64,000 nt of DNA from Fibrobacter sp. UWB13 (GTDB taxonomy: Bacteria; Fibrobacterota; Fibrobacteria; Fibrobacterales; Fibrobacteraceae), in NCBI RefSeq assembly GCF_900177805.1, contig NZ_FXAX01000001.1, forward strand, positions 1,550,001 through 1,614,000, given 5' to 3'. Of this stretch, positions 1-64,000 are shown one piece after another; within the stretch, counting starts at the first letter, position 1; each line of letters starts with the position of its first letter. Position numbers and translations under genes: made by a program. Under the pieces are notes generated by a model. That model did no database searches and was not told the DNA's origin. It was given only the letters and a program-made list of their open reading frames with translations.

Positions 1-8
1 GGTAGAAT

Positions 9-1595
9 ATGAAAAAGATTTTCTTACTAATTGCAATCGCATTGACCGCAGCCTTCGCAAACCCCGAAGGGATTTTCGTTGACGTCGAGCTCCTTTCCGG
101 AACAAAGCAGCGCGCCCAACTCATGGGCATCGAAAACGATACAGTAAGCCTTGGCGGATACATCCAGAACAAGTTTACTATTGTAAAAATTGCCAAAAAG
201 CAATTCAAAAAAATTATAGACGAAAAAGGCAACGACTTGATGAAGGTTAAAACAAAAGTCGTAGTCAAACCAACAAGTTCATCCCAAACATCAGCACCAG
301 AACCAAAGTCTAGCTCCAGCCACACCGTTAAGAGTTCCTCAAGCTCTTCTATTTCCAGTTCCTCGATTGAACACGCTACAGCACCAAGCTCCTCTAGCGA
401 AAAACAACCCGTTAAGACAGTCCTTATCGCTTACAATGCCGATGGCATCGAACAAAGCGTCGCAGACCAGTTCACTGCACTTACAACACGTCTTTTGATG
501 GAAGCTGGAGAGAACCCGCAAATCATCCGCAAAAGCGATATCAAAAAATGCGATGACAACATCTGCATTCAAAGCGAACTTGCCTCATACGGCTACAAGT
601 CCATCTACTTTGGCGAAATCGTTCCAGACATAAAAACCGATAGTTTAACATTAAACCTCACCCACGCTTTCTACGAAGATTCGCTCCCGATGTTGCATCG
701 GGCGAGCATAAACCTTTCCAGAAACGCAGCCTTTAGCGACGCCATTACGAACAACAAATTAAAGAATCAGCTTTTGGATGCGCAGGGCAAAGACATTATC
801 AAATCCAAAAAAGACAGGTCCTATATCCACATCGAAACAGACCCGGATGGCGCTACAATTTCTCGCGCCGAAAAAGATGCGATTTGCAAATCGCCCTGCA
901 CCTTCGTGACCACAGATACTACAAAATTCACTGTTTTCGCTTACTGGAACGTCGATAGACATTTGTGGGGATCAAGTACAAATATCGTTCCGCTCCCCGG
1001 TGACACCGTACACGTTTCGCTGAAGCTCAAGCGCATTACCCCAGAAATCCGAATACTCACGTTCCCTGAAGGCGCCAATGTCTACAAAGCGAGTGCGCCA
1101 ATTACCAAGCGTTCCAAAGCCATCGCCCAAACGCCCGATAAGATTTCCGTTTATAACATGGGCGCAGACAGCCTCGTCATTCGCAAAGCAGGCTACCGCG
1201 ACACGCTCATCAATTTCTTTGCAGCCCCCGTTCCGCAAATTGACTTGAGCATCAATCTCGAAAAGCTGACAAACTTCGATGAAATCGAAATGCAAAACAA
1301 ATGGCTGCACGACAAGAAGATGCAAACACTTGGCGAAGCCATGATTGGAGGCGCCGCGGGAACAGTTCTCATCGGCTCCTTGCTCATGTACTTTGCCCAT
1401 TTAGATTATAGCGATGCCGAAGACATCAAGAAAGAGCTCAAGATTCCGGGAGCGTCCAAAGGCAAGAACTATCAGGACAAAGTCAAAAAGAACAAGAAAC
1501 TCGTGGACCAAGGCGATAACAAAGCCATTGCTGGAGGCATTTTGTTAGGTACAGGCGCTGCCCTCCTTGGCGTTGGACTTTACTTCTATTTTTAA
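9..1595 (+). CDS. Secreted PEGA-type envelope protein with Ser-rich linker
   Basis: The protein (528 aa) starts with a Sec signal peptide (cleavage after about residue 17, ...AFA-NP). Residues about 88-132 are a low-complexity Ser/Thr/Pro linker with several SSSS runs. Residues about 275-420 hold two PEGA-like beta modules (IHIETDPDGATIS and IRILTFPEGANVYK), a fold usually found on extracytoplasmic surface proteins. The C-terminus carries two glycine-rich hydrophobic helices (about 445-462 and 508-527) separated by a Lys-rich loop. The architecture resembles the PEGA protein at 60795-61958. It is probably anchored in the inner membrane with the body in the periplasm. Its job is unknown; DedA follows 18 bases downstream. 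The start at base 9 fits the signal peptide. Confidence 0.7.
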   Translation: MKKIFLLIAIALTAAFANPEGIFVDVELLSGTKQRAQLMGIENDTVSLGGYIQNKFTIVKIAKKQFKKIIDEKGNDLMKVKTKVVVKPTSSSQTSAPEPKSSSSHTVKSSSSSSISSSSIEHATAPSSSSEKQPVKTVLIAYNADGIEQSVADQFTALTTRLLMEAGENPQIIRKSDIKKCDDNICIQSELASYGYKSIYFGEIVPDIKTDSLTLNLTHAFYEDSLPMLHRASINLSRNAAFSDAITNNKLKNQLLDAQGKDIIKSKKDRSYIHIETDPDGATISRAEKDAICKSPCTFVTTDTTKFTVFAYWNVDRHLWGSSTNIVPLPGDTVHVSLKLKRITPEIRILTFPEGANVYKASAPITKRSKAIAQTPDKISVYNMGADSLVIRKAGYRDTLINFFAAPVPQIDLSINLEKLTNFDEIEMQNKWLHDKKMQTLGEAMIGGAAGTVLIGSLLMYFAHLDYSDAEDIKKELKIPGASKGKNYQDKVKKNKKLVDQGDNKAIAGGILLGTGAALLGVGLYFYF

Positions 1596-1600
1596 TTTTC

Positions 1601-1608
1601 TAAATTTG
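1601..1608 (+). promoter_or_regulatory. Possible -7 promoter box (TAAATTTG) for the DedA gene
   Basis: TAAATTTG fits the TAnnTTTG -7 element known from Bacteroidota primary-sigma promoters. It ends only five bases before the DedA ATG, and no purine-rich ribosome site lies between, so a transcript from it would be nearly leaderless. No clear -33 box was identified. Inference from pattern only. Confidence 0.35.
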
Positions 1609-1613
1609 TCCCA

Positions 1614-2366
1614 ATGAAAAACACAGTCTTTAAAACAACCATTGCTTTAGCTCTCCTCCTTACCGCATTTACCTTTGCTGCCGATACGCTTTCTGTAGAC
1701 GCAGGCGCAGTCGCAAGCACTGCTGCCGACACCGCAAAATCGACAGGGATTTACAATCAAATTATCGACTGGTACAATGACAACTTGAACTACGGCACCA
1801 TTACGCTTTTGATGGCGATCGAAAGTTCGTTCATTCCGTTCCCGTCTGAACTTGTCGTGCCGCCCGCCGCTTACAAGGCTTTACAGCCTGGCTCGGGTCT
1901 GAACATTGCGCTCATCGTCTTGTTTGCAACATTTGGTGCACTCATCGGCGCTTACATCAACTACTACCTCGCGAAGATTCTCGGTCGCCCGATTATCTAC
2001 AAGTTCGCCGATAGCCGTCTCGGTCACTTCTTGCTGCTCGATGTCGAAAAGGTCGAAAAAGCAGAAAACTACTTCCGCGAACATGGCGCCATTTCGACAT
2101 TCGTCGGCCGCCTCATCACGGTGATCCGCCAGCTCATTTCTATCCCGGCAGGTCTTGCCAAGATGAAGCTCGCTCCGTTCACGCTCTACACGTTCCTCGG
2201 CGCCGCCATCTGGAACTGCGTCTTAGCGCTGCTCGGCTACTTTGCCCACGGACAAAAGGACATCATCGAGAAGTACAACTCCGAACTCGCCATCGCATTG
2301 CTTGGCTTCGGCGTGCTCTTCATCGGTTACATGGTCTGGAACGCCATGAAGCCAAAGAAAAAGTGA
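1614..2366 (+). CDS. DedA/SNARE-associated (VTT domain) family membrane protein
   Basis: A 250-aa polytopic inner-membrane protein of the DedA family, whose members are linked to phospholipid (undecaprenyl phosphate, phosphatidylethanolamine) flipping and membrane homeostasis. The family hallmarks are present: the re-entrant motif E70-S-S-F-I-P-F-P-S-E79, a glycine-rich helix near 108-112, and F-V-G-R166...R172...P-A-G180. Unlike typical DedA proteins it begins with a stretch resembling a cleavable signal peptide (residues 1-22) and a short Ala/Thr/Asp-rich segment before the core. The C-terminus is Lys-rich and probably cytoplasmic. The substrate cannot be read from the sequence. Confidence 0.88.
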   Translation: MKNTVFKTTIALALLLTAFTFAADTLSVDAGAVASTAADTAKSTGIYNQIIDWYNDNLNYGTITLLMAIESSFIPFPSELVVPPAAYKALQPGSGLNIALIVLFATFGALIGAYINYYLAKILGRPIIYKFADSRLGHFLLLDVEKVEKAENYFREHGAISTFVGRLITVIRQLISIPAGLAKMKLAPFTLYTFLGAAIWNCVLALLGYFAHGQKDIIEKYNSELAIALLGFGVLFIGYMVWNAMKPKKK

Positions 2367-2370
2367 GGGC

Positions 2371-2476
2371 AGTCATTAGTTGTTAGTCGTTAGTTGTTAG
2401 TCGTTAGTAATCAGTTTTAAGTTTGGCGCTTTCAGCGCACTTATATAACTAATGACCAACGACCATTGACCAATGA
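2371..2476. repeat. Long imperfect inverted repeat built from TTAGTCA-like heptads
   Basis: The left arm (2371-2415) repeats GTCATTAGT / TGTTAGTCG units. The right arm (2448-2476) carries complementary ACTAATGACCAACGACC units. The centre holds a GGCGC-TTTCA-GCGC hairpin. It lies between the convergent DedA and YwqK-like genes. Similar heptad blocks occur at 40240, 43122 and 50508. It could fold into a long hairpin and act as a bidirectional terminator or transcript-end element. Confidence 0.6.
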
Positions 2477-3097
2477 CTAAAAATCACAATTTTTGACGCA
2501 GCGGTTATTCTGGAATTCCGCTTCTAAAGTAACCTTGCCAAAGGTGTAGCGGTGGTAAGTTCCATTGCGGATACCACGGACAAAGTTGATGTCTTCGGCT
2601 AAAAGTCCCATCTCATCGTAGAACTTGACGACACCATGAATTTGTCCATTCTCGTAAGGGATTTGGCGACGGAGCTTACCATTCTCAAACCACTCTTCGG
2701 ACACGCCATTGAGCACGCCGCGACGATAAGATTCGCGGCTTTTCTTTTTGCCGTTTTCGTAATAGATAATGCTAAAGCCTTCTTCTTCTCCATCCAGGTA
2801 GCCAATCGTTTCATGTAGTTTTCCGTTTTCATCAAACGAGCGGAAAACGCCATCCAGTTTGCCGTTTCTGTATGGAGCTTCGACTGCCAACTTCCCGTTC
2901 GGGTGGTAAGAAAGCGCCACCCCTTCGCGAATGTCAGTCCCCTTTTTGACCGTGTAAATTCGAGCCACACGCCCGTCATCAAACGTCGTGCGGACCGTAT
3001 CTAGCGCCACATTGTTAGACTTAGGCGCTGCAGAGGCCGATATTACCGTGCCCCCCATCACTATACACGCAAAAATTGTAAAAAAACGCTTTTTCAT
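2477..3097 (-). CDS. YwqK-like MORN-repeat protein, exported
   Basis: The 206-residue product has a signal peptide (MKKRFFTIFACIVMGGTVISASAA) followed by about six tandem 20-24 residue MORN-variant repeats of the form NGK-x-x-x-x-x-Y-x-x-G-x-x-x-G (for example YRNGKLDGVFRSF, YENGQIHGVVKFY). Such repeats are typical of the 'YwqK antitoxin/MORN' family; no toxin partner is seen here. I place the start at 3097 because the signal peptide begins there; an in-frame ATG six codons upstream is the alternative. The product is probably periplasmic or outer-membrane associated. Function unknown. Confidence 0.7.
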   Translation of the reverse strand: MKKRFFTIFACIVMGGTVISASAAPKSNNVALDTVRTTFDDGRVARIYTVKKGTDIREGVALSYHPNGKLAVEAPYRNGKLDGVFRSFDENGKLHETIGYLDGEEEGFSIIYYENGKKKSRESYRRGVLNGVSEEWFENGKLRRQIPYENGQIHGVVKFYDEMGLLAEDINFVRGIRNGTYHRYTFGKVTLEAEFQNNRCVKNCDF

Positions 3098-3147
3098 TGC
3101 ATTATAATGTAGCATAATCCATTGAGATTATGTATTTTGTGAGCGTC

Positions 3148-4653
3148 ATGAACGTTACTTTTTTAAATCCCCCCTTCCACCCGATGTTCAGTCGGGAATC
3201 TAGATCCCCATGTGTTACGAAGTCCAGTACGCTTTACTGGCCCATGTTTTTGAGCTATGCTGCCGGCGTTTGCGAAGCCGACGGTAACGAAATCCAGCTG
3301 ATCGACAGTCCCGCCATGGAACTCGATCTTCCGCAAACGCTCGAAGGCATCAAGAAATTCGGTCCGGAACTCGTTATTTGCAGCACTAGCACCCCGAGTA
3401 TTTTGAACGACCTCAAGGTAGTACATGCGATCAAGCAAGAAATGCCGAACGTGAAGGTCGCCATCATGGGTACGCACGCGACTGCAGAGCCGCTCGAATC
3501 CATGGAAATGGAACCGTCTTTGGACTACGTGGTGATTGGCGAAGCCGACTACACCTGTAGGAACCTTGTCCGCGCTCTCCGTGGCGATGGCGCTCCTGTC
3601 GGTCAGTTCGCAGGTCTTGCTTACCGCACCGCCGAAGGCAAGGTGGACTTCCAGCCCGAAGGCCCGAAGATTGAAAACCTGAACGAAATCCCGTGGGTCT
3701 CGAAGGTCTACCGCAAGCACCTTTACAGCTGCTACAAGAAGTATTTCTACGGCGCAAACCTGAACCCGCTTATCGTGATTCTCAGTGGCCGCGGTTGCCC
3801 GAACCACTGCAGCTACTGCGTGATTCCGCAGACGCTCAACGGTCACAAGTTCCGCCGCCGCGATCCGAAGGACGTTGTCGACGAACTCCAGTACATCAAG
3901 GAAAACTTCGAAGATTTAGGCGAAGTTTTCTTTGAAGACGATACGTTTACGGCAAGCCACGAACACGTGCGCCAGATTTGCAACTTGATTCTTGAACGAG
4001 GTCTCAAGATTACTTGGAGCTGCAACGCCCGCGCCGATGTGCCGCTCGATTTGCTCAAGCTCATGAAGAAGGCCGGTGGCCGCGAAATGTGCGTGGGCTT
4101 CGAAAGCGCCTCCCCCGAGGTTCTCGAAAAGATCCACAAGGGCGTGAAGAACACAGACAAGGCTATTGAATTTACGAAGAATGCCCGCAAGGCAGGACTC
4201 CTCGTTCACGGATGCTTCATGGTCGGTAACCCGGGCGACACGCCGGAAACTCTCCGCATGACGCTCGACTACGCCAAGAAGCTGAACCCGAACACAGCCC
4301 AGTTCTACCCCATCATGGCATACCCTGGCACCGAAGCTTACAAGGAAGCTCTCGCCAGTGGCGCTTTGAAGTCGAAGGATTACAGCCAGTGGCTCGACAA
4401 AGACGGTTTCCACCGTACCACGATCCAGCGCGGCGAACTCACAAGCCAGGCTCTCGTGGACTTCTGCGACAAGGCCCGCCGTGAATTCTACCTGCGTCCA
4501 AGCTACATCATTAGTCAGGGCATCATGGCGCTCAAGAACCCGCGTGAACGTTACCGCGTTCTCCGTGGATTCGGCACGCTGGTGAAGCACTTGTTCAGAA
4601 AGCATGGTGAACTCGCCCCGGTCGCAAGACAGGCTCCGACTAATAAGACGTAG
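3148..4653 (+). CDS. B12-binding-type radical SAM protein
   Basis: About 501 aa. Residues 1-150 form a Rossmann-like domain of the cobalamin-binding fold (N-terminal LNPPF motif) but show no clear D-x-H-x-x-G cobalamin-ligand signature. A radical SAM domain follows with C217-x3-C221-x2-C224 (RGCPNHCSYC) binding a 4Fe-4S cluster, and later elements EDDTFT, CNARAD and FMVGNPGDT typical of BchE/MiaB-like enzymes. The substrate is unknown; relatives modify lipids, tetrapyrroles or natural products. Start chosen at MNVTFLNPPF, the usual family beginning; an ATG six codons upstream is also in frame. The stop codon lies inside a hairpin repeat (4649-4690). Confidence 0.82.
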   Translation: MNVTFLNPPFHPMFSRESRSPCVTKSSTLYWPMFLSYAAGVCEADGNEIQLIDSPAMELDLPQTLEGIKKFGPELVICSTSTPSILNDLKVVHAIKQEMPNVKVAIMGTHATAEPLESMEMEPSLDYVVIGEADYTCRNLVRALRGDGAPVGQFAGLAYRTAEGKVDFQPEGPKIENLNEIPWVSKVYRKHLYSCYKKYFYGANLNPLIVILSGRGCPNHCSYCVIPQTLNGHKFRRRDPKDVVDELQYIKENFEDLGEVFFEDDTFTASHEHVRQICNLILERGLKITWSCNARADVPLDLLKLMKKAGGREMCVGFESASPEVLEKIHKGVKNTDKAIEFTKNARKAGLLVHGCFMVGNPGDTPETLRMTLDYAKKLNPNTAQFYPIMAYPGTEAYKEALASGALKSKDYSQWLDKDGFHRTTIQRGELTSQALVDFCDKARREFYLRPSYIISQGIMALKNPRERYRVLRGFGTLVKHLFRKHGELAPVARQAPTNKT

Positions 4654-4760
4654 GGGAAAACCTAAGTTTTTCCCCTAGACTCCTATCCTTTACTGCGGCT
4701 AGGAATGTTTTGATAAGTCGTAAAGGGAAACCCGAGGTTTCCCTCTAGACTCCTTTCCTT
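4649..4760. repeat. Two direct copies of a 42-bp hairpin-forming repeat
   Basis: Copies at 4649-4690 and 4719-4760 share the frame CGTA-x-GGGAAA...TTTCCCT(C/)TAGACTCCT-x-TCCTT. Each folds into a hairpin (AGGGGAAAACC / GGTTTTTCCCCT type). The stems carry compensating differences (AACCTAAG versus ACCCGAGG), so structure looks better kept than sequence. The first copy contains the stop codon of the radical SAM gene. Confidence 0.65.
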
Positions 4761-4770
4761 GGAATCATAC

Positions 4771-4804
4771 GTCATTCTGAGAGGCGAATAGCCTCGAAGA
4801 ATCC
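4771..4804 (+). repeat. REP-like palindromic element (GTCATTCTGAG...GAATCC)
   Basis: The element reads GTCATTCTGAGAGGCGAA, then TAGCCTCGAAGAATCC: an imperfect hairpin with GAGGCGA/TAGCCTC pairing. It belongs to a set of elements in this window that all start GTCAT and end in a pyrimidine-rich ATCC-type tail (others at 10885, 43258, 53481, 60725, 62364). Confidence 0.65.
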
Positions 4805-4821
4805 AGTTAAATTTCAAAAGC

Positions 4822-4849
4822 GACCCGCAAATAAGCGGGCCGTTTTTTG
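4822..4849 (+). terminator. Intrinsic terminator after the radical SAM gene
   Basis: CCCGC-AAATAA-GCGGG stem followed by CCGTTTTTT. It lies just before the convergent recombinase gene and ends transcription from the left. Confidence 0.75.
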
Positions 4850-4855
4850 CAGCCA

Positions 4856-5692
4856 TCATTTCAGTCTATTAAACTTTTTCATTTCTTTGTCCAAAAACGT
4901 ATCAACGTATTTTGCATAAATGAGCGTTGTGTCCAAATTGCGGTGGCCGAGAAGTTTGCTCGTTGCTGGTAGCGGGATTCCTATCGTGATGCATGTTGTT
5001 GCAAATGTATGCCGCGCCAGGTGGCAATGGATATGCTTGTAATGCCCTAGTTTTTTCGCCCCCTTGCGTAGTGTGCGGTTGAACGTCGAATTATCCACGA
5101 CATGAAACACGCGTCCAGACGTAAGCGGGTTCGGGAGCAACAGTCGTGCCTGCACAGGAATCGGGATGTACACCGCCTCGCCAGTCTTGTGCATTTGCTT
5201 ACGGATTTTCCAGTCAAAAATTTCTGAGGCATCCAGCGAGCGCAAGTCTCCGTAACGGAGTCCCGTAAAACAGCTGAACAGGAACACGCGCATCACGTCA
5301 TCTTCTGCCCGCGTCAAAGCATAACGCGAATCCATGTAATTCAAATAAAGTTGTTTCAGTTCACGCACCGTCAAAAATCCACGGCGCGAGTAAGCCCGCC
5401 CCACTTTCACATTTTCAAATGGGTCACCCTGAATCACTCCATCAGCCTTCATCTTGTTGCAAAAAATACGGAACACCGAGAGCGCCTTGACCACAGTCGC
5501 CTCCTTATGATGGAGCGTTTCCAAATGACGCTTGTAATTCCGCACCGTTTCGGAAGTCACATCTTTGCATTCGAGCCCCGGCTCAAAAAGCGCTATTTTC
5601 TTTAAATTCCAATAATACGTGCGTACCGTCAAAGGCGCGAGTTCATCAGCATCCTTCTTTAAATAGTCTAGCGCACAGTCCAAAAAACGCAT
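4856..5692 (-). CDS. Tyrosine site-specific recombinase (XerC/D-like integrase)
   Basis: A 278-aa phage-integrase-family protein. An N-terminal SAM-like DNA-binding domain (about 1-95) precedes the catalytic domain. The active-site set is complete: R146 (FTGLRYGDL), a probable K169, H224-x-x-R227 (HLARHTF), H250 (LLGHRN) and nucleophile Y259 (TLIYAKY). The length and the LGHRNLDTTLIYAKY block resemble the Bacteroidota-type integrases that act in mobile elements or invertible promoters. No tRNA, direct-repeat att site or cargo gene is visible beside it, so it may be a solitary remnant or act on a distant site. Flanks: REP element and terminator downstream, GGDEF gene divergently upstream. Confidence 0.88.
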   Translation of the reverse strand: MRFLDCALDYLKKDADELAPLTVRTYYWNLKKIALFEPGLECKDVTSETVRNYKRHLETLHHKEATVVKALSVFRIFCNKMKADGVIQGDPFENVKVGRAYSRRGFLTVRELKQLYLNYMDSRYALTRAEDDVMRVFLFSCFTGLRYGDLRSLDASEIFDWKIRKQMHKTGEAVYIPIPVQARLLLPNPLTSGRVFHVVDNSTFNRTLRKGAKKLGHYKHIHCHLARHTFATTCITIGIPLPATSKLLGHRNLDTTLIYAKYVDTFLDKEMKKFNRLK

Positions 5693-5828
5693 AAAGCCTC
5701 CAATAGTTTAAATGAAGGCTGAATTTAATCACGTTTTTCAATTATTTCGACTTCTGTTTAAAACATCCCATATTCATAGATTATATTTATACTAGCGATT
5801 TATTACACATTTTTTAATGGAGGGAGCC

Positions 5829-6959
5829 ATGAACGATATTATCCAGGCGGTAAACATCTGTATAGACTTGTTCAGCCTTTCCATATTGTTCCTCATTTTG
5901 GTTCTCCTCTGGGTCGGGCATTGGCGTAACGACAGGCTTCAGTACAACTTCACAGGCATGATAATCGCCTACCACGGCGTGATTATCACGTACGCCATCA
6001 TCCACTTTTGCGACGGTGAACTTTCGGCCCCAGTTTATACCATTGTCGATTTAGTCAGCTTTGCTTCAAGCGCGCTGTGCATATACTATTTATCTCAATA
6101 CGTCATTGCATTACTCGAAAACAAGAAATGCGAACTGCACAAAAACATACACTACATGATTTATGCGCTTTGCGTCCTTGACTTTTTGCTGAACGTCGGC
6201 GTAGACATCTCTACAGGCGACATTACCCGCGACTGGACTTCAAACGAGACAATCGTTTCTTGGCTTGCCACAGGCGTTTGGGGCATTCTCATGACGGGAA
6301 TCATCATTTATTACCGCAAGCAGTTTGGACTACGGACTTTTATCTTCTTTATCATCTACTTTATTCTGCCCTTTATTGCAGGCTCGGCAGCTCCGTTTGT
6401 CGAAGGGATCCGCGTGGATATCGTCAGCGTGGTCTTCGTAATTGTCTGCCTTTTTGTCGGTGTTCAGGTCAGCGAAAACACATCGCATAAAATGTTCGAA
6501 AAGCTGAGTTTCAACGACGCCATGACGGGACTTTTCAACAGAAACTACCTTGTGATGCACCCCGACGATGTGAAGCGCAAGCTCCCATGCAGTTACGTGA
6601 TGTTTGACCTAAACCACCTCAAGGAAATTAACGACAACTACGGACACAGCAATGGTGATGAATACATACGAAACTTTGCCGAGATTCTAAAGAAGATTCT
6701 CCCCGAAAACGCCGAAGCCATCCGCACCGGAGGGGATGAATTTTTGGTGATTATCCCCAAGTTCAACCGCACCAAATGCGAAGCTTTCTTGAACCGTTTC
6801 GTTGAGGAGTCTAGGCAAACTCAGGTTCAGGGAATTACGGAAAGCGCGGCCTATGGTTTTGCGGTGCGCACATCGGGCGTCCAAACCGAAGACGAAGTCA
6901 TTGCGTCAGCCGACAAGCAGATGTACTTGCAAAAGAAAGCGTCACGGGAAGGAAGATAG
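5829..6959 (+). CDS. Membrane-bound diguanylate cyclase (GGDEF)
   Basis: A 376-aa protein with six to seven predicted membrane helices (about residues 8-215) forming a sensor, followed by a GGDEF domain (about 220-375). The catalytic signature is intact as G301-G-D-E-F305, preceded by DAMTGLFNR and DLNHLKEIND, so synthesis of cyclic-di-GMP from GTP is expected at the inner face of the membrane. No RxxD inhibitory site is seen just upstream of GGDEF. The start at 5829 is chosen over an ATG 12 bases upstream because that upstream ATG is part of the GGAGGG ribosome site. Nearest neighbours are unrelated. Confidence 0.9.
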   Translation: MNDIIQAVNICIDLFSLSILFLILVLLWVGHWRNDRLQYNFTGMIIAYHGVIITYAIIHFCDGELSAPVYTIVDLVSFASSALCIYYLSQYVIALLENKKCELHKNIHYMIYALCVLDFLLNVGVDISTGDITRDWTSNETIVSWLATGVWGILMTGIIIYYRKQFGLRTFIFFIIYFILPFIAGSAAPFVEGIRVDIVSVVFVIVCLFVGVQVSENTSHKMFEKLSFNDAMTGLFNRNYLVMHPDDVKRKLPCSYVMFDLNHLKEINDNYGHSNGDEYIRNFAEILKKILPENAEAIRTGGDEFLVIIPKFNRTKCEAFLNRFVEESRQTQVQGITESAAYGFAVRTSGVQTEDEVIASADKQMYLQKKASREGR

Positions 6960-6993
6960 TAGGTAGTTAGAAGTAGACAGTAGGCGGTAAGAA
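6957..6993. repeat. Short AGTAG-type repeat tract
   Basis: TAGTAGGTAGTTAGAAGTAG followed by ACAGTAGGCGGTAAGAAGG: repeated AGTAG/GTTAG units right after the cyclase stop codon. It is related in feel to the heptad repeats at other gene ends but has only one arm. Confidence 0.4.
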
Positions 6994-7037
6994 GGATTTG
7001 CTATAGGAATGCGCGCGGAAAGCGGCGATGCGCCATA

Positions 7038-7091
7038 GCATACAAAAAGACCTGAAACTAAATCCAGATCTTTTTTTCAAGTTTTTCGAGA
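7038..7091. repeat. Copy 1 of a 53-54 bp direct repeat containing a bidirectional terminator
   Basis: This copy starts GCATACAAAAAGACCTG and ends TTTTTCGAGA. Inside is a hairpin AGACCTG...CAGATCT with T-runs on both strands, so it can terminate the Rpn gene on the minus strand and the cyclase gene on the plus strand. Nearly the same sequence occurs at 8269-8321, on the other side of the Rpn gene. Confidence 0.75.
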
Positions 7092-7106
7092 TGGCGAGTA
7101 AGCATT

Positions 7107-8123
7107 TCAGGTTTTATCTAAATCAGCCTGAATTGCTAAAACATCAACTTCAGAAAGCTCCGTGAATTCAATAATTTCTTCGACGGGCTTCTTTTTCAAC
7201 AGCATTTTTTTCGCAATTTCGCGAGCTTTTTGATCGGCGCCTTTTGCAAGACCTTTTGCAAGACCTTGTTCGAGACCCTGTGCGAGACCATGTTCGAGAC
7301 CTTGTTCGAGACCTTGCTGCAAGCCGCTATCAATAGCCGCTTTATGGATTGCATATTTATCCCACTTGGCTTTCTGAGCTTCGTCAATCATCTTCTGTTC
7401 CTCTTTCGATAATTTAGCCAATTTCGCTGTCGAAAACAAGAGTTCGAACACCGTATTCACATACTGCTTGGGCATCTGCGTCATGTTTTTCATATTCTTA
7501 AGAGCATAAAGCGCCTTGTCGAGCGTCGTTTCTAGTTCGTCCAAAGGCTTGTTGAACTTCGGGAGTTCTACATATGCAAAATAAAGAGTATCGCTGATGC
7601 AAGACCCATTAATTTCTCGAAGTTTTGCCCGACGGATGTAGCGGTCATCGGCAAACACATTAAATTCCATGATCACAACTGTAACAACAGGGTTCAATTC
7701 GTAATTGTACTTTTTGCCGCGTTGCCCCTGAGCAACGACCGTCTGCGAAGCATAATAAATCGAACGATTGACAATGTTTTTCTGAAAAAGAATCTGCACT
7801 TCGATGATGAATCTCCGCTGAGCCGAATCGATGCAGTGCAAGTCGAAGATGGAAGTCCGATTTTCATTCGAACCGTCGCTGTATTCCTTGTTACGAGACT
7901 GCACATCCACAATCGGCGATGCAATTTCTCCTTCAAGTACAGCGTTCAAAAGCGCAATCAAACATACTTTGTTCTGCGAGTCAGGATTGAAAGCCTTCTT
8001 GAAAGTTCTGTCGAGAAGAAGATCCGCAAAGACGCCAGCCCCTTTGTATTCTTCGAAAGTCTTTGCCTCGCCAATCATTTCACCATGGCTATTTTTTATT
8101 TCAGCCACAATATTATTTTCCAT
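7107..8123 (-). CDS. Rpn/PD-(D/E)XK nuclease family transposase-like protein
   Basis: A 338-aa member of the Rpn (recombination-promoting nuclease, formerly 'putative transposase') family. The N-terminal nuclease core shows D in SIFDLHCID and E-x-Q in FIIEVQI, the PD-(D/E)XK-type active-site pattern of these proteins. Residues about 265-292 are a run of GLEQ/GLAK tetrads, the usual variable C-terminal repeat of the family. Rpn proteins cut DNA in vitro and raise recombination, and some act in phage defence. The gene is bracketed by two copies of a terminator-bearing repeat (7038-7091 and 8269-8321), which suggests it arrived as a unit downstream of argD. Confidence 0.85.
   Translation of the reverse strand: MENNIVAEIKNSHGEMIGEAKTFEEYKGAGVFADLLLDRTFKKAFNPDSQNKVCLIALLNAVLEGEIASPIVDVQSRNKEYSDGSNENRTSIFDLHCIDSAQRRFIIEVQILFQKNIVNRSIYYASQTVVAQGQRGKKYNYELNPVVTVVIMEFNVFADDRYIRRAKLREINGSCISDTLYFAYVELPKFNKPLDELETTLDKALYALKNMKNMTQMPKQYVNTVFELLFSTAKLAKLSKEEQKMIDEAQKAKWDKYAIHKAAIDSGLQQGLEQGLEHGLAQGLEQGLAKGLAKGADQKAREIAKKMLLKKKPVEEIIEFTELSEVDVLAIQADLDKT
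7241..7325 (-). repeat. In-gene 12-bp tandem repeat coding for GLxx tetrads
   Basis: Seven imperfect 12-base units (GCAAGACCTTGT / TCGAGACCCTG type on the + strand) inside the Rpn gene encode GLEQ, GLEH, GLAQ, GLAK. The units keep the reading frame whatever their number, so this part of the protein can vary in length by slippage. Confidence 0.75.
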
Positions 8124-8268
8124 ATTTTTTTCGTTGTTAAATTCCCGATAATGTCGGGATCATAGACAGAAAACCGCTCCCCGTCCATTATATTAACACG
8201 CTTTTTTGAGCGATTTATTTCACATTTTTTTGAAATAAAATGAATTTTTACAATTAGTAATACACAAA

Positions 8269-8321
8269 GCATACAAAAAGACCTGGAACTAAATCCAGGT
8301 CTTTTTTCAATTTTTTCGAGA
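8269..8321. repeat. Copy 2 of the direct repeat; terminator of argD
   Basis: Starts GCATACAAAAAGACCTG like copy 1, with the hairpin AGACCTGGA...TCCAGGTCT fully paired and T-runs on both sides. It lies 12 bases after the argD stop codon and probably terminates the argBD transcript. The better pairing suggests it is the older copy. Confidence 0.75.
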
Positions 8322-8333
8322 AGACCGCGCGGA

Positions 8334-9545
8334 TTACTTCGTTGCCGCAGCGAAAGCCGCGCCAAGCTTCGTCAAAGCTTCGTCGCATTCAGCGGCGGAG
8401 ACGTTCAGCGGCGGGAGCAAACGGAGCACGTTGCCCTTAGCGCTGAGAACCATCATGCCTTCGTCACGAGCGGCAGCAATCACGTTACCGACCGGGAGGG
8501 ATTCGTCGAGAGCGAGGCCGAGAATAAGGCCTTCACCACGCACGCCCTTCACTGCCGGGAACTTAGCAGCAATCGCTTCGAGGCCAGCCTTGAGCTGAGC
8601 GGAGCGAGCTTCGACATTGGCGAGGAATTCCGGCTTTGCAATCTGGTTCACGACAGCGAGACCCACTGCGCAAGCAACCGGGTTACCACCAAACGTCGTG
8701 CCGTGATCACCCGCCTTAAGCTGGTCAGCGACCTTCTGGCGGAGGAGCACTGCACCGAGCGGGAGACCGCCGCCAAGAGCCTTGGCAAGCGACACGAGGT
8801 CAGCATCAATGCCATGCTTCTGGAGGCCAAGGAATGTTCCGAGACGGCCCATACCTGCCTGGACTTCGTCGACAATCACGAGGCAGCCGAATTCTTTCTT
8901 CAAGCTGTTGATTGCAGCGACCATTTCATCGGAAACGGTCATCACGCCACCTTCAGCAGCGAGAGATTCAAGCATGATAGCGCAAGTGTCGCTGTTGACT
9001 TCGGCCTTGAGGGCTGCGACATCGTTCCAAGGAACGTGAACAAAGTCACCCGGCATGGAGCCAAAGCCTTCGCGGATAGCCGGCTGACCCGTTGCAGAAA
9101 GGGCTGCAAACGTACGACCGTGGAAGCTGTTGATGAACGTCACGATCTTCTGGCGGTTCTTTTCACCCTTGCGATCGAAATACTTACGAGCAAACTTGAT
9201 GCAGCCTTCGTTAGCTTCGGTACCGGAGTTGCAGAAGAATGCCTTGTCGAAACCCGTTGCAGCGAGGAGAGCCTTGGCGAGGTTCACCTGCGGGTAGTTC
9301 GGATAAAGGTTCGAAATGTGGAAGAAGCTGTCCATCTGTTCTTCGACAGCCTTCTTGATTGCGGCGTTCTGGTGGCCGAGAGCGTTCACGGCGATGCCAG
9401 CGACAAAGTCAAGATACTTCTTGCCGTTCTTGTCGAACAAGTAAGAACCTTCGCCACGGACAAATTCAATATTGGCCTTGCCATAAAGCGGGGCGATAAA
9501 CTGCTTGTCTTCTTCAAAAACGGAATTAGCCAAGGATTGTGCCAT
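8334..9545 (-). CDS. argD: Acetylornithine aminotransferase
   Basis: A 403-aa PLP-dependent class III aminotransferase that converts N-acetylglutamate semialdehyde to N2-acetylornithine in arginine synthesis. Visible family features: FFCNSGTEANE (phosphate-binding), D226 in VIVDEVQAGMGR, and the PLP lysine K255 in LAKALGGGLPLG. It overlaps the end of argB by 20 bases, so the two are co-transcribed with likely coupled translation. The ribosome site GGAGAACTGAAC stands before the ATG. Length is normal. Some family members also serve lysine synthesis (DapC activity); the argB linkage favours ArgD. Confidence 0.95.
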   Translation of the reverse strand: MAQSLANSVFEEDKQFIAPLYGKANIEFVRGEGSYLFDKNGKKYLDFVAGIAVNALGHQNAAIKKAVEEQMDSFFHISNLYPNYPQVNLAKALLAATGFDKAFFCNSGTEANEGCIKFARKYFDRKGEKNRQKIVTFINSFHGRTFAALSATGQPAIREGFGSMPGDFVHVPWNDVAALKAEVNSDTCAIMLESLAAEGGVMTVSDEMVAAINSLKKEFGCLVIVDEVQAGMGRLGTFLGLQKHGIDADLVSLAKALGGGLPLGAVLLRQKVADQLKAGDHGTTFGGNPVACAVGLAVVNQIAKPEFLANVEARSAQLKAGLEAIAAKFPAVKGVRGEGLILGLALDESLPVGNVIAAARDEGMMVLSAKGNVLRLLPPLNVSAAECDEALTKLGAAFAAATK

Positions 9546-10317
9546 AGTTCAGTTCTCCATTAATTTGTTTTACAAAGTGGTCGGCATCCTTCCAGCCGAC
9601 AATGTGAATGCTCTTGAGGCCACGTTCAATGCTCTTGAAGCTTTCGCGGACCTTCGGGATCATGCCGCCGTTGATGACGCCAGAAGCAATGAGGGCTTCG
9701 CTTGCATCTTCCGTGAGTTCCGGAATGACGGTCTTGGTATCGTCCATCACGCCCGGGACATCGCTCACCAGCACGAACTGGTCAGCGTGGAGTGCCACAG
9801 CCAGTTCGCTTGCGGCAGTATCGGCATTCACGTTCCAGCTCACAGCCTTGCCGTTTTCGTCCGGACCGATAGAGATCGGGCTTACGACCGGGACAAAGCC
9901 AGCAGACCAAAGCGTTTCCACAATCTGCGGATTGACCTTCTTGACTTCGCCCACGAGGCCAAGATCCACCTTGCCCTGCTTCTTGACCACTTCAAACAAC
10001 TTGCCATCGACGCCACTGAGGCCGACAGCGTTGCAATTGTTTTCGAGGAGCATTCGCACGAGCTTCTTGTTGACGTGTCCCGAGAGCGTCATTTCGACCA
10101 TCTTCATGATAGAAGGCGTCGTGACTCGGAGACCGTCGATAAAGGTGGGTTGTTCTCGGAGCAAGGAGATGTTCTCGTTGATGTCCTTGCCACCGCCGTG
10201 TACCACGGCCACTTGGCAGCCCATAGCCGGAAGCTTGCTGACTGCCGCCACAAAATCGGCCAACTTGGCTTCGTCGATTGCCAAGCTGCCACCAATTTTT
10301 ACAACCACTTTTTTCAT
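9526..10317 (-). CDS. argB: Acetylglutamate kinase
   Basis: A 263-aa amino-acid kinase (AAK fold) that phosphorylates N-acetyl-L-glutamate, the second step of arginine synthesis. It begins with the nucleotide-binding VVVKIGGSL, followed by AVVHGGGKDIN and the later LVSDVPGVMDD and VINGGMIPKV blocks. It lacks the N-terminal kinked helix typical of hexameric, arginine-inhibited enzymes (the protein starts directly at the core), so it resembles the short, E. coli-type dimeric form. It is the first gene of the argBD operon, with GAGGA 10-14 bases before the ATG. Confidence 0.95.
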   Translation of the reverse strand: MKKVVVKIGGSLAIDEAKLADFVAAVSKLPAMGCQVAVVHGGGKDINENISLLREQPTFIDGLRVTTPSIMKMVEMTLSGHVNKKLVRMLLENNCNAVGLSGVDGKLFEVVKKQGKVDLGLVGEVKKVNPQIVETLWSAGFVPVVSPISIGPDENGKAVSWNVNADTAASELAVALHADQFVLVSDVPGVMDDTKTVIPELTEDASEALIASGVINGGMIPKVRESFKSIERGLKSIHIVGWKDADHFVKQINGELNYGTILG

Positions 10318-10390
10318 CGCTTACGATGTCCTCATAATTCTCAGGCGAAAAGCGAGCACCATTGCCCGGATTAGCCCGAAAAATTTACCG

Positions 10391-10398
10391 CAAATGTA
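10391..10398 (-). promoter_or_regulatory. Possible -7 promoter box (TACATTTG) for argBD
   Basis: On the minus strand TACATTTG fits TAnnTTTG and lies about 75 bases before the argB start codon in the divergent argB/ferredoxin intergenic region. Pattern match only; no -33 element confirmed. Confidence 0.3.
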
Positions 10399-10560
10399 GA
10401 AAAAGGAACTCTAGGCTTACCGCTAAGGATTAATTTTTAAAAGAAAAAAGCACGACTTATTGGTTAAACCTTTTTTTCCCAATTTCTTTCACTTTTTCAC
10501 TCTTCAGGCGTAATTTTTTTATATCTTTTGGGAAAACCTAACCAATATAAGAGGTATTTT

Positions 10561-10758
10561 ATGGCAATTACGAAAGTTTGGCTCGATGAATCTAGCGACG
10601 AATGCGTCTCCTGCGGCGCTTGCGAAGCAACTTGCGATGCAGTCTTCTCCGTTCCGGAAAAGATGGTCGTTAAGGAAGGCGTTGACTTCAGCGCATACGA
10701 AAACGAAATCAAGGACGCTGCAGACAGCTGCCCGGCCGGCGTGATCAAGTTCTCGTAA
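10561..10758 (+). CDS. Single-cluster 4Fe-4S ferredoxin
   Basis: A 65-aa ferredoxin. The motif C15-x2-C18-x2-C21 plus distal C57-P supplies four ligands for one 4Fe-4S cluster; an extra C25 is present, as in small ferredoxins where that position can form a disulfide. It is very acidic and expected to be a soluble low-potential electron carrier in an anaerobe. The start is the ATG at 10561, preceded by AAGAGG; an upstream in-frame start would add a tail not seen in the family. It stands alone, divergent from argBD and followed by a strong terminator. Confidence 0.92.
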   Translation: MAITKVWLDESSDECVSCGACEATCDAVFSVPEKMVVKEGVDFSAYENEIKDAADSCPAGVIKFS

Positions 10759-10831
10759 TTCGAGCATTTAGGCAAAGTTATCGCGGAACCCCGCGATGGT
10801 ACGAAGCTTTGCTTATCTTGTAAGATTGAAC

Positions 10832-10870
10832 ACAAAAACAGCACTCGATTCTATCGAGTGCTGTTTTTGT
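10832..10870. terminator. Strong bidirectional terminator between ferredoxin and tex
   Basis: Perfect stem CAGCACTCGAT / ATCGAGTGCTG with a three-base loop, flanked by A5 on the left and T5 on the right, so it works in both directions for the convergent genes. Confidence 0.85.
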
Positions 10871-10884
10871 TTGTTTTGAAAGGG

Positions 10885-10911
10885 GGATGCCCGCTCGGCG
10901 GCGGGCATGAC
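10885..10911 (-). repeat. REP-like palindromic element
   Basis: On the minus strand it reads GTCATGCCCGCCGCCGAG followed by CGGGCATCC: stem ATGCCCG / CGGGCAT. Member of the GTCAT-hairpin set; located between the terminator and the 3' end of tex. Confidence 0.6.
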
Positions 10912-10932
10912 AATGAAAGCCGCGACTCTCGG

Positions 10933-13326
10933 CTAGAAGCCCTTCTTCATAGATTTAAGAAGAGCGTTCAGCTTGGCGGGCTGGGCTGCATTCGGCTTCT
11001 TCTGCGGCTGCATGCCCGGGCGTTCCTTACCGGCAATTTTGTTCTTGAGGTCGGCAATCGTTGCATGTCCCTGAATGCCACCCTGCGGGCGAGCACCACC
11101 GTCGCGATGACCGAAGTTACCACGCGGGCCACCCACGCGCTGACCGCGAGGACCGCTCACGCCAGCACCGGCAACACCGTCCGTCTGTTCCTGCTTCATG
11201 GAAAGGCTGATGCGCTTCTGGTTAGCATCGACTGCAACCACGCGAACCTTCACCACGTCACCGACCGTAAGCACGTCCTTAGCGTCCGTCACATACTTGT
11301 CGCTGATTTCAGAAATGTGAACGAGACCGTCCTGATGCACGCCGATGTCCACGAAAGCACCGAAGTTAGCAACGTTGGTCACGACACCTTCCATCCAGCT
11401 ACCCGTCACGAGGTCGTTGATGGTCTTGATGCGGTCATCGAACTTAGCATAACGGAATTCCTTACGCGGGTCGCGGCTCGGCTTCTGGAGTTCCTTGAGG
11501 ATATCTTCCAAAGTAGCACGACCGACTTCGTCGGAGAGGAATTCGTCGAGCTTGATGCCCTTCACGGCGTCTGCATTGCCGACCATTTCCTTGACCGGAA
11601 CACCGACCTTTTCAGCCATCTTTTCGACGAGGGCGTAGTTTTCAGGATGCACGGCGGAATCGTCGAGCGGGTTTTCTGCACCCGGGATACGCATAAAGCC
11701 TGCGGCCTGTTCGAAAGCCTTCGGACCAAAGCCCTTGACCTTCTTCAAATCTTCACGGCTTGCATAAGCGCCATTTTCTTCACGGTACTTCACAATAGCT
11801 TCAGAGAGCGTGTTGCTGAGGCCTGCCACGTGAGAGAGGAGCGGAGCAGAAGCGCTGTTCACGTCAACACCGACCATGTTCACGCAGCTTTCCACGACTT
11901 CGTCCAAGCGCTTCTTGAGTTCGCGCTGGTTCACGTCGTGCTGGTACTGGCCCACGCCAATGGACTGCGGATCGACCTTGACAAGTTCAGCGAGCGGGTC
12001 CTGCAAGCGGCGGCCAATGGAAATAGCACCACGGGTCGTCACGTCTTCCTTCGGGAATTCGGCGATAGCAATCATGCTTGCGCTATAGACAGATGCACCG
12101 GCTTCGGAGACGATAACGCGCGGCGGAACCTTGCCCTTGAACTTGAGAGCCATTTCGCCACAGAAAGCGTCCGTTTCGCGGCTTGCCGTACCGTTACCGA
12201 TTGCGATGAGGTCAATCTGATACTTGTCGATGAGGCTCATCAGATAAACTGCGGCACCGGCCTTGTCGTTCCACGGTTCATGCGGCTTGATGATGCCGTG
12301 ATCCATGAACTTGCCGTTCTTGTCGAGCACAGCGACCTTGCAACCCGTACGGAAACCCGGGTCGAGGGCGAGCACAGCCTTGTGGCCTGCCGGAGCGGCG
12401 AGCAAAACGTCCTGGAGATTCTTGGAGAACACCTTGAAAGCTTCTTCTTCGGCGCTGTCCTTGAGGAGGAGGCGCACTTCGCTTTCCATGCTCGGCTGGA
12501 GCAGGCGTTCCCAAGCGTCCTTGCACATATCTTCGAGGTACGGCTTCCAGACAGAGTCGTGCTTGATGACCTGATTCTGGAGATAACCGATCATTTCTTC
12601 GTTCGGGACTTCGATGGAGAGGCGAAGCACCTTTTCCTTTTCGCCACGGCGGAGAGCGAGCATACGGTGGCTCGGGATCTTGGAGACCGGTTCGCTAAAG
12701 TCGTAGTAGTCCTTGAACTTGGTTTCTTGCTTTTCGAAATCCTTCTTGACCTTGGAAACCATGACGCCAGTCTTTTCGACCTTGTTGCGGAGGTACTGAC
12801 GGTATTCGGCGTTGTCTGCAACTTCTTCGGCGAGGATGTCTGCAGCACCCTTGAGGGCGGCACGTGGGTCGGCAAGTCCCTTTTCTTCGGACAAATAAAT
12901 GCGTGCAATTTCTTCTGCCGTGTTTCCGGTATTTTCCTGAGCCCACATCAGGCGGGCGAGCGGTTCCAGACCAAGTTCCTTTGCAATCGTTGCGCGAGTA
13001 CGCTTCTTCGGCTTGAACGGAGCGTAAATATCTTCGAGAAGAGTCTTGTCCTTGCAAGCTTCAATCTGAGCCTTGAGTTCCGGCGTGAGCTTGCCCTGTT
13101 CCTCGATGCTCTTGAGGATCGTTTCCTTGCGGTCCACAAGTTCCTGGAGGTAGTCGCGACGGTGGCTGATGTCGCGGAGTTCAATTTCGTTCAATGTACC
13201 CGTTTGGTCCTTACGGTAACGGGCGATAAAGGGGATCGTGCCCCCCTGGTCCATAAGTTCGAGCGCCTTAGATACGCGCCACACTTCAAGATTCAGCTCT
13301 TCAGCAATAATCGCAGAAAAATCCAT
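10933..13326 (-). CDS. tex: Tex-like transcription accessory protein, S1 RNA-binding
   Basis: A 797-aa Tex homologue. The order of domains is the usual one: N-terminal Tex/helix-turn-helix region (IPFIARYRKDQTGTLNE, the family signature), a YqgF/RNase H-like core (LALDPGFRTGCKVAVLD), helix-hairpin-helix repeats (about 500-565, including KKVKGFGPKAFEQ) and one S1 domain (about 640-710, VTNVANFGAFVDIG). The C-terminal about 70 residues are a Gly/Arg/Lys-rich basic tail. Tex proteins bind structured nucleic acids and affect transcription and stress tolerance. Length is typical. An exactly antisense open frame of about 900 codons is an artefact of codon bias. Confidence 0.95.
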   Translation of the reverse strand: MDFSAIIAEELNLEVWRVSKALELMDQGGTIPFIARYRKDQTGTLNEIELRDISHRRDYLQELVDRKETILKSIEEQGKLTPELKAQIEACKDKTLLEDIYAPFKPKKRTRATIAKELGLEPLARLMWAQENTGNTAEEIARIYLSEEKGLADPRAALKGAADILAEEVADNAEYRQYLRNKVEKTGVMVSKVKKDFEKQETKFKDYYDFSEPVSKIPSHRMLALRRGEKEKVLRLSIEVPNEEMIGYLQNQVIKHDSVWKPYLEDMCKDAWERLLQPSMESEVRLLLKDSAEEEAFKVFSKNLQDVLLAAPAGHKAVLALDPGFRTGCKVAVLDKNGKFMDHGIIKPHEPWNDKAGAAVYLMSLIDKYQIDLIAIGNGTASRETDAFCGEMALKFKGKVPPRVIVSEAGASVYSASMIAIAEFPKEDVTTRGAISIGRRLQDPLAELVKVDPQSIGVGQYQHDVNQRELKKRLDEVVESCVNMVGVDVNSASAPLLSHVAGLSNTLSEAIVKYREENGAYASREDLKKVKGFGPKAFEQAAGFMRIPGAENPLDDSAVHPENYALVEKMAEKVGVPVKEMVGNADAVKGIKLDEFLSDEVGRATLEDILKELQKPSRDPRKEFRYAKFDDRIKTINDLVTGSWMEGVVTNVANFGAFVDIGVHQDGLVHISEISDKYVTDAKDVLTVGDVVKVRVVAVDANQKRISLSMKQEQTDGVAGAGVSGPRGQRVGGPRGNFGHRDGGARPQGGIQGHATIADLKNKIAGKERPGMQPQKKPNAAQPAKLNALLKSMKKGF

Positions 13327-13365
13327 TTGAGATTCCTACTTGTAGATTCCGTTTCCGGATTTGGG

Positions 13366-13480
13366 GTCCACCGAACCGTACACCCCTCATTGGATAGCAC
13401 AGCCCGCACGGCCCTCAGTGACACAAGCCTGGCAACTACCGCTGCCAGACACCCCTCTCGGGGTTCTACCGAATATAGCA
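13366..13480 (-). ncRNA. Candidate structured leader or small RNA upstream of tex
   Basis: The 333-base gap between tex (13326) and the xylanase gene (13660) holds a GC-rich stretch unlike ordinary spacers. Clear hairpins: ACCCC-TCTC-GGGGT (13451-13464) and CTGGCA-...-TGCCAG (13429-13448); CCGTAC (13376) can also pair with GCACGG near 13405 with one G-U. On the minus strand it would be the tex leader or a separate RNA. I do not recognise a riboswitch, RNase P, SRP, tmRNA or a convincing 6S pattern. The rest of the gap (13500-13659) shows only an AT-rich promoter-like region before the xylanase gene. Confidence 0.3.
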
Positions 13481-13659
13481 AAAGAAAGTGTCAAATTTTC
13501 GACACTTGGGGGCAAGGCTCAAAAAAGCCGTCCGGAAACCGCCCAAAGACGGGTGCGGCGCATTAAAACACCTGCAACACTTTTGAAATTTTAGTTTACG
13601 ATGGATTCCCCAACCACCCCATTAAAAGTTACCTTTGGAGTATAGAAAAGGGATGTTTT

Positions 13660-14643
13660 ATGAAAAATTCAAAATTTTTCGTTTTGAGTCTTGCCGTTGC
13701 ATTTGCCACAGAAGCCTATTCCCAGGATTTTTGCAACACAGCAACCCACAGCGGCGAAAGCACGGTCGTCACTTCCAACGACATCAACGATATCGGTAAC
13801 TATAGTTACGAACTTTGGGCCGACATCGGCAACAACTCCGCCACGTTCTACACCGACGGCTCATTCTCCTGCGAATTCAACAACGTGAACGATTACCTCT
13901 GCCGCGAAGGCATCCGCTACGGCATGAACAGCGGGCTCAAGTACACTGACCTCGGACACCTTTACGCCGACTTCAAGCTGACCGACCCGTCTTTCAAAAG
14001 CTACTCCAACGTGACGTACTCCTACATCGGCGTTTATGGCTGGTCGCAAGACCCGCTCATCGAATGGTACATCGTCGACACCTGGAGCCCGTATCGTCCG
14101 AACTGGATCGGCAAATCTACAGCAAACTGTGACGAATGCGGTCTGCGCGGCACCATCACCGTTGACGGTGCGGTCTATGAAGTCTACGTCGACAAAGTCC
14201 AGCGCGGATCCATCGAAGGCGAAAACACTCCCTTCACGCAATATTTCAGCGTGCGCAAGACCAAACGCGCCTGCGGCACCATCGATATTACCGCCCACTT
14301 TGACGGCTGGAAGAGCTTAGGTCTTGAACTCGGCAACTCCATGTACGAAGCAAAAGTTCTCGGCGAAGCGGGCCAATACCCCGAAAACGGGAACGCCTCC
14401 GGCACACTCGACTTCGCCTACGCCAAGGTCTACACAGGCGAAGCAAGCTCCACGGCCCTTCCCCAATTTGCACCGAAAACAAACACAATCACTAGCGCAC
14501 AGGTTTTCGATATGCAGGGCAAATTCCTCGGAAACGTAAATGCCACAAGCGATATCCAGAGCGCCATCAAGAACAAGTTCCATAGCACCGGTATTTATAT
14601 GGTAAAGCTCGGCTCTGCAATGAAGAGCGTTTCCGTAAAATAA
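13660..14643 (+). CDS. Secreted GH11 endo-1,4-beta-xylanase with type IX-like sorting tail
   Basis: The 327-aa protein carries a signal peptide (cleavage near AYSQ, about residue 21), a single glycoside hydrolase family 11 domain (about 33-262) and a C-terminal module (about 278-327). The nucleophile is E135 in PLIEWYIVD; the acid/base is most likely E236 in KVLGEAG. The beta-strand VYGWSQDPLIEWYIVDTW is characteristic of the family. It should cut xylan backbones outside the cell. The tail (VFDMQGKFLG...GIYMVKLGS) resembles type IX secretion sorting domains and the tail of the SGNH esterase at 53527. Only one GH11 module is present and no carbohydrate-binding module. Confidence 0.87.
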   Translation: MKNSKFFVLSLAVAFATEAYSQDFCNTATHSGESTVVTSNDINDIGNYSYELWADIGNNSATFYTDGSFSCEFNNVNDYLCREGIRYGMNSGLKYTDLGHLYADFKLTDPSFKSYSNVTYSYIGVYGWSQDPLIEWYIVDTWSPYRPNWIGKSTANCDECGLRGTITVDGAVYEVYVDKVQRGSIEGENTPFTQYFSVRKTKRACGTIDITAHFDGWKSLGLELGNSMYEAKVLGEAGQYPENGNASGTLDFAYAKVYTGEASSTALPQFAPKTNTITSAQVFDMQGKFLGNVNATSDIQSAIKNKFHSTGIYMVKLGSAMKSVSVK

Positions 14644-14721
14644 GTTCTTTTCATAACAAACCACACTCTAATCATCAAGCTTGCGATTTCCCCAATCGTA
14701 GGCTTTCTTATATTTAAAATA

Positions 14722-15498
14722 ATGGAACAACAAAACTTATCAGTCGCAAAGCAATTCAAGACCGGGTTTGCCACATACATTAAGGCATTCCGTCTCATAC
14801 GTGCAAACAAGCTCACTAAATATTTGCTCATTCCCGCCATTTTGAACATCATTGTCGTGGTCGCGTTCATTTTCTCGGGCGTCGGCATTAGCGACTGGAT
14901 CAACGGCATCATCGAGCGCAGCACCGAAAACATGAACGGCTGGATTCACGCCGGCATGGTCGCCATCAAGATTATTCTCCCCATTGTTTTCTTTGCGCTA
15001 TTCATTTTTATCGGCGGAACAATCGTCAATATTCTCATGTCGCCCATTTACACGTTCCTCTCCGAAAAAACAGAAACCATCCTTACCGGGAAAGAATTTC
15101 CGTTTGACATGAAGCAAACGCTCAAAGACATTTGTCGCGCCATCGTGATTGCCATCCGCAATACTGCAAAGCAGCTTGTCTTGACCGCCCTTTGCCTGCT
15201 TTTGAATTTTATTCCTGTCGCGGGGAGCATCGCATCGCTTGTCCTAATTTTCATCATCAACGCATATTACTTTGGCTTTGGATTCATGGACTACACTTAC
15301 GAGCGCTGGCGTTTATCGCCGAAAGACAGCCGCAAGGAAACCCATAAATTAAAGTTCGTCACATTTGCAAACGGCGCCGTATATTCGTTACCTCTTTACC
15401 TCATCTGCGGATCATTTATCGCCGCATTTATCGGAGGCGTTTCAACTGTTGCCGCCACGCTATCGCAATTAGAATTGAGCGAAAAATCGCCATCTTAA
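14722..15498 (+). CDS. EI24/CysZ-like membrane protein
   Basis: A 258-aa inner-membrane protein of the EI24 (CysZ) family: four or more hydrophobic helices (about 33-53, 75-105, 145-185, 215-240) and the conserved segment NILMSPIYTFLSEKTE followed by the family-type DYTYERWRLSPK near the C-terminal third. E. coli CysZ is a sulfate transporter, but distant members like this one have no assigned substrate and no sulfur-assimilation gene is nearby. No clear ribosome site precedes the ATG. Followed closely by the HAD gene. Confidence 0.75.
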   Translation: MEQQNLSVAKQFKTGFATYIKAFRLIRANKLTKYLLIPAILNIIVVVAFIFSGVGISDWINGIIERSTENMNGWIHAGMVAIKIILPIVFFALFIFIGGTIVNILMSPIYTFLSEKTETILTGKEFPFDMKQTLKDICRAIVIAIRNTAKQLVLTALCLLLNFIPVAGSIASLVLIFIINAYYFGFGFMDYTYERWRLSPKDSRKETHKLKFVTFANGAVYSLPLYLICGSFIAAFIGGVSTVAATLSQLELSEKSPS

Positions 15499-15503
15499 AT
15501 TTC

Positions 15504-15511
15504 TATCTTTG
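15504..15511 (+). promoter_or_regulatory. Possible -7 promoter box (TATCTTTG) ending 4 bases before an ATG
   Basis: TATCTTTG fits TAnnTTTG and is part of AAATTTCTATCTTTGCGACA, a 20-base string repeated exactly at 45990-46009. Here it is followed by only CGAC before the HAD start codon, so the transcript would be leaderless or nearly so. Confidence 0.4.
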
Positions 15512-15515
15512 CGAC

Positions 15516-16166
15516 ATGCTCAAGAACTACATTTTTGATTTAGGCGGAGTTCTTTTGGATATCCGCATGAAAAACGCTTACGAACGATTTGTCGCACTCG
15601 GCTTGCCGCCCACCGAACTTGAGCCGGGCAGTTTTGTCTACAAACTGATGGAAGATTACCAGCTTGGGTTTGTGACGACCACAGAATTCTGCCAGCAAGT
15701 CGCAAGCAAGTGCGTTGCCGATTCTAACACCAAATGCGCAGCAAGCCTAACAACGCCACACGATATCGAAGACGCCTGGAATTCCATTTGCTTGAGCGTT
15801 GCCGACCGCAAATTACAAGCACTCCGCAAACTGCGCAAAATGGAAGGTGTTGCAAGCGTTTCGCTTTTGAGCAATACAAACGAACTGCATTGGGAATGCT
15901 GTTGCCAAAATTGGTTCAATGCGAACGGCAACAAGCTCGAAGACTTTTTCTACAAGATTTTCTTGAGCCAGGAGCTCCATTTGCAAAAGCCCGACCCCGA
16001 GATTTTCAAGACTGCCATTCGCGAACTCGGAGCCTCCCCCGCCGAGACGATATTCCTCGACGATAGCCCTGTCAACACCGCCGCCGCAGCAGCATGCGGA
16101 TTACAGACGCTTACCGTAACATCAGACGTTGACTGGGTGGCAACGCTTTTTTCGCAAAAACCTTGA
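15516..16166 (+). CDS. HAD-superfamily phosphatase (subfamily IA, YihX-like)
   Basis: A 216-aa soluble haloacid dehalogenase-like hydrolase. Motif I is YIFDLGGVLLD with the nucleophile D8; motif II is SLLSNTNELHW; motif III lysine lies in QKPDPEIFK; motif IV is FLDDSPVNTAAAAA. This matches small sugar-phosphate or nucleotide phosphatases such as YihX (alpha-glucose-1-phosphatase), but the substrate cannot be assigned. The cap region (about 20-95) is alpha-helical. The gene begins 17 bases after the preceding stop codon. Confidence 0.85.
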   Translation: MLKNYIFDLGGVLLDIRMKNAYERFVALGLPPTELEPGSFVYKLMEDYQLGFVTTTEFCQQVASKCVADSNTKCAASLTTPHDIEDAWNSICLSVADRKLQALRKLRKMEGVASVSLLSNTNELHWECCCQNWFNANGNKLEDFFYKIFLSQELHLQKPDPEIFKTAIRELGASPAETIFLDDSPVNTAAAAACGLQTLTVTSDVDWVATLFSQKP

Positions 16167-16278
16167 ATCAATGTAAACATTTTCTTATTTTTACGCTACA
16201 TAACGAGTACCTGCAACCGATTTTTGGGGCATTTGGCACCTTGAATTCTGTATAGCAGCCTCGTCTCAAGGAGTTAAA

Positions 16279-17226
16279 ATGAGAAACAACATTCAAGCGA
16301 TTTTCGCGTTAGTTCTTTTACTAACGGTTTCGCTTTTTGCACAAAACATGTGCATTGAACTTTGCACAACTTGTCAAAATAATACAGATCAAACTTGCCA
16401 AAAAGTTGAAAATAGCTGCCATTGCACAGCCCTCCTCGACAGCATCAACGCAGTCCAAGCAAACAAAGATGAAGCGATTGCTAAAGAAAAGCCCGTTGAA
16501 GAAAAATCAATTGAAGAAGCTCCCGTCAACAAGTCCCAAGACACAAGAATCGTCTCCGCGCAAAACAATAATTTTGGGTCAACGTCCAACGAAGTCACCC
16601 CAAACAACCTAGAAATACGTTCCAAAAAGAAATCAAGCAACTACTTAGGATTTACACTTGCATATGAATCGCCTAAAAGTTACGATTATTATGGAAGCAA
16701 TTTAATAGACTACGGTAGCGATAGCGAATTCGGTCTAAACGCAGGCTTTGTATTTAGGCATTACCTTAATCGTTTTATATCATTTAATTCCGGGATTAAT
16801 GTTGTATACCATACCGGCGATTACGGTATTTCACAAAGGGCTAAGGAATACAATTTTTCTATCGCATCTCTCGGTTTCAATACAATAATGGCAGAAATTC
16901 CGCTTGGTTTCCGCTTTGGCATTCCCTTGGGTTCATCCCCAATTTCACTTTTCATCAGCGCCAATTTCCATATTCGCAAGCCCATCTATCAATGGCTTGA
17001 GCTTGATGTCCTCGACTATTGGTGGTATGACGACAGTTATGATGATGTAGCAGCATCCTCTGATTGGGAATTCATCCATCTTTTGGGATTGGGCATAGAA
17101 TTAACACGCCATTTTTCACTTGAAGTCCAATGGTTCGCAGGGAACTTCCGCGCCTACAAAGACGGTGTAGAGCAAGCCTACGAAAACGGCAATAGTTGGC
17201 ATCTCAAAATGGAAGCAGCATTCTAA
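16279..17226 (+). CDS. Outer-membrane beta-barrel protein with Cys-rich N-terminus
   Basis: A 315-aa exported protein: signal peptide (about 1-21, ending LFAQ), a short segment with six cysteines (CIELCTTCQNN...CQKVENSCHC), a Lys/Glu-rich spacer (to about 115), then alternating aromatic strands (LGFTLAYES, LGFNTIMAEIPLGFRFG, FSLEVQWFAG) ending ...LKMEAAF, typical of an OmpA-like or outer-membrane 'beta-barrel' fold. AAGGAG precedes the ATG. It is the first gene of a three-gene operon (12 and 29 bases between genes). Function unknown. Confidence 0.7.
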   Translation: MRNNIQAIFALVLLLTVSLFAQNMCIELCTTCQNNTDQTCQKVENSCHCTALLDSINAVQANKDEAIAKEKPVEEKSIEEAPVNKSQDTRIVSAQNNNFGSTSNEVTPNNLEIRSKKKSSNYLGFTLAYESPKSYDYYGSNLIDYGSDSEFGLNAGFVFRHYLNRFISFNSGINVVYHTGDYGISQRAKEYNFSIASLGFNTIMAEIPLGFRFGIPLGSSPISLFISANFHIRKPIYQWLELDVLDYWWYDDSYDDVAASSDWEFIHLLGLGIELTRHFSLEVQWFAGNFRAYKDGVEQAYENGNSWHLKMEAAF

Positions 17227-17238
17227 AAGGAGCTTAAA

Positions 17239-17988
17239 ATGACAAATAAATTCAATTTACTTTTCATCACATCACTCCTTTTTATTGCCTGTGCCGACGA
17301 AAGCCCCATGGAGTCCGTAAACGAATACGTCAGCGCAGCAGAAAGACAATACGCAGAAGACCAAGAATATCAAAGAGAAGAACAAATAAAGCAACGAGAG
17401 CAAAACGATTGCTATTATGGAACTAGCAACCATTCCGCATCTTGGTGCTGCTCCAATTATGGCTACCAGTGCAACACCGCCAAAAGTTCGTCTAGTTATT
17501 ACAACTACTATTACTCTAGTTCCAGTTACAAGAGCAGCAATTCAGGCTCAACTTCGTACAATTACCTCACCCAATATAAAACGATGAAGTTTACGCTTAC
17601 ATACTATAAGCAATTAACTTCTGCTTGGGATGGAATTTCAGCAGGAGGTGCATACTCCGACGGCGATCCAACTATCAGTTTTACCATCTATTTTATCGCT
17701 TCAGGCGGACAATCTGATTCAGAATCAACAGGGACTTTACTTTCTCTGCAAGATCAAGGTTCTTGGAGCGGAACAGCAACAACCACAATTTTCGTCCCTA
17801 ATGGAACTCAGGATATAAAGGTTTGCCCAAAGGTTATAGATAAAGACGCATTTAGCAATGACGACATGTCATCAGGGAAATGCTATACAAAAACCAATAT
17901 TGGAAAACTCGCCAATAATTCCAAAGTCGAACAAAGCGATTATAACGCCACCAAGTACGATCTCGAATGGGAATGGTACTTGTACTAA
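17239..17988 (+). CDS. Lipoprotein with Tyr/Ser-rich linker
   Basis: A 249-aa predicted lipoprotein with lipobox LFIAC (lipidated Cys at about 18). Residues about 35-62 are Glu/Gln-rich; a Cys-containing patch (CYYGTSNHSASWCC) is followed by a Ser/Tyr linker (about 82-112); the C-terminal half (about 113-249) looks like a beta-sandwich with FTLTYYKQL and GSWSGTATTTIFV strands. I do not recognise the fold. GGAGCTT precedes the start. Middle gene of the operon with the beta-barrel and the transglutaminase-like lipoprotein, so probably part of a cell-surface assembly. Confidence 0.65.
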   Translation: MTNKFNLLFITSLLFIACADESPMESVNEYVSAAERQYAEDQEYQREEQIKQREQNDCYYGTSNHSASWCCSNYGYQCNTAKSSSSYYNYYYSSSSYKSSNSGSTSYNYLTQYKTMKFTLTYYKQLTSAWDGISAGGAYSDGDPTISFTIYFIASGGQSDSESTGTLLSLQDQGSWSGTATTTIFVPNGTQDIKVCPKVIDKDAFSNDDMSSGKCYTKTNIGKLANNSKVEQSDYNATKYDLEWEWYLY

Positions 17989-18017
17989 AAATTTAAAATC
18001 AATATAAGGAGAAACTC

Positions 18018-19394
18018 ATGAATAAACTTTTTAAAGGCATTATAGCATTTGCTATCGTGCTGTGCGCCTGCTCGGGAGAAAATGGCGTAGACGGCAAAAA
18101 CGGAAAAGACGCAGAAGTCAACATAGACTCTCTTGCAAACGTCATCCGTGAAGAAATCACAGGATCTCTTTGGGATACACTTTATGCCAAGCCCTACATC
18201 GATACGGTTTATAACGCCCTTTTCGATAACACGTTCGCATCCAAATGGATGGATTCTGTTCGCAACGCTTTGTTGGACAGCCTCAGAGATGCCGACTACG
18301 AAGATCTCTATACCAAACTCTACGACAGCGTCTACAGCGACATTTATTCACAGACAACCATCCGTTCCCTTGACGGATTTATCTATTACGCCAAAGAAAA
18401 TATCTATGGTTCCTTCGCCAATCAATACCCCTTGATGTATAAGACATTCAAAAGCGGCAAGGACAGCAATTTCGTCCCCCTTTCTGTTAGCGTTCGAAAT
18501 CAATGTCTCAAATCCACCAAGAATGCCGCCCCCTGCAACTACAAGAAAATCATGGTGCAGGCATGGATTCCAGGATTTACCGACACCGCTAGCGTCACTA
18601 GCTTTGTCAACCCCGATACATCAGCCAAGTTCTCTCCGAAATTCAAATTTGACAACAAGGCGCTTGCTAAATTAACAAGCTCTGAAAAGGCTCAATACGA
18701 AATTCGCGCTTACGCACTCGAAAACGACCACCAGATACTCTTCTTCAACGGTTCTTCGCCAGTGACCATCCACCCGATGCAAGTTTTTGGTACTGAAATT
18801 GAAGGCGTAAAAAACATCAACTGGTGGTACTCCGTCTGGGTAACTCCCAATGCAGATTCCATCTCTCATATTTTGACTGAAATTTCTCGCACATTGCCTG
18901 ACACCACACTTAAAGTTTATCAGAAATACACAGCAGACACAAGCATTGCCCAAAGCTCAAGACGAGTCGTTTCTGCTCTATTCAGCGTTTTGCAGAAGAG
19001 AAAGATTAAATACGTGCAAAACGAAAGCCTCGGTAGCGTCGGACAAAAAATTCAATACCCCGTCGAAACGCTCCGCAAAAAGCAAGGCATCTGTATCGAA
19101 ACAAGTACATTATTCGCCTCAATTCTTGAAGCTATGGGATTCCAGGCTGTATTGGTTATCATTCCTGGACACTCTTTTGTCGGTTGGCACTCTGAAAAAG
19201 ATTCAAAAGTCTACGACTTCATTGAAACAACCATGATTTCGAACAGCAAGGCAACGGCAGCAGACGCAATCAACTCAGCCATAAAGACCTATAACGCAGA
19301 AGTCGAAGCCAAGAACTTTTCCACAGGAAAATCTGAAATCGTCGACCTGGCAACAGTACGTAAGTACGGCATTTTGCCAAACGACGTTCCGTAA
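18018..19394 (+). CDS. Lipoprotein with transglutaminase-like cysteine-protease domain
   Basis: A 458-aa lipoprotein (lipobox VLCAC, residues about 14-18), followed by a short collagen-like GENGVDGKNGKDA stretch. The C-terminal third has a transglutaminase-like fold: C359 in KKQGICIETS, H385 in IIPGHSFVGWH and an Asp in KVYDFIETT give the Cys-His-Asp triad. In bacteria such domains are often proteases or peptide-crosslinking enzymes at the cell surface. The region between (about 110-330) is probably beta-rich. Last gene of the operon and followed by a terminator. AAGGAGA precedes the ATG. Confidence 0.75.
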   Translation: MNKLFKGIIAFAIVLCACSGENGVDGKNGKDAEVNIDSLANVIREEITGSLWDTLYAKPYIDTVYNALFDNTFASKWMDSVRNALLDSLRDADYEDLYTKLYDSVYSDIYSQTTIRSLDGFIYYAKENIYGSFANQYPLMYKTFKSGKDSNFVPLSVSVRNQCLKSTKNAAPCNYKKIMVQAWIPGFTDTASVTSFVNPDTSAKFSPKFKFDNKALAKLTSSEKAQYEIRAYALENDHQILFFNGSSPVTIHPMQVFGTEIEGVKNINWWYSVWVTPNADSISHILTEISRTLPDTTLKVYQKYTADTSIAQSSRRVVSALFSVLQKRKIKYVQNESLGSVGQKIQYPVETLRKKQGICIETSTLFASILEAMGFQAVLVIIPGHSFVGWHSEKDSKVYDFIETTMISNSKATAADAINSAIKTYNAEVEAKNFSTGKSEIVDLATVRKYGILPNDVP

Positions 19395-19414
19395 CGGATT
19401 CTTACTTTATTATC

Positions 19415-19447
19415 AAAAAAGGTGGCCATTTGTGGTCACCTTTTTTT
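19415..19447. terminator. Bidirectional terminator
   Basis: A6-GGTGGCCA-TTTG-TGGTCACC-T7 between the convergent transglutaminase-like lipoprotein and flavin reductase genes; one mismatch in the stem, T-runs on both strands. Confidence 0.8.
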
Positions 19448-19474
19448 GTATAAGCATTTTATTGCAAGCAACTC

Positions 19475-20032
19475 TTAGATGCTCTTTCCATCGCTGAATG
19501 CGTTACCCACGCGGCGTTCCATCACGTAGTAGCCGTGACCCGCGGAATCGTAGCACACCGGAGCAAGCTTTTCGACGGAAAGTTTTCCGTCTTGATCAAG
19601 CACGGATTCGTCGGCAGTGACGTTCACGATTTCACCGAGCAGGAGTTCGGATTCTTCGTCGTAGCTCACGAGCTTGCATTCGAGCGCAAGCGGCAATTCA
19701 GCAACAAGCGGGGCATCGACATTATCGCTCTTGACGGATGTAAAGCCAGCCTTCGCAAATTTATCAGCCACGCGATTACCACTGGTAATGCCCAAATAGT
19801 CGATAGCCTTGATGAGATCTGCAGTCGCCATGCTCACGGTAAAAGCCTTGCGAGCAAGAATGTTCGGGATGGTCTTGTGGGTTTTCGCCACGTAAATTGC
19901 AACCTGATTGTTGTCGCTGATAGAACCCCAAGCGGCCACCATGGCGTTCGTCGAGCCATCCTCGTTATAGGTGGCGATGACCAAAGTCGGCTGCGGGTAC
20001 AGATACGTTTTCACTCCGAGATTTTTGCGCAT
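19475..20032 (-). CDS. Flavin reductase-like (FMN-binding split barrel) protein
   Basis: A 185-aa protein of the flavoredoxin/flavin reductase domain family: PTLVIATYNEDGSTNAMVAAWGS and the following SDNNQVAIYV, HKTIPNIL match the FMN-binding split barrel. It probably binds FMN and transfers electrons from NAD(P)H or ferredoxin, but the partner is unknown. AAGGAGC stands just before the ATG. It lies 32 bases downstream of the DUF4434 gene on the same strand, so the two may be co-transcribed. Confidence 0.85.
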   Translation of the reverse strand: MRKNLGVKTYLYPQPTLVIATYNEDGSTNAMVAAWGSISDNNQVAIYVAKTHKTIPNILARKAFTVSMATADLIKAIDYLGITSGNRVADKFAKAGFTSVKSDNVDAPLVAELPLALECKLVSYDEESELLLGEIVNVTADESVLDQDGKLSVEKLAPVCYDSAGHGYYVMERRVGNAFSDGKSI

Positions 20033-20064
20033 AGACGCTCCTTTTTTTCTTGAATTATAAAATT

Positions 20065-21198
20065 TTAATGACGGTCAAGATAGACTCGCGCTCCGTTCAG
20101 CTTGTAAAACTTCAATAGTTTTTGCGGATTCTTGTTGGGATTGCGCGACTTTTTAAGCCCGACAGTCTGCGATTTCCACTTTTCTAACGAATCTAGCCCA
20201 GCGTTCCCAAGAACAGCCAAATCATAACCGATGACATTCACAACACCCGAAGCACGCGCTGTATCCAGTTGCGCCGAAATTCGCGCACTATCCGCAAGTG
20301 CTTTAGAATCATCCGTGCGGAACAATTCCGCATCGACCCAGAATTCAATTCCATATTTTGCACAAGCTTGGGCCACCACACGTTCGTATTTTCCGACTGT
20401 CGCAATATCTGCATGAGCCTTCCCTGCATCACTTGCCCCAATGCCATCTTGAACCGCAATCACATCAGGCTTGAATCCCGCTGCAAAAAGTTTTTCGAAA
20501 AACAATTGCAATTTTTCGGGAGATTCCAAATTCTGGTTGTAGAACGGAGCCGTCATAACCTTCCAGCCAATTACCTTCGCAGCATCCACAAGCGGTTTCA
20601 AAAAATGAGTCACTAGCGATTCTACGGTCGCATCATCGCGGAGTCCATCCCAATAATAACGCGCAATTTCTTGCGGGATATATACGCCCTCAATTACAGT
20701 CTCATGCCCATACAATTCATAAAGCTCATTTAAAACGTGAACGTTTCTCGCAGACAAAGTATCAAGTTGTGTAATCGTCGGTGGAGCAAACCAATCATTT
20801 CCATTGTAATAAAGCCCAAGCCAAATTTTGGTTCCTGCAATTTTTGCAGCCTCTATACTCTTTGGGAAAAGCTGATTATTCTTGTACTGCGTATTCTGCA
20901 AAAAATCGAGTTGCGAAGGGTAATACAAATGAGTCGCTTCAACTGCAGCATATTGCAATACGATATATTCCATTCCGAGTGATTGCAAACGCTGATGCAT
21001 GTGCGTCAAGGAATCCTGCGACTGGTACGCCGTTGTCCAACCCGCATCAAATACACCATTAAGCCCCGCTGCATAAGCACCTTTATTTGTAAACAAAGAA
21101 ATACAGCACAAAAACGTGACAGAAGTATAGTGCAAAATATGACACAACCTAGACATACTTGAAATATAACATCGTTTCCTTTTATTCGTAAAAAACAT
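20065..21198 (-). CDS. Exported DUF4434-type TIM-barrel protein
   Basis: Up to 377 aa. A signal peptide (MSRLCHILHYTSVTFLCC...GAYA) is followed by a domain like DUF4434, a predicted glycoside hydrolase-related TIM barrel: LNGVFDAGWTTAY, MEYIVLQYA, IWLGLYYNGNDWF, GVYIPQEIARYYWD and DVIAVQDGIG occur in the order expected. The probable acid residues are E in YIPQEI and the D in VQDGIG. Role unknown, likely polysaccharide-related. The start is uncertain: the ATG at 21156 begins directly at the signal peptide, while the ATG at 21198 adds 14 residues. Confidence 0.65.
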   Translation of the reverse strand: MFFTNKRKRCYISSMSRLCHILHYTSVTFLCCISLFTNKGAYAAGLNGVFDAGWTTAYQSQDSLTHMHQRLQSLGMEYIVLQYAAVEATHLYYPSQLDFLQNTQYKNNQLFPKSIEAAKIAGTKIWLGLYYNGNDWFAPPTITQLDTLSARNVHVLNELYELYGHETVIEGVYIPQEIARYYWDGLRDDATVESLVTHFLKPLVDAAKVIGWKVMTAPFYNQNLESPEKLQLFFEKLFAAGFKPDVIAVQDGIGASDAGKAHADIATVGKYERVVAQACAKYGIEFWVDAELFRTDDSKALADSARISAQLDTARASGVVNVIGYDLAVLGNAGLDSLEKWKSQTVGLKKSRNPNKNPQKLLKFYKLNGARVYLDRH

Positions 21199-21274
21199 TT
21201 ATCCATATTAGGCTTTTGTTCGTTGGTTTTAGCCACATGGAATGTGCTAGTTTAATAAAAAAAAGGAGTACATC

Positions 21275-22942
21275 ATGAAAAACAAATTCTTTTTATCAAC
21301 AGTAATCGCATGCGCTTTCATGTTCATCAACTGCAGCGACAACACCAATAAAGAAACCACAGAAATCTCAGAAGACGATGAAACCAGAGTCGAAACGGTT
21401 ATGACCGTTTCTCCATCAATATCACACGAACATAAAACCAAAGGAGAGCCCAAAGCAAAAGCATCTTCACTCCTCGATAAAGGATCGGTAAAATATTTGG
21501 CAGCATCGTCAAAAACATCGCCATCTTATTCAATGGCGGATGCCAAATTTTCAAAAGACATCAGTAAAGTCTTGAAAACCGTAGATGGCTTACACACAAC
21601 CGGGAAAACAGTTCTTGGGGGAAGACGTGGGAAATCTGCGGGCTTTTCCGAAGGGGCCGCCGGTTCAGCTGGAGTTAGCGACGGTTTGGCAGGACTGCTC
21701 GGAGGTTCCGCATCCATGCTCTCCACATCAGGTTCCAAAACGTACGCCAAGAAATCATCAGTCGTAGCCAAAGCTACTCCTAGAAAAAGTTCAGAACGTT
21801 CAGTTTCATCAAAAACAGTATACCTCGCTTCTGACAGCGACGAAAGCAGTTCTTGGGACGATGATGAACCTGTTACAAGGCGCAAAAGAAGAGCAAGACA
21901 TTCCGATGAGCAAGCATCAGGATTGCTCACCGCCGGTGAATGGAACGATCTGGAACATTGGAAATTCTGGACCAACATCATCAACGACAATGATTACAAC
22001 GGAAAGATGAGCTACTGGAAATTCTACCCCCAGCAACTCGTTGCGGTAAAAGTCGTAGATGGAAACGACGTTGCCATCGCGAACGTTCCCGTGACGCTCC
22101 TCAACGGCAGACAAGTAGAATTCACAACCAAAACAGATAATGCGGGTTACGCTTATTGCTGGATTAATTTATTCAATAAATACCAAAACCAAAAAAATGA
22201 TTTTTGGCTAATTGTTGACGGAGTTGTAATCAATGGGCAACTTAAAATTTCATCTAGGAATAACCGCAAGCTCAACATCAATACCGTTGTAGACAAAGAT
22301 GCCCAACCCACCAAAACAACAGCTGACATCGCATTCATCGTTGACGCCACAGGTTCTATGAGCGACGAAATCAGGTTCCTCAAATCCGACCTCAATTACA
22401 TTATCGACCATGCGAGTTCGGAAAGCAATGTTGGCTTACGCACAGCAGCACTCTTCTATCGCGACGTTGGCGACAATTACCTCACGCGCCACGATGACTT
22501 TACCGATGACGTCGCAAAGACCCAGGAATTTGTATCACGCCAAAGCGCAAATGGCGGCGGCGACTACCCCGAAGCCGTTCACACAGCGCTTGAAGCCTCA
22601 TTGCAAAATCTCTCTTGGGACGAAGGCGCTCGTGCACGCATCGCATTCCTCATCCTTGACGCCCCCGCCCACTACGAAGAAGACATCATCAAAAGTCTCC
22701 AGAAGTCTATCCGCCTCTTCGCCAAAAAAGGCATCAAGCTTATCCCTGTAGCGGCAAGCGGTGTAGACAAAGAAACTGAATTTATGTTGAGATTCTTCGA
22801 CTTGGCAACAGGCGGCACATACGTATTCCTCACCGACGACAGCGGCATCGGCAATTCACACATCAAGGCAACCGTTGGCAATTACCAAGTGGAAAGCCTC
22901 GCTGAACTGATGATCAGGCTCATCAAGAAATACGTGGAATAA
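21275..22942 (+). CDS. Lipoprotein with von Willebrand factor A domain
   Basis: A 555-aa lipoprotein: lipobox MFINC (Cys about 21), low-complexity Ser/Lys/Gly region (about 30-215, including GFSEGAAGSAGVSDG), a small beta domain (about 245-345, with DVAIANVPVTLLNGRQVEF, a carboxypeptidase-regulatory-like insert) and a VWA domain (about 350-540). The metal site is D357-A-T-G-S (a DxTxS variant of DxSxS), with ANGGGDYPEA as the second element. VWA domains mediate metal-dependent protein binding. GGAG precedes the ATG. A terminator separates it from the next VWA gene at 23274, so it is probably not part of that operon. Confidence 0.82.
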   Translation: MKNKFFLSTVIACAFMFINCSDNTNKETTEISEDDETRVETVMTVSPSISHEHKTKGEPKAKASSLLDKGSVKYLAASSKTSPSYSMADAKFSKDISKVLKTVDGLHTTGKTVLGGRRGKSAGFSEGAAGSAGVSDGLAGLLGGSASMLSTSGSKTYAKKSSVVAKATPRKSSERSVSSKTVYLASDSDESSSWDDDEPVTRRKRRARHSDEQASGLLTAGEWNDLEHWKFWTNIINDNDYNGKMSYWKFYPQQLVAVKVVDGNDVAIANVPVTLLNGRQVEFTTKTDNAGYAYCWINLFNKYQNQKNDFWLIVDGVVINGQLKISSRNNRKLNINTVVDKDAQPTKTTADIAFIVDATGSMSDEIRFLKSDLNYIIDHASSESNVGLRTAALFYRDVGDNYLTRHDDFTDDVAKTQEFVSRQSANGGGDYPEAVHTALEASLQNLSWDEGARARIAFLILDAPAHYEEDIIKSLQKSIRLFAKKGIKLIPVAASGVDKETEFMLRFFDLATGGTYVFLTDDSGIGNSHIKATVGNYQVESLAELMIRLIKKYVE

Positions 22943-22970
22943 CAAATTTTAGACACGACAAAAACACCTC

Positions 22971-22996
22971 AAGCCGCCATTTTTGGCGGCTTTTTT
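22971..22996 (+). terminator. Intrinsic terminator after the VWA lipoprotein
   Basis: AAGCCGCCA-TTTT-TGGCGGCTTTTTT: perfect stem followed by six T. It isolates the following operon from upstream transcription. Confidence 0.85.
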
Positions 22997-23035
22997 GTGA
23001 AAACAAGCAAATTTCGCTAAGAATTTCGACATCGA

Positions 23036-23055
23036 GAACGGAATCACGTCCGTTC
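23036..23055. promoter_or_regulatory. Inverted repeat (possible operator) before the TerY-P operon
   Basis: GAACGGA-ATCACG-TCCGTTC, seven-base perfect arms, no following T-run. It could be a regulator site or mRNA hairpin; nothing else supports a function. Confidence 0.25.
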
Positions 23056-23273
23056 CGCTTTATGCAGTGTTTATGATTAGGTGATAGAGAAAGGCTAATA
23101 AGCAATAGACCGCAATGTTCGGAAGATTCTTGATAATCTAGAATGTCTTAAAATATTTATCCACGAGAGCATCTTTCGAAGAGCGATCCTATCATTTTGG
23201 CTCACAAATTATGCATTTCCGTTACCATAACAACAAAAAAATGTATATATTCCTTAACAATCAGGAGAATTAT

Positions 23274-24002
23274 ATGAGCGCATTCGATCAAGTCACAAAT
23301 ACTCAAGCTCGCCCACTACCAGTCATCGTTTTAGCCGACACTAGCGGCAGCATGTCCGTTGATGGAAAGCTAGATTCGTTAAAGAAATCGCTTATAGATA
23401 TGATTAAGTCATTTAAAGGGGCTACAGCATCAAATCTTGAAACCGAAATTTATGTTTCCATTATTTCATTCGGCAATAATTCCGCAACAACAATTATCGA
23501 ACCTAAATCAGCAAGCGAAATCGCAGATAGCCCATCATTTCTAAATGCGATATACGCAATGCAAGCAAATGGAAACACACCACTAGGTCTCGCATTGACT
23601 AAAATTTTAGGCATGCTTGAGCATCGTGAAACATACCCATCTCGAGCCTACCGTCCATTCTTGGTCCTAGCATCAGATGGTCATCCTAACGATAAATGGC
23701 TAGATCCTCTAAACAAGCTTCTTACTAGCGAGCGAGGAAAAAAAGCAACACGTTTAGCGCTCGCTATTGGAGCCGATGCAGACGAACCCATGCTAGAAAA
23801 ATTTACAAATAACAAAAAAATTCCTGTATTTAAAGCAAATAATGCAAACGAAATTCGGGAATTTTTCAAATGCGTCACAATAACAGTGGAAGAAGTGTCT
23901 CAATCTCCAAATCCTGGGGAAATTACCGAAGCCGAAGTCATAAAAATAGCCAATAACGTTGGCTTAAAAATTGCTAAAGATGCTGATGATTTTTTCGAAT
24001 AA
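23274..24002 (+). CDS. TerY-like VWA protein (TerY-P triad)
   Basis: A 242-aa cytoplasmic VWA-domain protein. The metal-ion-dependent adhesion site is complete: D22-T-S24-G-S26 (LADTSGSMS), a threonine in GNTPLGLAL and an aspartate in LASDGHPND. There is no signal peptide. This matches TerY of tellurium-resistance-type loci, which pairs with a PP2C phosphatase and a kinase as the 'TerY-P' triad; both follow immediately (12 and 3 bases apart). It probably recruits or senses the target of the kinase/phosphatase pair. The start is the ATG at 23274, preceded by AGGAGA; an upstream in-frame ATG lacks one. First gene of a seven-gene operon. Confidence 0.85.
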   Translation: MSAFDQVTNTQARPLPVIVLADTSGSMSVDGKLDSLKKSLIDMIKSFKGATASNLETEIYVSIISFGNNSATTIIEPKSASEIADSPSFLNAIYAMQANGNTPLGLALTKILGMLEHRETYPSRAYRPFLVLASDGHPNDKWLDPLNKLLTSERGKKATRLALAIGADADEPMLEKFTNNKKIPVFKANNANEIREFFKCVTITVEEVSQSPNPGEITEAEVIKIANNVGLKIAKDADDFFE

Positions 24003-24014
24003 TAAGGAATAAAC

Positions 24015-24740
24015 ATGCTTTCCGAATTCCTAACACGTTTCAAATGGAAACTGTTAAGTGCATCCGTTCGCGGGCCAGGTCATATCAGAAATAATTTACC
24101 AAATCAAGATTCCGCATTTGTCGGTTTTATCGGGAAATATCTTTTAGTCATGGTCTGTGATGGACTCGGTTCACATAAACATAGCGAATTTGGAGCAAAA
24201 ATACTTTGCCAAATTTTTCCAAATTGTTTTAAAGAATGGAGTAAAGTCAAACCACATAATTTCGATGATTTTCTAAGGCTTTTGCAAAGCAAATGGCTCA
24301 TGCATGTAAGAAAATTTGGGGTTGATTCGTGCGGATGCACTTGTCAATTCGCTATGCTAAACTCTAAGGGAAAAGGATGGGTGGCACAACTAGGCGACGG
24401 AATGACATTGATAAGACACAACAAACAAATAACCAAATTTACCGAAACAAAAGAAGGTTTCGCCAACGAAACAATGGCCATGAGCGATAGTTACATACTC
24501 CCATATTGGCGTACAAGCAAAATTGATTTATCCAATCAGGGAGATCGGTTACTAATAATGACGGACGGAATTAGTGAAGACATTCTACCACAATCTGAAG
24601 ATAAATTCATCTCTATTTTCGACATGTTCTTTATTCAATCAAAAAGAGCAGGACAAAAAAAACTAACCAAAGAATTAATCAATTGGCCAACGCCACATCA
24701 CACAGACGATAAAACCATAGTCGCCATCGAACGCAGGTAA
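24015..24740 (+). CDS. PP2C-family Ser/Thr protein phosphatase (TerY-P triad)
   Basis: A 241-aa PP2C-like metal-dependent phosphatase. The Mn/Mg ligands are visible: D32 in NQDSAF, D49-G in VCDGLGSHKHSEFGA, D in MTDGISED and D in HTDDKTIVAIE. AQLGDGMTLIR is the typical central strand. Length is near the family minimum, with no membrane or sensor domain. It should dephosphorylate the substrate of the adjoining kinase, or the kinase itself. Located between the TerY-like gene and the kinase, AAGGAATAAAC before the ATG. Strongly AT-rich relative to the flanking housekeeping genes. Confidence 0.88.
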   Translation: MLSEFLTRFKWKLLSASVRGPGHIRNNLPNQDSAFVGFIGKYLLVMVCDGLGSHKHSEFGAKILCQIFPNCFKEWSKVKPHNFDDFLRLLQSKWLMHVRKFGVDSCGCTCQFAMLNSKGKGWVAQLGDGMTLIRHNKQITKFTETKEGFANETMAMSDSYILPYWRTSKIDLSNQGDRLLIMTDGISEDILPQSEDKFISIFDMFFIQSKRAGQKKLTKELINWPTPHHTDDKTIVAIERR

Positions 24741-24743
24741 AAA

Positions 24744-26189
24744 ATGGGTTTGACAACAGAATTCTTAGAAAAAGAACAAATAACACAAGTTGAAACAGAA
24801 AATTCCGAAATTTTCGAACTAAAAGACTGCATTGGTGAAGGTGGTCAGGGCGCCGTATTTAAAACACAACGAAAGAATCTTCTTGTCAAATTAAGCATTT
24901 CAAGAGACAACTCTTTAAACAAAATCAAATCTATTTATAGGCGCTATAACAATTTAAGGTGCAGGCGAGATTTTCCAGCCTATCTAGCAAAACCTTTATG
25001 CGAAATCGCACCTATAGAACGTAACGACCATATCATATATGGCTACGTTATGGAACTTATGGAAGACATGGTATCCATAAACAGTCTCTTTCGAAAAAAT
25101 AATGAAAATCCCCTAGAATACATTAACCGAATGGGCGGCATTCGACGAATGTACACAATTTTACGTAAGACTGCAGAAATTTTAGACAAAATTCACTCCT
25201 CAGGTTATTGTTACGGAGATCTCAATCCAAATAACGTTTTTGTATCTAGTGATACAAACTATAACGAAATTCAGTTAATTGACTGTGACAATCTCATGAT
25301 AGCCTCCGAATTTGAAGGAATGATCTATTACCCTAATTATGGAGCACCCGAAGTTGTAAAAGGATTATCCTCAAACAATGCTATTACAGATACATGGAGT
25401 TTTGCGGTTCTTGCATTTTACACCTTACGTCAAGTATTCCCATTTAACGGACTACTGGTAACCGAAGCCAATTCTCTAAATCTGTCTCAAATGGAAGCAA
25501 AAGCTAAATTTGCCGAATTGCCCTTTATTGATGATGAACAAGGTGATAATAATCCTCCATCAACAGCATATCCAATTGACACAATGGAAACTTCGGAATT
25601 AAAAGAGCTGTTCAAACAAACTTTCGAAAAAAAACAAAGTCCTAGGGAAAGACCAGCTTTATTCGAATGGATCGAAGCATTACAGCATGGTGAAAATAGT
25701 TTTGTCATTTGTGCATCATGTGGAGCCCACTATTTAAGGCATAAAGCAAATAAGCAGTGTCCGTTCTGTGATAACACTTCTCTTAAAGCATGCGTCGTCA
25801 TCCAAGCATATGTTCAGCATGGAAACTACGTAGAATTATGCGGGAAACAGACTATCATCACGCAAAATAATTCAGCGATTATCGAAATTCCCTTTAAAGA
25901 ATATCAAATGCTAAAAGTAGAAATGTCGTTCAACAATACAGATCATAAAATCATTGTTAAGCAGTTAACTTCAGAAGAAATACCTACAAAATGGGTCATT
26001 GAAAGAATCACGGCAAAGGCAAAAACAGCAATTCTTCCTCCAGAAATGCCAATACGTTTCTCAGCACAAGATGGCATTGATAACTATCTAATTTTTCCCT
26101 CATACACATTTAAAATCGACAACAATGAAGAAGAATTACACGAAGCAACAGGAATCATAAGATTCAAATATAGAGGAACCAATGGTTAA
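24744..26189 (+). CDS. Protein kinase with zinc ribbon (TerY-P triad)
   Basis: A 481-aa Ser/Thr-kinase-like protein. Glycine loop G31-E-G-G-Q-G36, ATP lysine K49 (LLVKLS), catalytic loop Y-G-D159-L-N-P-N-N (in place of HRDLKPxN), DFG equivalent D180-C-D, APE at 201-203 and DTWSFAVL follow in order, so activity is likely. A treble-clef or zinc-ribbon motif C323-x2-C326...C339-x2-C342 comes after the kinase domain, and a beta-rich C-terminal domain (about 350-481) resembles an FHA or ubiquitin-like fold without clear assignment. Kinase plus zinc ribbon is the arrangement known for TerY-P kinases. Its stop overlaps the helicase start by eight bases. Confidence 0.87.
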   Translation: MGLTTEFLEKEQITQVETENSEIFELKDCIGEGGQGAVFKTQRKNLLVKLSISRDNSLNKIKSIYRRYNNLRCRRDFPAYLAKPLCEIAPIERNDHIIYGYVMELMEDMVSINSLFRKNNENPLEYINRMGGIRRMYTILRKTAEILDKIHSSGYCYGDLNPNNVFVSSDTNYNEIQLIDCDNLMIASEFEGMIYYPNYGAPEVVKGLSSNNAITDTWSFAVLAFYTLRQVFPFNGLLVTEANSLNLSQMEAKAKFAELPFIDDEQGDNNPPSTAYPIDTMETSELKELFKQTFEKKQSPRERPALFEWIEALQHGENSFVICASCGAHYLRHKANKQCPFCDNTSLKACVVIQAYVQHGNYVELCGKQTIITQNNSAIIEIPFKEYQMLKVEMSFNNTDHKIIVKQLTSEEIPTKWVIERITAKAKTAILPPEMPIRFSAQDGIDNYLIFPSYTFKIDNNEEELHEATGIIRFKYRGTNG

Positions 26190-29100
26190 TTTAGAACTAT
26201 ACAATATAGCCTCTAGTTGCACATCCGAATCTAGTTACATGGATGTTGACTTTGATAATGACGCTGTAATTAATAAATATGATGTATTAGAATACACATC
26301 GGGTGGATACTTTGTAAATATTAAATCTCGCAATATAAGATTATGGCCAAAGATCGACAACGACTTATTCCGAGACAGCTCTCTTTATATCATAGAATCA
26401 CTAACAGAAAATAATGATTTCATCACAGCAACACTAATACATTGGTCTTTTGGAGCTCCGACTATCCTCGGTGAATCAGATCAAGAATACGATATTGTTG
26501 TAACAGAAAACTTATTGGAGAGATTACCTAAAAATTTATACGTTAAAAAAACAGAACAGTTAATCGAATGGCTTAATACAGAATTTTTATTCAAACTTAA
26601 TAACGGGCAATCTGTATTCCTACGCATCATAAACGGCAACAACGGACTCGATGGATCCTGGCTAGGTCGTAACTGGATTGCCATTATTAACGAAAAAAAG
26701 ATTACCAATAGAAACGGAACTCAAAATTGTTTTGTAATTGAAGGTTTCAAAAAATCGCCTCAAAAAGCCCTAAACATTCAAAAAGGCATTGCTAACATAA
26801 ATTTTGTAAGTGAAAAAGATGCTATAGAAGCAAACCCCATATTCAAAGCACAATTTGCACTCAGTTCATCCGACCCTAGTTCCATCATAAACCTTTGGAA
26901 AAAATATAATGATATTGATGAAAAATTTCTTCTAGAACAACAAGAAACATCAGGTATTTTGCGTGCAGATAAAATCACAAAGCGCAATGACGGGAAAATC
27001 TATGCAACAATACAAAATAGTTCTGAAAACATAGAAAAATTCAAAAACGTCTATGAAGCACTCAAAGAAGACTACTACATTTCTGTAAGTTCTTCATCTA
27101 ACAAAAGAGATTTACCCATAAAAAACGTCTATTTCAACAGTGAACAACGAACCATGCTATGGGATTGGGCAGAAAAAGACAAAATTCCACACGAAAAATT
27201 AAACAACGCTTTAATTAAAATAGACTTCAAACCTTGGGCAGTTCAGGCTAAAAGAAGAAAAGAAGCACTTGAAGCCATTCGTTCTAGAAACATTCCCATA
27301 CCGGCCATCACAGATTTATTAAACGAGTCCGCACCTTTTACATTTAGCTCTACACAACCGAAAAGGATACCAAGCGACATAATATTACGCAAAGCTTTTG
27401 GGAATAACGAGCCTAATGAAGCTCAACTACGAGCTCTTAAAATTTGCCTAAGTTCGCCTGACATTGCCTTAATTCAAGGACCTCCGGGAACAGGCAAAAC
27501 AAGCGTTATCAGAGCCTTGCAAAATGTATTACAAAGTGAAGATGCAAAACACAAAAAAGCAGTTCCAAGCATTCTCCTAACAAGCTTCCAACACGTTGCG
27601 GTAGATAATGTGGCTACAGGGAGCAAAATATGGGGGTTACCCGTTTTTCGTTTTTACGGAGCTAAAAAAGATAAGGAACAGATTTTCGAAGGCTTAAAAT
27701 CATGGCAAGAAGAAACCGCAAAAGTCGTTGACAAACAAATCGAAAATTTAAAAGTCGATGACAAATACAATGATTATGAGCACATCATTTTCATGTTGCA
27801 TTGCGTAAAAGACGCGGAAAACGCTTATGAAATACGATCGTTGCTTAGTGAAATTTTAACATTGGCAGAAAAGGACAGTTTTCTTTCAACTGACGAAATT
27901 TTAGACATTCAACAATGGAAAAAAAAATTTTCAGCAAGTGAGAAAAACGATACATTTTACAAACTACTTATGGGGATTCGCATCACACCGACTAGTTTTG
28001 AAGACGATGGAGCGGCAAACATAAAAAAACTACTAGATTATTACGATCTCAGAAAAGAGTTTCTCAACTGTCCAACACTAGAACAGGAATACGATCATAT
28101 AAAGAGTTTTATCGTTTCAATTCCAAGCAAAGAAGATTATGATTGGTTAAATGAATTTCGTAATAAAAGCATAAACCAAACCAATTCTAACTCAATTCGG
28201 TCTTCTGACAAAACATTATTTAGAGCTCTTCAGAAATATATTGAAAAAACACTCATTCCAAACATCGAAGAACGAATCAAACATAACGACATTCATTTAA
28301 TGCAGATATTGAACGAGTATCGTAAATCAGTCGAATTCAAGTCAATTCGTAACGCTATGATGAAATACGCGGTAACGTTCGCCGCAACAACACAACAGTC
28401 CAAAAGCGACGCTTTCGTAAATCTACTTGGTGACGAAAATTTTGGTTTCGATTATGTAATTGTAGATGAGGCAGCAAGAGCCAATCCTTTAGACCTATTT
28501 ATTCCAATCACTCTAGCTCGAAAAAAAGTCATCTTAGTCGGAGACCACAAACAATTGCCTCAACTCGTAGACCAAGACATCCTTGAACAAATGCAACAAA
28601 GTGATGATGAAAAATTACCCGATAACTTACAGCAATATATGGATAAATCCCTATTTGAAGCATTATGGAATTATCTCAAAACAGACTGTAATGACGGAAT
28701 TAACAGAACAGTAACATTGGATTGCCAATACCGTATGCCTCAAAAACTAGGCGATTTTATCAGCACCAATTTTTACGGGGATAATAAAATCAAAACAGGA
28801 AAAAAATCCAACGACTGCATACATTTCAGTTCCCGCTATAAAAAAAGGAACGGAGAATGTATGTGTGCTGCATGGGAAGATGTAGACGGAAAAGAATCTG
28901 GTCGAACCAGTAAAGAAAACAGAGCTGAAGCAGAACGTATTATAACACGATTAAAAGAGCTAATTCAAGAAACAAAAGAATCCATCGGAGTTATCGCCTC
29001 CTATAGTGCACAAGTTAAACTTATAGAGCAAATGGCTAAAGAAGACTTGAACCTTAGTGAAGCTATTAAACAAAAACAACTAGAAATCGGATCTATCGAT

Positions 29101-29328
29101 GCATTCCAAGGCAAGCAATTTGATATCGTATTTTTTTCAGTTGTTCGTAACAATAATCAAGGAATTTTCGGTTTTTTGACCATGAATAATCGTCTCAATG
29201 TAGCCTTTTCACGTCAGAAAAAACTATTGGTTGTTGTCGGAAGCCGAAAAATGTTTAGCACAAGTAAAGCTTGTGAAAAAGTTTCAGCATTGAATGCTTT
29301 TATCAGTCTTGCTGATTCGGAGGTCTAA
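26182..29328 (+). CDS. UPF1/DNA2-like superfamily 1 helicase (CnuH-like)
   Basis: A 1048-aa SF1 helicase. Motif I is IQGPPGTGKTSVIRAL (about residue 433), motif II VIVDEAARANP (about 758), motif III LVGDHKQLPQ, motif V/VI SIDAFQGKQFDIVFF and MNNRLNVAFSRQKKLL (about 1002). About 430 residues precede the helicase core and show no recognised domain; a helical insertion (about 505-735) separates motifs I and II, as in UPF1-like proteins. UPF1-type enzymes move 5'-3' on RNA or DNA. It is translationally coupled to the kinase. In the CoCoNuT systems I recall, a helicase of this kind (CnuH) accompanies the McrB/McrC pair found downstream here. Confidence 0.87.
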   Translation: MVNLELYNIASSCTSESSYMDVDFDNDAVINKYDVLEYTSGGYFVNIKSRNIRLWPKIDNDLFRDSSLYIIESLTENNDFITATLIHWSFGAPTILGESDQEYDIVVTENLLERLPKNLYVKKTEQLIEWLNTEFLFKLNNGQSVFLRIINGNNGLDGSWLGRNWIAIINEKKITNRNGTQNCFVIEGFKKSPQKALNIQKGIANINFVSEKDAIEANPIFKAQFALSSSDPSSIINLWKKYNDIDEKFLLEQQETSGILRADKITKRNDGKIYATIQNSSENIEKFKNVYEALKEDYYISVSSSSNKRDLPIKNVYFNSEQRTMLWDWAEKDKIPHEKLNNALIKIDFKPWAVQAKRRKEALEAIRSRNIPIPAITDLLNESAPFTFSSTQPKRIPSDIILRKAFGNNEPNEAQLRALKICLSSPDIALIQGPPGTGKTSVIRALQNVLQSEDAKHKKAVPSILLTSFQHVAVDNVATGSKIWGLPVFRFYGAKKDKEQIFEGLKSWQEETAKVVDKQIENLKVDDKYNDYEHIIFMLHCVKDAENAYEIRSLLSEILTLAEKDSFLSTDEILDIQQWKKKFSASEKNDTFYKLLMGIRITPTSFEDDGAANIKKLLDYYDLRKEFLNCPTLEQEYDHIKSFIVSIPSKEDYDWLNEFRNKSINQTNSNSIRSSDKTLFRALQKYIEKTLIPNIEERIKHNDIHLMQILNEYRKSVEFKSIRNAMMKYAVTFAATTQQSKSDAFVNLLGDENFGFDYVIVDEAARANPLDLFIPITLARKKVILVGDHKQLPQLVDQDILEQMQQSDDEKLPDNLQQYMDKSLFEALWNYLKTDCNDGINRTVTLDCQYRMPQKLGDFISTNFYGDNKIKTGKKSNDCIHFSSRYKKRNGECMCAAWEDVDGKESGRTSKENRAEAERIITRLKELIQETKESIGVIASYSAQVKLIEQMAKEDLNLSEAIKQKQLEIGSIDAFQGKQFDIVFFSVVRNNNQGIFGFLTMNNRLNVAFSRQKKLLVVVGSRKMFSTSKACEKVSALNAFISLADSEV

Positions 29329-29329
29329 A

Positions 29330-30820
29330 ATGAATGTAGGATCTTTATTTTGCAATGCCGATTTCCTAGAAAAAGAAAACCTATCGAGACTGTATTTTGC
29401 ATTACCCGTAGTAGCATGGGATGTTATACTTGAACAAGCCGCAATTCCTAGCAACTACTTTTCAGAGCTGATTGTCAAAATTTTAGGTGTTGGAGACAAA
29501 ACAACTTCAGAACTACATAATTTGACCAATCTCGACGAAGGCTTAATCCAATATATTCTTACATATGAATTAAAAAACATAGTTTCAAAAACAATTAATG
29601 GTTGGCATTTAAGAGAAAGTGTTGAGTCGCAAGTTGTAGAAATAAAAAAAATAAGAATTACCATATTGCAATCAAAAATAACAGGACGTTTAATACCGCA
29701 TCCTGTACATCGAAACGCATTAATGTCATTGAACTACGATGTAAACGAAAATGGTTATCCATTAATAAAGGGAGGATCCAAAGGAAAGCCCTTTGAAATC
29801 CGACCATTCAAAATCAATCCAATTACAAACGAGTTACCCGATATTAGCGAACAAGATATTTTTGAGATGTGGGATGAATATGAATCCAATGACAGTGACA
29901 TAGCATTATCAGACTATAATGGAATTAAATCAGAATACATCAATCCTCCAGAAAAGATCCTTTCCATCACGAAACGGATTGGAGAATCAAATTCCTGTGA
30001 TTATCTTTTAGTAAAAGTTACCAAAATCGCAGATGACGAGCACTTTGAATGTATAGATCTTCTTGAACCGACTACGAATATTCCCATGCAATTTCTTGAA
30101 ACGGAACTAACGAGAAGCATGGATATAGACGAAAGAGTTGCAATTCGATTAGGATTAAAAGAAATCGAAATTTCTTTAGATTTTAAGGAAGCCATTAAAG
30201 CAGAGTATCCAAGATTCAGCGAACGCGTTATTGACGAAATATGCAGGTTTTTAAGTCTAAAAAAAGAAGTCCTTGAAGCAGACAACGATGACGAAAAAGA
30301 CGATGTTATTCTAATACGAATGCAGACTATGTACGAAGGCCTCCTTAGAGATAGAGACGTAGATTGTGAGTCGGAACTCATAAAGAAACTTACCGAAAAT
30401 GAAAAATACAATCAAAAAAAAGAACGTTCTTTTGAACTAGGGGTTGGACTAAATCGAAAAAATCTAAAACTTGATCTTGAAATAATTAATCAATTCATAA
30501 ACAAAAAAGTTTGGCAAGAGATGAAAAGAAAGGAAGCCTCCTTAAAATCCTTAATTCTTAGACATCTCATGACACACTTAAAGCCACATCAAATAGATTC
30601 CCTATTTATATCCCAGCTCGTAAAAAAAGGACTATTCACAGAATCCATAAAATTTATTATGGACATGACCCAAATACGAAATGCTTATGGACATTTTAGC
30701 GATGAACGAAAGCGTATTCGAGATTATTATACCGATAAAAATCTTTCCGATAAAGAATCATTACAAGAATTCTTTAAAACTATCGAAAATCAACTTAAAA
30801 TTTTAAATGAGGTTTACTAA
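29330..30820 (+). CDS. Multidomain protein with C-terminal HEPN-type RNase motif (CnuE-like)
   Basis: A 496-aa protein without a family I can name along most of its length. The N-terminal third (ILGVGDKTTSELHNLTNLD) looks like a winged-helix module and is followed by a beta-rich stretch. The C-terminal about 100 residues are helical and contain M-T-Q-I-R450-N-A-Y-G-H455, fitting the R-x4-6-H active-site signature of HEPN ribonucleases, including N directly after R. HEPN proteins are frequent toxic effectors in defence systems. GGAGG stands just before the ATG at 29330, which directly follows the helicase stop. Its own stop overlaps the next start (TAATG). Confidence 0.6.
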   Translation: MNVGSLFCNADFLEKENLSRLYFALPVVAWDVILEQAAIPSNYFSELIVKILGVGDKTTSELHNLTNLDEGLIQYILTYELKNIVSKTINGWHLRESVESQVVEIKKIRITILQSKITGRLIPHPVHRNALMSLNYDVNENGYPLIKGGSKGKPFEIRPFKINPITNELPDISEQDIFEMWDEYESNDSDIALSDYNGIKSEYINPPEKILSITKRIGESNSCDYLLVKVTKIADDEHFECIDLLEPTTNIPMQFLETELTRSMDIDERVAIRLGLKEIEISLDFKEAIKAEYPRFSERVIDEICRFLSLKKEVLEADNDDEKDDVILIRMQTMYEGLLRDRDVDCESELIKKLTENEKYNQKKERSFELGVGLNRKNLKLDLEIINQFINKKVWQEMKRKEASLKSLILRHLMTHLKPHQIDSLFISQLVKKGLFTESIKFIMDMTQIRNAYGHFSDERKRIRDYYTDKNLSDKESLQEFFKTIENQLKILNEVY

Positions 30821-33195
30821 TGGGTAAAAAAAATAAAGCAAAAAAGGATAATGGCAACAACAAGACAATCTCTCTCGCAGGATTGAAAGACATCTTCACC
30901 AATGCAAAAACTATTGTTGATTCAGCACCCAAAGACGCCAATCTAGACGTACAGACAAAAATTGAAAATGTTCAATCAGACATCAAAACAATTTCTGATA
31001 TAGGAAATAAATTGTCAGATGATGAAAAGAAAAACTTCGAACAGCTACTCAATGATCTAAAAAGTGCAATAGAAGCATATAAAGAATCGAAAAAAACATT
31101 CGACACCAACACAGCCGAACTTGGAAATTTCAAAAAAACACTGGACAATCAGAAAAGTAAGCAAGAACAAAAAGAAGCAGATCTTAAAGAATTCCAAGAA
31201 AGTCTTAAAAAGCAAGAATCCACACAAAATACAAAAGAATCCAAGCTTTTTGCCTGGGAAAATGAGCTAAAAACTAAAAATACAGAAATCGGAACAAGAG
31301 AAATAAACGTATCGAAAAAAGAAGCTGAAGCTGATGCCGGTTTTCAAGCCAAAGCATTAAAATGGGAAAAAGAATCGGTAGACAAATTCAACAAAGAAAT
31401 TGAATCCATAAAAGCCAACCTAGAAAGCGAACGAGCTAGGTATATTGAAGTAAAAAAAAATCTTGAAAAGGACCAAGAGAAATGCCAAATAGAACTTGAA
31501 TCATACAAAGAAAAAAAATCTGCTTACGACGACGCCAAGACAAATTTGGAAAACTATTACAAAGAACAATTACAACAAAAAGAAACGGAACATCAAGATG
31601 AACTAAACAGAATTCTTGATTCCAAGAAAAAGCTACAAGAGCAATTAAATCAGTTTAACGATATTCGAGCTGAATTGGGAGGAAAATCAGCTTCAGAAAT
31701 CAAACATTTGATTGAAAAATACCGAGAAGAAAACGCAAAACTTCAACTCGACATTCAACAAACAGGTAGTGCGGAATACCAACAAGCCCTTGAAGAAGAA
31801 CTTCAGAAATGTAAAGACGAATGTGATTCACTTATTATAGAAAAAAATCAACTAGAAGCAGAAAAACGTCAGTTAAGAAAAAAGATTGTTGATAATGAAG
31901 GTTTAATAGCATTAAACAGAACTCTAGAAACACATAAAAAAGCATTAGAAGCAGCACAAGAACAACTTCAAAACAAGCTTGACGAACTGACATCCAAAGA
32001 CGCAAATAAGGAAATATTCGCAGAATTCAAGAGTATCGATAATAATTGCAGTATAGAATACAGTAATTTCACGCACTCTGATAAAAACCTCAAAACATTT
32101 ATCAATGCAATTGGTTACCGACTAACACAATATACCCCCCATTTATTCTATACCCCAGAAACCCTGCAGCTATTCGTTGGAGGCCTCGCTATGAGCCGTC
32201 TCATTTTACTCCAGGGTATTAGTGGTACTGGTAAAACAAAACTTGCACAAGCATTCGCATCAATCGTTGGAGACAATATTGAAAACTCAGCAACAACCAA
32301 CAATCAAGAAAAATGCAGTTGTATTGTTCCAGTGCAAGCTGGTTGGCGTGACAACCAGGATTTACTTGGATATTACAATGCTTTTGAAAAGAAATTCTAC
32401 GAAAAACCATTCTCTAAAGGACTTTACACTGCATCTACACCATCATTCAAAGAAAAACTATTCTTTATCATTCTAGACGAAATGAACTTGTCTCATCCAG
32501 AACAATATTTTGCCGATTTTATTTCTGCAATGGAACAAGCTAATTCTGTAAGTGATAAATTTGAAGTTGACTTACTTTCAGGCATTTCCAATGAAATCAT
32601 GGAAAAGAAAGAACTTTGGCCAAAGTATCTCAATAAAGAAAAAATCATAGTTCCATCCAATGTATGGTTTATTGGAACCGCAAACCATGATGAAACAACC
32701 ATGGAATTTGCAGATAAGACATACGACCGAGCCCATGTTATGGTTATGGAAAGAAATACTCAACGACATCAATACCATGAAGTTCAAAGAGGGGCCGCAC
32801 ACTGGTCGGCCTCGGATTTAAGAGAAGCTTTTGTCAATGCTCAAAATAGCCAAGATGGGAAAAATCAATCAGATTGGGTAAAAAACAAGCTAGAAACACT
32901 AAAAGATATATTAAAGAAAGAGTTTGATGTATCTTTTGGAAATCGCCTAGAACGACAAATAGAAAACTTTGTACCCGTAGTTTGTGCGGCCGGAGGAACA
33001 CAAACAATGGCTCTAGACCACTTAATCGCAACAAAAATTGTCCGTAAAGGAAAAATAACAGGATTATTCGGTGTACAAAAGGAATCTCTAGAAAATCTTC
33101 GCGATGAAATTCTTACAGGAATAGGTCTGAACGAAAATTCACAAACAATCAAGCTTCTAGATCAAGACATCACTGCTAAAGATCGAGGAAATTAA
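30820..33195 (+). CDS. Coiled-coil McrB-like AAA+ NTPase (CnuB-like)
   Basis: A 791-aa protein. Residues about 45-395 are a long charged coiled coil (Lys/Glu/Gln heptads). The AAA+ domain follows: Walker A Q465-G-I-S-G-T-G-K472-T, Walker B F-I-I-L-D553-E554-M-N-L-S-H (DEMNL is typical of McrB), a sensor region F-I-G-T-A-N-H-D-E-T-T where McrB has its GTP-specific NTAD-type signature, and a probable arginine finger R637. It should form hexamers that drive the DUF2357/McrC partner encoded next, whose start it overlaps (TAATG). A long coiled coil fused to McrB-like NTPase is the defining trait of CoCoNuT systems. Confidence 0.85.
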   Translation: MGKKNKAKKDNGNNKTISLAGLKDIFTNAKTIVDSAPKDANLDVQTKIENVQSDIKTISDIGNKLSDDEKKNFEQLLNDLKSAIEAYKESKKTFDTNTAELGNFKKTLDNQKSKQEQKEADLKEFQESLKKQESTQNTKESKLFAWENELKTKNTEIGTREINVSKKEAEADAGFQAKALKWEKESVDKFNKEIESIKANLESERARYIEVKKNLEKDQEKCQIELESYKEKKSAYDDAKTNLENYYKEQLQQKETEHQDELNRILDSKKKLQEQLNQFNDIRAELGGKSASEIKHLIEKYREENAKLQLDIQQTGSAEYQQALEEELQKCKDECDSLIIEKNQLEAEKRQLRKKIVDNEGLIALNRTLETHKKALEAAQEQLQNKLDELTSKDANKEIFAEFKSIDNNCSIEYSNFTHSDKNLKTFINAIGYRLTQYTPHLFYTPETLQLFVGGLAMSRLILLQGISGTGKTKLAQAFASIVGDNIENSATTNNQEKCSCIVPVQAGWRDNQDLLGYYNAFEKKFYEKPFSKGLYTASTPSFKEKLFFIILDEMNLSHPEQYFADFISAMEQANSVSDKFEVDLLSGISNEIMEKKELWPKYLNKEKIIVPSNVWFIGTANHDETTMEFADKTYDRAHVMVMERNTQRHQYHEVQRGAAHWSASDLREAFVNAQNSQDGKNQSDWVKNKLETLKDILKKEFDVSFGNRLERQIENFVPVVCAAGGTQTMALDHLIATKIVRKGKITGLFGVQKESLENLRDEILTGIGLNENSQTIKLLDQDITAKDRGN

Positions 33196-34991
33196 TGTTT
33201 GATGTTTTCTTACAAAAAGAAACGGATTTAGAACATCCGGCATGCGGAGGAATCTTCTCTAAAAAAAGCCAACCCCTAAACAGAGAAGATCTTCTGTTTC
33301 ATTTTTCTGAAAACGAAATAAAAGATTCCACTCCAATTCCGCAAGAAATAATCAGTGCTTTCACGCTTTTAGTGAATGATGAAGAAGGATTTTTCGCATT
33401 ATGTGATGACCCCCAAAAAATGGATCGAAATCGACTAGAAAAATATTTACAAAGCGATCCGGAAAAAGTATCCCATAAGGATCCTCTAGTTCACATGAAA
33501 GAAATCATTTCTCGACCAATTTTAGACTTAAAAGAAGACGAAATCAAACAGCCAACCAGTCGTGTAAAAAAATTTGCTTCACGAGCACTAGATTATCTAG
33601 CTAGTCATTCTGAGGACTGGAGAAACAAATCTTTTGTGGGTGTACACCCACAACGTTTATTATCGTTAGTTCGTGAAGACAAATGGGAAACATACGAAAA
33701 TAGGCTGCTATATACACTTTGTCAAATACTAAATACCTTGATTAATCAACGTCTTCATGAATTAAAAAGTGTTGATGATGGCTATGGAGAAATCCAGAAA
33801 TATTACGAAGTTGTAAACAATCTTGACTACAATGGAATGTTATATGAAGTTAATAAATATCTAACAAATTACAGCAGTGAAAAGGTCGATAAAAGTAGAG
33901 AACAACTTAAAAAGACCATTGCTTTTCTCGAACATATTCAAATGGTAATCCATTCTTTTTGGAATTCACAACTCTTTAGAAATTTAAAGAGAATTCCTAA
34001 TATAGAAGTAGATATAAATCAGTTCATTACAACCAACATTCTAATGAATAATCAACACTACCTATATTTGCCAAAGGTCCAAAAGGTTATTCTAAATTCA
34101 TGTTCAAAGGCACTTTCTAAAAAAGAAAAACAAGAAGAACAAAAGCTACTATTAACAAATGAAATTTATTATGTTAAACGCTGCATCGACAATTTTAAAA
34201 GTGAATATAATTTTTGTTGGGATATTATTAAGCCAACAACGTCAATAAACGAATTTGAAATCATTCTCGAATGCAGCAACAAAAAATTACGTTTCTTTTT
34301 TGCAACATCGAATCCTTCTGAATCATACAAGCATCAACTAAAAAATAATCATGGCAACAATAATGAAATTTCCATTCTAATCTACCCTCAAGAAACGCCT
34401 TATCTCAAAGAAGAACAAAATCAAAAACAAACTATAGATACAATGCTTTCCATATTTGGACGGCAGTTGCCCCAATATGGAACATATTCTTCTGAAAATT
34501 CTGTAATCGGAATATCACCACAATCTGTATTTTCCAAACTAATAATACAGAGAATTTTACTACAATGGGCTTGGTCATTAACAATAATCAAATTTCCATT
34601 TGAATTGCCCCAGACTAAATTTCTCGAAAATTTTGTAAAAAGCAAATACATATTCAAAAAATATGACGAATCTGAATTTCGGAAATTTATGGAACATAAA
34701 TGCCAGTCAATTTATAAAAAGAACGAAAAAATAGAACTAAAAAAGGCACAAGATAAAGAAGTCAGAATATTACAAGAAATGAATCAATTAGTCTCAACCG
34801 CTTTAGAATGCCCTTGTTGCAAAAAATTTGGTAAATTAAGTGATGGGGCTACAATTCTAAATTTTATGATAACGTGTCCTAATTGTGGTTGTAGATGGAG
34901 CCGTAACAACAACACGACAAAGTGGATAAAAGGAGACGATTCAAAAATATATGGGAAATTTGAAAGCTTTGAAATAAACAAAACTCCTTAA
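33195..34991 (+). CDS. DUF2357/McrC-like protein with C-terminal zinc ribbon (CnuC-like)
   Basis: A 598-aa protein. The HPQRL...YE168-N169-R170-LLYTLC segment (about 150-185) matches the conserved region of DUF2357, the N-terminal domain of McrC-type partners of McrB. A long helical region follows. Near the C-terminus LECPCCKKFG...MITCPNCGCRW makes a CxxC...CxxC zinc ribbon. I cannot find a convincing PD...(D/E)xK nuclease motif, so catalytic activity is unproven; the nuclease core may be diverged or lost. Its position directly after the McrB-like gene, with overlapping start and stop, supports a complex. Last gene of the operon, followed by a strong terminator. Confidence 0.72.
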   Translation: MFDVFLQKETDLEHPACGGIFSKKSQPLNREDLLFHFSENEIKDSTPIPQEIISAFTLLVNDEEGFFALCDDPQKMDRNRLEKYLQSDPEKVSHKDPLVHMKEIISRPILDLKEDEIKQPTSRVKKFASRALDYLASHSEDWRNKSFVGVHPQRLLSLVREDKWETYENRLLYTLCQILNTLINQRLHELKSVDDGYGEIQKYYEVVNNLDYNGMLYEVNKYLTNYSSEKVDKSREQLKKTIAFLEHIQMVIHSFWNSQLFRNLKRIPNIEVDINQFITTNILMNNQHYLYLPKVQKVILNSCSKALSKKEKQEEQKLLLTNEIYYVKRCIDNFKSEYNFCWDIIKPTTSINEFEIILECSNKKLRFFFATSNPSESYKHQLKNNHGNNNEISILIYPQETPYLKEEQNQKQTIDTMLSIFGRQLPQYGTYSSENSVIGISPQSVFSKLIIQRILLQWAWSLTIIKFPFELPQTKFLENFVKSKYIFKKYDESEFRKFMEHKCQSIYKKNEKIELKKAQDKEVRILQEMNQLVSTALECPCCKKFGKLSDGATILNFMITCPNCGCRWSRNNNTTKWIKGDDSKIYGKFESFEINKTP

Positions 34992-34997
34992 AACTAG

Positions 34998-35034
34998 AAA
35001 CACCTAAAATAGTCAACCTATTTTAGGTGTTTTT
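34998..35034. terminator. Strong terminator closing the TerY-P/McrBC-like operon
   Basis: AAACACCTAAAATAG-TCAAC-CTATTTTAGGTGTTTTT: about 15 perfectly paired bases with T5. It lies seven bases after the last stop codon and may also stop transcription from the convergent SpoIIE gene. Confidence 0.9.
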
Positions 35035-35049
35035 GCTATTAACCCGCCC

Positions 35050-36546
35050 CTACCCTTTGTACTTTATCACAAGCATGGTAAGGTCGTCGCTCTGCTCTGC
35101 GCCATTCACAAACTCGGACACTGCATGCGACATGGTATCCAGCAATTGCTGCGGTCCCGCAAACGCAGGTAACTCGCGATTTTTGTCATCAGCATTCATT
35201 CCACCGTCGCCACAAATTGCGCTTTCGACTCGCTTCAATCCAAACAGCTTTCCATTTGCGTTCATGGCTTCGGTGAGGCCATCCGTATAAAGCAAAATCA
35301 TATCGCCCGCAGCGATGACCGATTCCTGGACATTGTAATTTTTTTCTTCCATGACCCCGATAGGGATATTTGCGGTAACATCGAGATATCGCATATTACG
35401 TCCAGTAATGATAATGGGCTTTTCATGGCCGGCATTGCAGTAGCTCAGGCGCCCCGTTGCAAGGTCTAGCACACCAACAAAAAGCGTTGCAAACATTCCC
35501 GTCGTATTTCCACGACTGGCCATCGTGTTCATTCCCATCACAATGTGAGATGGATCATCGACTTTAGTTGCAATCGTGCGGAACACGGCCTGCGTCATCG
35601 ACATGACAAGTGCCGCCGGGATTCCCTTGCCGCAGACGTCACCGATATTGAAGAACAGCTTTCCATCACGCACAAAATAATCATAAAAATCGCCACCCAC
35701 CTGTTTTGCCGGGACCTGACTACCAACGATATTCAGGAATTCGCTTTCGGGCAGCGGTGGCGGAAGCATCGCCGTCTGGATAGCGTTTGCAATGCCGAGT
35801 TCCCTATTCATCAAATCTTTTTCGGCACTGACTTTGCTCAGCTTACGAACGCTGAGAATGCTACGATACATGATAAAGCCAAGCACCACAAGTCCAATCA
35901 GCTGGAAGATTATGACCGGAATGAGAGAGCGCTGCTGGTTATCGTACAACTGCACTGCCATCGAAGAGAGTTCGCGCATTGGGACATCGGCGCCAATAAC
36001 GGCAACGACACGTCCTTGAGGATCGTGGACTGGCCGCGAGAATGTAGACATCAGCGCCACGTAATAGCGGCTCATGTACGGTTCGCTCCAAGAACCGTTG
36101 CCATGCAAGCCCTCGCGGTACCAAGTGCGTTCCGTATAATCAAACCCAATAACGGTGTCCTTAATTTCGTTGGTCGCATCATCTCTAAAAGTAAAGTATC
36201 CATCGCGAAGACCGTCGCTCCCCACTCGGTAAGCAAAATCAACGCCGACAATTTCAGGATGGTTCGCAACCACTCGTTGCAACGCCATGTGCAATGAATC
36301 TTGCTGTTGTGTATCGATTAGACGTTCTACTTCGGGCAGCACAGCCGCAATGGCGGCCTCGACTAATTCCTTGACTTCAAAGGTCCGGTTCGCAGAAGTA
36401 AGGTCTTGCTTAGCCATTTCCTTAATTTGTGCGGTAATGGCACGGCGTGTAGAAATGTACTGCACAGCGGTCGTCAGTTCGAGCAACAAAGCAGCAACGA
36501 CGAGGACCGTTACGCTCCGGATTTTTGTATGGCGGGATGTGTTCAT
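35050..36546 (-). CDS. SpoIIE-type phosphatase with periplasmic Cache-like sensor
   Basis: A 498-aa membrane signalling protein: helix 1 (about 12-30), an extracytoplasmic double-Cache-like sensor (about 31-205, with TVIGFDYTERTWYREGL and YYVALMSTFSRPVHDPQGRVVAVIGADVPM, typical of dCache_1), helix 2 (about 212-232), and a cytoplasmic PP2C-like SpoIIE domain (about 265-498). Metal-binding aspartates are in VGGDFYDYF, NIGDVCGKG, YTDGLTEAMN and QSDDLTMLV. It should dephosphorylate a partner, classically an anti-sigma antagonist of the STAS type; no such partner is nearby. The palindromic pair at 36616-36670 lies in its upstream region. Confidence 0.9.
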   Translation of the reverse strand: MNTSRHTKIRSVTVLVVAALLLELTTAVQYISTRRAITAQIKEMAKQDLTSANRTFEVKELVEAAIAAVLPEVERLIDTQQQDSLHMALQRVVANHPEIVGVDFAYRVGSDGLRDGYFTFRDDATNEIKDTVIGFDYTERTWYREGLHGNGSWSEPYMSRYYVALMSTFSRPVHDPQGRVVAVIGADVPMRELSSMAVQLYDNQQRSLIPVIIFQLIGLVVLGFIMYRSILSVRKLSKVSAEKDLMNRELGIANAIQTAMLPPPLPESEFLNIVGSQVPAKQVGGDFYDYFVRDGKLFFNIGDVCGKGIPAALVMSMTQAVFRTIATKVDDPSHIVMGMNTMASRGNTTGMFATLFVGVLDLATGRLSYCNAGHEKPIIITGRNMRYLDVTANIPIGVMEEKNYNVQESVIAAGDMILLYTDGLTEAMNANGKLFGLKRVESAICGDGGMNADDKNRELPAFAGPQQLLDTMSHAVSEFVNGAEQSDDLTMLVIKYKG

Positions 36547-36615
36547 AATACTGCGCCCCTCAACATGCTAATCTTGTAGTTTTATAATATATCTTATTTA
36601 GGGAAAAATTGTAAT

Positions 36616-36670
36616 TTGGGTCCCAATTTTTATTATAAATGCTGATTTAGAACACACTTTTTGGTCCCAA
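36616..36670. promoter_or_regulatory. Two TTGG(G)TCCCAA palindromes in the SpoIIE upstream region
   Basis: TTGGGTCCCAA (36616-36626) and TTGGTCCCAA (36661-36670), centres 44-45 bases apart, lie between the SpoIIE gene and its upstream neighbour. Spacing near four helical turns would suit a dimeric regulator. No regulator gene points to it. Confidence 0.25.
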
Positions 36671-36695
36671 AACGCCATTTTTACGATTTTTTAAG

Positions 36696-37373
36696 CTAGT
36701 CCAAAAGCCCGCTATTTTGACGTTGGAACACAAAATAATATATCAAACTCCAGGCGCCCCACACGACGCAAAGCGCCATACCAATATAACCCACCGCATA
36801 AACAGCGGAGGCAATTTCATCGCATTTCAAAAGCAAGCCCGTTTCTGAGAGGATAAAATTCCAGTCGTGAAATCCGTAAGGGGCTTCGGCGCCGGTGCCA
36901 CCGCTAATAAGCGTAAGCTTCATGGGGAGAGCATCTTCGATGTAAGGCGCCACGTCTATCAAGTTTTCGAACGCCCACCAAAGAGCAATGGAGGCTCCGA
37001 ACAAATCGCGGGGCTTAACCCACAGCGCAAAGCAAAACACGAGCGGCATAATGGTCTGGAAAAGCGAGCCGCCAAGCGATGTCAGTACGGGCTTTCCGAA
37101 GATTCTAAAAACGATGTGCCCCGTTTCGTGAACGGGCAAATTCAAGTTGTGCAAGAATTGCGCAATCCAGGATTCATAGCCACCAGCAAAAGCCTGCAAA
37201 GTAAAAAACGACATTGCAAACAACAAAACAACACGGGCCGCGAAAAAATTATTGCGCCCGAGCGGTCGCGGCAACAAAACGAACTGCACCCAAGCAGGCC
37301 ATTCTTTAGGCTCGTTCAGCCAATCCAGAATTCGGGCAAGTAACGGTTTCTTTTCGTGTGGGACAAAGGTCAT
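36696..37373 (-). CDS. M50-like membrane protein with HExxH motif
   Basis: A 225-aa inner-membrane protein with about four hydrophobic helices. H82-E83-T-G-H86 (LPVHETGHIVFRIFG) is a zinc-protease HExxH motif followed by a Gly-rich segment (TSLGGSLFQ), and a downstream ENLIDVAPYIED could supply the third ligand. This resembles the M50 site-2-protease layout, but a hydrolase role is unproven. It starts 45 bases downstream of the acyltransferase gene on the same strand, so the pair may be an operon. Confidence 0.6.
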   Translation of the reverse strand: MTFVPHEKKPLLARILDWLNEPKEWPAWVQFVLLPRPLGRNNFFAARVVLLFAMSFFTLQAFAGGYESWIAQFLHNLNLPVHETGHIVFRIFGKPVLTSLGGSLFQTIMPLVFCFALWVKPRDLFGASIALWWAFENLIDVAPYIEDALPMKLTLISGGTGAEAPYGFHDWNFILSETGLLLKCDEIASAVYAVGYIGMALCVVWGAWSLIYYFVFQRQNSGLLD

Positions 37374-37418
37374 AAAAGTAACGATAGTAATCTTTGTAAC
37401 AAGATGCGCCGAGGACCC

Positions 37419-38330
37419 TTATTTGTTATAAATTTCTGGCGACTGGCTGTAGAATCGACGATGCGTGAAGCTGTACCAGAGATTCGGATTTTCGTAGATG
37501 CGTTCTTCAAGCCACTTGTTGAATTTTTCGAGAATCCGCGGGCCTTCCACCTCAATCGCATGGAGCACGCGAACTTTTTTTAAAGATGCGCATTTCAGAG
37601 ATGCATCTTCCGGAGATGCGCCGCGCTCCTCCATCCAGCAAATAAATACGGGTGTTTGCGGACGATGCTTGAGCAGAAAATCCGGCAACGGATTCACATT
37701 CGCGGGGCGACCGAGAAAAGTTCCCGGGAGTGCGCTCGGAATGCGGGAGTCCTGATCAGAGAGCAAGCAGAAAAGTTTGCCCTCGTTCAATATGCGTATA
37801 AAGTCGCGTGGCGTCCGGGCATCCACCGAATAACTCCGGCCATCGACCGCACGGATTTTGCGTTCAAGAATGTTATTAAGCCACTTGGGCTTCACGGGTA
37901 TATAACTTGCGACAAGCGGAATTCCAAGGCGGCAAAGCCACGGTCCCATCGCTTCATAATTGCCGTAATGCGCCGTCAAAAAGATTCCGCCACTCCGCAT
38001 TTTTTCAAGCACCGGAATGGCAGCCTCGTCAAGAGCAAAATCCCAGCCATCCACACGACACGGGTACTTCGAGAAGTCCGCGGGCAATCGCTTGAACGTT
38101 CCAAAGCAGAACAGCAGTTCGCCCACATGACGAGTCAAGTTTATCAAGAGCTCATCGTAGTTGACGGGAGCGATAGTTGGCGCATTAGTCACGTTCAATG
38201 CATTAGACAAAGCGCCCGCCACATGCTTTACGTTCGCAAAAACAGTTTTACGCTTCCAGCCCACAAGCCTAAGCACCGCATAAGCGCCCCACGCAAAAAC
38301 CGCCGCCGCTATTTTACCAAAGAAAACCAT
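37419..38330 (-). CDS. Lipid A biosynthesis-type (HtrB/LpxL-like) acyltransferase
   Basis: A 303-aa member of the LpxL/HtrB lysophospholipid acyltransferase superfamily. One N-terminal hydrophobic segment (about 2-20) anchors it. The HX4-5(D/E) acyl-transfer motif is seen as T-A-H-Y-G-N-Y-E, followed by PLVASYIPVKPKWLNNILE and the later LLSDQDSRIPSALPGTFLGR and FLLKHRPQTPVFICW, all positioned as in LpxL. It should add a secondary acyl chain to lipid A or a related glycolipid at the inner membrane. No other lipid A gene is near. Confidence 0.85.
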   Translation of the reverse strand: MVFFGKIAAAVFAWGAYAVLRLVGWKRKTVFANVKHVAGALSNALNVTNAPTIAPVNYDELLINLTRHVGELLFCFGTFKRLPADFSKYPCRVDGWDFALDEAAIPVLEKMRSGGIFLTAHYGNYEAMGPWLCRLGIPLVASYIPVKPKWLNNILERKIRAVDGRSYSVDARTPRDFIRILNEGKLFCLLSDQDSRIPSALPGTFLGRPANVNPLPDFLLKHRPQTPVFICWMEERGASPEDASLKCASLKKVRVLHAIEVEGPRILEKFNKWLEERIYENPNLWYSFTHRRFYSQSPEIYNK

Positions 38331-38423
38331 TACGGATTAAAGATACGAAAATCGAACAAACAATAACGAAATAATTTGTACTTTGAATAGGCTTTATTTC
38401 TAAATTACCTACTAGAGGTTATT

Positions 38424-39104
38424 ATGATTTGCAATAATACGCAAAGCGCATTCTTTCTAGACGAGCCAGAGAACGTCCGACGCGGCAGAAGCGCCATTAT
38501 ATGGTCTTTCATATTCCTTGTTTTTACAATAATTGCTTGGGTTTCCATCGAAGTCTTAATCCAATTGCTCAAAAATTACACAAAAGGATCCTTTACTACT
38601 GTAGAATCCTTTGCTTTTTGTTTTTCCAGTCTCGCTATAGCATTCTTTCTCATAGTCTTTCTTTTATACGCCTACAAATTCAGTATATGGATTTACTACG
38701 CCGTAAAGGAACAGAACCAATACACCACCACTGAGCTCACCCCACTAAAAGCAGTCTTACTCGGTATCGTATTAGGTCCTTTCATTGACGCATATATTTT
38801 CAAGGACTTGTTCCATAAGCAAAACGCGACGCTCGAGAAATACGGGATTAAGCCGGCCGTTCTTCCAGAATGGATTTTCGCATTCATCATTGTCACTACG
38901 TTTCTCTCAATCCCAGCGTGCCTCTCGTCCTTATTCTTCCCCGGAAGACTCGCCCTAGTTGTATTGACCACCGTGATTTTCGCCTCATACATAAAAGTTA
39001 TGCAGGTCATCATAGCAAACGGGCGTTCGTTACAACAAAAGCGATTCGACGACTTACTAGACCGCAAAGTGGAAGAAATCTTAAAACAACGCGAAAATTC
39101 CTAA
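38424..39104 (+). CDS. Four-helix membrane protein of unknown function
   Basis: A 226-aa protein with predicted helices at about 27-50, 62-84, 145-165 and 172-192, and a charged C-terminal tail with coiled-coil character. A short aromatic loop (YYAVKEQNQYTTT) lies between helices 2 and 3. I recognise no family. AGAGG precedes the ATG. It is 27 bases upstream of the HIT gene. Confidence 0.55.
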   Translation: MICNNTQSAFFLDEPENVRRGRSAIIWSFIFLVFTIIAWVSIEVLIQLLKNYTKGSFTTVESFAFCFSSLAIAFFLIVFLLYAYKFSIWIYYAVKEQNQYTTTELTPLKAVLLGIVLGPFIDAYIFKDLFHKQNATLEKYGIKPAVLPEWIFAFIIVTTFLSIPACLSSLFFPGRLALVVLTTVIFASYIKVMQVIIANGRSLQQKRFDDLLDRKVEEILKQRENS

Positions 39105-39131
39105 TCTCCTTTTACTACTATTATACATACT

Positions 39132-39488
39132 ATGAGTGAAAATTGTCTTTTCTGCAAAATCATCAAGGGTGAAATCCCTTCCAAGAAAATCTACGAAGAC
39201 GACGATGTGTTCGCCTTCTATGACATCGCCCCGCAGGCTCCGGTACACTTTTTGGTCGTGCCGAAGCGCCACATTGCAACCATCATGGACATGAAGCCGG
39301 AAGATTGCGAACTCGTGGGTAAGATGCTTTACCGCGCACAGCTCATCGCCAAGGACTTCGGCCTCGAAGAAGGCGGTGCACGCTTTGTGTTCAACTGCAA
39401 GGCTGATGCCGGTCAAACCGTATTCCATATCCACCTGCACGTCGTTGGCGGACAAGAAATGGGCTGGCCTCCGTTCCCAGCGAAGTAA
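39132..39488 (+). CDS. HIT-family nucleotide hydrolase (HinT-like)
   Basis: A 118-aa protein of the histidine-triad family. The motif H99-I-H101-L-H103-V-V is complete, so nucleoside phosphoramidate or AMP-conjugate hydrolysis is expected. The N-terminal CLFCKIIKGEIPSKKIYEDD is typical of the HinT/PKCI branch; C5 and C8 could form part of a zinc site with later histidines. Length is standard. It lies 24 bases upstream of recO. Confidence 0.93.
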   Translation: MSENCLFCKIIKGEIPSKKIYEDDDVFAFYDIAPQAPVHFLVVPKRHIATIMDMKPEDCELVGKMLYRAQLIAKDFGLEEGGARFVFNCKADAGQTVFHIHLHVVGGQEMGWPPFPAK

Positions 39489-39512
39489 TCACGGCATAAA
39501 AGCCGCGAACTT

Positions 39513-40247
39513 ATGATCAAAACTCGCGCTATAGTTCTGCACCGCTTTCCGTACAGCGATTCTAGCTTTATCGTCAAGGCACTTACGGAAGAAAGCGGGA
39601 TTGTCTCGTTTATCGTGAAGGGCGGAAAGAAAAAGGAATCTCCGTTCCGGGGAGCCCTTGATCCGCTCGCGTTAAGCGAAGTCGTTTTTCGCCAAAATCC
39701 GAATACCGATTTGCAGTTCATCAAGGAAGCAACGCTTTTGGACTGGCGGAAGAACTTGCGCAACGATTTACTCAGCCTTGCAAAAGCGCAGGTCATGACC
39801 GAAATGATTTTGCGTTACGCACCGCAAGGCGTCCCCCTGCAAGAAGAATTTGAGCGATTGGAGCAAGCCATCCGCGAATTGGATGAGGTTACCACCGAAA
39901 AGTCGCGCATCTTTGCGCAGTGGCTACTGGACACCTGCGACATGTGGGGCTACAATCTTGACCTCACCACTTGCAGCCGCTGCGGTCGCACTCTCGAAAA
40001 GCCAGCCGCAGACTTTTTCCCCGAAACAGGCGGATTCGTATGCCAAGCATGCCTCGGTGTCGAGCACCCGCGTGCACGATTAGAAACGCTCAATGGGCTT
40101 TGGGCGCTGCAAACAGGCGACAAAATCGAGCATCCCGAATTCACCGAAAACGCGCTCCTCACCTACCTGCGCCACCACATCGGATTTTTAAAAGAAATCC
40201 ACTCCATAAAATTCCTGAACGAGACACGAAAGCTGTTTGGTCAGTAG
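39513..40247 (+). CDS. recO: DNA repair protein RecO
   Basis: A 244-aa RecO. The N-terminal OB fold is clear (TRAIVLHRFPYSDSSFIVKALTEESG...FIVKGGKKKESPFRG). A four-cysteine zinc site follows in the C-terminal part (TTCSRCGRTLEKP...GGFVCQAC). RecO loads RecA onto SSB-coated single-stranded DNA in the RecFOR pathway. Its stop lies at the left edge of a heptad repeat block (40240-40310). Confidence 0.93.
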   Translation: MIKTRAIVLHRFPYSDSSFIVKALTEESGIVSFIVKGGKKKESPFRGALDPLALSEVVFRQNPNTDLQFIKEATLLDWRKNLRNDLLSLAKAQVMTEMILRYAPQGVPLQEEFERLEQAIRELDEVTTEKSRIFAQWLLDTCDMWGYNLDLTTCSRCGRTLEKPAADFFPETGGFVCQACLGVEHPRARLETLNGLWALQTGDKIEHPEFTENALLTYLRHHIGFLKEIHSIKFLNETRKLFGQ

Positions 40248-40310
40248 CCAATGGTCATTAGCGATTAACCATAACCAATGACTAACAACCAACAACTAGC
40301 TACTAAATAG
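40240..40310. repeat. Heptad-type inverted repeat after recO
   Basis: Left part GTCAGTAGCCAATGGTCATT, right part ACCAATGACTAACAACC plus AACAACTAGCTACTA: the same TTAGTCA/TGACTAA units as at 2371 and 43122 in opposed arms. It covers the end of recO and spans the recO-panB gap. Confidence 0.5.
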
Positions 40311-40330
40311 CCATAACTTTACACTATTTG

Positions 40331-40338
40331 TATATTTG
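40331..40338 (+). promoter_or_regulatory. Possible -7 promoter box (TATATTTG) for panB
   Basis: TATATTTG fits TAnnTTTG and lies about 36 bases before the panB ATG, a normal leader distance. TTTACAC stands about 12 bases upstream, too close for a standard -33 element. Confidence 0.35.
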
Positions 40339-40373
40339 CCCATAGTTGAAAAAGTTTAAGTGAAGAGGTCATC

Positions 40374-41117
40374 ATGTTAACACCAGAAGATATCAAAGCA
40401 AAAAAATCCAAGCACGAAATGATTTCCATGATCACCGCCTACGACTTCGCTTTCGCAAATATTGCAGAAGCCGCCGGAATTGACCAGATTCTCGTAGGCG
40501 ATAGCCTTGCAAACACAATGCTCGGTTACAAGAGCACCCGTGAAATCGGCATGACCGAAATGCTCATCTTCACAGCAGCCGTCTGCCGTGGCGCCCCAAA
40601 CACTCACGTAGTCGCCGACATGCCCTACTTGAGCGACAAAGATCCGCAAACCGCTTACGACAACGCCCGCCGTCTCATGGATGTGGGAGCCTCTAGCGTA
40701 AAAATTGAAGGCACACCCGCTGGCGTTCTCGAATTCTTGCACGAAAAAGGAATTCCCGTCTGCGGGCATCTTGGACTTTTACCGCAGACCGCAGAAAACT
40801 TCAAGCAGAAAGGCCGCACCGAAGAAGAAGCTCGCGCCATTGAAGAAGCGGCCAAGTTTGTAGAAGGACTTTGCTTCGAAACCGTTCTCGAGCACATTCC
40901 CGAAGAACTCGGCAAAAAAATCACCGACGAAATCAGCATTCCCACCATTGGCATCGGTGGAGGCAAGTTCACAGACGGTCATGTTCTCGTGATGCACGAT
41001 GCTCTCGGCATGCACCCGAACAAAATTCCGCCGTTTGCCACAAAGTTCGTAGACATGTATTCTGTTGGTGTTCAAGGAGTTAAGAAATACATCGAAAGTG
41101 TCAAGGCAAGAGCTTAA
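40374..41117 (+). CDS. panB: 3-methyl-2-oxobutanoate hydroxymethyltransferase
   Basis: A 247-aa ketopantoate hydroxymethyltransferase, the first committed step of pantothenate and coenzyme A synthesis (transfers a hydroxymethyl group from 5,10-methylene-THF to alpha-ketoisovalerate). Signature blocks: MITAYDFAFANIAEAAGID, ILVGDSLANTMLGY (D for Mg), VVADMPY, and IPVCGHLGLLPQ, PTIGIGGG. Slightly shorter than usual (about 264) at the C-terminus. panC and panD are not in the window. GAAGAGG precedes the ATG. Confidence 0.95.
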   Translation: MLTPEDIKAKKSKHEMISMITAYDFAFANIAEAAGIDQILVGDSLANTMLGYKSTREIGMTEMLIFTAAVCRGAPNTHVVADMPYLSDKDPQTAYDNARRLMDVGASSVKIEGTPAGVLEFLHEKGIPVCGHLGLLPQTAENFKQKGRTEEEARAIEEAAKFVEGLCFETVLEHIPEELGKKITDEISIPTIGIGGGKFTDGHVLVMHDALGMHPNKIPPFATKFVDMYSVGVQGVKKYIESVKARA

Positions 41118-41174
41118 TTTCGAACGAACTAAAACCTAAAATTCAAACAACATAATTAATTTTATTACTGGCAG

Positions 41175-41203
41175 AATCGATCTCAGAAGAGGTCGATTTT
41201 TTC
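41175..41203 (+). terminator. Intrinsic terminator after panB
   Basis: AATCGATCTC-AGAA-GAGGTCGATTTTTTC: ten-base stem with one G-T pair and T6. Confidence 0.75.
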
Positions 41204-41351
41204 TTTACATACAATTTCAATCCGACCGATTTTCCATAACAAATTTTTTCAAGAAAAAATTGAATTTTTATAAAATAATTGTTGATTATTTGTGAAAAAG
41301 AAGTTATTTTTCAGGTATCAACAAATAAATAACAAAAAAGGAAGAAAAAAA

Positions 41352-41687
41352 ATGGCTAACGAAACAACCGCTACTAAAAAGGCAACAAAGAAACCCGCTG
41401 CTGCTAAGAAGCCGGCCGCTGCCAAGAAACCCGCTGCCGCTAAGAAGCCGGCCGCTGCTAAGAAGCCGGCTGCTGCTAAGAAGCCTGCTGCTGCTAAGAA
41501 GCCGGCTGCTGCTAAGAAGCCGGCCGCTGCTAAGAAGCCGACCGCTGCTAAGAAGCCGGCTGCCGCTAAGAAGCCTGCTGCTGCTAAGAAGCCGGCTGCC
41601 GCTAAGAAGCCTACTGCTGCTAAGAAGCCCGCTACTGCTACAAAGAAGCCGGCTACTGCAGCAAAGAAAGCTCCGGCAAAGAAGTAA
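41352..41687 (+). CDS. Lys/Pro/Ala-repeat histone H1-like protein
   Basis: A 111-aa extremely basic, low-complexity protein of about 17 tandem A-A-K-K-P pentads (KKPAAAKKPAAA). This resembles the C-terminal tails of eukaryotic H1 and of bacterial H1-like (AlgP, HctB-type) proteins, which bind DNA non-specifically and may compact the nucleoid. The first ten residues (MANETTATKK) are not repetitive. Start at 41352, preceded by AAAAAAGGAAGAAAA; an in-frame ATG 60 bases upstream lacks a comparable site. It has its own terminator. Direct evidence is composition only. Confidence 0.65.
   Translation: MANETTATKKATKKPAAAKKPAAAKKPAAAKKPAAAKKPAAAKKPAAAKKPAAAKKPAAAKKPTAAKKPAAAKKPAAAKKPAAAKKPTAAKKPATATKKPATAAKKAPAKK
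41390..41640 (+). repeat. Tandem 15-bp repeat coding KKPAA
   Basis: About 16 imperfect 15-base units (GCTGCTAAGAAGCCG type) with third-position variation among A/C/G/T (GCC, GCT, CCG, CCT, CCC). The array stays in frame; gain or loss of units would change protein length by five residues. Confidence 0.85.
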
Positions 41688-41711
41688 TCTTCTTTTTGAC
41701 CCAACGATTTT

Positions 41712-41741
41712 GACCCGCAGACCTCTGCGGGTCTTTTTTTT
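41712..41741 (+). terminator. Intrinsic terminator after the Lys/Pro/Ala-repeat gene
   Basis: GACCCGCAGA-CC-TCTGCGGGTC-TTTTTTTT: perfect ten-base stem and long T-run. Confidence 0.88.
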
Positions 41742-41780
41742 ATATTGGCGGTCCGCCCTCCGTTTACTATTTTTGTTAGC

Positions 41781-42137
41781 ATGATTTCAGAAAATGATTT
41801 GACCAATTCGCAGAACATTCCCTTTGAAGAACGCATCGCCCGCATCGAAAAGATGATTGAAGCCGAAGCAGAACCGAAAGCATTCGAACTCGGACTTTTG
41901 CTCGCTCTCAAGATGGGCCAGGAAATCCGCGAAAAGAAACCGCTCGGCAGCACGACTGGCGACATCGTCGCCGCATGGAGTTCCAAGTACCCGGAATCCG
42001 TCGTCGAAGAAGCAATCGCTCACGCCAAGCAGTTCCTCACAAATCCAGGCGCCCTCGCCGAAAAGATGAAGAACATTATGCTGAAGAAGATGAATCAGCA
42101 AGAAGAAAAAACGGACGAGGCCGAAAGTGGAAAATAA
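41781..42137 (+). CDS. Small acidic protein of unknown function
   Basis: A 118-aa mostly helical protein (EERIARIEKMIEAEAEPKAF...LKMGQEIREKKPLGS...VVEEAIAHAKQFL) with a charged C-terminal tail. No family recognised. Start at 41781 rather than an in-frame ATG 12 codons upstream because the protein becomes regular there. Its last 11 bases overlap the GTG start of the Ppx/GppA gene, and the ribosome site for that gene (GAGG) lies inside it, so the two are coupled. Confidence 0.55.
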   Translation: MISENDLTNSQNIPFEERIARIEKMIEAEAEPKAFELGLLLALKMGQEIREKKPLGSTTGDIVAAWSSKYPESVVEEAIAHAKQFLTNPGALAEKMKNIMLKKMNQQEEKTDEAESGK

Positions 42138-43125
42138 ACTACAGGCAACAATCGACATCGGGAGTCACAGCTGCATTTTGCTAATCGCAGCGTTCGAAGA
42201 CGTACCCGCCGCAGCAGCGGTTGCACCCGAAACGACTGAAACACCCGCCGCATCAAGCGAAGCGCCTGCAGCTCCACGCAAAATTCTCGTGCCAAAACTC
42301 CAGAAGGTCGAAGTCTGCCGCCTTGGCGAAGACATTTACGAACACGGGAAAATCACGCCCGAACGCATCCAGGAACTCGTCAACATCATGACCAAGTTCC
42401 GCATGGACTTACACGCTCTCGGCGCAGATCTCAAAGCAGTCGCCATGACCGAAGCCATGCGCAAGGCGACAAATCCGGACGAAGTGATCGAAGCTGTCGA
42501 AAAAGCAGTATGGGTCAAGCCACGCGTCATCACCGGCGAAGAAGAAGGCAAGCTCACCTACCGCTCCGTCAAGGAATGGCACGGCGAAGGAAACGTCACG
42601 ATTGACATCGGTGGCGGATCCACAGAACTCAGCAACGGCGAAACGACTTTCTCGATTCCCGTTGGCGCGCTCAAGATGTTCAAGGCGATGGGCCCGATTC
42701 CCGGCCCGGAATACAAGAAGTTTATCAAGGAAACTTTCAAGGATTTATCCTTCAAGGGCATGACGAAAAAGCCCGTCTACCTTATCGGTGGTACAGGCAC
42801 CGCACTTGCGATGGTCTTCTTAAACAGCCAAACGTTTGACTACAAGGCGATTGAAGGTCTCGAAATGAGCCTCGCCGACCTTGAAGCGGTCACCACGCGC
42901 ATCACGAACCTTTCGAAAGAACTCCGCGCGATGCTCCCGGGACTTGGAAACGGTCGTCACGAAGTTATCATTTGCGGACTTTTCTGGTTGCGTTCGCTCC
43001 TCGAAAAGCTCCGTGTAGAAACGTTCAAGATCAGTACGGCAGGGCTCCGCTTCGGTTTGCTCTACCCGCCTGAAAAAGAACCGGAACCCAAACCAAAGAA
43101 GCGCCCGGCATTTTTGAAAAGTTAG
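42127..43125 (+). CDS. Ppx/GppA exopolyphosphatase-family protein
   Basis: A 332-aa protein of the exopolyphosphatase / pppGpp phosphatase family (sugar-kinase/actin fold). It begins with phosphate-1 loop T-I-D-I-G-S-H-S, where most relatives have GSNS. TIDIGGGSTELS is the phosphate-2 loop and LIGGTGTALAMV the adenosine-type loop. An unusual insertion of about 35 residues rich in Ala, Pro and Glu (about 24-60) follows the first strand. Length is otherwise usual for the short branch. It should cut phosphates from polyphosphate or pppGpp. GTG start. Confidence 0.85.
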   Translation: MENKLQATIDIGSHSCILLIAAFEDVPAAAAVAPETTETPAASSEAPAAPRKILVPKLQKVEVCRLGEDIYEHGKITPERIQELVNIMTKFRMDLHALGADLKAVAMTEAMRKATNPDEVIEAVEKAVWVKPRVITGEEEGKLTYRSVKEWHGEGNVTIDIGGGSTELSNGETTFSIPVGALKMFKAMGPIPGPEYKKFIKETFKDLSFKGMTKKPVYLIGGTGTALAMVFLNSQTFDYKAIEGLEMSLADLEAVTTRITNLSKELRAMLPGLGNGRHEVIICGLFWLRSLLEKLRVETFKISTAGLRFGLLYPPEKEPEPKPKKRPAFLKS

Positions 43126-43238
43126 TTGATAGTTATTAGTAGTTAGTCATTAGTTATTAGTTATTAGTTATTAGTTATTTGTTGTTTGTTGTTTGCGATA
43201 GCTATTGACCATAGACCAATGACTAATGACCATTGACA
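43122..43238. repeat. Long imperfect inverted repeat of TTAGTTA/TTAGTCA heptads
   Basis: The left arm is a run of about eight heptads (TTAGTCATTAGTTATTAG type) ending in TTGTTTGTTGTTTG, the right arm contains ATAGACCAATGACTAATGACC. It covers the Ppx/GppA stop and the gap before the pseudouridine synthase gene. Confidence 0.65.
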
Positions 43239-43257
43239 AATAAAGGAGATGCTTGAT

Positions 43258-43291
43258 GGATCCTATCGCCTCTACGAGGCTCCAGGATGAC
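43258..43291 (-). repeat. REP-like palindromic element
   Basis: On the minus strand it reads GTCATCCTGGAGCCTCG, then TAGAGGCGATAGGATCC, with GGATCCTATCGCCTC pairing GAGGCTCCAGGATGAC imperfectly. It is 15 bases before the pseudouridine synthase ATG, so it might hide that start region in mRNA. Confidence 0.6.
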
Positions 43292-43305
43292 AGAGCAAAA
43301 AGATT

Positions 43306-44037
43306 ATGCGTATAAACAAGTACATTTCTCTCAGTGGTTTTGCTAGCCGCCGTGCCGCAGACGAACTCGTCGCCGACGGTCGCGTACAGGTGAACGGAGA
43401 AACGATCTCTGACCTCAGCCATCAAGTGGATGAAACCAAGGACCAGGTGACGGTTGACGGAAAGTTGCTGAAGCTCCCGACAAACAGGAAAACAAAAGTC
43501 ATCATGCTCCACAAGCCGGCTGGTTGCGTTTGCACCAAGGACGACCCGCAGGGCCGCCGCACGGTTTACGATTACTTGCCGCCGGGATACCATAATTTCA
43601 AGTACGTTGGACGACTTGACTTGCAGAGCCGCGGTCTCTTGCTGTTTACCGACGACGGCGAATTGCTTTACCGCCTCACGCACCCGAGTTTTGAAGTGCC
43701 GCGCAGCTACTACGTGTGGACAACGCGTCCGCTCAGCGAATCTGCCGCCCAGCGCTTGGTCGATGGCGTGGACATCCGCGACCCGGAAGATCCGGACGCC
43801 CGAGAAGAAATCGCATTTGCAACAGACGTCTATCTCGAAAACGGATTTGCAGAACTTGTGCTTATCGAAGGCAAGAACCGTGAAATCCGCCGCATGATGC
43901 GAGCTGTCGGTTACGAAATCCGCGACCTCAAGCGCGTAAGCTACTGCCAGATTCAGCTCGGCGACTTGCCCGCAGGCGAATTCCGCGAACTCACGCCCAA
44001 CGAGCTCAACAAGTTAAGACAAGCTGTACACTTATAA
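43306..44037 (+). CDS. RsuA/RluB-family rRNA pseudouridine synthase
   Basis: A 243-aa enzyme: N-terminal S4 RNA-binding domain (about 1-60, MRINKYISLSGFASRRAADELV) and a pseudouridine synthase domain. The catalytic aspartate is in V-G-R-L-D (YVGRLDLQSRGLLLFTDDG), and the family end signature KNREIRRMMRAVGYEI is present. It should isomerise a uridine in 16S or 23S rRNA; RsuA, RluB, RluE and RluF cannot be told apart here. The ATG is followed closely by a REP element upstream and has no strong ribosome site. Confidence 0.9.
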   Translation: MRINKYISLSGFASRRAADELVADGRVQVNGETISDLSHQVDETKDQVTVDGKLLKLPTNRKTKVIMLHKPAGCVCTKDDPQGRRTVYDYLPPGYHNFKYVGRLDLQSRGLLLFTDDGELLYRLTHPSFEVPRSYYVWTTRPLSESAAQRLVDGVDIRDPEDPDAREEIAFATDVYLENGFAELVLIEGKNREIRRMMRAVGYEIRDLKRVSYCQIQLGDLPAGEFRELTPNELNKLRQAVHL

Positions 44038-44070
44038 CGGCATCGCCGCACTTCCTACAGTCTACTAATA

Positions 44071-44898
44071 ATGAAACGTACTTTATATATCGGTGATGTT
44101 CATGGTTGCGCAGACGAACTCTCTGCGATTATCGACCAATTCGGCTTTGTGCGCGGTAGCGATACCATTTACCAGACCGGCGATATCATCAACAAAGGTC
44201 CCGATATGATGCGCGCCATGCGCATTGTCGAGGAACTTGGCATTCTGACCGTCCGCGGGAATCACGAAGAACATCTCATCCGCATGATGGAAACGCCCAA
44301 GAGCAACTGGACCGAAAAGCAGAAGAAGCGTTTCAAGGCGCTCTCGCTTGACGAATGGGTTTACATCCGCAATACCGTGAAGAACTGGCCGCTCTGGCGC
44401 GACACACCGCACGCCCTCCTCGTGCACGCAGGCCTAGAACCGGGCAAGACGCGTCTCGAAGACATGAGCCCCGAAGTGCTCCTTTCCATCCGCTACTGGA
44501 ATGACAAGCCCTGGTTTGAACAGGTCAAGTGGAACAAGCTCGTCATCTTTGGACATTGGGCCAAGATGGGCTTCGTGAACATTCCCGGATTTATCGGTCT
44601 CGATTCCGGATGCGTCTACGGCAAGGCTCTCACCGCCTGGTGTCCCGAAGAAGACAAGTTCTACAGCGTCCCCGCACTCCGCGAATACACGCCCGTCAAG
44701 GACAAGGCAAAAGAATCCGAAGCCGCCCCCTGCAAAGTGCTCGGCGACAACTCCCCCGATTCCGTGCCACCCAAGACGTTCGACGAAATCAAGGAACGGA
44801 TTGCAAGTGGCGACATCGCCTGCAAGGAAGAGACACCCGAAGAATCGAACATCCGCAAGGCAAGCCCCTCCATCAGCGCTGAATGGGCCGGGTATTAA
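44071..44898 (+). CDS. Metallophosphoesterase (ApaH/PrpA-like)
   Basis: A 275-aa calcineurin-like phosphoesterase. The motifs are GDVHGCADEL (D-x-H), GDIINKGPD (GDxxxxGP), VRGNHEEHL (GNHE), LLVHAGLEPG and FGHWAKMGF (GH). This set is shared by ApaH (diadenosine tetraphosphatase) and PrpA-type Ser/Thr phosphatases. An unusual charged C-terminal extension (about 215-275) with little structure follows the core. Substrate not assignable. It starts 33 bases after the preceding stop. Confidence 0.85.
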   Translation: MKRTLYIGDVHGCADELSAIIDQFGFVRGSDTIYQTGDIINKGPDMMRAMRIVEELGILTVRGNHEEHLIRMMETPKSNWTEKQKKRFKALSLDEWVYIRNTVKNWPLWRDTPHALLVHAGLEPGKTRLEDMSPEVLLSIRYWNDKPWFEQVKWNKLVIFGHWAKMGFVNIPGFIGLDSGCVYGKALTAWCPEEDKFYSVPALREYTPVKDKAKESEAAPCKVLGDNSPDSVPPKTFDEIKERIASGDIACKEETPEESNIRKASPSISAEWAGY

Positions 44899-44937
44899 TT
44901 TACTATCTTTTAACTAGGCAATAATCTAGGTAACACA

Positions 44938-45951
44938 ATGACAGCAGAAGAACTTTACAATCGTCTCAAGTCCGTCAAGCCGGGCGCAGCCCTTTGCACT
45001 TACACCATGGAAAAGGTGGAAAAGATGCTCCCGCTCATCAACGAAATCAACGAGCTCAAAAAGCAGCAGGATACCGTTATCCTCGCCCACAGCTACTGCG
45101 CTCCTGAAATTCTTTTGGGCGTTGCCGACTTCACTGGCGATAGCTTTAAGCTCAGCAAGGACGCCACCACCGTCCAGCAAAAGACCATTCTCTTCTCTGC
45201 CGTGCGTTTCATGGGCGAAACTGCCAAGATTTTGAACCCGCAGAAGGATGTGATTATCCCAGGCCCGCTCACGGGTTGCAGCCTCGCCGATTCCATTACC
45301 GGCAAGGACGTCGAAGAACTCCGCAAGCAGAATCCGGACTACACGTTTGTCTGCTACATCAACACGACTGCCGACGTGAAGGCAGCCTGCGACGTCTGCG
45401 TGACTAGCGGTAACGTGATGCACATCGTCGAAACGATTCCGTCCGACAAGATTTTCTTTGTACCGGATGCCCTCATGGGTCAGAACATCATCGACGAAAT
45501 GAAGCGTCGCGGTGTCAAGAAGGATATCAAGCTCTATAACGGCTGCTGCTACGTTCACGAAAACTACGACCCGGATTTGATCCAATTCTTCCGTAGCCAA
45601 AACCCGAATCTCAAGGTGATCAGCCACCCGGAATGCAACCCGTCCGTCGCCATGCTCAGTGACTACGTCGGAAGCACAGGTCAGATGGTGAGCTACATCA
45701 ATCAACAGCCCAAAGACAGCTGCATCTTGCTCCTCACGGAATGCGGTCTCAATGCCCGTATGCACTACGAACACCCCGATATGAACTTTATCGGTAGTTG
45801 CTGCATGTGCAAGTACATGAAGTCGAACTCGCTCGAAAACATCTTGGAAGCTCTCCGCCACCCCGAAAAGGCAGAACACATCTCGCTCGACGAAGGCGTA
45901 CGCGTCAAGGCAAAGAAGTGCATCGACGCCATGTTCAAATACGCTGAATAA
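44938..45951 (+). CDS. nadA: Quinolinate synthase A
   Basis: A 337-aa quinolinate synthase, an oxygen-sensitive 4Fe-4S enzyme making quinolinate from iminoaspartate and dihydroxyacetone phosphate for NAD synthesis. Family blocks in order: HSYCAPEILLGVADFTGDS, VRFMGETAKILNP, CSLADSIT, CYINTTADVKA, CVTSGNV, VPDALMGQN, HPECNPSVAM, and the C-terminal ligand cysteine CCMCKYMK. Length is typical. nadB and nadC are not in the window. The upstream TATCTTTT (44903) is promoter-like. Confidence 0.95.
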   Translation: MTAEELYNRLKSVKPGAALCTYTMEKVEKMLPLINEINELKKQQDTVILAHSYCAPEILLGVADFTGDSFKLSKDATTVQQKTILFSAVRFMGETAKILNPQKDVIIPGPLTGCSLADSITGKDVEELRKQNPDYTFVCYINTTADVKAACDVCVTSGNVMHIVETIPSDKIFFVPDALMGQNIIDEMKRRGVKKDIKLYNGCCYVHENYDPDLIQFFRSQNPNLKVISHPECNPSVAMLSDYVGSTGQMVSYINQQPKDSCILLLTECGLNARMHYEHPDMNFIGSCCMCKYMKSNSLENILEALRHPEKAEHISLDEGVRVKAKKCIDAMFKYAE

Positions 45952-45996
45952 TTCGCGTAAGCCACAGCGGTTCACAACAAGCGACTTCAAAATTTC

Positions 45997-46004
45997 TATC
46001 TTTG
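45997..46004 (+). promoter_or_regulatory. Possible -7 promoter box (TATCTTTG)
   Basis: TATCTTTG fits TAnnTTTG; it is in the exact 20-base string AAATTTCTATCTTTGCGACA also found at 15497-15516. It lies about 45 bases before the beta-barrel gene start. Confidence 0.45.
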
Positions 46005-46049
46005 CGACACTCGGATTGTGGGATGTCAAAAACTCTTGGAGGATAAAAG

Positions 46050-46736
46050 ATGAAGAAATTTTTATTAGCTTTAACCTTGTTGTGTTCCGCTATTTTTGCA
46101 CAACCCGAAGACAGTGATTTTACCTACTGGCCACGCACTTATTTCGCTAGCATCGGTTTTAATGTTATAGCCAATCGCGGTGACCTTTTTGACCGCGCCA
46201 TGGTCTTGAAAGACGACGGTATCGATGAAACCGTCCATTTGCCCAATACCAAAGTTATCGTTTCTCCGGACTACAATATCGGTGTAAACATTCGCGAATT
46301 TACCCTTGCCGCCTCTTTCCAATACTGGACCATGCAAGGTTCCATCCCGACTTTGCCCGCCCCCCAAAACGAACAGGACATGCGCTTTTGGAGATTCGGA
46401 CTTGAAGGGACATACAACTTTTTCTATCCTGACTTTTTCCAGGTAGGTGTCGGTCTCGGGTATTCTTTCTCAAAATTGACTATAAAAGATAACGTTTCCA
46501 ATGCCAAAGGATTTTTCGATTCCGAGCTGAACGGTTCTGCAATTGCACTTGTGACTCAAATACGTTATTTCATCACAGATAACTTTGGGCTCACTTCTGC
46601 TTTACGCATTTACGAAAACTGGTATAAATCAGTCCATACAAAGAATAGTGGAACTGTCGATTTCCACGAACTCGATATCAGCTACTATTGGCAAACCTAC
46701 ATAGCCGTTTCCATCGGAGCCATGGTTCAGTTTTAA
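46050..46736 (+). CDS. Outer-membrane beta-barrel protein
   Basis: A 228-aa exported protein with a signal peptide (about 1-17, ending IFAQ) and eight to ten amphipathic aromatic strands (YFASIGFNVIA, FTLAASFQYWTM, FRFGLEGTYNFF, VGVGLGYSFSKL, ALVTQIRYFI, YIAVSIGAMVQF). The protein ends in Phe, as is typical of outer-membrane barrels. Function unknown. GGAGG precedes the ATG. The CstA gene starts 25 bases after it, so the two may be co-transcribed. Confidence 0.7.
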   Translation: MKKFLLALTLLCSAIFAQPEDSDFTYWPRTYFASIGFNVIANRGDLFDRAMVLKDDGIDETVHLPNTKVIVSPDYNIGVNIREFTLAASFQYWTMQGSIPTLPAPQNEQDMRFWRFGLEGTYNFFYPDFFQVGVGLGYSFSKLTIKDNVSNAKGFFDSELNGSAIALVTQIRYFITDNFGLTSALRIYENWYKSVHTKNSGTVDFHELDISYYWQTYIAVSIGAMVQF

Positions 46737-46761
46737 TTAAAAACTAAAGAAGGCACAAAAA

Positions 46762-48297
46762 ATGATAACATTCCTAATCGGTGTTGCAATCCTCATCCTT
46801 GGATATTTCACCTACGGCAAGTTCGTCGAACGCGTGTTCGGACCAGACGACCGCAAGACTCCGGCACTCGCAAACCCGGATGGCGTTGACCGAGTCCCGA
46901 TGCCGCACTGGAAAAACGTTCTCATTCAGCTTTTGAACATTGCAGGCATTGGCCCTGTGATCGGCGTGATTCTTGGCATCAAGTTTGGCGCCATCGTGTT
47001 CATCTTGCTCCCGCTCGGAAACGTCCTCGGCGGCGCAGTGCACGACTACTTCAGCGGCATGATCAGCATGCGCAACAACGGTTACAACGTTCCGGCACTC
47101 TCCCGTAAGTTCTTGGGCAAGGGTCCGGCAAAGCTTGTGATGACACTTATCTCGGTCGCGCTCATTCTCGTTGGCGCCGTGTTCACCAACACTCCGGCAG
47201 CACTCGTGAATACGCCGATTCTCGCAGGCAGCCACGTTTCGCCGACTCTTTTCTGGATTGCCGTCGCCGTCATTTTTGCCTACTACTTCATCAGCACCTT
47301 CTTCCCGATTGACAAGATTATCGGCCGCATCTACCCGGTTTTTGGCGCCCTCTTGATTCTCGCCTCCCTCGCTATTTTCGTGGGCATCATCCCGAACTTG
47401 AACGTCCTCGATGAATTCTGCTTTGCAGACATCATGAGCAACTTCCACAAGCATCCGGCTGGCCAGCCGATCATCCCGATGCTCTTCGTGACGATTGCTT
47501 GCGGCATCATCAGCGGTTTCCACAGCACGCAAAGCCCGCTTGTCGCCCGTACGGAAGTGACCGAAAAGACCGGTCGCCAGACGTTCTACGGCATGATGAT
47601 TATTGAAGGTTTGATTGGTATGATTTGGGCCGCAGGTGGCATGTTCATTTATCACCAGATGCCGGAACTTTTGACAGGCGCTTCGGGCGTGAAGGTTTTG
47701 AGCGTTCTCGTTTCGACCGTGATTCCTTGGGCTCCAATTTCGATTCTCGTGGTCGTGGGCGTAATTATCCTTGCTATTACAAGTGGCGACACAAGCCTCC
47801 GCAGCCTCCGCCTTACGATTGCTGAACTTACGGGCCTTGAACAGACCTCCGTGCGTAACCGTTTGATTCTCACGATTCCGATGTTCGCTCTCTGCGCTGT
47901 GATTATCTTCTGGAGCAACTTGAACCCCGAAGGTTTCAATATCTTGTGGAACTACTTCAGCTGGAGCAACCAGCTCATGGCCGTTTGCAGCCTCTGCGTG
48001 GCAACCGTTTATCTCCGCAGTAAAAAGAAGAACTTCTGGATTGCGCTTATCCCGTGCATGTTCATGACGTTCATTACAGCCGATTACATTCTCTGGGTGA
48101 GCCCGGAAAACCTCAAGGGCGCTCCGCTCGGATTTGGTCTCGACTACAAGACAGCACTCGTGATTGCACTCCACGATGCCGCTATCCTCGGATTTTTCCT
48201 CTGCGTCCGTGGCAAGGAGCTTACCAAGATGCCTGGTTTCGATGCCGATGTTTGGAGACCGGAACTGGACGAAGGTAAAATTCCGAAGGCTCAGTAG
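46762..48297 (+). CDS. CstA-family carbon starvation/pyruvate transporter
   Basis: A 511-aa polytopic membrane protein (about 14 helices) of the CstA family. Conserved blocks: IAGIGPVIGVILGIKFG, LGGAVHDYFSGMISMRNNG, GFHSTQSPLVAR and TSGDTSLRSLRLTIAE. It belongs to the shorter branch (about 500 residues), lacking the extended middle region of E. coli CstA (about 700). Family members take up pyruvate or peptides. AAGGCAC precedes the ATG. An antisense open frame of the same length is a codon-bias shadow. Confidence 0.9.
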   Translation: MITFLIGVAILILGYFTYGKFVERVFGPDDRKTPALANPDGVDRVPMPHWKNVLIQLLNIAGIGPVIGVILGIKFGAIVFILLPLGNVLGGAVHDYFSGMISMRNNGYNVPALSRKFLGKGPAKLVMTLISVALILVGAVFTNTPAALVNTPILAGSHVSPTLFWIAVAVIFAYYFISTFFPIDKIIGRIYPVFGALLILASLAIFVGIIPNLNVLDEFCFADIMSNFHKHPAGQPIIPMLFVTIACGIISGFHSTQSPLVARTEVTEKTGRQTFYGMMIIEGLIGMIWAAGGMFIYHQMPELLTGASGVKVLSVLVSTVIPWAPISILVVVGVIILAITSGDTSLRSLRLTIAELTGLEQTSVRNRLILTIPMFALCAVIIFWSNLNPEGFNILWNYFSWSNQLMAVCSLCVATVYLRSKKKNFWIALIPCMFMTFITADYILWVSPENLKGAPLGFGLDYKTALVIALHDAAILGFFLCVRGKELTKMPGFDADVWRPELDEGKIPKAQ

Positions 48298-48303
48298 CAA
48301 TTC

Positions 48304-50442
48304 GTGCAAGTTAAAGGTTCAATAAAAAGCATCACGTTCCATAGCCAGCAAAATGGCTTTACCGTGATGCGCCTGAACGATATCGAAAGCAAGAAAGTCG
48401 TTGTCGTCACGGGTACTTTCCCCGCTTTGCAGCCTGGCGAAACCATCTCTGTAGAAGGCGACTGGGGTTCGCATCCGAAATACGGTAAACAGTTCCAGGC
48501 GACTTCTTTTGAATACCTCGCCACCGAAGACAACGATATCCTTGAATACTTGGCAAGCGGTCAATTCCCGGGTGTGGGGCAAAAGATTGCCGAACGCATT
48601 GTGGAAGCTTTTGGCGATGCAACCGCCGACATTCTCGACAACGATCCGGACAAATTCCGCGAAGTAAAAATCAAAGGCTTCCCCGCCCGCAAGGTGGAAA
48701 CTTTTTTGGCACGTTGGCAAGAAGCACGACACAGCCGCGAAACGATGCTGTTCTTGTACAAGCACGAAATTGTCGGCAGTGTAGCCAAGCGTCTTTGGAA
48801 CAAGTTCGGGCAAGCGACAATTGAACGCATCACACAGAACCCGTACATGCTCTGCGAAGAAGTCTGGGGCATCGGATTCTTGAAAGCTGACGAAATCGCG
48901 CAGAAAGTCGGATTCCCGAAAGACAGCCCCGAACGTTTTCAGGCAGCATTGCTTTACACATTGCAAGAAGCGTCGGTTAGCGATGGACATGTGTTTTTGC
49001 CGAAGAACGTTCTTTTGGAACGCACATTCCGCAACTTGCGTTTAATGCAGGACGACGAAAGCGCCATCAACACGCTCCTCGATGAATTCGAAAAAGCAAG
49101 CGAAAGCGGGCGTATTACGCGTGAAGGCGACGACTGCTATTTTCCGCCACTCTACAATGCCGAGCAGCGCATCGCAGACAACATCAAGCTCCGTTTGCGA
49201 TACAACGAGCTTTCAACAGAAGGCTTCGAAGACGCCCTGGCGCAGTGGGAACGCGAACACAAGTTCAGCTTTGACCCAATCCAAAAACGCGCTATCCAGA
49301 TGGCGCTCTCGCGAAAGATTTCCATCATCACCGGTGGCCCCGGCACAGGTAAGACAACAATCCTCAAGGGGATTCTGTACCTCGCCCGCCAAATGGAAGA
49401 GTGCGTAAGCCTCACGGCCCCGACAGGGCGCGCAGCCAAGCGCATGGGCGAATGCTGCGGCGAGAAAGCCCGCACGATCCACCGTCTGCTTGAAGTGGAC
49501 CCGATTTCGGGTAAATTTCACCGCGATGGAGACAACAAGCTCCAATGCAATTTGCTCATCGTCGATGAATTCAGTATGGTCGATACGTGGCTTGCCGCGT
49601 CGCTCCTCGAAGCGACGCCACTCAATGCGAGAATTGTTCTCGTGGGCGATGCCGACCAGCTCCCCAGCGTGGGAGCTGGCAATGTGCTGAACGACTTGTT
49701 GCGTTGCCCCAAGATTCCGAGCACCCGCCTTCAGCACATTTTCCGCCAAGCCGGCGGAAACGACATCGCCGACAAAGCATCGAAAATCAATCAGGGCATT
49801 AGCCCCTCGCCCATCGAAGGCACGAACTTTCACTTTTTGCCTTACGAGTCGGCCGATGAAGCTAAAGACATCATCGCCCGCCTCGTCACGCGCGGCATCA
49901 AGGAAAAAATTGACATCGATACGCAAGAGATGCAGCTCCTCACACCGATGCGCAAAGGACCGCTCGGCATTTACGAGCTAAACAACTTCTTGCAAGACCT
50001 CCTGAACCCCGGCAAGGAACGCATCAAGATTGCAAGCGGCAACTGGAGTACCGGCGACCGCGTGATGCAAATCCGCAACAACTACGACAAGAACGTGTTT
50101 AACGGAGACGTCGGCATCATCTACAAAATCGGGAAAGACACGAAAAAAATCACAGTCTTTTACGATGACAAGACTGTCGATTACGAGCCCGATGAAGCCG
50201 ATGAACTTATCCTTGCGTACGCCTGCACCATCCACAAGAGCCAGGGTAGCGAATACCCCGCCGTCATCGTCGTGCTAGATTCAAGCCACAGCATTATGCT
50301 GCAAAGGAACCTCATCTACACCGCCATCACGCGTGCGAAAGGCCATGTGTGGATTTTGTCTGCACCGGGAGCGTTCTATCAAGCCGTGCGCAACAACCGC
50401 AGCACAAGACGATATACAAGACTTACTGAAAAGCTGGGTTAG
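48304..50442 (+). CDS. recD2: RecD2-type ATP-dependent helicase
   Basis: A 712-aa 5'-3' SF1B helicase of the RecD2/RecD-like type not paired with RecBC. The N-terminus has an OB-like domain and a helix-hairpin-helix pair (GQFPGVGQKIAERIVEAFG). Then motif I ITGGPGTGKTTIL (about 341-353), motif Ia APTGRAAKRM, motif II LIVDEFSMVD, motif III LVGDADQLPSVGAG, motif V/VI YACTIHKSQGSEYPAVIV and RNLIYTAITRAKG. GTG start, close to the CstA stop (6 bases). It probably works in repair or processing of stalled DNA. Confidence 0.93.
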   Translation: MQVKGSIKSITFHSQQNGFTVMRLNDIESKKVVVVTGTFPALQPGETISVEGDWGSHPKYGKQFQATSFEYLATEDNDILEYLASGQFPGVGQKIAERIVEAFGDATADILDNDPDKFREVKIKGFPARKVETFLARWQEARHSRETMLFLYKHEIVGSVAKRLWNKFGQATIERITQNPYMLCEEVWGIGFLKADEIAQKVGFPKDSPERFQAALLYTLQEASVSDGHVFLPKNVLLERTFRNLRLMQDDESAINTLLDEFEKASESGRITREGDDCYFPPLYNAEQRIADNIKLRLRYNELSTEGFEDALAQWEREHKFSFDPIQKRAIQMALSRKISIITGGPGTGKTTILKGILYLARQMEECVSLTAPTGRAAKRMGECCGEKARTIHRLLEVDPISGKFHRDGDNKLQCNLLIVDEFSMVDTWLAASLLEATPLNARIVLVGDADQLPSVGAGNVLNDLLRCPKIPSTRLQHIFRQAGGNDIADKASKINQGISPSPIEGTNFHFLPYESADEAKDIIARLVTRGIKEKIDIDTQEMQLLTPMRKGPLGIYELNNFLQDLLNPGKERIKIASGNWSTGDRVMQIRNNYDKNVFNGDVGIIYKIGKDTKKITVFYDDKTVDYEPDEADELILAYACTIHKSQGSEYPAVIVVLDSSHSIMLQRNLIYTAITRAKGHVWILSAPGAFYQAVRNNRSTRRYTRLTEKLG

Positions 50443-50507
50443 CTCCGAGGATGACGAGTCGCAAAATGCGCGGGCATTTCAGCACAGGCATGCGACGATT
50501 TTCATCA

Positions 50508-50540
50508 TTATTGACTAATAACTAATGACTAACGACCAAA
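50508..50540. repeat. Short heptad repeat block
   Basis: ATTATTGACTAATAACTAAT followed by GACTAACGACCA: right-arm-type units of the TTAGTCA family, between the convergent recD2 and lipoprotein genes. Confidence 0.5.
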
Positions 50541-50541
50541 T

Positions 50542-52311
50542 CTATTTTGGCCAGTAGCCGGTTGGCTTTTGGTTCAAGTAAATGAGTCTCGCCCATTCAG
50601 AACCTTTCGCCTTATTCATAAAGTAAAGTTCATCAAGCGAACCCTTGAAAACACGGTCCACCTTCCCGCTGGATTGCTTGCGGGCGCCAATGATAAACGG
50701 ACCATCAGACATTCGCTTATCATCCGTATTGTTGCGGCCAATCAAGGTTTCTTCAAGCTTGCCATTCCTGTAAATCGCAGTCGAATCGCCCGACTTGACG
50801 ACCGTAAAATGCACCCACTGCTTGTAATCGGTTTCCGGCGCAATCGCGATGCTCGCCTCATACCAATGATCCAAATCCGATTCATCGAGTTCCTTGAACA
50901 TCCAGCTCGACCGGTCGCTATCGCCAGCCTGATACTTGAAGTGGTATTCCGATTCGGACTTGCCCCAGATGAATCGAGACGTCGAAGTATCTTCAACATT
51001 CACCCAGAACGACGATGTAAAGCTAGATGTATCCTTCAACGCAAAGCCCCAGTAATCTGCGGATTCCTGAATTTCAATAATGGAAGATTTTCCGTTAAAT
51101 ACAAACGCACCGCCAATAATCCCATCGCCTGCGGTAACGTCAGTGACGCGCCCCTTGAACGGATTATCGCCAGAAGTCAAGACTGATGAATCCGGGAATT
51201 CAGATTCATCAAAGTTCCACGCAGCCACAAAGCCATCTGTGAAAGAGAACGGATCTGCAGCACGCATCAAGGCCTGCGCATTTCCGGCAGTACCAGCATC
51301 ACTTGAACCGGCGACATTATCCGAGAGTTCCGCAGCCCCAGCATTCCACGCGAAAACGAGCTTCTGCGTTTCGCGTTGCGGGTAAAGCGTCGACAAGCGA
51401 ACCCACAGCCCCGTCGGAATAGAGTCCTTGCCACAAACGACCTTGAATGTTGTCCAGAACGAAGCTGGCTCTAAATAAACTTTTAGCGAATAAAGATTCT
51501 TGACAAGCGACTTGCGGTCATCCGCATTCAAATCGTTCAAGCGGACATACAGCGGAAACCCTTCAATAGTATCGCGCAGGTCTATGCCAGTCGCCGATGT
51601 ATTGAGCGGGATTTCCAAAGTGCGGGCAGAACTATCATAGTAAAAGGCCTGCTTTGCATCCGTATTTTCAACAAGAACGGCCTTGATGCTATTAGTGCCC
51701 TCCGAAGTACTCACTTGCACCGAATCATAGTACGAGGCCGGCACTCCGGTAAAAGTCGCATAACGATTATTTCCGTCCGTTGTAATCTTGGCGGTCGCCT
51801 TATACGTTGAACCCACGATAGAAAGGCTTGCTACCGAGTCCTTAGGGTTTTGCAAATAAATCTTGATATCGTGACCTTGCCCCAATTCCAAATCTACGGA
51901 TTGAGCCTGATCAGTCGCAATTTTCAAGCCCGATTCGCGAAGCACAAAAACCTCTCCATCCGGCACTTCATAAAACGCTTCCAAGTTGTAAACGCCCTCA
52001 GGCAAATTATCAAATGCAAAATGCCCCATCGAATCCGCAGTCGTTGTGTAGTACGACGTGCTATCTTCTTTTGCAGGATCGAAATCCGCCGGGACGCAGT
52101 AAACTCGGGCGTAAGACGCAACTTTCGCGGAAACTTGCGAACCGTCCATAAACGCAAGCGTGCCCATCAATTCCGGGGAACCAACTTCGGAACTGTTCCC
52201 GCCCGCCACCTTATTGTCGGAGCAAGATACGAGGAAAACCATTGCAAGCAACGCCTGCAACGCGAACAATGCAGAAACCGCCGATTTAGCCAATCGAGTA
52301 TTTCGTTTCAT
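50542..52311 (-). CDS. Large lipoprotein with LamG-like domain
   Basis: A 589-aa lipoprotein: lipobox VFLVSC (Cys about 30) after a long n-region signal sequence. Residues about 45-135 look like a carboxypeptidase regulatory-like (Ig) domain (GHFAFDNLPEGVYNLEAFYE), then beta-rich regions, and a C-terminal concanavalin A/LamG-like module (about 365-585: AWNFDESEFPDSS, GAFVFNGKSSIIEIQ, WVHFTVVKSGDSTAIYRNG). It is likely on the outer membrane surface and may bind polysaccharide. It lies seven bases downstream of the TIGR02147 gene, which probably regulates or assists it. Confidence 0.82.
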   Translation of the reverse strand: MKRNTRLAKSAVSALFALQALLAMVFLVSCSDNKVAGGNSSEVGSPELMGTLAFMDGSQVSAKVASYARVYCVPADFDPAKEDSTSYYTTTADSMGHFAFDNLPEGVYNLEAFYEVPDGEVFVLRESGLKIATDQAQSVDLELGQGHDIKIYLQNPKDSVASLSIVGSTYKATAKITTDGNNRYATFTGVPASYYDSVQVSTSEGTNSIKAVLVENTDAKQAFYYDSSARTLEIPLNTSATGIDLRDTIEGFPLYVRLNDLNADDRKSLVKNLYSLKVYLEPASFWTTFKVVCGKDSIPTGLWVRLSTLYPQRETQKLVFAWNAGAAELSDNVAGSSDAGTAGNAQALMRAADPFSFTDGFVAAWNFDESEFPDSSVLTSGDNPFKGRVTDVTAGDGIIGGAFVFNGKSSIIEIQESADYWGFALKDTSSFTSSFWVNVEDTSTSRFIWGKSESEYHFKYQAGDSDRSSWMFKELDESDLDHWYEASIAIAPETDYKQWVHFTVVKSGDSTAIYRNGKLEETLIGRNNTDDKRMSDGPFIIGARKQSSGKVDRVFKGSLDELYFMNKAKGSEWARLIYLNQKPTGYWPK

Positions 52312-52318
52312 TGCTTCC

Positions 52319-53206
52319 TCACTTGGACAACGGGAAAATCTGGATATTCATCTGGAAAACGCGGCCACCGTCCTCGTCCTCATTAGCAATCATAGAAATT
52401 TTTTTGCGGAACTCATTGATGCACTTGACAATTTTCTTGTAAGATGCCTCCGAAATGCCGAGAGTCACACTGCTGAGGTTGCGTTCGCTGCCGGGAATCG
52501 TCGAGATGGACTCCTTCGCCAAATCAATAAATTCCTTATGGTAATTGATAAACGCCTGCTGGATGACCTTGTCGCCTGTGCTAATCGCCGGATTGTTCAA
52601 AATCCAGTTACCCTTGGCGTCCTTCTTGATCAGCCCGACGCGTTCCAGCAAATCCACCGCCTGCCGCGCCTGCTCTCCAGAAATCGGCGGCATCAAGCGC
52701 GCCCCGAGAGCATCGTAGTCACCATCAAAACCAATCATCCCGATAATCGAGCGGATCGCGGAATAGTACCAATGCGAATAAACTTCATACTGGTACGCGC
52801 GGGTCAAAAGCATCTGCTGCGTGAAACGGTAAGTCGCCGTGATTTCTTCCATGCGCTTCTTGTAGTTTTCACGCTCATCGTCATTGGACGCCTGGCAGAA
52901 CAGTACCATCGCCTCGAAATATGCAGCCTCGCTTTCATCGAATTGCAAGCCACCGACAATTTTCGCAATGCTTGCCGGAGTGAGGCTCTTTTCGCCCTTC
53001 ATCACACGCGAAATAAAATCCTTGGACGAAAATCCCAACTTGTCCGAGAAACTCCGCAGCGAATAACGGCGGTTCAAGGCTTGCGCACACTCAAAATAGT
53101 GCCGCAAATAAGCGCGGTAATCTTCAAATTCAAAAACCAACATGCGCTTCGGAGGGATAGAACCGAGACGCTCTTCAGGCTGCAATTTTTCTGCACTGGA
53201 TTTCAT
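52319..53206 (-). CDS. TIGR02147-type Fibrobacter paralogue (HTH-containing)
   Basis: A 295-aa protein of the TIGR02147 family, a paralogous set characteristic of Fibrobacter. The N-terminal region has VFEFEDYRAYLRHYFE, the family start motif, followed by a Cro/C1-like helix-turn-helix (RYSLRSFSDKLGFSSKDFISRVMKGEKSLT), then helices including YSHWYYSAIRSI. The C-terminal part is winged-helix-like. In F. succinogenes these genes are commonly followed by a lipoprotein gene, as here (seven-base gap), so it is probably a transcriptional regulator of the pair. Confidence 0.85.
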   Translation of the reverse strand: MKSSAEKLQPEERLGSIPPKRMLVFEFEDYRAYLRHYFECAQALNRRYSLRSFSDKLGFSSKDFISRVMKGEKSLTPASIAKIVGGLQFDESEAAYFEAMVLFCQASNDDERENYKKRMEEITATYRFTQQMLLTRAYQYEVYSHWYYSAIRSIIGMIGFDGDYDALGARLMPPISGEQARQAVDLLERVGLIKKDAKGNWILNNPAISTGDKVIQQAFINYHKEFIDLAKESISTIPGSERNLSSVTLGISEASYKKIVKCINEFRKKISMIANEDEDGGRVFQMNIQIFPLSK

Positions 53207-53447
53207 ACTCTAAAAATATATTGTAAAGCCGATATTCGGTAAAAAAGCCCTAAAAACATCCCCTAAATCGTTGTCTGCCGAGGACGCTTTGTTCCCACGA
53301 CACCAGTTTTCCCTCGACATTTAGGGCACACACATCTATTTTTATAGAAAAAGGAATTTTGCTCTGGCATCGGATTGAGCTATAAAAGCCCCACACCAAA
53401 ACAAGCTCTAGCGGTGCTACGAGAACAGGTCCATCTCTCAAACACGC

Positions 53448-53474
53448 AGGGAACGACTCCGGTCGTTCCCTTTT
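53448..53474 (+). terminator. Terminator-like hairpin in plus orientation
   Basis: AGGGAACGAC-TCCG-GTCGTTCCC-TTTT. The T-run is on the plus strand, yet both flanking genes run on the minus strand, so it may be a leftover or structural hairpin rather than a working terminator. Confidence 0.4.
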
Positions 53475-53480
53475 CAGCAT

Positions 53481-53508
53481 GTCATGCCGGCCATGTGCCG
53501 GCATCGCC
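53481..53508 (+). repeat. REP-like palindromic element (GTCATGCCGG...CCGGCATCGCC)
   Basis: Perfect stem ATGCCGG-CCATGTG-CCGGCAT inside GTCATGCCGGCCATGTG + CCGGCATCGCC. Its two ends, GTCATGCCGG and CGGCATCGCC, are shared with the larger element at 62364-62446. Confidence 0.7.
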
Positions 53509-53526
53509 ATTCCTTGTCAGAAAATC

Positions 53527-54573
53527 CTAGCGTTTAGTGTAAATTTTCTGATGCGACGGTCCTCGAGCATTTAAAGCACGACCTTGAGCGTCAAAGCGTT
53601 GCACCGATTTAGCCATGTTCGCAGCTCCCGCCGAATTTTCGCGAACGACACGAGCCCCCGGCTTCAAGGCAGTCGTCTTTTCGACTTTCAACGGAGCCGT
53701 CACAATTCGCGAAAGCGTCCTTTCGTCCACCTTCACAGAAACCTTGTACTCGCCATCACCCGAAATAGCAAGCGTTTCAAGCGTTTCGCCATCAAGCAGT
53801 TTCCCATCCTTGTACCACTGGTAACCAAAGCCCTTCGGAGCTTTGAGCGTTGAGCCATCCTGCGTTACAAGCAACGTATCCATCTGCAAATGCGCATACA
53901 CAATTTCAGCCAAGTGCTTTGCGCCCTCAACAGACGGATGCACCATATCTTCCAAATACCAGCTCGGATTTTCAAGGGCGCTAAAACGTGAATGCAAGTC
54001 AATCACGTTCACACCCTTTTCAAGCCCAGCCCGCAAAATAGCCGGATTCACGCGCTTTACGACAGCCGTATCAAGGATATTCCATTCAACGTTGTTCACA
54101 TAAGGCGCCAAGCAAATAAAAACATGCGGTTTCGACTTCACCTGGAACGTGTCAATCAGCGCTTCAAAATCCGCCGTAATCGCAGAGTCCACCGCCGCAT
54201 CCTGCTCCGGAGTATTCCAAGTCGTGTACGATTTCGAATCGTTCGTTCCCAGCTCGATGATAACCGTATCTGCAGCGAATTCTATCGCCGGCGCAAAGCG
54301 GTAACCTTTCCAGTAAGAAGCCTGATCGTCCTTGCGGACCGTAAGCCCGCTCACGCCAAAATTTTCGACCGTATCGCTCGGCGCATTTTCGCGAAGCATC
54401 CCCTGCAAATGATGCGGATAACTCGTCTGATCGGGCCAGGACTCAATCCCGTAACCATACGTGATGCTATTGCCAACGCAAGCGACCTTGCCCGCCGCAA
54501 ACGCCGATGCCACCATAGCTGACGACACAGCAGCCGCAGCCAAAACAATCTTCCCAAACATATTCATAACCAT
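53527..54573 (-). CDS. Secreted SGNH/GDSL esterase with type IX-like tail
   Basis: A 348-aa exported hydrolase. A signal peptide (about 1-26, ending SAFA) is followed by an SGNH domain: block I VACVGNSITYGYG (GNSI in place of GDSx; nucleophile Ser), block III IELGTNDSK, block V EDMVHPSVEG (Asp-His). Then comes a short Ig-like module (GFGYQWYKDGKLLDGETLE) and a tail (VQRFDAQGRAL) resembling the tail of the GH11 xylanase. Such enzymes often remove acetyl or feruloyl groups from plant cell-wall xylan. The start is one of three nearby ATGs; the first is used. Confidence 0.85.
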   Translation of the reverse strand: MVMNMFGKIVLAAAAVSSAMVASAFAAGKVACVGNSITYGYGIESWPDQTSYPHHLQGMLRENAPSDTVENFGVSGLTVRKDDQASYWKGYRFAPAIEFAADTVIIELGTNDSKSYTTWNTPEQDAAVDSAITADFEALIDTFQVKSKPHVFICLAPYVNNVEWNILDTAVVKRVNPAILRAGLEKGVNVIDLHSRFSALENPSWYLEDMVHPSVEGAKHLAEIVYAHLQMDTLLVTQDGSTLKAPKGFGYQWYKDGKLLDGETLETLAISGDGEYKVSVKVDERTLSRIVTAPLKVEKTTALKPGARVVRENSAGAANMAKSVQRFDAQGRALNARGPSHQKIYTKR

Positions 54574-54651
54574 GAGGTAAATATAATCAAGAAAGAGGGA
54601 TGACGAGATAAGAAACTGCTATGGTTATGCTGCAATAGTAAAATCGTCGAT

Positions 54652-56040
54652 TCAAAACACGATCTCTGGAGGACCGATCTCTTCTGGTGCACAAGCAGAT
54701 CCAGAACGAACACATGCTAGATAAAAGCCAGCGTCATCCAAAACGCGCTTGCGGTTATATTCAAAGTGGACACTCTGAATCGATCTCTGCATAAACGACG
54801 CGTAATCTTCAACAGCCTGGTGAACCTTGTCGAATGTCGGGCGCAAAGCTTTACGCTTGCTTTCCACACGTGGAGTCGGCAACTGGCGAGCTAGATCCAA
54901 TGCCAGAACCTGAACGGAGTCGAACTGGCTCTGCATTGCATCGTATGCCTGACGAGCACTATCGCGAGAAGCAACAGACACCATCGGCTTTTCCGTGCGT
55001 TTTTCAGCTTCGCTCAAAGGTTCGATAGCGTTCCGCCAGTCTTCCTTTATGTAGTAGCAGAAGCCAATCACGAAATACGCTTCGGAAGCGATGAATGATT
55101 CCGGAAAGTTGTTGATGATCCACTTTGCCACTTTCATAGCGTCATCCAGTTTGCGAGCCTTGAGAAAGCACCATGCAATACCGAGCATAGCCTCGTCGAA
55201 CACCGGAGAATCCTTCTGCACCTGGACATACATCTGAGCAGCCGCAACGAAGTCCGGCTTTTCAACAGAGAAGAATATGTGGCCGAGCTTGACCTTAGCA
55301 GCATTCTGAATGTCGCGTTCGGATTTGTTGGAAACCGGCTGTTCCGTAATAGCACGGAAGCTGTTTTCAGCTTCGTCAGCCATGTTCATACGACTGTAAG
55401 CAAAGCCCATGGTATAGCGAGCATAGAAATAATTGGCGTTACCCGGAAGAATGGAGGAGAGCAGGTCAATGGATTCCTGATAGAGGCCCTGTTCGAACTT
55501 GATCTGGCCAGCAATGTAGTCAGCGTCAATCTTCGCATCGCTTTTGCCGAAATTCTTGGCAATGAATTGATACTTGTCCATACCTTCCTTGTACTTGCCT
55601 TCCTTATAGTCGATGTTCATCAACTGGAAGTGGTACTTGGCAAGTTGATCGCTCTGCGGATAACGCTTGATAGCGTCTTCATAGACAGACTTAGCAGCCT
55701 TGTGCATACGGAGGTTTTCGAAGGACTTTGCCATGTAGAAAGCAGCCTCGTCCGCCAAGCGGAATGATGGGTACTTGGTCTGGATTTTACCAAAAGCGTA
55801 TACGGCATCCAAGAACCGACGGTTCAAGAAAAGACGCTTAGCGGCGCGGTAGTCGTCGAGCGGACCCGTTTCAAATAATCCTGCCGAGTTCTCGTACATC
55901 CAGGTGCTACTACCATATTCGGGAGACCACTCATCCTGCTGATACTGATTCGGCGTGTCGGTGGCCTTTGCAAACAAAGAAGTGCAGGCTACAGCAAGTC
56001 CGATAGCGGACGCCTTGATGAAACTAGTACGCAACGTCAT
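54652..56040 (-). CDS. Periplasmic tetratricopeptide-repeat protein
   Basis: A 462-aa exported protein: signal peptide (MTLRTSFIKASAIGLAVACTSLFAKA) then about nine TPR-like helical pairs (for example AVYAFGKIQTKYPSFRLADEAAFYMAKS, AKSVYEDAIKRYP, DAMKVAKWIINNFPESFIASEAYFVIG). The arrangement resembles BamD/YbgF-type envelope scaffold proteins, but no specific role is assignable. The ATG at 56040 is used; the longer frame only extends from a TTG codon at 56067. An intergenic gap of over 500 bases lies upstream. Confidence 0.75.
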   Translation of the reverse strand: MTLRTSFIKASAIGLAVACTSLFAKATDTPNQYQQDEWSPEYGSSTWMYENSAGLFETGPLDDYRAAKRLFLNRRFLDAVYAFGKIQTKYPSFRLADEAAFYMAKSFENLRMHKAAKSVYEDAIKRYPQSDQLAKYHFQLMNIDYKEGKYKEGMDKYQFIAKNFGKSDAKIDADYIAGQIKFEQGLYQESIDLLSSILPGNANYFYARYTMGFAYSRMNMADEAENSFRAITEQPVSNKSERDIQNAAKVKLGHIFFSVEKPDFVAAAQMYVQVQKDSPVFDEAMLGIAWCFLKARKLDDAMKVAKWIINNFPESFIASEAYFVIGFCYYIKEDWRNAIEPLSEAEKRTEKPMVSVASRDSARQAYDAMQSQFDSVQVLALDLARQLPTPRVESKRKALRPTFDKVHQAVEDYASFMQRSIQSVHFEYNRKRVLDDAGFYLACVRSGSACAPEEIGPPEIVF

Positions 56041-56160
56041 TTTATCTACGCTTAAAAAACTCTTCAAAAAACAGCTTCTTCAATATACTTCATTTTGAGA
56101 GGGATTTACAAGCGATGGGGCGTTTCCCACAAAAAAACTCAAAATTTTTATATCTTTTCG

Positions 56161-56212
56161 CCCCTCCTAGTTGAACTATAAAGAATTTCTTTATAGTAGC
56201 CTCCCTAGGGAG
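56161..56212. repeat. Inverted repeat (ACTATAAAGAA palindrome) next to a gene remnant
   Basis: ACTATAAAGAA-T-TTCTTTATAGT (56175-56197) is a perfect 11-base palindrome; the outer arms (CCCCTCCTAG left, CTCCCTAGGGAG right) pair imperfectly. It starts exactly where the RhuM-like reading loses homology, as a small inserted element would. Confidence 0.45.
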
Positions 56213-56308
56213 TTCATCGGCAAAACGTACCGAGACATTAGTCTTGCCATCTTTATCCTGATACAACAAAATGCTATTATTCGGTTCATCGCTGTTTTTC
56301 GGCTGCAT
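56213..56308 (-). pseudogene. Remnant of a RhuM-type protein N-terminus
   Basis: The minus-strand reading from 56308 gives MQPKNSDEPNNSILLYQ then DKDGKTNVSVRFADE, which matches how RhuM-family (virulence/DNA-damage inducible-type) proteins begin (N-x-I-x-I-Y-Q-T-x-D-G-x-T-x-x-x-V-R-F-x-x-E). After ADE the family should continue with V-W-L-T-Q, but the sequence runs into a palindrome. The frame continues to a stop at 56090 with unrelated residues. I judge it a truncated relic; a live 72-aa protein is less likely. Confidence 0.45.
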
Positions 56309-56419
56309 GACCGATGTTTTTACGCTGAAAAGGTCGTTCGGCGGTCCGCAGCATGTTCGCAGCTATACGGCCTGGCCTAACAGAGCCAAAGGGTCATTTT
56401 CGCAGTTTCGACCCCAAAG

Positions 56420-56466
56420 AATGCGAAGTCCCACCGTGGTACGCATTGTTAAGAGGCGCGGTGGGA
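56420..56466. ncRNA. Candidate H-type pseudoknot, strand unknown
   Basis: AATGCG (56420-56425) pairs with CGCATT (56442-56447), and TCCCACCG (56429-56436), lying in that loop, pairs with CGGTGGGA (56459-56466). The two stems interlock as an H-type pseudoknot. It might be part of an RNA gene in the GC-rich stretch 56310-56470. I tested by eye for tmRNA, SRP RNA and RNase P signatures and found none. Confidence 0.3.
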
Positions 56467-56558
56467 ACTGTTATTAACAAATATAACTAATTATCATTTG
56501 TCAAACAATACTCGCTTCGTCTGAAGAAAGTTCGCTCAACGACTAATCTTGTCATGCA

Positions 56559-59500
56559 CTATTCTTCGTCCTTGACACAACGGACAGATAACACATGATT
56601 CTTTTCATAATCAACCAGTCTTACTTCGTCAAAATCACAATAAGTAAGGTTTATTACAGTAGCCTTGGACGCGCCAGACTGAGATGACGTCCAATAATAC
56701 GCACCTTCAGTTCCCCCAAACTGAATTTTATCAATATTTTTACAATAGATATCATGCGTTGTTTCACAATCAGGAGAGCCTTGATCTTCAAGAACATAGT
56801 ATCCTTTTTCATTATCCCACGCACTAAATCCATATTCATCAACTGATTGACGACCATAAGTGTCATCAACGCCCCAATCTTTCAAACGGAATAAAGCCTC
56901 GGTTGCTCCACCAGCAAAGTTTATCAGAGTATTCCATTCTTCTTTAGATGGCAAATGCCATCCATTTGGACATACACCTTTTCTATTTTCGCCATTATAC
57001 ATTTCTTCTTGATACCTAGACGAGACATCCATAGCCGCATTCCAATAATACACGCGAGAATCACAATCTTCATACCCCCATCCTCTTGTATTACCACCGT
57101 AAATCAAGCCGCACCAAGAGGCTCCTTTTAAATTTTCAGTCGTATTAGAATCAGCATAATTTAAATCCTGAGACATCCAAATCTGTGTACCGATACGAAC
57201 AGTTTGATAAGATAGACCATCTCTTTCATCTATAAGAACATTTTTGTGTATTTGCCATACACCTTGTTTACAAACGTAATCGGATGTATCTGATTTTACA
57301 TTTACGTTACCTTCATTATAGTCCGTACATCCTTCTTTAATGTAGATTTCTCTTGAATTCGCAATTCTAAACATTTCATTTTCATATACATAAAATGTAT
57401 CCGTCACATTTCCTTTTCGTACGGTAGCATCTTCCTTTTTATTCCAACCATATGTATCTTTTTCATATGTAGTCGCATTTCGCCAGTTCCTTTTGTCGCA
57501 TATATGGTAAACCCTATCACTCCCCTTACCCACAATATCTTGACGCGATGCAGTACAACCGCTCAATCCAAGCGAGCAATCCGAAGAAACTCCACTACGC
57601 CAAACGTTATCTTCAAATACATAGCAGTTATTGATATTTACAGAACCGTACTTACTATCACCATCTTTTCCAGCAGTCCAACGATAAGTATCATACTCAA
57701 ACTGAGTCGCAGCAACCCATTTTTCTGATTTACAGATGTAATAAGTACTACCAACCTTTCCCACAGAATCTTTTATTGCAGTCACGCAACCACCAAGATT
57801 TTTCTCAATATCATCCGCAACGCGCCAAGCCGTTTTATCAAATACATAAATAGTATCAGTAACAGAACCCTTCTTGATTTCGCCATTTTTTCCAACAGCC
57901 CAATCCTTATTGTTTTTATAATCGTAAGTATCTTTTTCGATTGTGGTTGCATTTCGCCACGTTTTTTTGCTGATTTCATAGATGTAATAGATACTCTTAT
58001 TCACTTGACCGGCACGTACTTCACCATCAAATTTTCCTGCGCCCCATGTAGCCGTATCTTTTTCAATATTGGTAGCAACACGCCAAGTTTTCGCATCGCA
58101 TTTATACCATACTTTATCACTACCAAGACCAACCGTATCTTGTCTCAATGCTGTACATCCACGCAGTTTCAATGTACAGTCATTTGAATTACCGCTACGC
58201 CACATTTTATTTTCATACACATAGCAGTTCTTAGAATTTACATCACCCGTCTTACAATCTCCATCCTTACCAGCAGCCCACTGATAAGTATCATATTCAA
58301 TAGACGAAGCTGTAGTCCACTTTCCTGATTTGCAAATGAAAAACGAACCTTTTGTTTGACTCAATTTATTTGAATTCTGCAATATTTTACCTTCATTTTC
58401 AGAAGAACATTTTCCTAAGCCATATTCTGTAGTCCCAAAATTATGGATATGCTTTTCAAAATTAGGGACAATCGTAGAAAGTTGCCAATTCGTCACATTT
58501 TTGCGGATACTCTCCATTTTTCCATCAAGTTCTTTTTGTGCAGCCCAATCCGCTAAAGACGCACGCATAGACGTATTATCCCATTTTCCGTCTTCTTCCA
58601 TGTCATTTGCAATTTTCTGCAAAAGTTCAGACAACTGAGAAACGCTCCTGTTACCTTGCAAAATAATCGAGAACGCAAGCAAGGCTCCATCTTCATCACT
58701 GCCACCCGCAATATTCAAATCTTCGGAATTACTGAAATCCGTAGCATCAACATCAAGCAAAGCAAGAACTTCTTTCTGAGCCTGTTTCTTGGCAGCCTGC
58801 ACTTTCATTTTCTTTTGCGTGACTAGATAAATTACACGTTCATATTCAAGATGTGTGAGCAAGTTTATATTCACCGTATTGCGGTCATTCACATCCGTAA
58901 TCGCAAACAAAGTTAATTCAGAGTTAGAATTTTCACCCGTTATTTCATTACGATAATAGCCAGAAGCTTCAAGCATCACATATTGGCTCACAAGCATTCG
59001 TGCCTTGATTTTGAATTCACCCTTGTCGTTCAAAATCTTTCCATTAAAACTATTACCCGTCTGCGTCAAAGTACGACCATCTTCCATTTCACGGATAAGG
59101 ACTCTAGAGCCAGAAAGGAACGGTCCTTTTTGCGAAACACCAGAGACTTCGTTTAACGACACTGCAACTTTTTCAGAGTCTATAACAACAGGGTTCTGTG
59201 AAGATTCTGATTCATCAGATTCAGAACCAACAAAAAGAATTGTGGAATCCTTACCACAAATCACACGAACTTTCTGTTCATCTATTTTTGAGATAGAGCA
59301 ACCAACGCCGTCTTGACCATTCGTTCCATTAGATCCATCTTTACCATTCTTACCATCTGTTCCATTTTTGCCATCGGAGCCATCTTTACCATTAAATACA
59401 ACACCTACAGAATCCCCATTGCAGATTATCTTCACTCCGCTTTTATCCTTAAGCTCTTTCGTTGAGCAAGAAAACGTATCGGTAGAATCAGAACCAACTG

Positions 59501-59753
59501 TAGAATACCACTTTTCGTCAACACAAACTCGGGCAGAAGTTTCGCCTTTGACCCACGCCATTTCCCCCTCATTAGATTTCGTGCACTTGGGTAGTTTTGA
59601 CACATCTGAAACAACGTCCATATTATAAGACGCAGAACTAGTCGATGAATCATCGTCGCCACAAGAGGCTAAGATGATTGCGCAAAGAGAGATTGCAATA
59701 ATCACTAAAAACTCTTGCAATGACGTATTTTTAACGGAGTTCATGCATTTCAT
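56559..59753 (-). CDS. Large Fibrobacter-domain lipoprotein with collagen-like and tandem repeats
   Basis: A 1064-aa lipoprotein: lipobox IILASC (Cys about 31), a short beta region, a collagen-like (GKDGSDGKNGTDGKNG) stretch near residues 125-155, and a helical domain (about 205-440). The middle (about 480-835) consists of two copies of a roughly 180-200 residue block of W-R-x-A-T-x-x-E-K-D-T-Y-x-W and C-Y-V-x-E-x-x-x-W-R-S-G modules. The C-terminus (about 880-1064) is a Fibrobacter major paralogous domain (IGTQIWMSQDLNYAD, CPNGWHLPSKEEWNTL, YYWTSS, SVRCVKD). Probably an outer-membrane surface protein. AAGGAG precedes the start. Third gene of the 61958-56559 operon. Confidence 0.85.
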   Translation of the reverse strand: MKCMNSVKNTSLQEFLVIIAISLCAIILASCGDDDSSTSSASYNMDVVSDVSKLPKCTKSNEGEMAWVKGETSARVCVDEKWYSTVGSDSTDTFSCSTKELKDKSGVKIICNGDSVGVVFNGKDGSDGKNGTDGKNGKDGSNGTNGQDGVGCSISKIDEQKVRVICGKDSTILFVGSESDESESSQNPVVIDSEKVAVSLNEVSGVSQKGPFLSGSRVLIREMEDGRTLTQTGNSFNGKILNDKGEFKIKARMLVSQYVMLEASGYYRNEITGENSNSELTLFAITDVNDRNTVNINLLTHLEYERVIYLVTQKKMKVQAAKKQAQKEVLALLDVDATDFSNSEDLNIAGGSDEDGALLAFSIILQGNRSVSQLSELLQKIANDMEEDGKWDNTSMRASLADWAAQKELDGKMESIRKNVTNWQLSTIVPNFEKHIHNFGTTEYGLGKCSSENEGKILQNSNKLSQTKGSFFICKSGKWTTASSIEYDTYQWAAGKDGDCKTGDVNSKNCYVYENKMWRSGNSNDCTLKLRGCTALRQDTVGLGSDKVWYKCDAKTWRVATNIEKDTATWGAGKFDGEVRAGQVNKSIYYIYEISKKTWRNATTIEKDTYDYKNNKDWAVGKNGEIKKGSVTDTIYVFDKTAWRVADDIEKNLGGCVTAIKDSVGKVGSTYYICKSEKWVAATQFEYDTYRWTAGKDGDSKYGSVNINNCYVFEDNVWRSGVSSDCSLGLSGCTASRQDIVGKGSDRVYHICDKRNWRNATTYEKDTYGWNKKEDATVRKGNVTDTFYVYENEMFRIANSREIYIKEGCTDYNEGNVNVKSDTSDYVCKQGVWQIHKNVLIDERDGLSYQTVRIGTQIWMSQDLNYADSNTTENLKGASWCGLIYGGNTRGWGYEDCDSRVYYWNAAMDVSSRYQEEMYNGENRKGVCPNGWHLPSKEEWNTLINFAGGATEALFRLKDWGVDDTYGRQSVDEYGFSAWDNEKGYYVLEDQGSPDCETTHDIYCKNIDKIQFGGTEGAYYWTSSQSGASKATVINLTYCDFDEVRLVDYEKNHVLSVRCVKDEE

Positions 59754-59774
59754 AGTTTTCTCCTTCTTTAAACT

Positions 59775-60782
59775 TTATTTTTTGACGCAGCGGACTGAAA
59801 TGTATTGGTCGTTATCCATCTTGGCTGTTGCAGAATAAGAGTCGCCATCCCCATTGAGGGAGAGTGCCAAGTGGCTTGTATTTTTGACTTTTTCAGTCGA
59901 GGTCCACCAATACCCTAATTTTCCGATATTCAAGCAAGTCTGTTCCTCGTTACACTTGCCGCCAGGAAGCGCTGTAAATTCCAGGAAATCATCTCCATTT
60001 TCAGGAGTCCAACCCTCTATTGCCTTAAAGTGCGCTCCGGCATCATAAAGCGTAGCGCCTTCCATAGAATATTCGGCCAAGGCATCATATTCGGCACTTG
60101 TCGGGAGGCGCCAACCTGTCGGGCATGCAAGCGAAGCCGCTTCGTAATCATAAAGCCGACCGTACTTGTCACAATTTGAGTCGTCGTTTCCGTAACACAT
60201 CGTATTACCAGTACTTGGGAGATATCGCAAATTTTCCTTTGTCCAGCATTGTTCTTTAATCACAACCGTTTTGTATTCTCGATCGCCACGCGTTACCGTA
60301 GACTCGCCACATGTCCATAAATTTTCGCTACTTGAAGACGTGTGTTCAGAACTTGATGATGATTCTGCGTTTTCACTACTTGATGATGATCGTGCGCTAC
60401 TTGAAGATGATTGTTCACTACTAGATGACCATTGTTCGGAACTTAAAGCGGGAATAACAGAGGAAGACGACTCCACCTTTTTACTGCTCGATGAAGCTTT
60501 TTTGCTTGAACTAGATGGCGATGCCGGAACAGAGTCCGGCATGACGGAAGAAGACGAGCGCGTCGAACACGATGAAGACGATTTTGTGTCATCGTCTTCT
60601 ATAACGTAATTAGATGCACCAGGGTCAAGAGGATTGTCACGGTCACCAAAATCGCTACAAGATGCAAAGAGAAGCATTACCAAGGACGCAATCATCACAT
60701 GCCCCAAAGACCGCAACACAAGAGGGAGATTCCCGCCTTCGCGGGAATGACATTTACAAGAATTATTCTTTTCAATTTTCAT
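59775..60782 (-). CDS. Ser-rich Fibrobacter-domain lipoprotein with a repeat element in its signal peptide
   Basis: About 335 aa. Start at ATG 60782 (MKIEKNN) with AGGTGGGG six bases upstream, a site that overlaps the previous stop. The long n-region includes CHSREGGNLPL, translated from a REP-like palindrome (60725-60751), before the hydrophobic core and lipobox MLLFASC. A Ser-rich linker (about 65-160: SSSSKKASSSS, SSSSEHTSSSS) leads to a C-terminal Fibrobacter major paralogous domain (about 165-335: KEQCWTKENLRYLP, CPTGWRLPTSAEYDAL, YWWTSTE, SVRCVKK). A start at ATG 60695 would remove the repeat and is the alternative. It ends 22 bases before the next gene. Confidence 0.82.
   Translation of the reverse strand: MKIEKNNSCKCHSREGGNLPLVLRSLGHVMIASLVMLLFASCSDFGDRDNPLDPGASNYVIEDDDTKSSSSCSTRSSSSVMPDSVPASPSSSSKKASSSSKKVESSSSVIPALSSEQWSSSSEQSSSSSARSSSSSENAESSSSSEHTSSSSENLWTCGESTVTRGDREYKTVVIKEQCWTKENLRYLPSTGNTMCYGNDDSNCDKYGRLYDYEAASLACPTGWRLPTSAEYDALAEYSMEGATLYDAGAHFKAIEGWTPENGDDFLEFTALPGGKCNEEQTCLNIGKLGYWWTSTEKVKNTSHLALSLNGDGDSYSATAKMDNDQYISVRCVKK
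60725..60751 (-). repeat. REP-like palindrome lying in frame inside a lipoprotein gene
   Basis: On the minus strand it reads GTCATTCCCGCGAAGG then CGGGAATCTCC, stem ATTCCCGC / GCGGGAAT. This type is common between bacterial genes, but here it falls inside the open reading frame of the 60782 gene and codes for CHSREGGNLPL. Confidence 0.75.
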
Positions 60783-60794
60783 AATCATCCCCAC

Positions 60795-61958
60795 CTAGAA
60801 CACAAAGAACATCACAGCACCAGCGCCGAGCATTCCAAAACCGACACCATAAAAAACGTTGCGTTTCGTTCTTGCCGATTCGACCTTATCCCATTGCTTG
60901 TCGAAATCCCGCTTATTTTTAAACGTCGCTTCGTCATACTTTTTACGTTCATCATTCCCGACAGAATTTTCATAAATACCAATAGCAACTCCAGCTACAC
61001 CCAAAGCCATCATCGCAATGGAAATCGGCTTTGTAATCGAAAAACTTTTTTCCGTAGTCGAAGCCGCTCGAGAAGCATCTTCAGCGGCAATCTGCTTTGC
61101 TGCGGTCAAAGAATCTACCCGCAACACATGTATTATTTTGACTTTATCCTTACCTTTCCAATCTAGTTCAACTTTTTCGCGAGCTCCGTCTTCACCAACT
61201 TCAATTTTCGAACAAATTGGAATCCGCCCCGAATAATCCGTTCGCCCAACCAAGGAATCATTTACAAATACAGGAACCTCACGAAAATTTTCATTGAAAA
61301 GGGTCCTGAGAGAAACTTTACCCATAGCAACATTCATGGAACCATTCAACGTTATTGTCTTGCCACTCAACACATTCACATTGAATTTCTGAGGTTCGTA
61401 ACAACGATGAAGAAATTCAACTTCATGTACTCCCGGAGTCAGTTTCCACGAGCCTCGGGCGTATTTACGACCATCCTTGTCGCTTTTTCCATCAATTTTA
61501 ATGACTAGGTCTTTCTCAAGACCTCCCTTATAAGGCAACGAAGGCTGTAAATTGACTGTTCCAAACGTACTTGTCGTTATTTGCATAAACAAATCTCGTG
61601 ACTTTTGACGAACCTCAGTCTCAAGAGATTCAACATTCGGAGCCTTGGAACTAAAGCTTCCCAACAGTCTATTACCAGCAGTCTCATAAAGTTCCACTGT
61701 AATCGTCAAGTTGTTTGCAAACTGTCCCACATGAGCCTGAGCCACATAATCGGCAGAAATATTTCGACCTATTTCGACAATAAAGTTCTGTTCTGCAGGG
61801 AGTGCCTTGACAGCCTCCGACCGTAATACATCTGTCAAATATTGTTTTTCTTCGAGCGTAATAATATTTGCAGCAGAGACTGTCTCAAGAACAGCCACAT
61901 GAGCAGCAAGAGTTGGAAATGCAAAAAAGAGAACTAAAGCAAAAATTCCCCTAGCCAT
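60795..61958 (-). CDS. PEGA-type envelope protein
   Basis: A 387-aa exported protein: signal peptide (about 1-19, ending TLAA), a TolB-like N-terminal alpha/beta region (HVAVLETVSAANIITLEEK...LTDVLRSEAVKAL, AQAHVGQFANNLTITVELYE), two PEGA-like strands (about 145-240) and two glycine-rich hydrophobic helices at the C-terminus (about 320-338 and 370-387). The layout echoes the protein at 9-1595. The start is ATG 61958, six bases after GGAG; the ATG four codons upstream contains that GGAG. First gene of the operon. Proteins like this often sense or anchor surface structures. Confidence 0.75.
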   Translation of the reverse strand: MARGIFALVLFFAFPTLAAHVAVLETVSAANIITLEEKQYLTDVLRSEAVKALPAEQNFIVEIGRNISADYVAQAHVGQFANNLTITVELYETAGNRLLGSFSSKAPNVESLETEVRQKSRDLFMQITTSTFGTVNLQPSLPYKGGLEKDLVIKIDGKSDKDGRKYARGSWKLTPGVHEVEFLHRCYEPQKFNVNVLSGKTITLNGSMNVAMGKVSLRTLFNENFREVPVFVNDSLVGRTDYSGRIPICSKIEVGEDGAREKVELDWKGKDKVKIIHVLRVDSLTAAKQIAAEDASRAASTTEKSFSITKPISIAMMALGVAGVAIGIYENSVGNDERKKYDEATFKNKRDFDKQWDKVESARTKRNVFYGVGFGMLGAGAVMFFVF

Positions 61959-62031
61959 AATAATCTCCATCGTTTACACCTATGGAGTTTCTCCCCTGCC
62001 AAGCAATATTTTCGTCGATTTTTGAGAATAC

Positions 62032-62166
62032 AAAAAAGGACGCAGATCGTTGCATTTATCTGTGTGGGGCTCTAGACTGCCTTTGAACAATAAACACAAA
62101 CGACCCACGCCCCGAAAGGGCTGTTGCCCATTGGTCATACGACCAAAGACCGACTCAAAAGTCGGT
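62032..62166 (-). ncRNA. Candidate structured RNA with four hairpins ending in a terminator
   Basis: In minus-strand order: ACCGAC-TTTTGA-GTCGGT (62149-62166), TTGGTC-GTAT-GACCAA (62131-62146), GCCC-TTTCG-GGGC (62109-62121), and ACACAGAT-...-ATCTGCGT followed by CCTTTTTTG (62032-62065). Series of hairpins ending in an intrinsic terminator and lying about 75 bases before the PEGA gene could be a riboswitch-like leader or a separate small RNA. I do not recognise a known class. Confidence 0.4.
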
Positions 62167-62363
62167 ACAGCAAACTGAAACACACCGCAAATACGGCATG
62201 CCTGCGTGAGCGTTCGCCTTATTCTCGTTCAAGGAAATTGTCTAGATTTCACACAGAGAACAAGAGCTAAACTCTTCTATGCTAAAAAGATAACTTATAA
62301 TTGATGAAATTGCTCTATTTCAAGCTAAAAATTTGCTGATTGAGGGAATTTACCCCTAAAAAA

Positions 62364-62446
62364 GGCGATGCCGTCCCCATTCGCGGATCATGACCACATA
62401 AGAACTAAAGTTCTAAGTGGTCAAAGAGAACGGAGTCCGGCATGAC
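62364..62446 (-). repeat. Long REP-like element (GTCATGCCGG...CGGCATCGCC)
   Basis: The minus-strand ends, GTCATGCCGG and CGGCATCGCC, are those of the 28-base element at 53481, but the interior is 63 bases longer and carries its own hairpin (GACCACTTAGAAC pairing GTTCTTATGTGGTC). It looks like an expanded or inserted version of the same element. Confidence 0.6.
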
Positions 62447-62481
62447 ATTCTCAAAGCAAAGCGCCTTTACGCACTTTGCAC

Positions 62482-63042
62482 TTACGTATTGTATTCCCTG
62501 TCGGGGTGTTCCGCCATCTCGTCCAGTTGAATCTGGTGGATGACCACATGGCCTTCGACAAGGCTTTTTTGCACATCGATAATGCGCTGGTTCCAAGAAC
62601 CTCTGAACTTGATATCCAGGGACTTTTTCGCCATGACAAACGGACCGTCGATGAGGATGTCCGCAAACGTGAGCAGTTCAAAAAGCTCCGGCTTTTCGGG
62701 CGTAAGCTTCATCAGCTGTTCGTACGTGTATCCCGTGAAAATCACGAGATTGAGACCGCGTTCCTTGATTTCGCGGGCAAGCGGAATAAGAGCCGCCGCC
62801 TGGTCCATCGGATCGCCTCCGCTAAACGTCACGCCATCGAGCAGCGGATTATCCTTGATCATCGTGATGATCGCTTCGCGCTCGATAAAGTGCCCGCCCT
62901 CAAAATCATGAGTCTGCGGATTCTGGCAACCTGGGCAGTTGTGATGACAGCCCTGGGTAAACACAGTCAAGCGGATTCCGGGACCGTCCACGAAAGATTC
63001 GGGCTCAATCCCTGCAATCCGCAGTGGAGGATATTCATCCAT
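62482..63042 (-). CDS. nrdG: Anaerobic ribonucleotide reductase-activating protein
   Basis: A 186-aa radical SAM activase. The cluster motif C32-x3-C36-x2-C39 (GCHHNCPGCQNP) and the following FSGGDPMDQ (GGE-like SAM-binding motif) are clear. It cleaves S-adenosylmethionine to put a glycyl radical on NrdD. Its ATG lies one base after the stop codon of the small glycyl-radical gene, so nrdD, the small gene and nrdG form one operon on the minus strand. Length is usual for the family. Confidence 0.93.
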   Translation of the reverse strand: MDEYPPLRIAGIEPESFVDGPGIRLTVFTQGCHHNCPGCQNPQTHDFEGGHFIEREAIITMIKDNPLLDGVTFSGGDPMDQAAALIPLAREIKERGLNLVIFTGYTYEQLMKLTPEKPELFELLTFADILIDGPFVMAKKSLDIKFRGSWNQRIIDVQKSLVEGHVVIHQIQLDEMAEHPDREYNT

Positions 63043-63043
63043 C

Positions 63044-63190
63044 TTATACGCCGTGCTTCACGCGATCGTTGACTTCAGCGCGCTTGGCGTTGTTGAAGCG
63101 GTCGACTGTACCGACGAGGTAACCTGTAATGCGGCGGATGCGTTCGAATCCGACACCTTCACCATACTGAGACATTTCTTTTTCAGACAT
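63044..63190 (-). CDS. Separate 48-aa glycyl-radical peptide of class III ribonucleotide reductase
   Basis: A 48-residue product, MSEKEMSQYGEGVGFERIRR... It contains R-I-T-G24-Y-L-V-G-T, the glycyl-radical R-x-x-G-Y signature at the end of NrdD proteins, followed by FNNAKRAEVNDRVKH as in normal NrdD C-termini. The main chain of NrdD stops at 63211 without this motif. It has its own ribosome site (AAGGAG, nine bases before the ATG) and nrdG starts one base after its stop. The frame does not join NrdD through the TGA, so it is a distinct gene and not a readthrough. It must dock into NrdD to place the radical near the active site. Confidence 0.8.
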   Translation of the reverse strand: MSEKEMSQYGEGVGFERIRRITGYLVGTVDRFNNAKRAEVNDRVKHGV

Positions 63191-63210
63191 TTTTTGCACT
63201 CCTTGTAAAA

Positions 63211-64000
63211 TCATCTGATCCCTCTGAAAGCGGGCATTCCAGGGAATTTCTTTCTAAGTTCTTCGAGCTTTTCGCAAGAGATAGCGTGGCCTTCGCTACG
63301 TCCGCAACGCGGGCAAACATCGCCAATCACACCCACAAATCCGCAAACCGGATCGCGGTCCACCGGATGGTTGATGGAGCCGTAACCGATACCGACCTTT
63401 GCCATGTACTTCACGATCTTTTCGAAAGCGTCCAGGTTCTGCGTCGGGTCGCCATCGAGTTCGATGTAGCTGATGTGGCCAGCGTTGGTGAGCGCATGGT
63501 ACGGAGCTTCGAGCGAGAGCTTCTTGAAAGCAGAAATCTTGTAGTAGACCGGCACGTGGAAAGAGTTGGTGTAGTAATCGCGGTCGGTAACGCCCGGGAT
63601 AATGCCAAACTTCTTCTTGTCCATGCGCACAAAACGGCCCGAGAGGCCTTCAGCCGGCGTTGCAAGCAAGCTGAAATTGAGGCCAAGGCGTTCGGATTCC
63701 TTGTCGCAGAATTCGCGCATGTGGCCGATAATCTTGAGGCCGAGTTCCTGAGAAGCTTCGGATTCACCGTGGTGCTTGCCCGTAAGCATCACCAACGTTT
63801 CGGCAAGGCCGATAAAGCCAATCGAGAGCGTACCGTGCTTGATGACTTCGCCCACGGTATCTTCCCAGCCGAGCTTGTCGGAATCAATCCACACGCCCTG
63901 TCCCATGAGGAACGGGAAGTTCTTGACCTTGCGGCGGCTCTGCACGGCAAAACGTTCCATGAGCTGATCGCTCACGAGTTGCATCATGCGGTCGAGTTCC
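63211..64000 (-). CDS. nrdD: Anaerobic ribonucleoside-triphosphate reductase main chain, partial
   Basis: The C-terminal part of a class III reductase; the 5' end lies beyond the window. The visible reading begins ELDRMMQLVSDQL and includes NFPFLMGQGVW, HGTLSIGFIGLAETL, SLLATPAEGLSGRF, FHVPVYYKIS and GHISYIELDG, all typical of NrdD. Close to the end are cysteines of a zinc site (PVCGFVG, DVCPRCGRS) with one pair member apparently missing. It stops at RGIR without a glycyl-radical motif, which is carried by the next small gene. It resembles the branch I recall as TIGR02827 (Bdellovibrio-like anaerobic reductases) more than E. coli NrdD. Confidence 0.88.
   Translation of the reverse strand, partial: ELDRMMQLVSDQLMERFAVQSRRKVKNFPFLMGQGVWIDSDKLGWEDTVGEVIKHGTLSIGFIGLAETLVMLTGKHHGESEASQELGLKIIGHMREFCDKESERLGLNFSLLATPAEGLSGRFVRMDKKKFGIIPGVTDRDYYTNSFHVPVYYKISAFKKLSLEAPYHALTNAGHISYIELDGDPTQNLDAFEKIVKYMAKVGIGYGSINHPVDRDPVCGFVGVIGDVCPRCGRSEGHAISCEKLEELRKKFPGMPAFRGIR

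Follow-up and report, generated by a model that had tools for sequence, protein, structure and literature searches.

How does a dispersed palindromic repeat come to stand between the start codon and the hydrophobic core of a bacterial lipoprotein signal peptide (SP), and is it translated there or does it lie in an untranslated leader? This question is raised by gene B of the window, the 64,000-nucleotide stretch of Fibrobacter sp. UWB13 DNA that was analysed as a whole. The features concerned are as follows.

60795..61970, minus strand: gene A, upstream of gene B and co-directional, 391 aa
59775..60782, minus strand: gene B, FISUMP-domain lipoprotein, 335 aa from ATG 60782; SP MKIEKNNSCKCHSREGGNLPLVLRSLGHVMIASLVMLLFASC; PF09603 1.7e-25, TIGR02145 8.9e-37
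60657..60782, minus strand: SP-coding segment of gene B, ATG to lipobox Cys, 126 bases
60728..60751, minus strand: putative REP element of CGTC-1 type; TGTC tag with base 60752; stem ATTCCCGC/GCGGGAAT; loop GAAG
60693..60695, minus strand: alternative in-frame ATG, codon 29, 3' of the element; would leave an SP without basic residues (MIASLVMLLFASC)
60520..60545, minus strand: a further REP-like palindrome, GTCATGCCGGACTCTGTTCCGGCATC, read as VMPDSVPAS within the Ser-rich gene B linker
56559..59753, minus strand: gene C, FISUMP lipoprotein downstream of gene B, 1064 aa
59691..59724, minus strand: TTGC-type element GTCATTGCAAGAGTTTTTAGTGATTATTGCAATC in the gene C SP, coding TSLQEFLVIIAIS (n-region and start of the hydrophobic core)

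The sequence-only reading had put an in-frame palindrome after ATG 60782 and ahead of the hydrophobic core, with a second possible start at 60695. Both were recovered. The elements in the gene B linker and in the gene C SP are additions to that reading. From ATG 60782 the frame reads K I E K N N S C K, then CHSREGGNL, the coding product of the element in the n-region, and then PLVLRSLGHVMIASLVMLLFASC, with FASC as the lipobox; the later ATG is codon 29. The stop codon of gene A (60795-60797) lies 12 bases ahead of ATG 60782, and gene A itself had no Pfam or NCBIfam match at E ≤0.01.

The window palindrome and its class

GTCATTCCCGCGAAGGCGGGAATC is a 24-bp palindrome (60728-60751, minus strand), preceded by a T that completes the TGTC tag and followed by TCC. 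It occurred only once in the window with three mismatches allowed, and none of 100 dinucleotide shuffles contained it. The source genome (3.8 Mb) held five exact copies of CATTCCCGNNNNNNCGGGAATC and 15 matches to GTCATNCCCGNNNNNNCGGGNATC with at most one mismatch, while the reversed pattern gave none; matches with at most three mismatches were found in all 41 genus genomes searched. All sense frames of the element are stop-free and encode basic residues (R or K).

Judged from its sequence, the palindrome fits the CGTC-1 class of REP elements. The tag TGTC (60752-60749) is an allowed variant of the unpaired motif (CGTC, TGTC or CCTC) at one end, the stem has 8 bp with AT in its first two positions, the loop has four bases, and the repeat is multicopy and dispersed in the genome. 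The tail is CTCC, and CGTC-1 tails are mostly, not always, CCA in the available text of PMC3733652. The element does not fit the GTAG REP/RAYT system, since the tag is TGTC and not GTAG. Mobilisation by a RAYT transposase was likewise rejected, because no gene in the 80 genus genomes scored above the cut-off of the NF047646 profile (weaker matches in 25). The source genome has one Y1_Tnp gene, IS200-like by our reading, and none of the repeats listed around it (L066) was of the window element's kind. According to the available text of PMC3733652, no dedicated transposase has been reported for CGTC REPs.

A strict detector was applied to 2.059 Mb of genus DNA, made up of the window and 100 stretches from 18 genomes. 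The results showed 142 elements of the window type and related types, for example GTCAT followed by TCCCG, CCCCG, GCCCG, TCTGA, CCTGA or TGCGA, and most of them were intergenic. Further REP-like palindromes of related types lie in the window at 4771-4803 (plus strand), 10886-10911 (minus), 43259-43291 (minus) and 53481-53505 (plus).

Recurrent elements in the orthologues of gene B

We searched all 80 genomes of the genus with the G016 orthologue as the query (E ≤1e-35) and obtained 21 rows in 19 genomes. The G006 gene, cut at a contig edge, and two G032 rows of one 516-aa ORF were left out, and 18 N-termini were kept; the G032 ORF, set aside as a paralogue, also has two elements in its SP. By an automatic rule, 12/18 orthologues carried an element between the start codon and the lipobox Cys. 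The count rose to 15/18 when one or two changes in arm or tag were accepted (G058, G054, G061), these three and a TTGC-type copy with a lost tag in G032b being degenerate copies by our own reading. G052 retains the 5' half of an element only, and G080 has no element.

The elements differed among species. A TTCTGA-type element, read as CHSERSEAKSKN or near variants, was found in six orthologues, and the G002 and G055 orthologues have a TTGCGA-type element, read as CHCETLWVVAIS and SLRVGLSTAAIS, respectively. The TTCCCG type codes CHSREGGNL in the window and VIPAKAGIS or VIPAQAGIS in G017 and G040; the G061 element is a TCCCCG variant, G047 has a GTCCCTGAG-type stretch and a TTGTGA element, and G011 and G057 have three elements each. 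Taking a configuration as a distinct set of type, frame and context, and not counting G032b separately, we distinguished about eight: CHSERSEAKSKN, CHCETLW, VIPAxAGIS, CHSREGGN, VIPAQVGI, SLRVGLSTAAIS, the G047 set and the G011/G057 triple set. They differ in element type, reading frame and copy number, and the orientation is always sense. In the 12 rule-found cases the element starts 15-108 bases past the A of the ATG (19-51 in ten of these), and in some species the first residues of the hydrophobic core (AIS, GIS) come from its 3' end. G016 differs from G074/G076 by three further repeats of a 7-base unit (21 bases), with the frame kept. The downstream gene C carried an element in 3/19 loci by the rule (G000, G006, G047).

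A second dispersed repeat, of the CTACTGTCTACT type, codes part of the hydrophobic core of the gene B SP in G040 (L149), and in G047 (L150) a stretch related to it is found shortly before the gene B start, at the ribosome site. This repeat had 10 copies in the G004 sample and five in the G000 sample.

Predicted translation of the element

The element lies in frame within an otherwise conserved gene, as protein-coding palindromic elements do, although its expression here is predicted from sequence. The upstream start had a computed Shine-Dalgarno (SD) duplex in all 18 N-termini, at -7.0 kcal/mol for ATG 60782 and -7.1 to -12.6 kcal/mol for the 17 orthologues; the ribosome site that had been called good is of moderate strength. 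If initiation in the window species took place past the element, at GTG codon 21 or ATG 60695, the repeat would be untranslated leader. Both later starts are in frame and have computed SD duplexes (-7.3 and -4.7 kcal/mol, respectively), and many N-terminal REPs are possibly extragenic according to the available text of PMC3733652. However, a start at ATG 60695 would leave no basic n-region, and ATG 60782 has its own ribosome site soon after the upstream stop. Moreover, eight orthologues (G017, G040, G002, G055, G047, G061, G011 and G057) have no usable start between the last element and the hydrophobic core, so the element must be translated there. A start at the later ATG is not shared by all orthologues: their start codons precede the element, and the element-free G080 starts at the homologous position. 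On this comparison a leader-only start was rejected as a general explanation, and for the window species, where the earlier reading had offered 60695 as the true start in one of its two options, it is disfavoured and appears quite improbable. The window element would instead be translated from ATG 60782, with GTG codon 21 and ATG codon 29 as further possible starts.

Specificity of the site

An earlier codon-usage caller had put starts late at N-termini that carry an element and had not found the window gene; therefore, a scan independent of gene calling was used, which gave 148 lipoprotein-like ORFs in the 2.059 Mb. An SP element was present in 4/148, namely genes B and C of the window, a relative of gene C in G032 and a G041 FISUMP lipoprotein (L114). 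With genes B and C left out, the count was 1/145, compared to 12/18 orthologues (Fisher 5e-13, nominal because the 18 sequences are related). At the density of 142 per 2.059 Mb, the expectation for the 18 SP segments is 0.14 elements (Poisson P(≥8) 3e-12). None of 15 rows of FISUMP paralogues had an SP element. A general lipoprotein phenomenon was rejected on these counts, and the hot spot is specific to this lipoprotein locus.

Several other sites carried elements at or within genes. In the G041 FISUMP lipoprotein (L114:899-1795), the element tail CGAGGATCC is a possible ribosome site for an ATG directly 3', giving two possible starts. At L097 ~3192-3224 (G000) and L128 ~13151-13183 (G004), the beginning of a protein that looks exported (VTKQSI..LAIAFFAVSSFA) overlaps with a TTGCGA-type element, and the called start codon lies inside the element. 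In-frame REP-like elements were also seen in a TP_methylase/HemD fusion (four elements), HemA, HemC, TruB, a type I RM specificity subunit and an HrpB-type helicase. Loci of such elements in housekeeping and other genes are:

L138:1698-3434 (G004)
L177:9308-11634 (G054)
L168:4905-6068 (G032)
L126:7770-9455 (G004)
L118:10520-13219 (G041)

TruB is a REP target in other bacteria too, as the available text of PMC3733652 describes. Across the GTDB genome collection, a search for ATGA a short distance ahead of a CGTC-1 element yielded at least 118 stretches. Among the 80 loci listed, 10 of the 85 elements examined lay within a frame open for 70 aa or more, one of them (L257) with an SP-like sequence and no evident ribosome site.

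Insertion or exchange

In the FISUMP domain tree, the element-free G080 and the element-bearing G061 are sisters with support of 100/100. The G087 locus (L147) combines two kinds of relatives: its N-terminus and upstream DNA are like G016 (0.89-0.98 identity up to the SP), while its domain and downstream gene are like G017. Past a boundary block, identity was 0.74-1.00 to G017 and 0.51-0.81 to G016, which sets the following feature just behind the SP.

L147 (G087), about positions 1500-1760: recombination switch in gene B

This recombination shows that SPs and mature parts were exchanged, and the two lipoprotein genes may be swapped together as one cassette. The diversity of elements need not reflect as many separate insertions, since an ancestral element could have been replaced by gene conversion or swaps of the N-terminus. 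The clear recombination behind the G087 SP is compatible with such a history, as are the element, frame and distance common to G017 and G040. However, frames and flanking residues differ between configurations (CHSREGGN vs VIPAKAGIS; SLRV vs CHCE), element counts differ, and the sister G080 is element-free, which leaves a history of few insertions doubtful, though a serious competitor. Given the kinship of the orthologues and the G087 recombination, independent events are not exactly countable or readable from the tree. The sequence-only reading had also proposed a tolerated in-frame insertion; orthologue comparison upholds the in-frame part, while the single insertion gives way to a recurrent hot spot with differing elements.

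RNA structure at the gene junction

The placement of the elements (ten of the 12 rule-found cases within the 19-51 bases given above) and their constant sense orientation could reflect a selected RNA hairpin at the gene A/gene B junction, which would tune decay of the upstream mRNA or translation of gene B and make translation of the element a by-product. A position near the 3' end of the upstream gene is typical of REPs in the available text of PMC3733652, the centroid fold allows pairing of the window ribosome site with the 5' arm, and inner stem pairing is kept with different bases in G002 and in the degenerate G032b copy. However, elements between co-directional genes showed a general sense bias (39 sense vs 17 antisense), so orientation alone says little. 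The fold of the window leader was only mildly better than shuffles (z-score -1.47), G058 and G061 have broken stems, G054 has an altered tag, and G080 and G052 are without a full element. With this z-score and the broken stems of the relatives, the case for a conserved RNA structure is weak, and selection for the hairpin is an unlikely account of the locus.

Proposed explanation

The element is probably a translated REP in the n-region, brought in by a process that recurs at gene B and tolerated between the start codon and the hydrophobic core. A CGTC-1-type REP would be translated as the n-region of the lipoprotein SP, and several kinds of REP-like elements would repeatedly come into this stretch, by insertion or by recombination. 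Because gene B starts soon after the gene A stop, an element arriving behind gene A would fall in the coding start of gene B. It would persist because this part of the precursor is loosely constrained and is presumably cut off by signal peptidase II, and because the sense reading is compatible with an n-region. The element in the gene B linker (60520-60545) fits such tolerance. A gap of at most 20 bases upstream was present in 29/129 lipoprotein genes called in the sample, so tight spacing alone does not explain the hot spot, and tolerance alone does not explain the missing elements at these other tightly spaced genes. A further-reaching version, which we put forward tentatively, is that REPs serve as raw material for SPs: different families would be recruited independently, in all three sense frames, as n-region and partly as core, with a mobile repeat driving SP turnover and the junction hairpin possibly selected too.

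Relation to known elements and significance

Protein-coding REPs and Rickettsia palindromic elements (RPEs) are established (PMC3733652, PMC2229807), and the CGTC-1 family includes Neisseria dRS3 and Rickettsia conorii RPE-6 (PMC3733652). As far as the available text of PMC3733652 describes them, CGTC-1 REPs share with the window element a tag of the TGTC variant, an 8-bp stem that opens with AT, a four-base loop, dispersed copies and occurrence inside ORFs including N-termini; the tails differ (CTCC here, CCA there). Many of their N-terminal copies were suspected to be extragenic, whereas here the comparison argues for translation. Like the Rickettsia elements, as described in the accessible parts of PMC3733652 and PMC2229807, these are palindromic repeats in frame within functional genes; unlike them, they cluster in the SP of a single lipoprotein family, and their types vary by species. 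The Yersinia protein YPO1552, whose SP derives partly from the RU-2/YPAL MITE in the available text of PMC2759123, is also a case of a small mobile palindromic element coding part of an SP. It is a single fusion with a 168-bp MITE, proposed to make a new exported protein, whereas the short REPs described here turn up repeatedly, across many species, in a lipoprotein gene that already existed. Fibrobacter is not mentioned in the available text of PMC3733652. No report of a recurrent REP-built SP at one gene, or of REP-built SPs in Fibrobacter, was found among the matches listed in the literature searched, which covered part of the journals. As far as these sources go, protein-coding REPs and one MITE-made SP are known, and the recurrence of a REP-built SP at one gene is the new part.

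For annotation, gene callers may misplace starts at such sites, as the simple codon-usage caller did when it missed the start of the window gene. SPs evolve quickly, and where they came from is difficult to reconstruct. Each SP version at gene B carries a readable tag of its source, and the natural series of none, one or several elements, in three frames and of several types, lets the tolerance of an SP to new sequence be tested. The same series also suits tests of the mobility of transposase-less CGTC REPs and of their possible mRNA role at operon junctions. At gene B, selfish-looking DNA would be translated as part of an export tag and then cut off.
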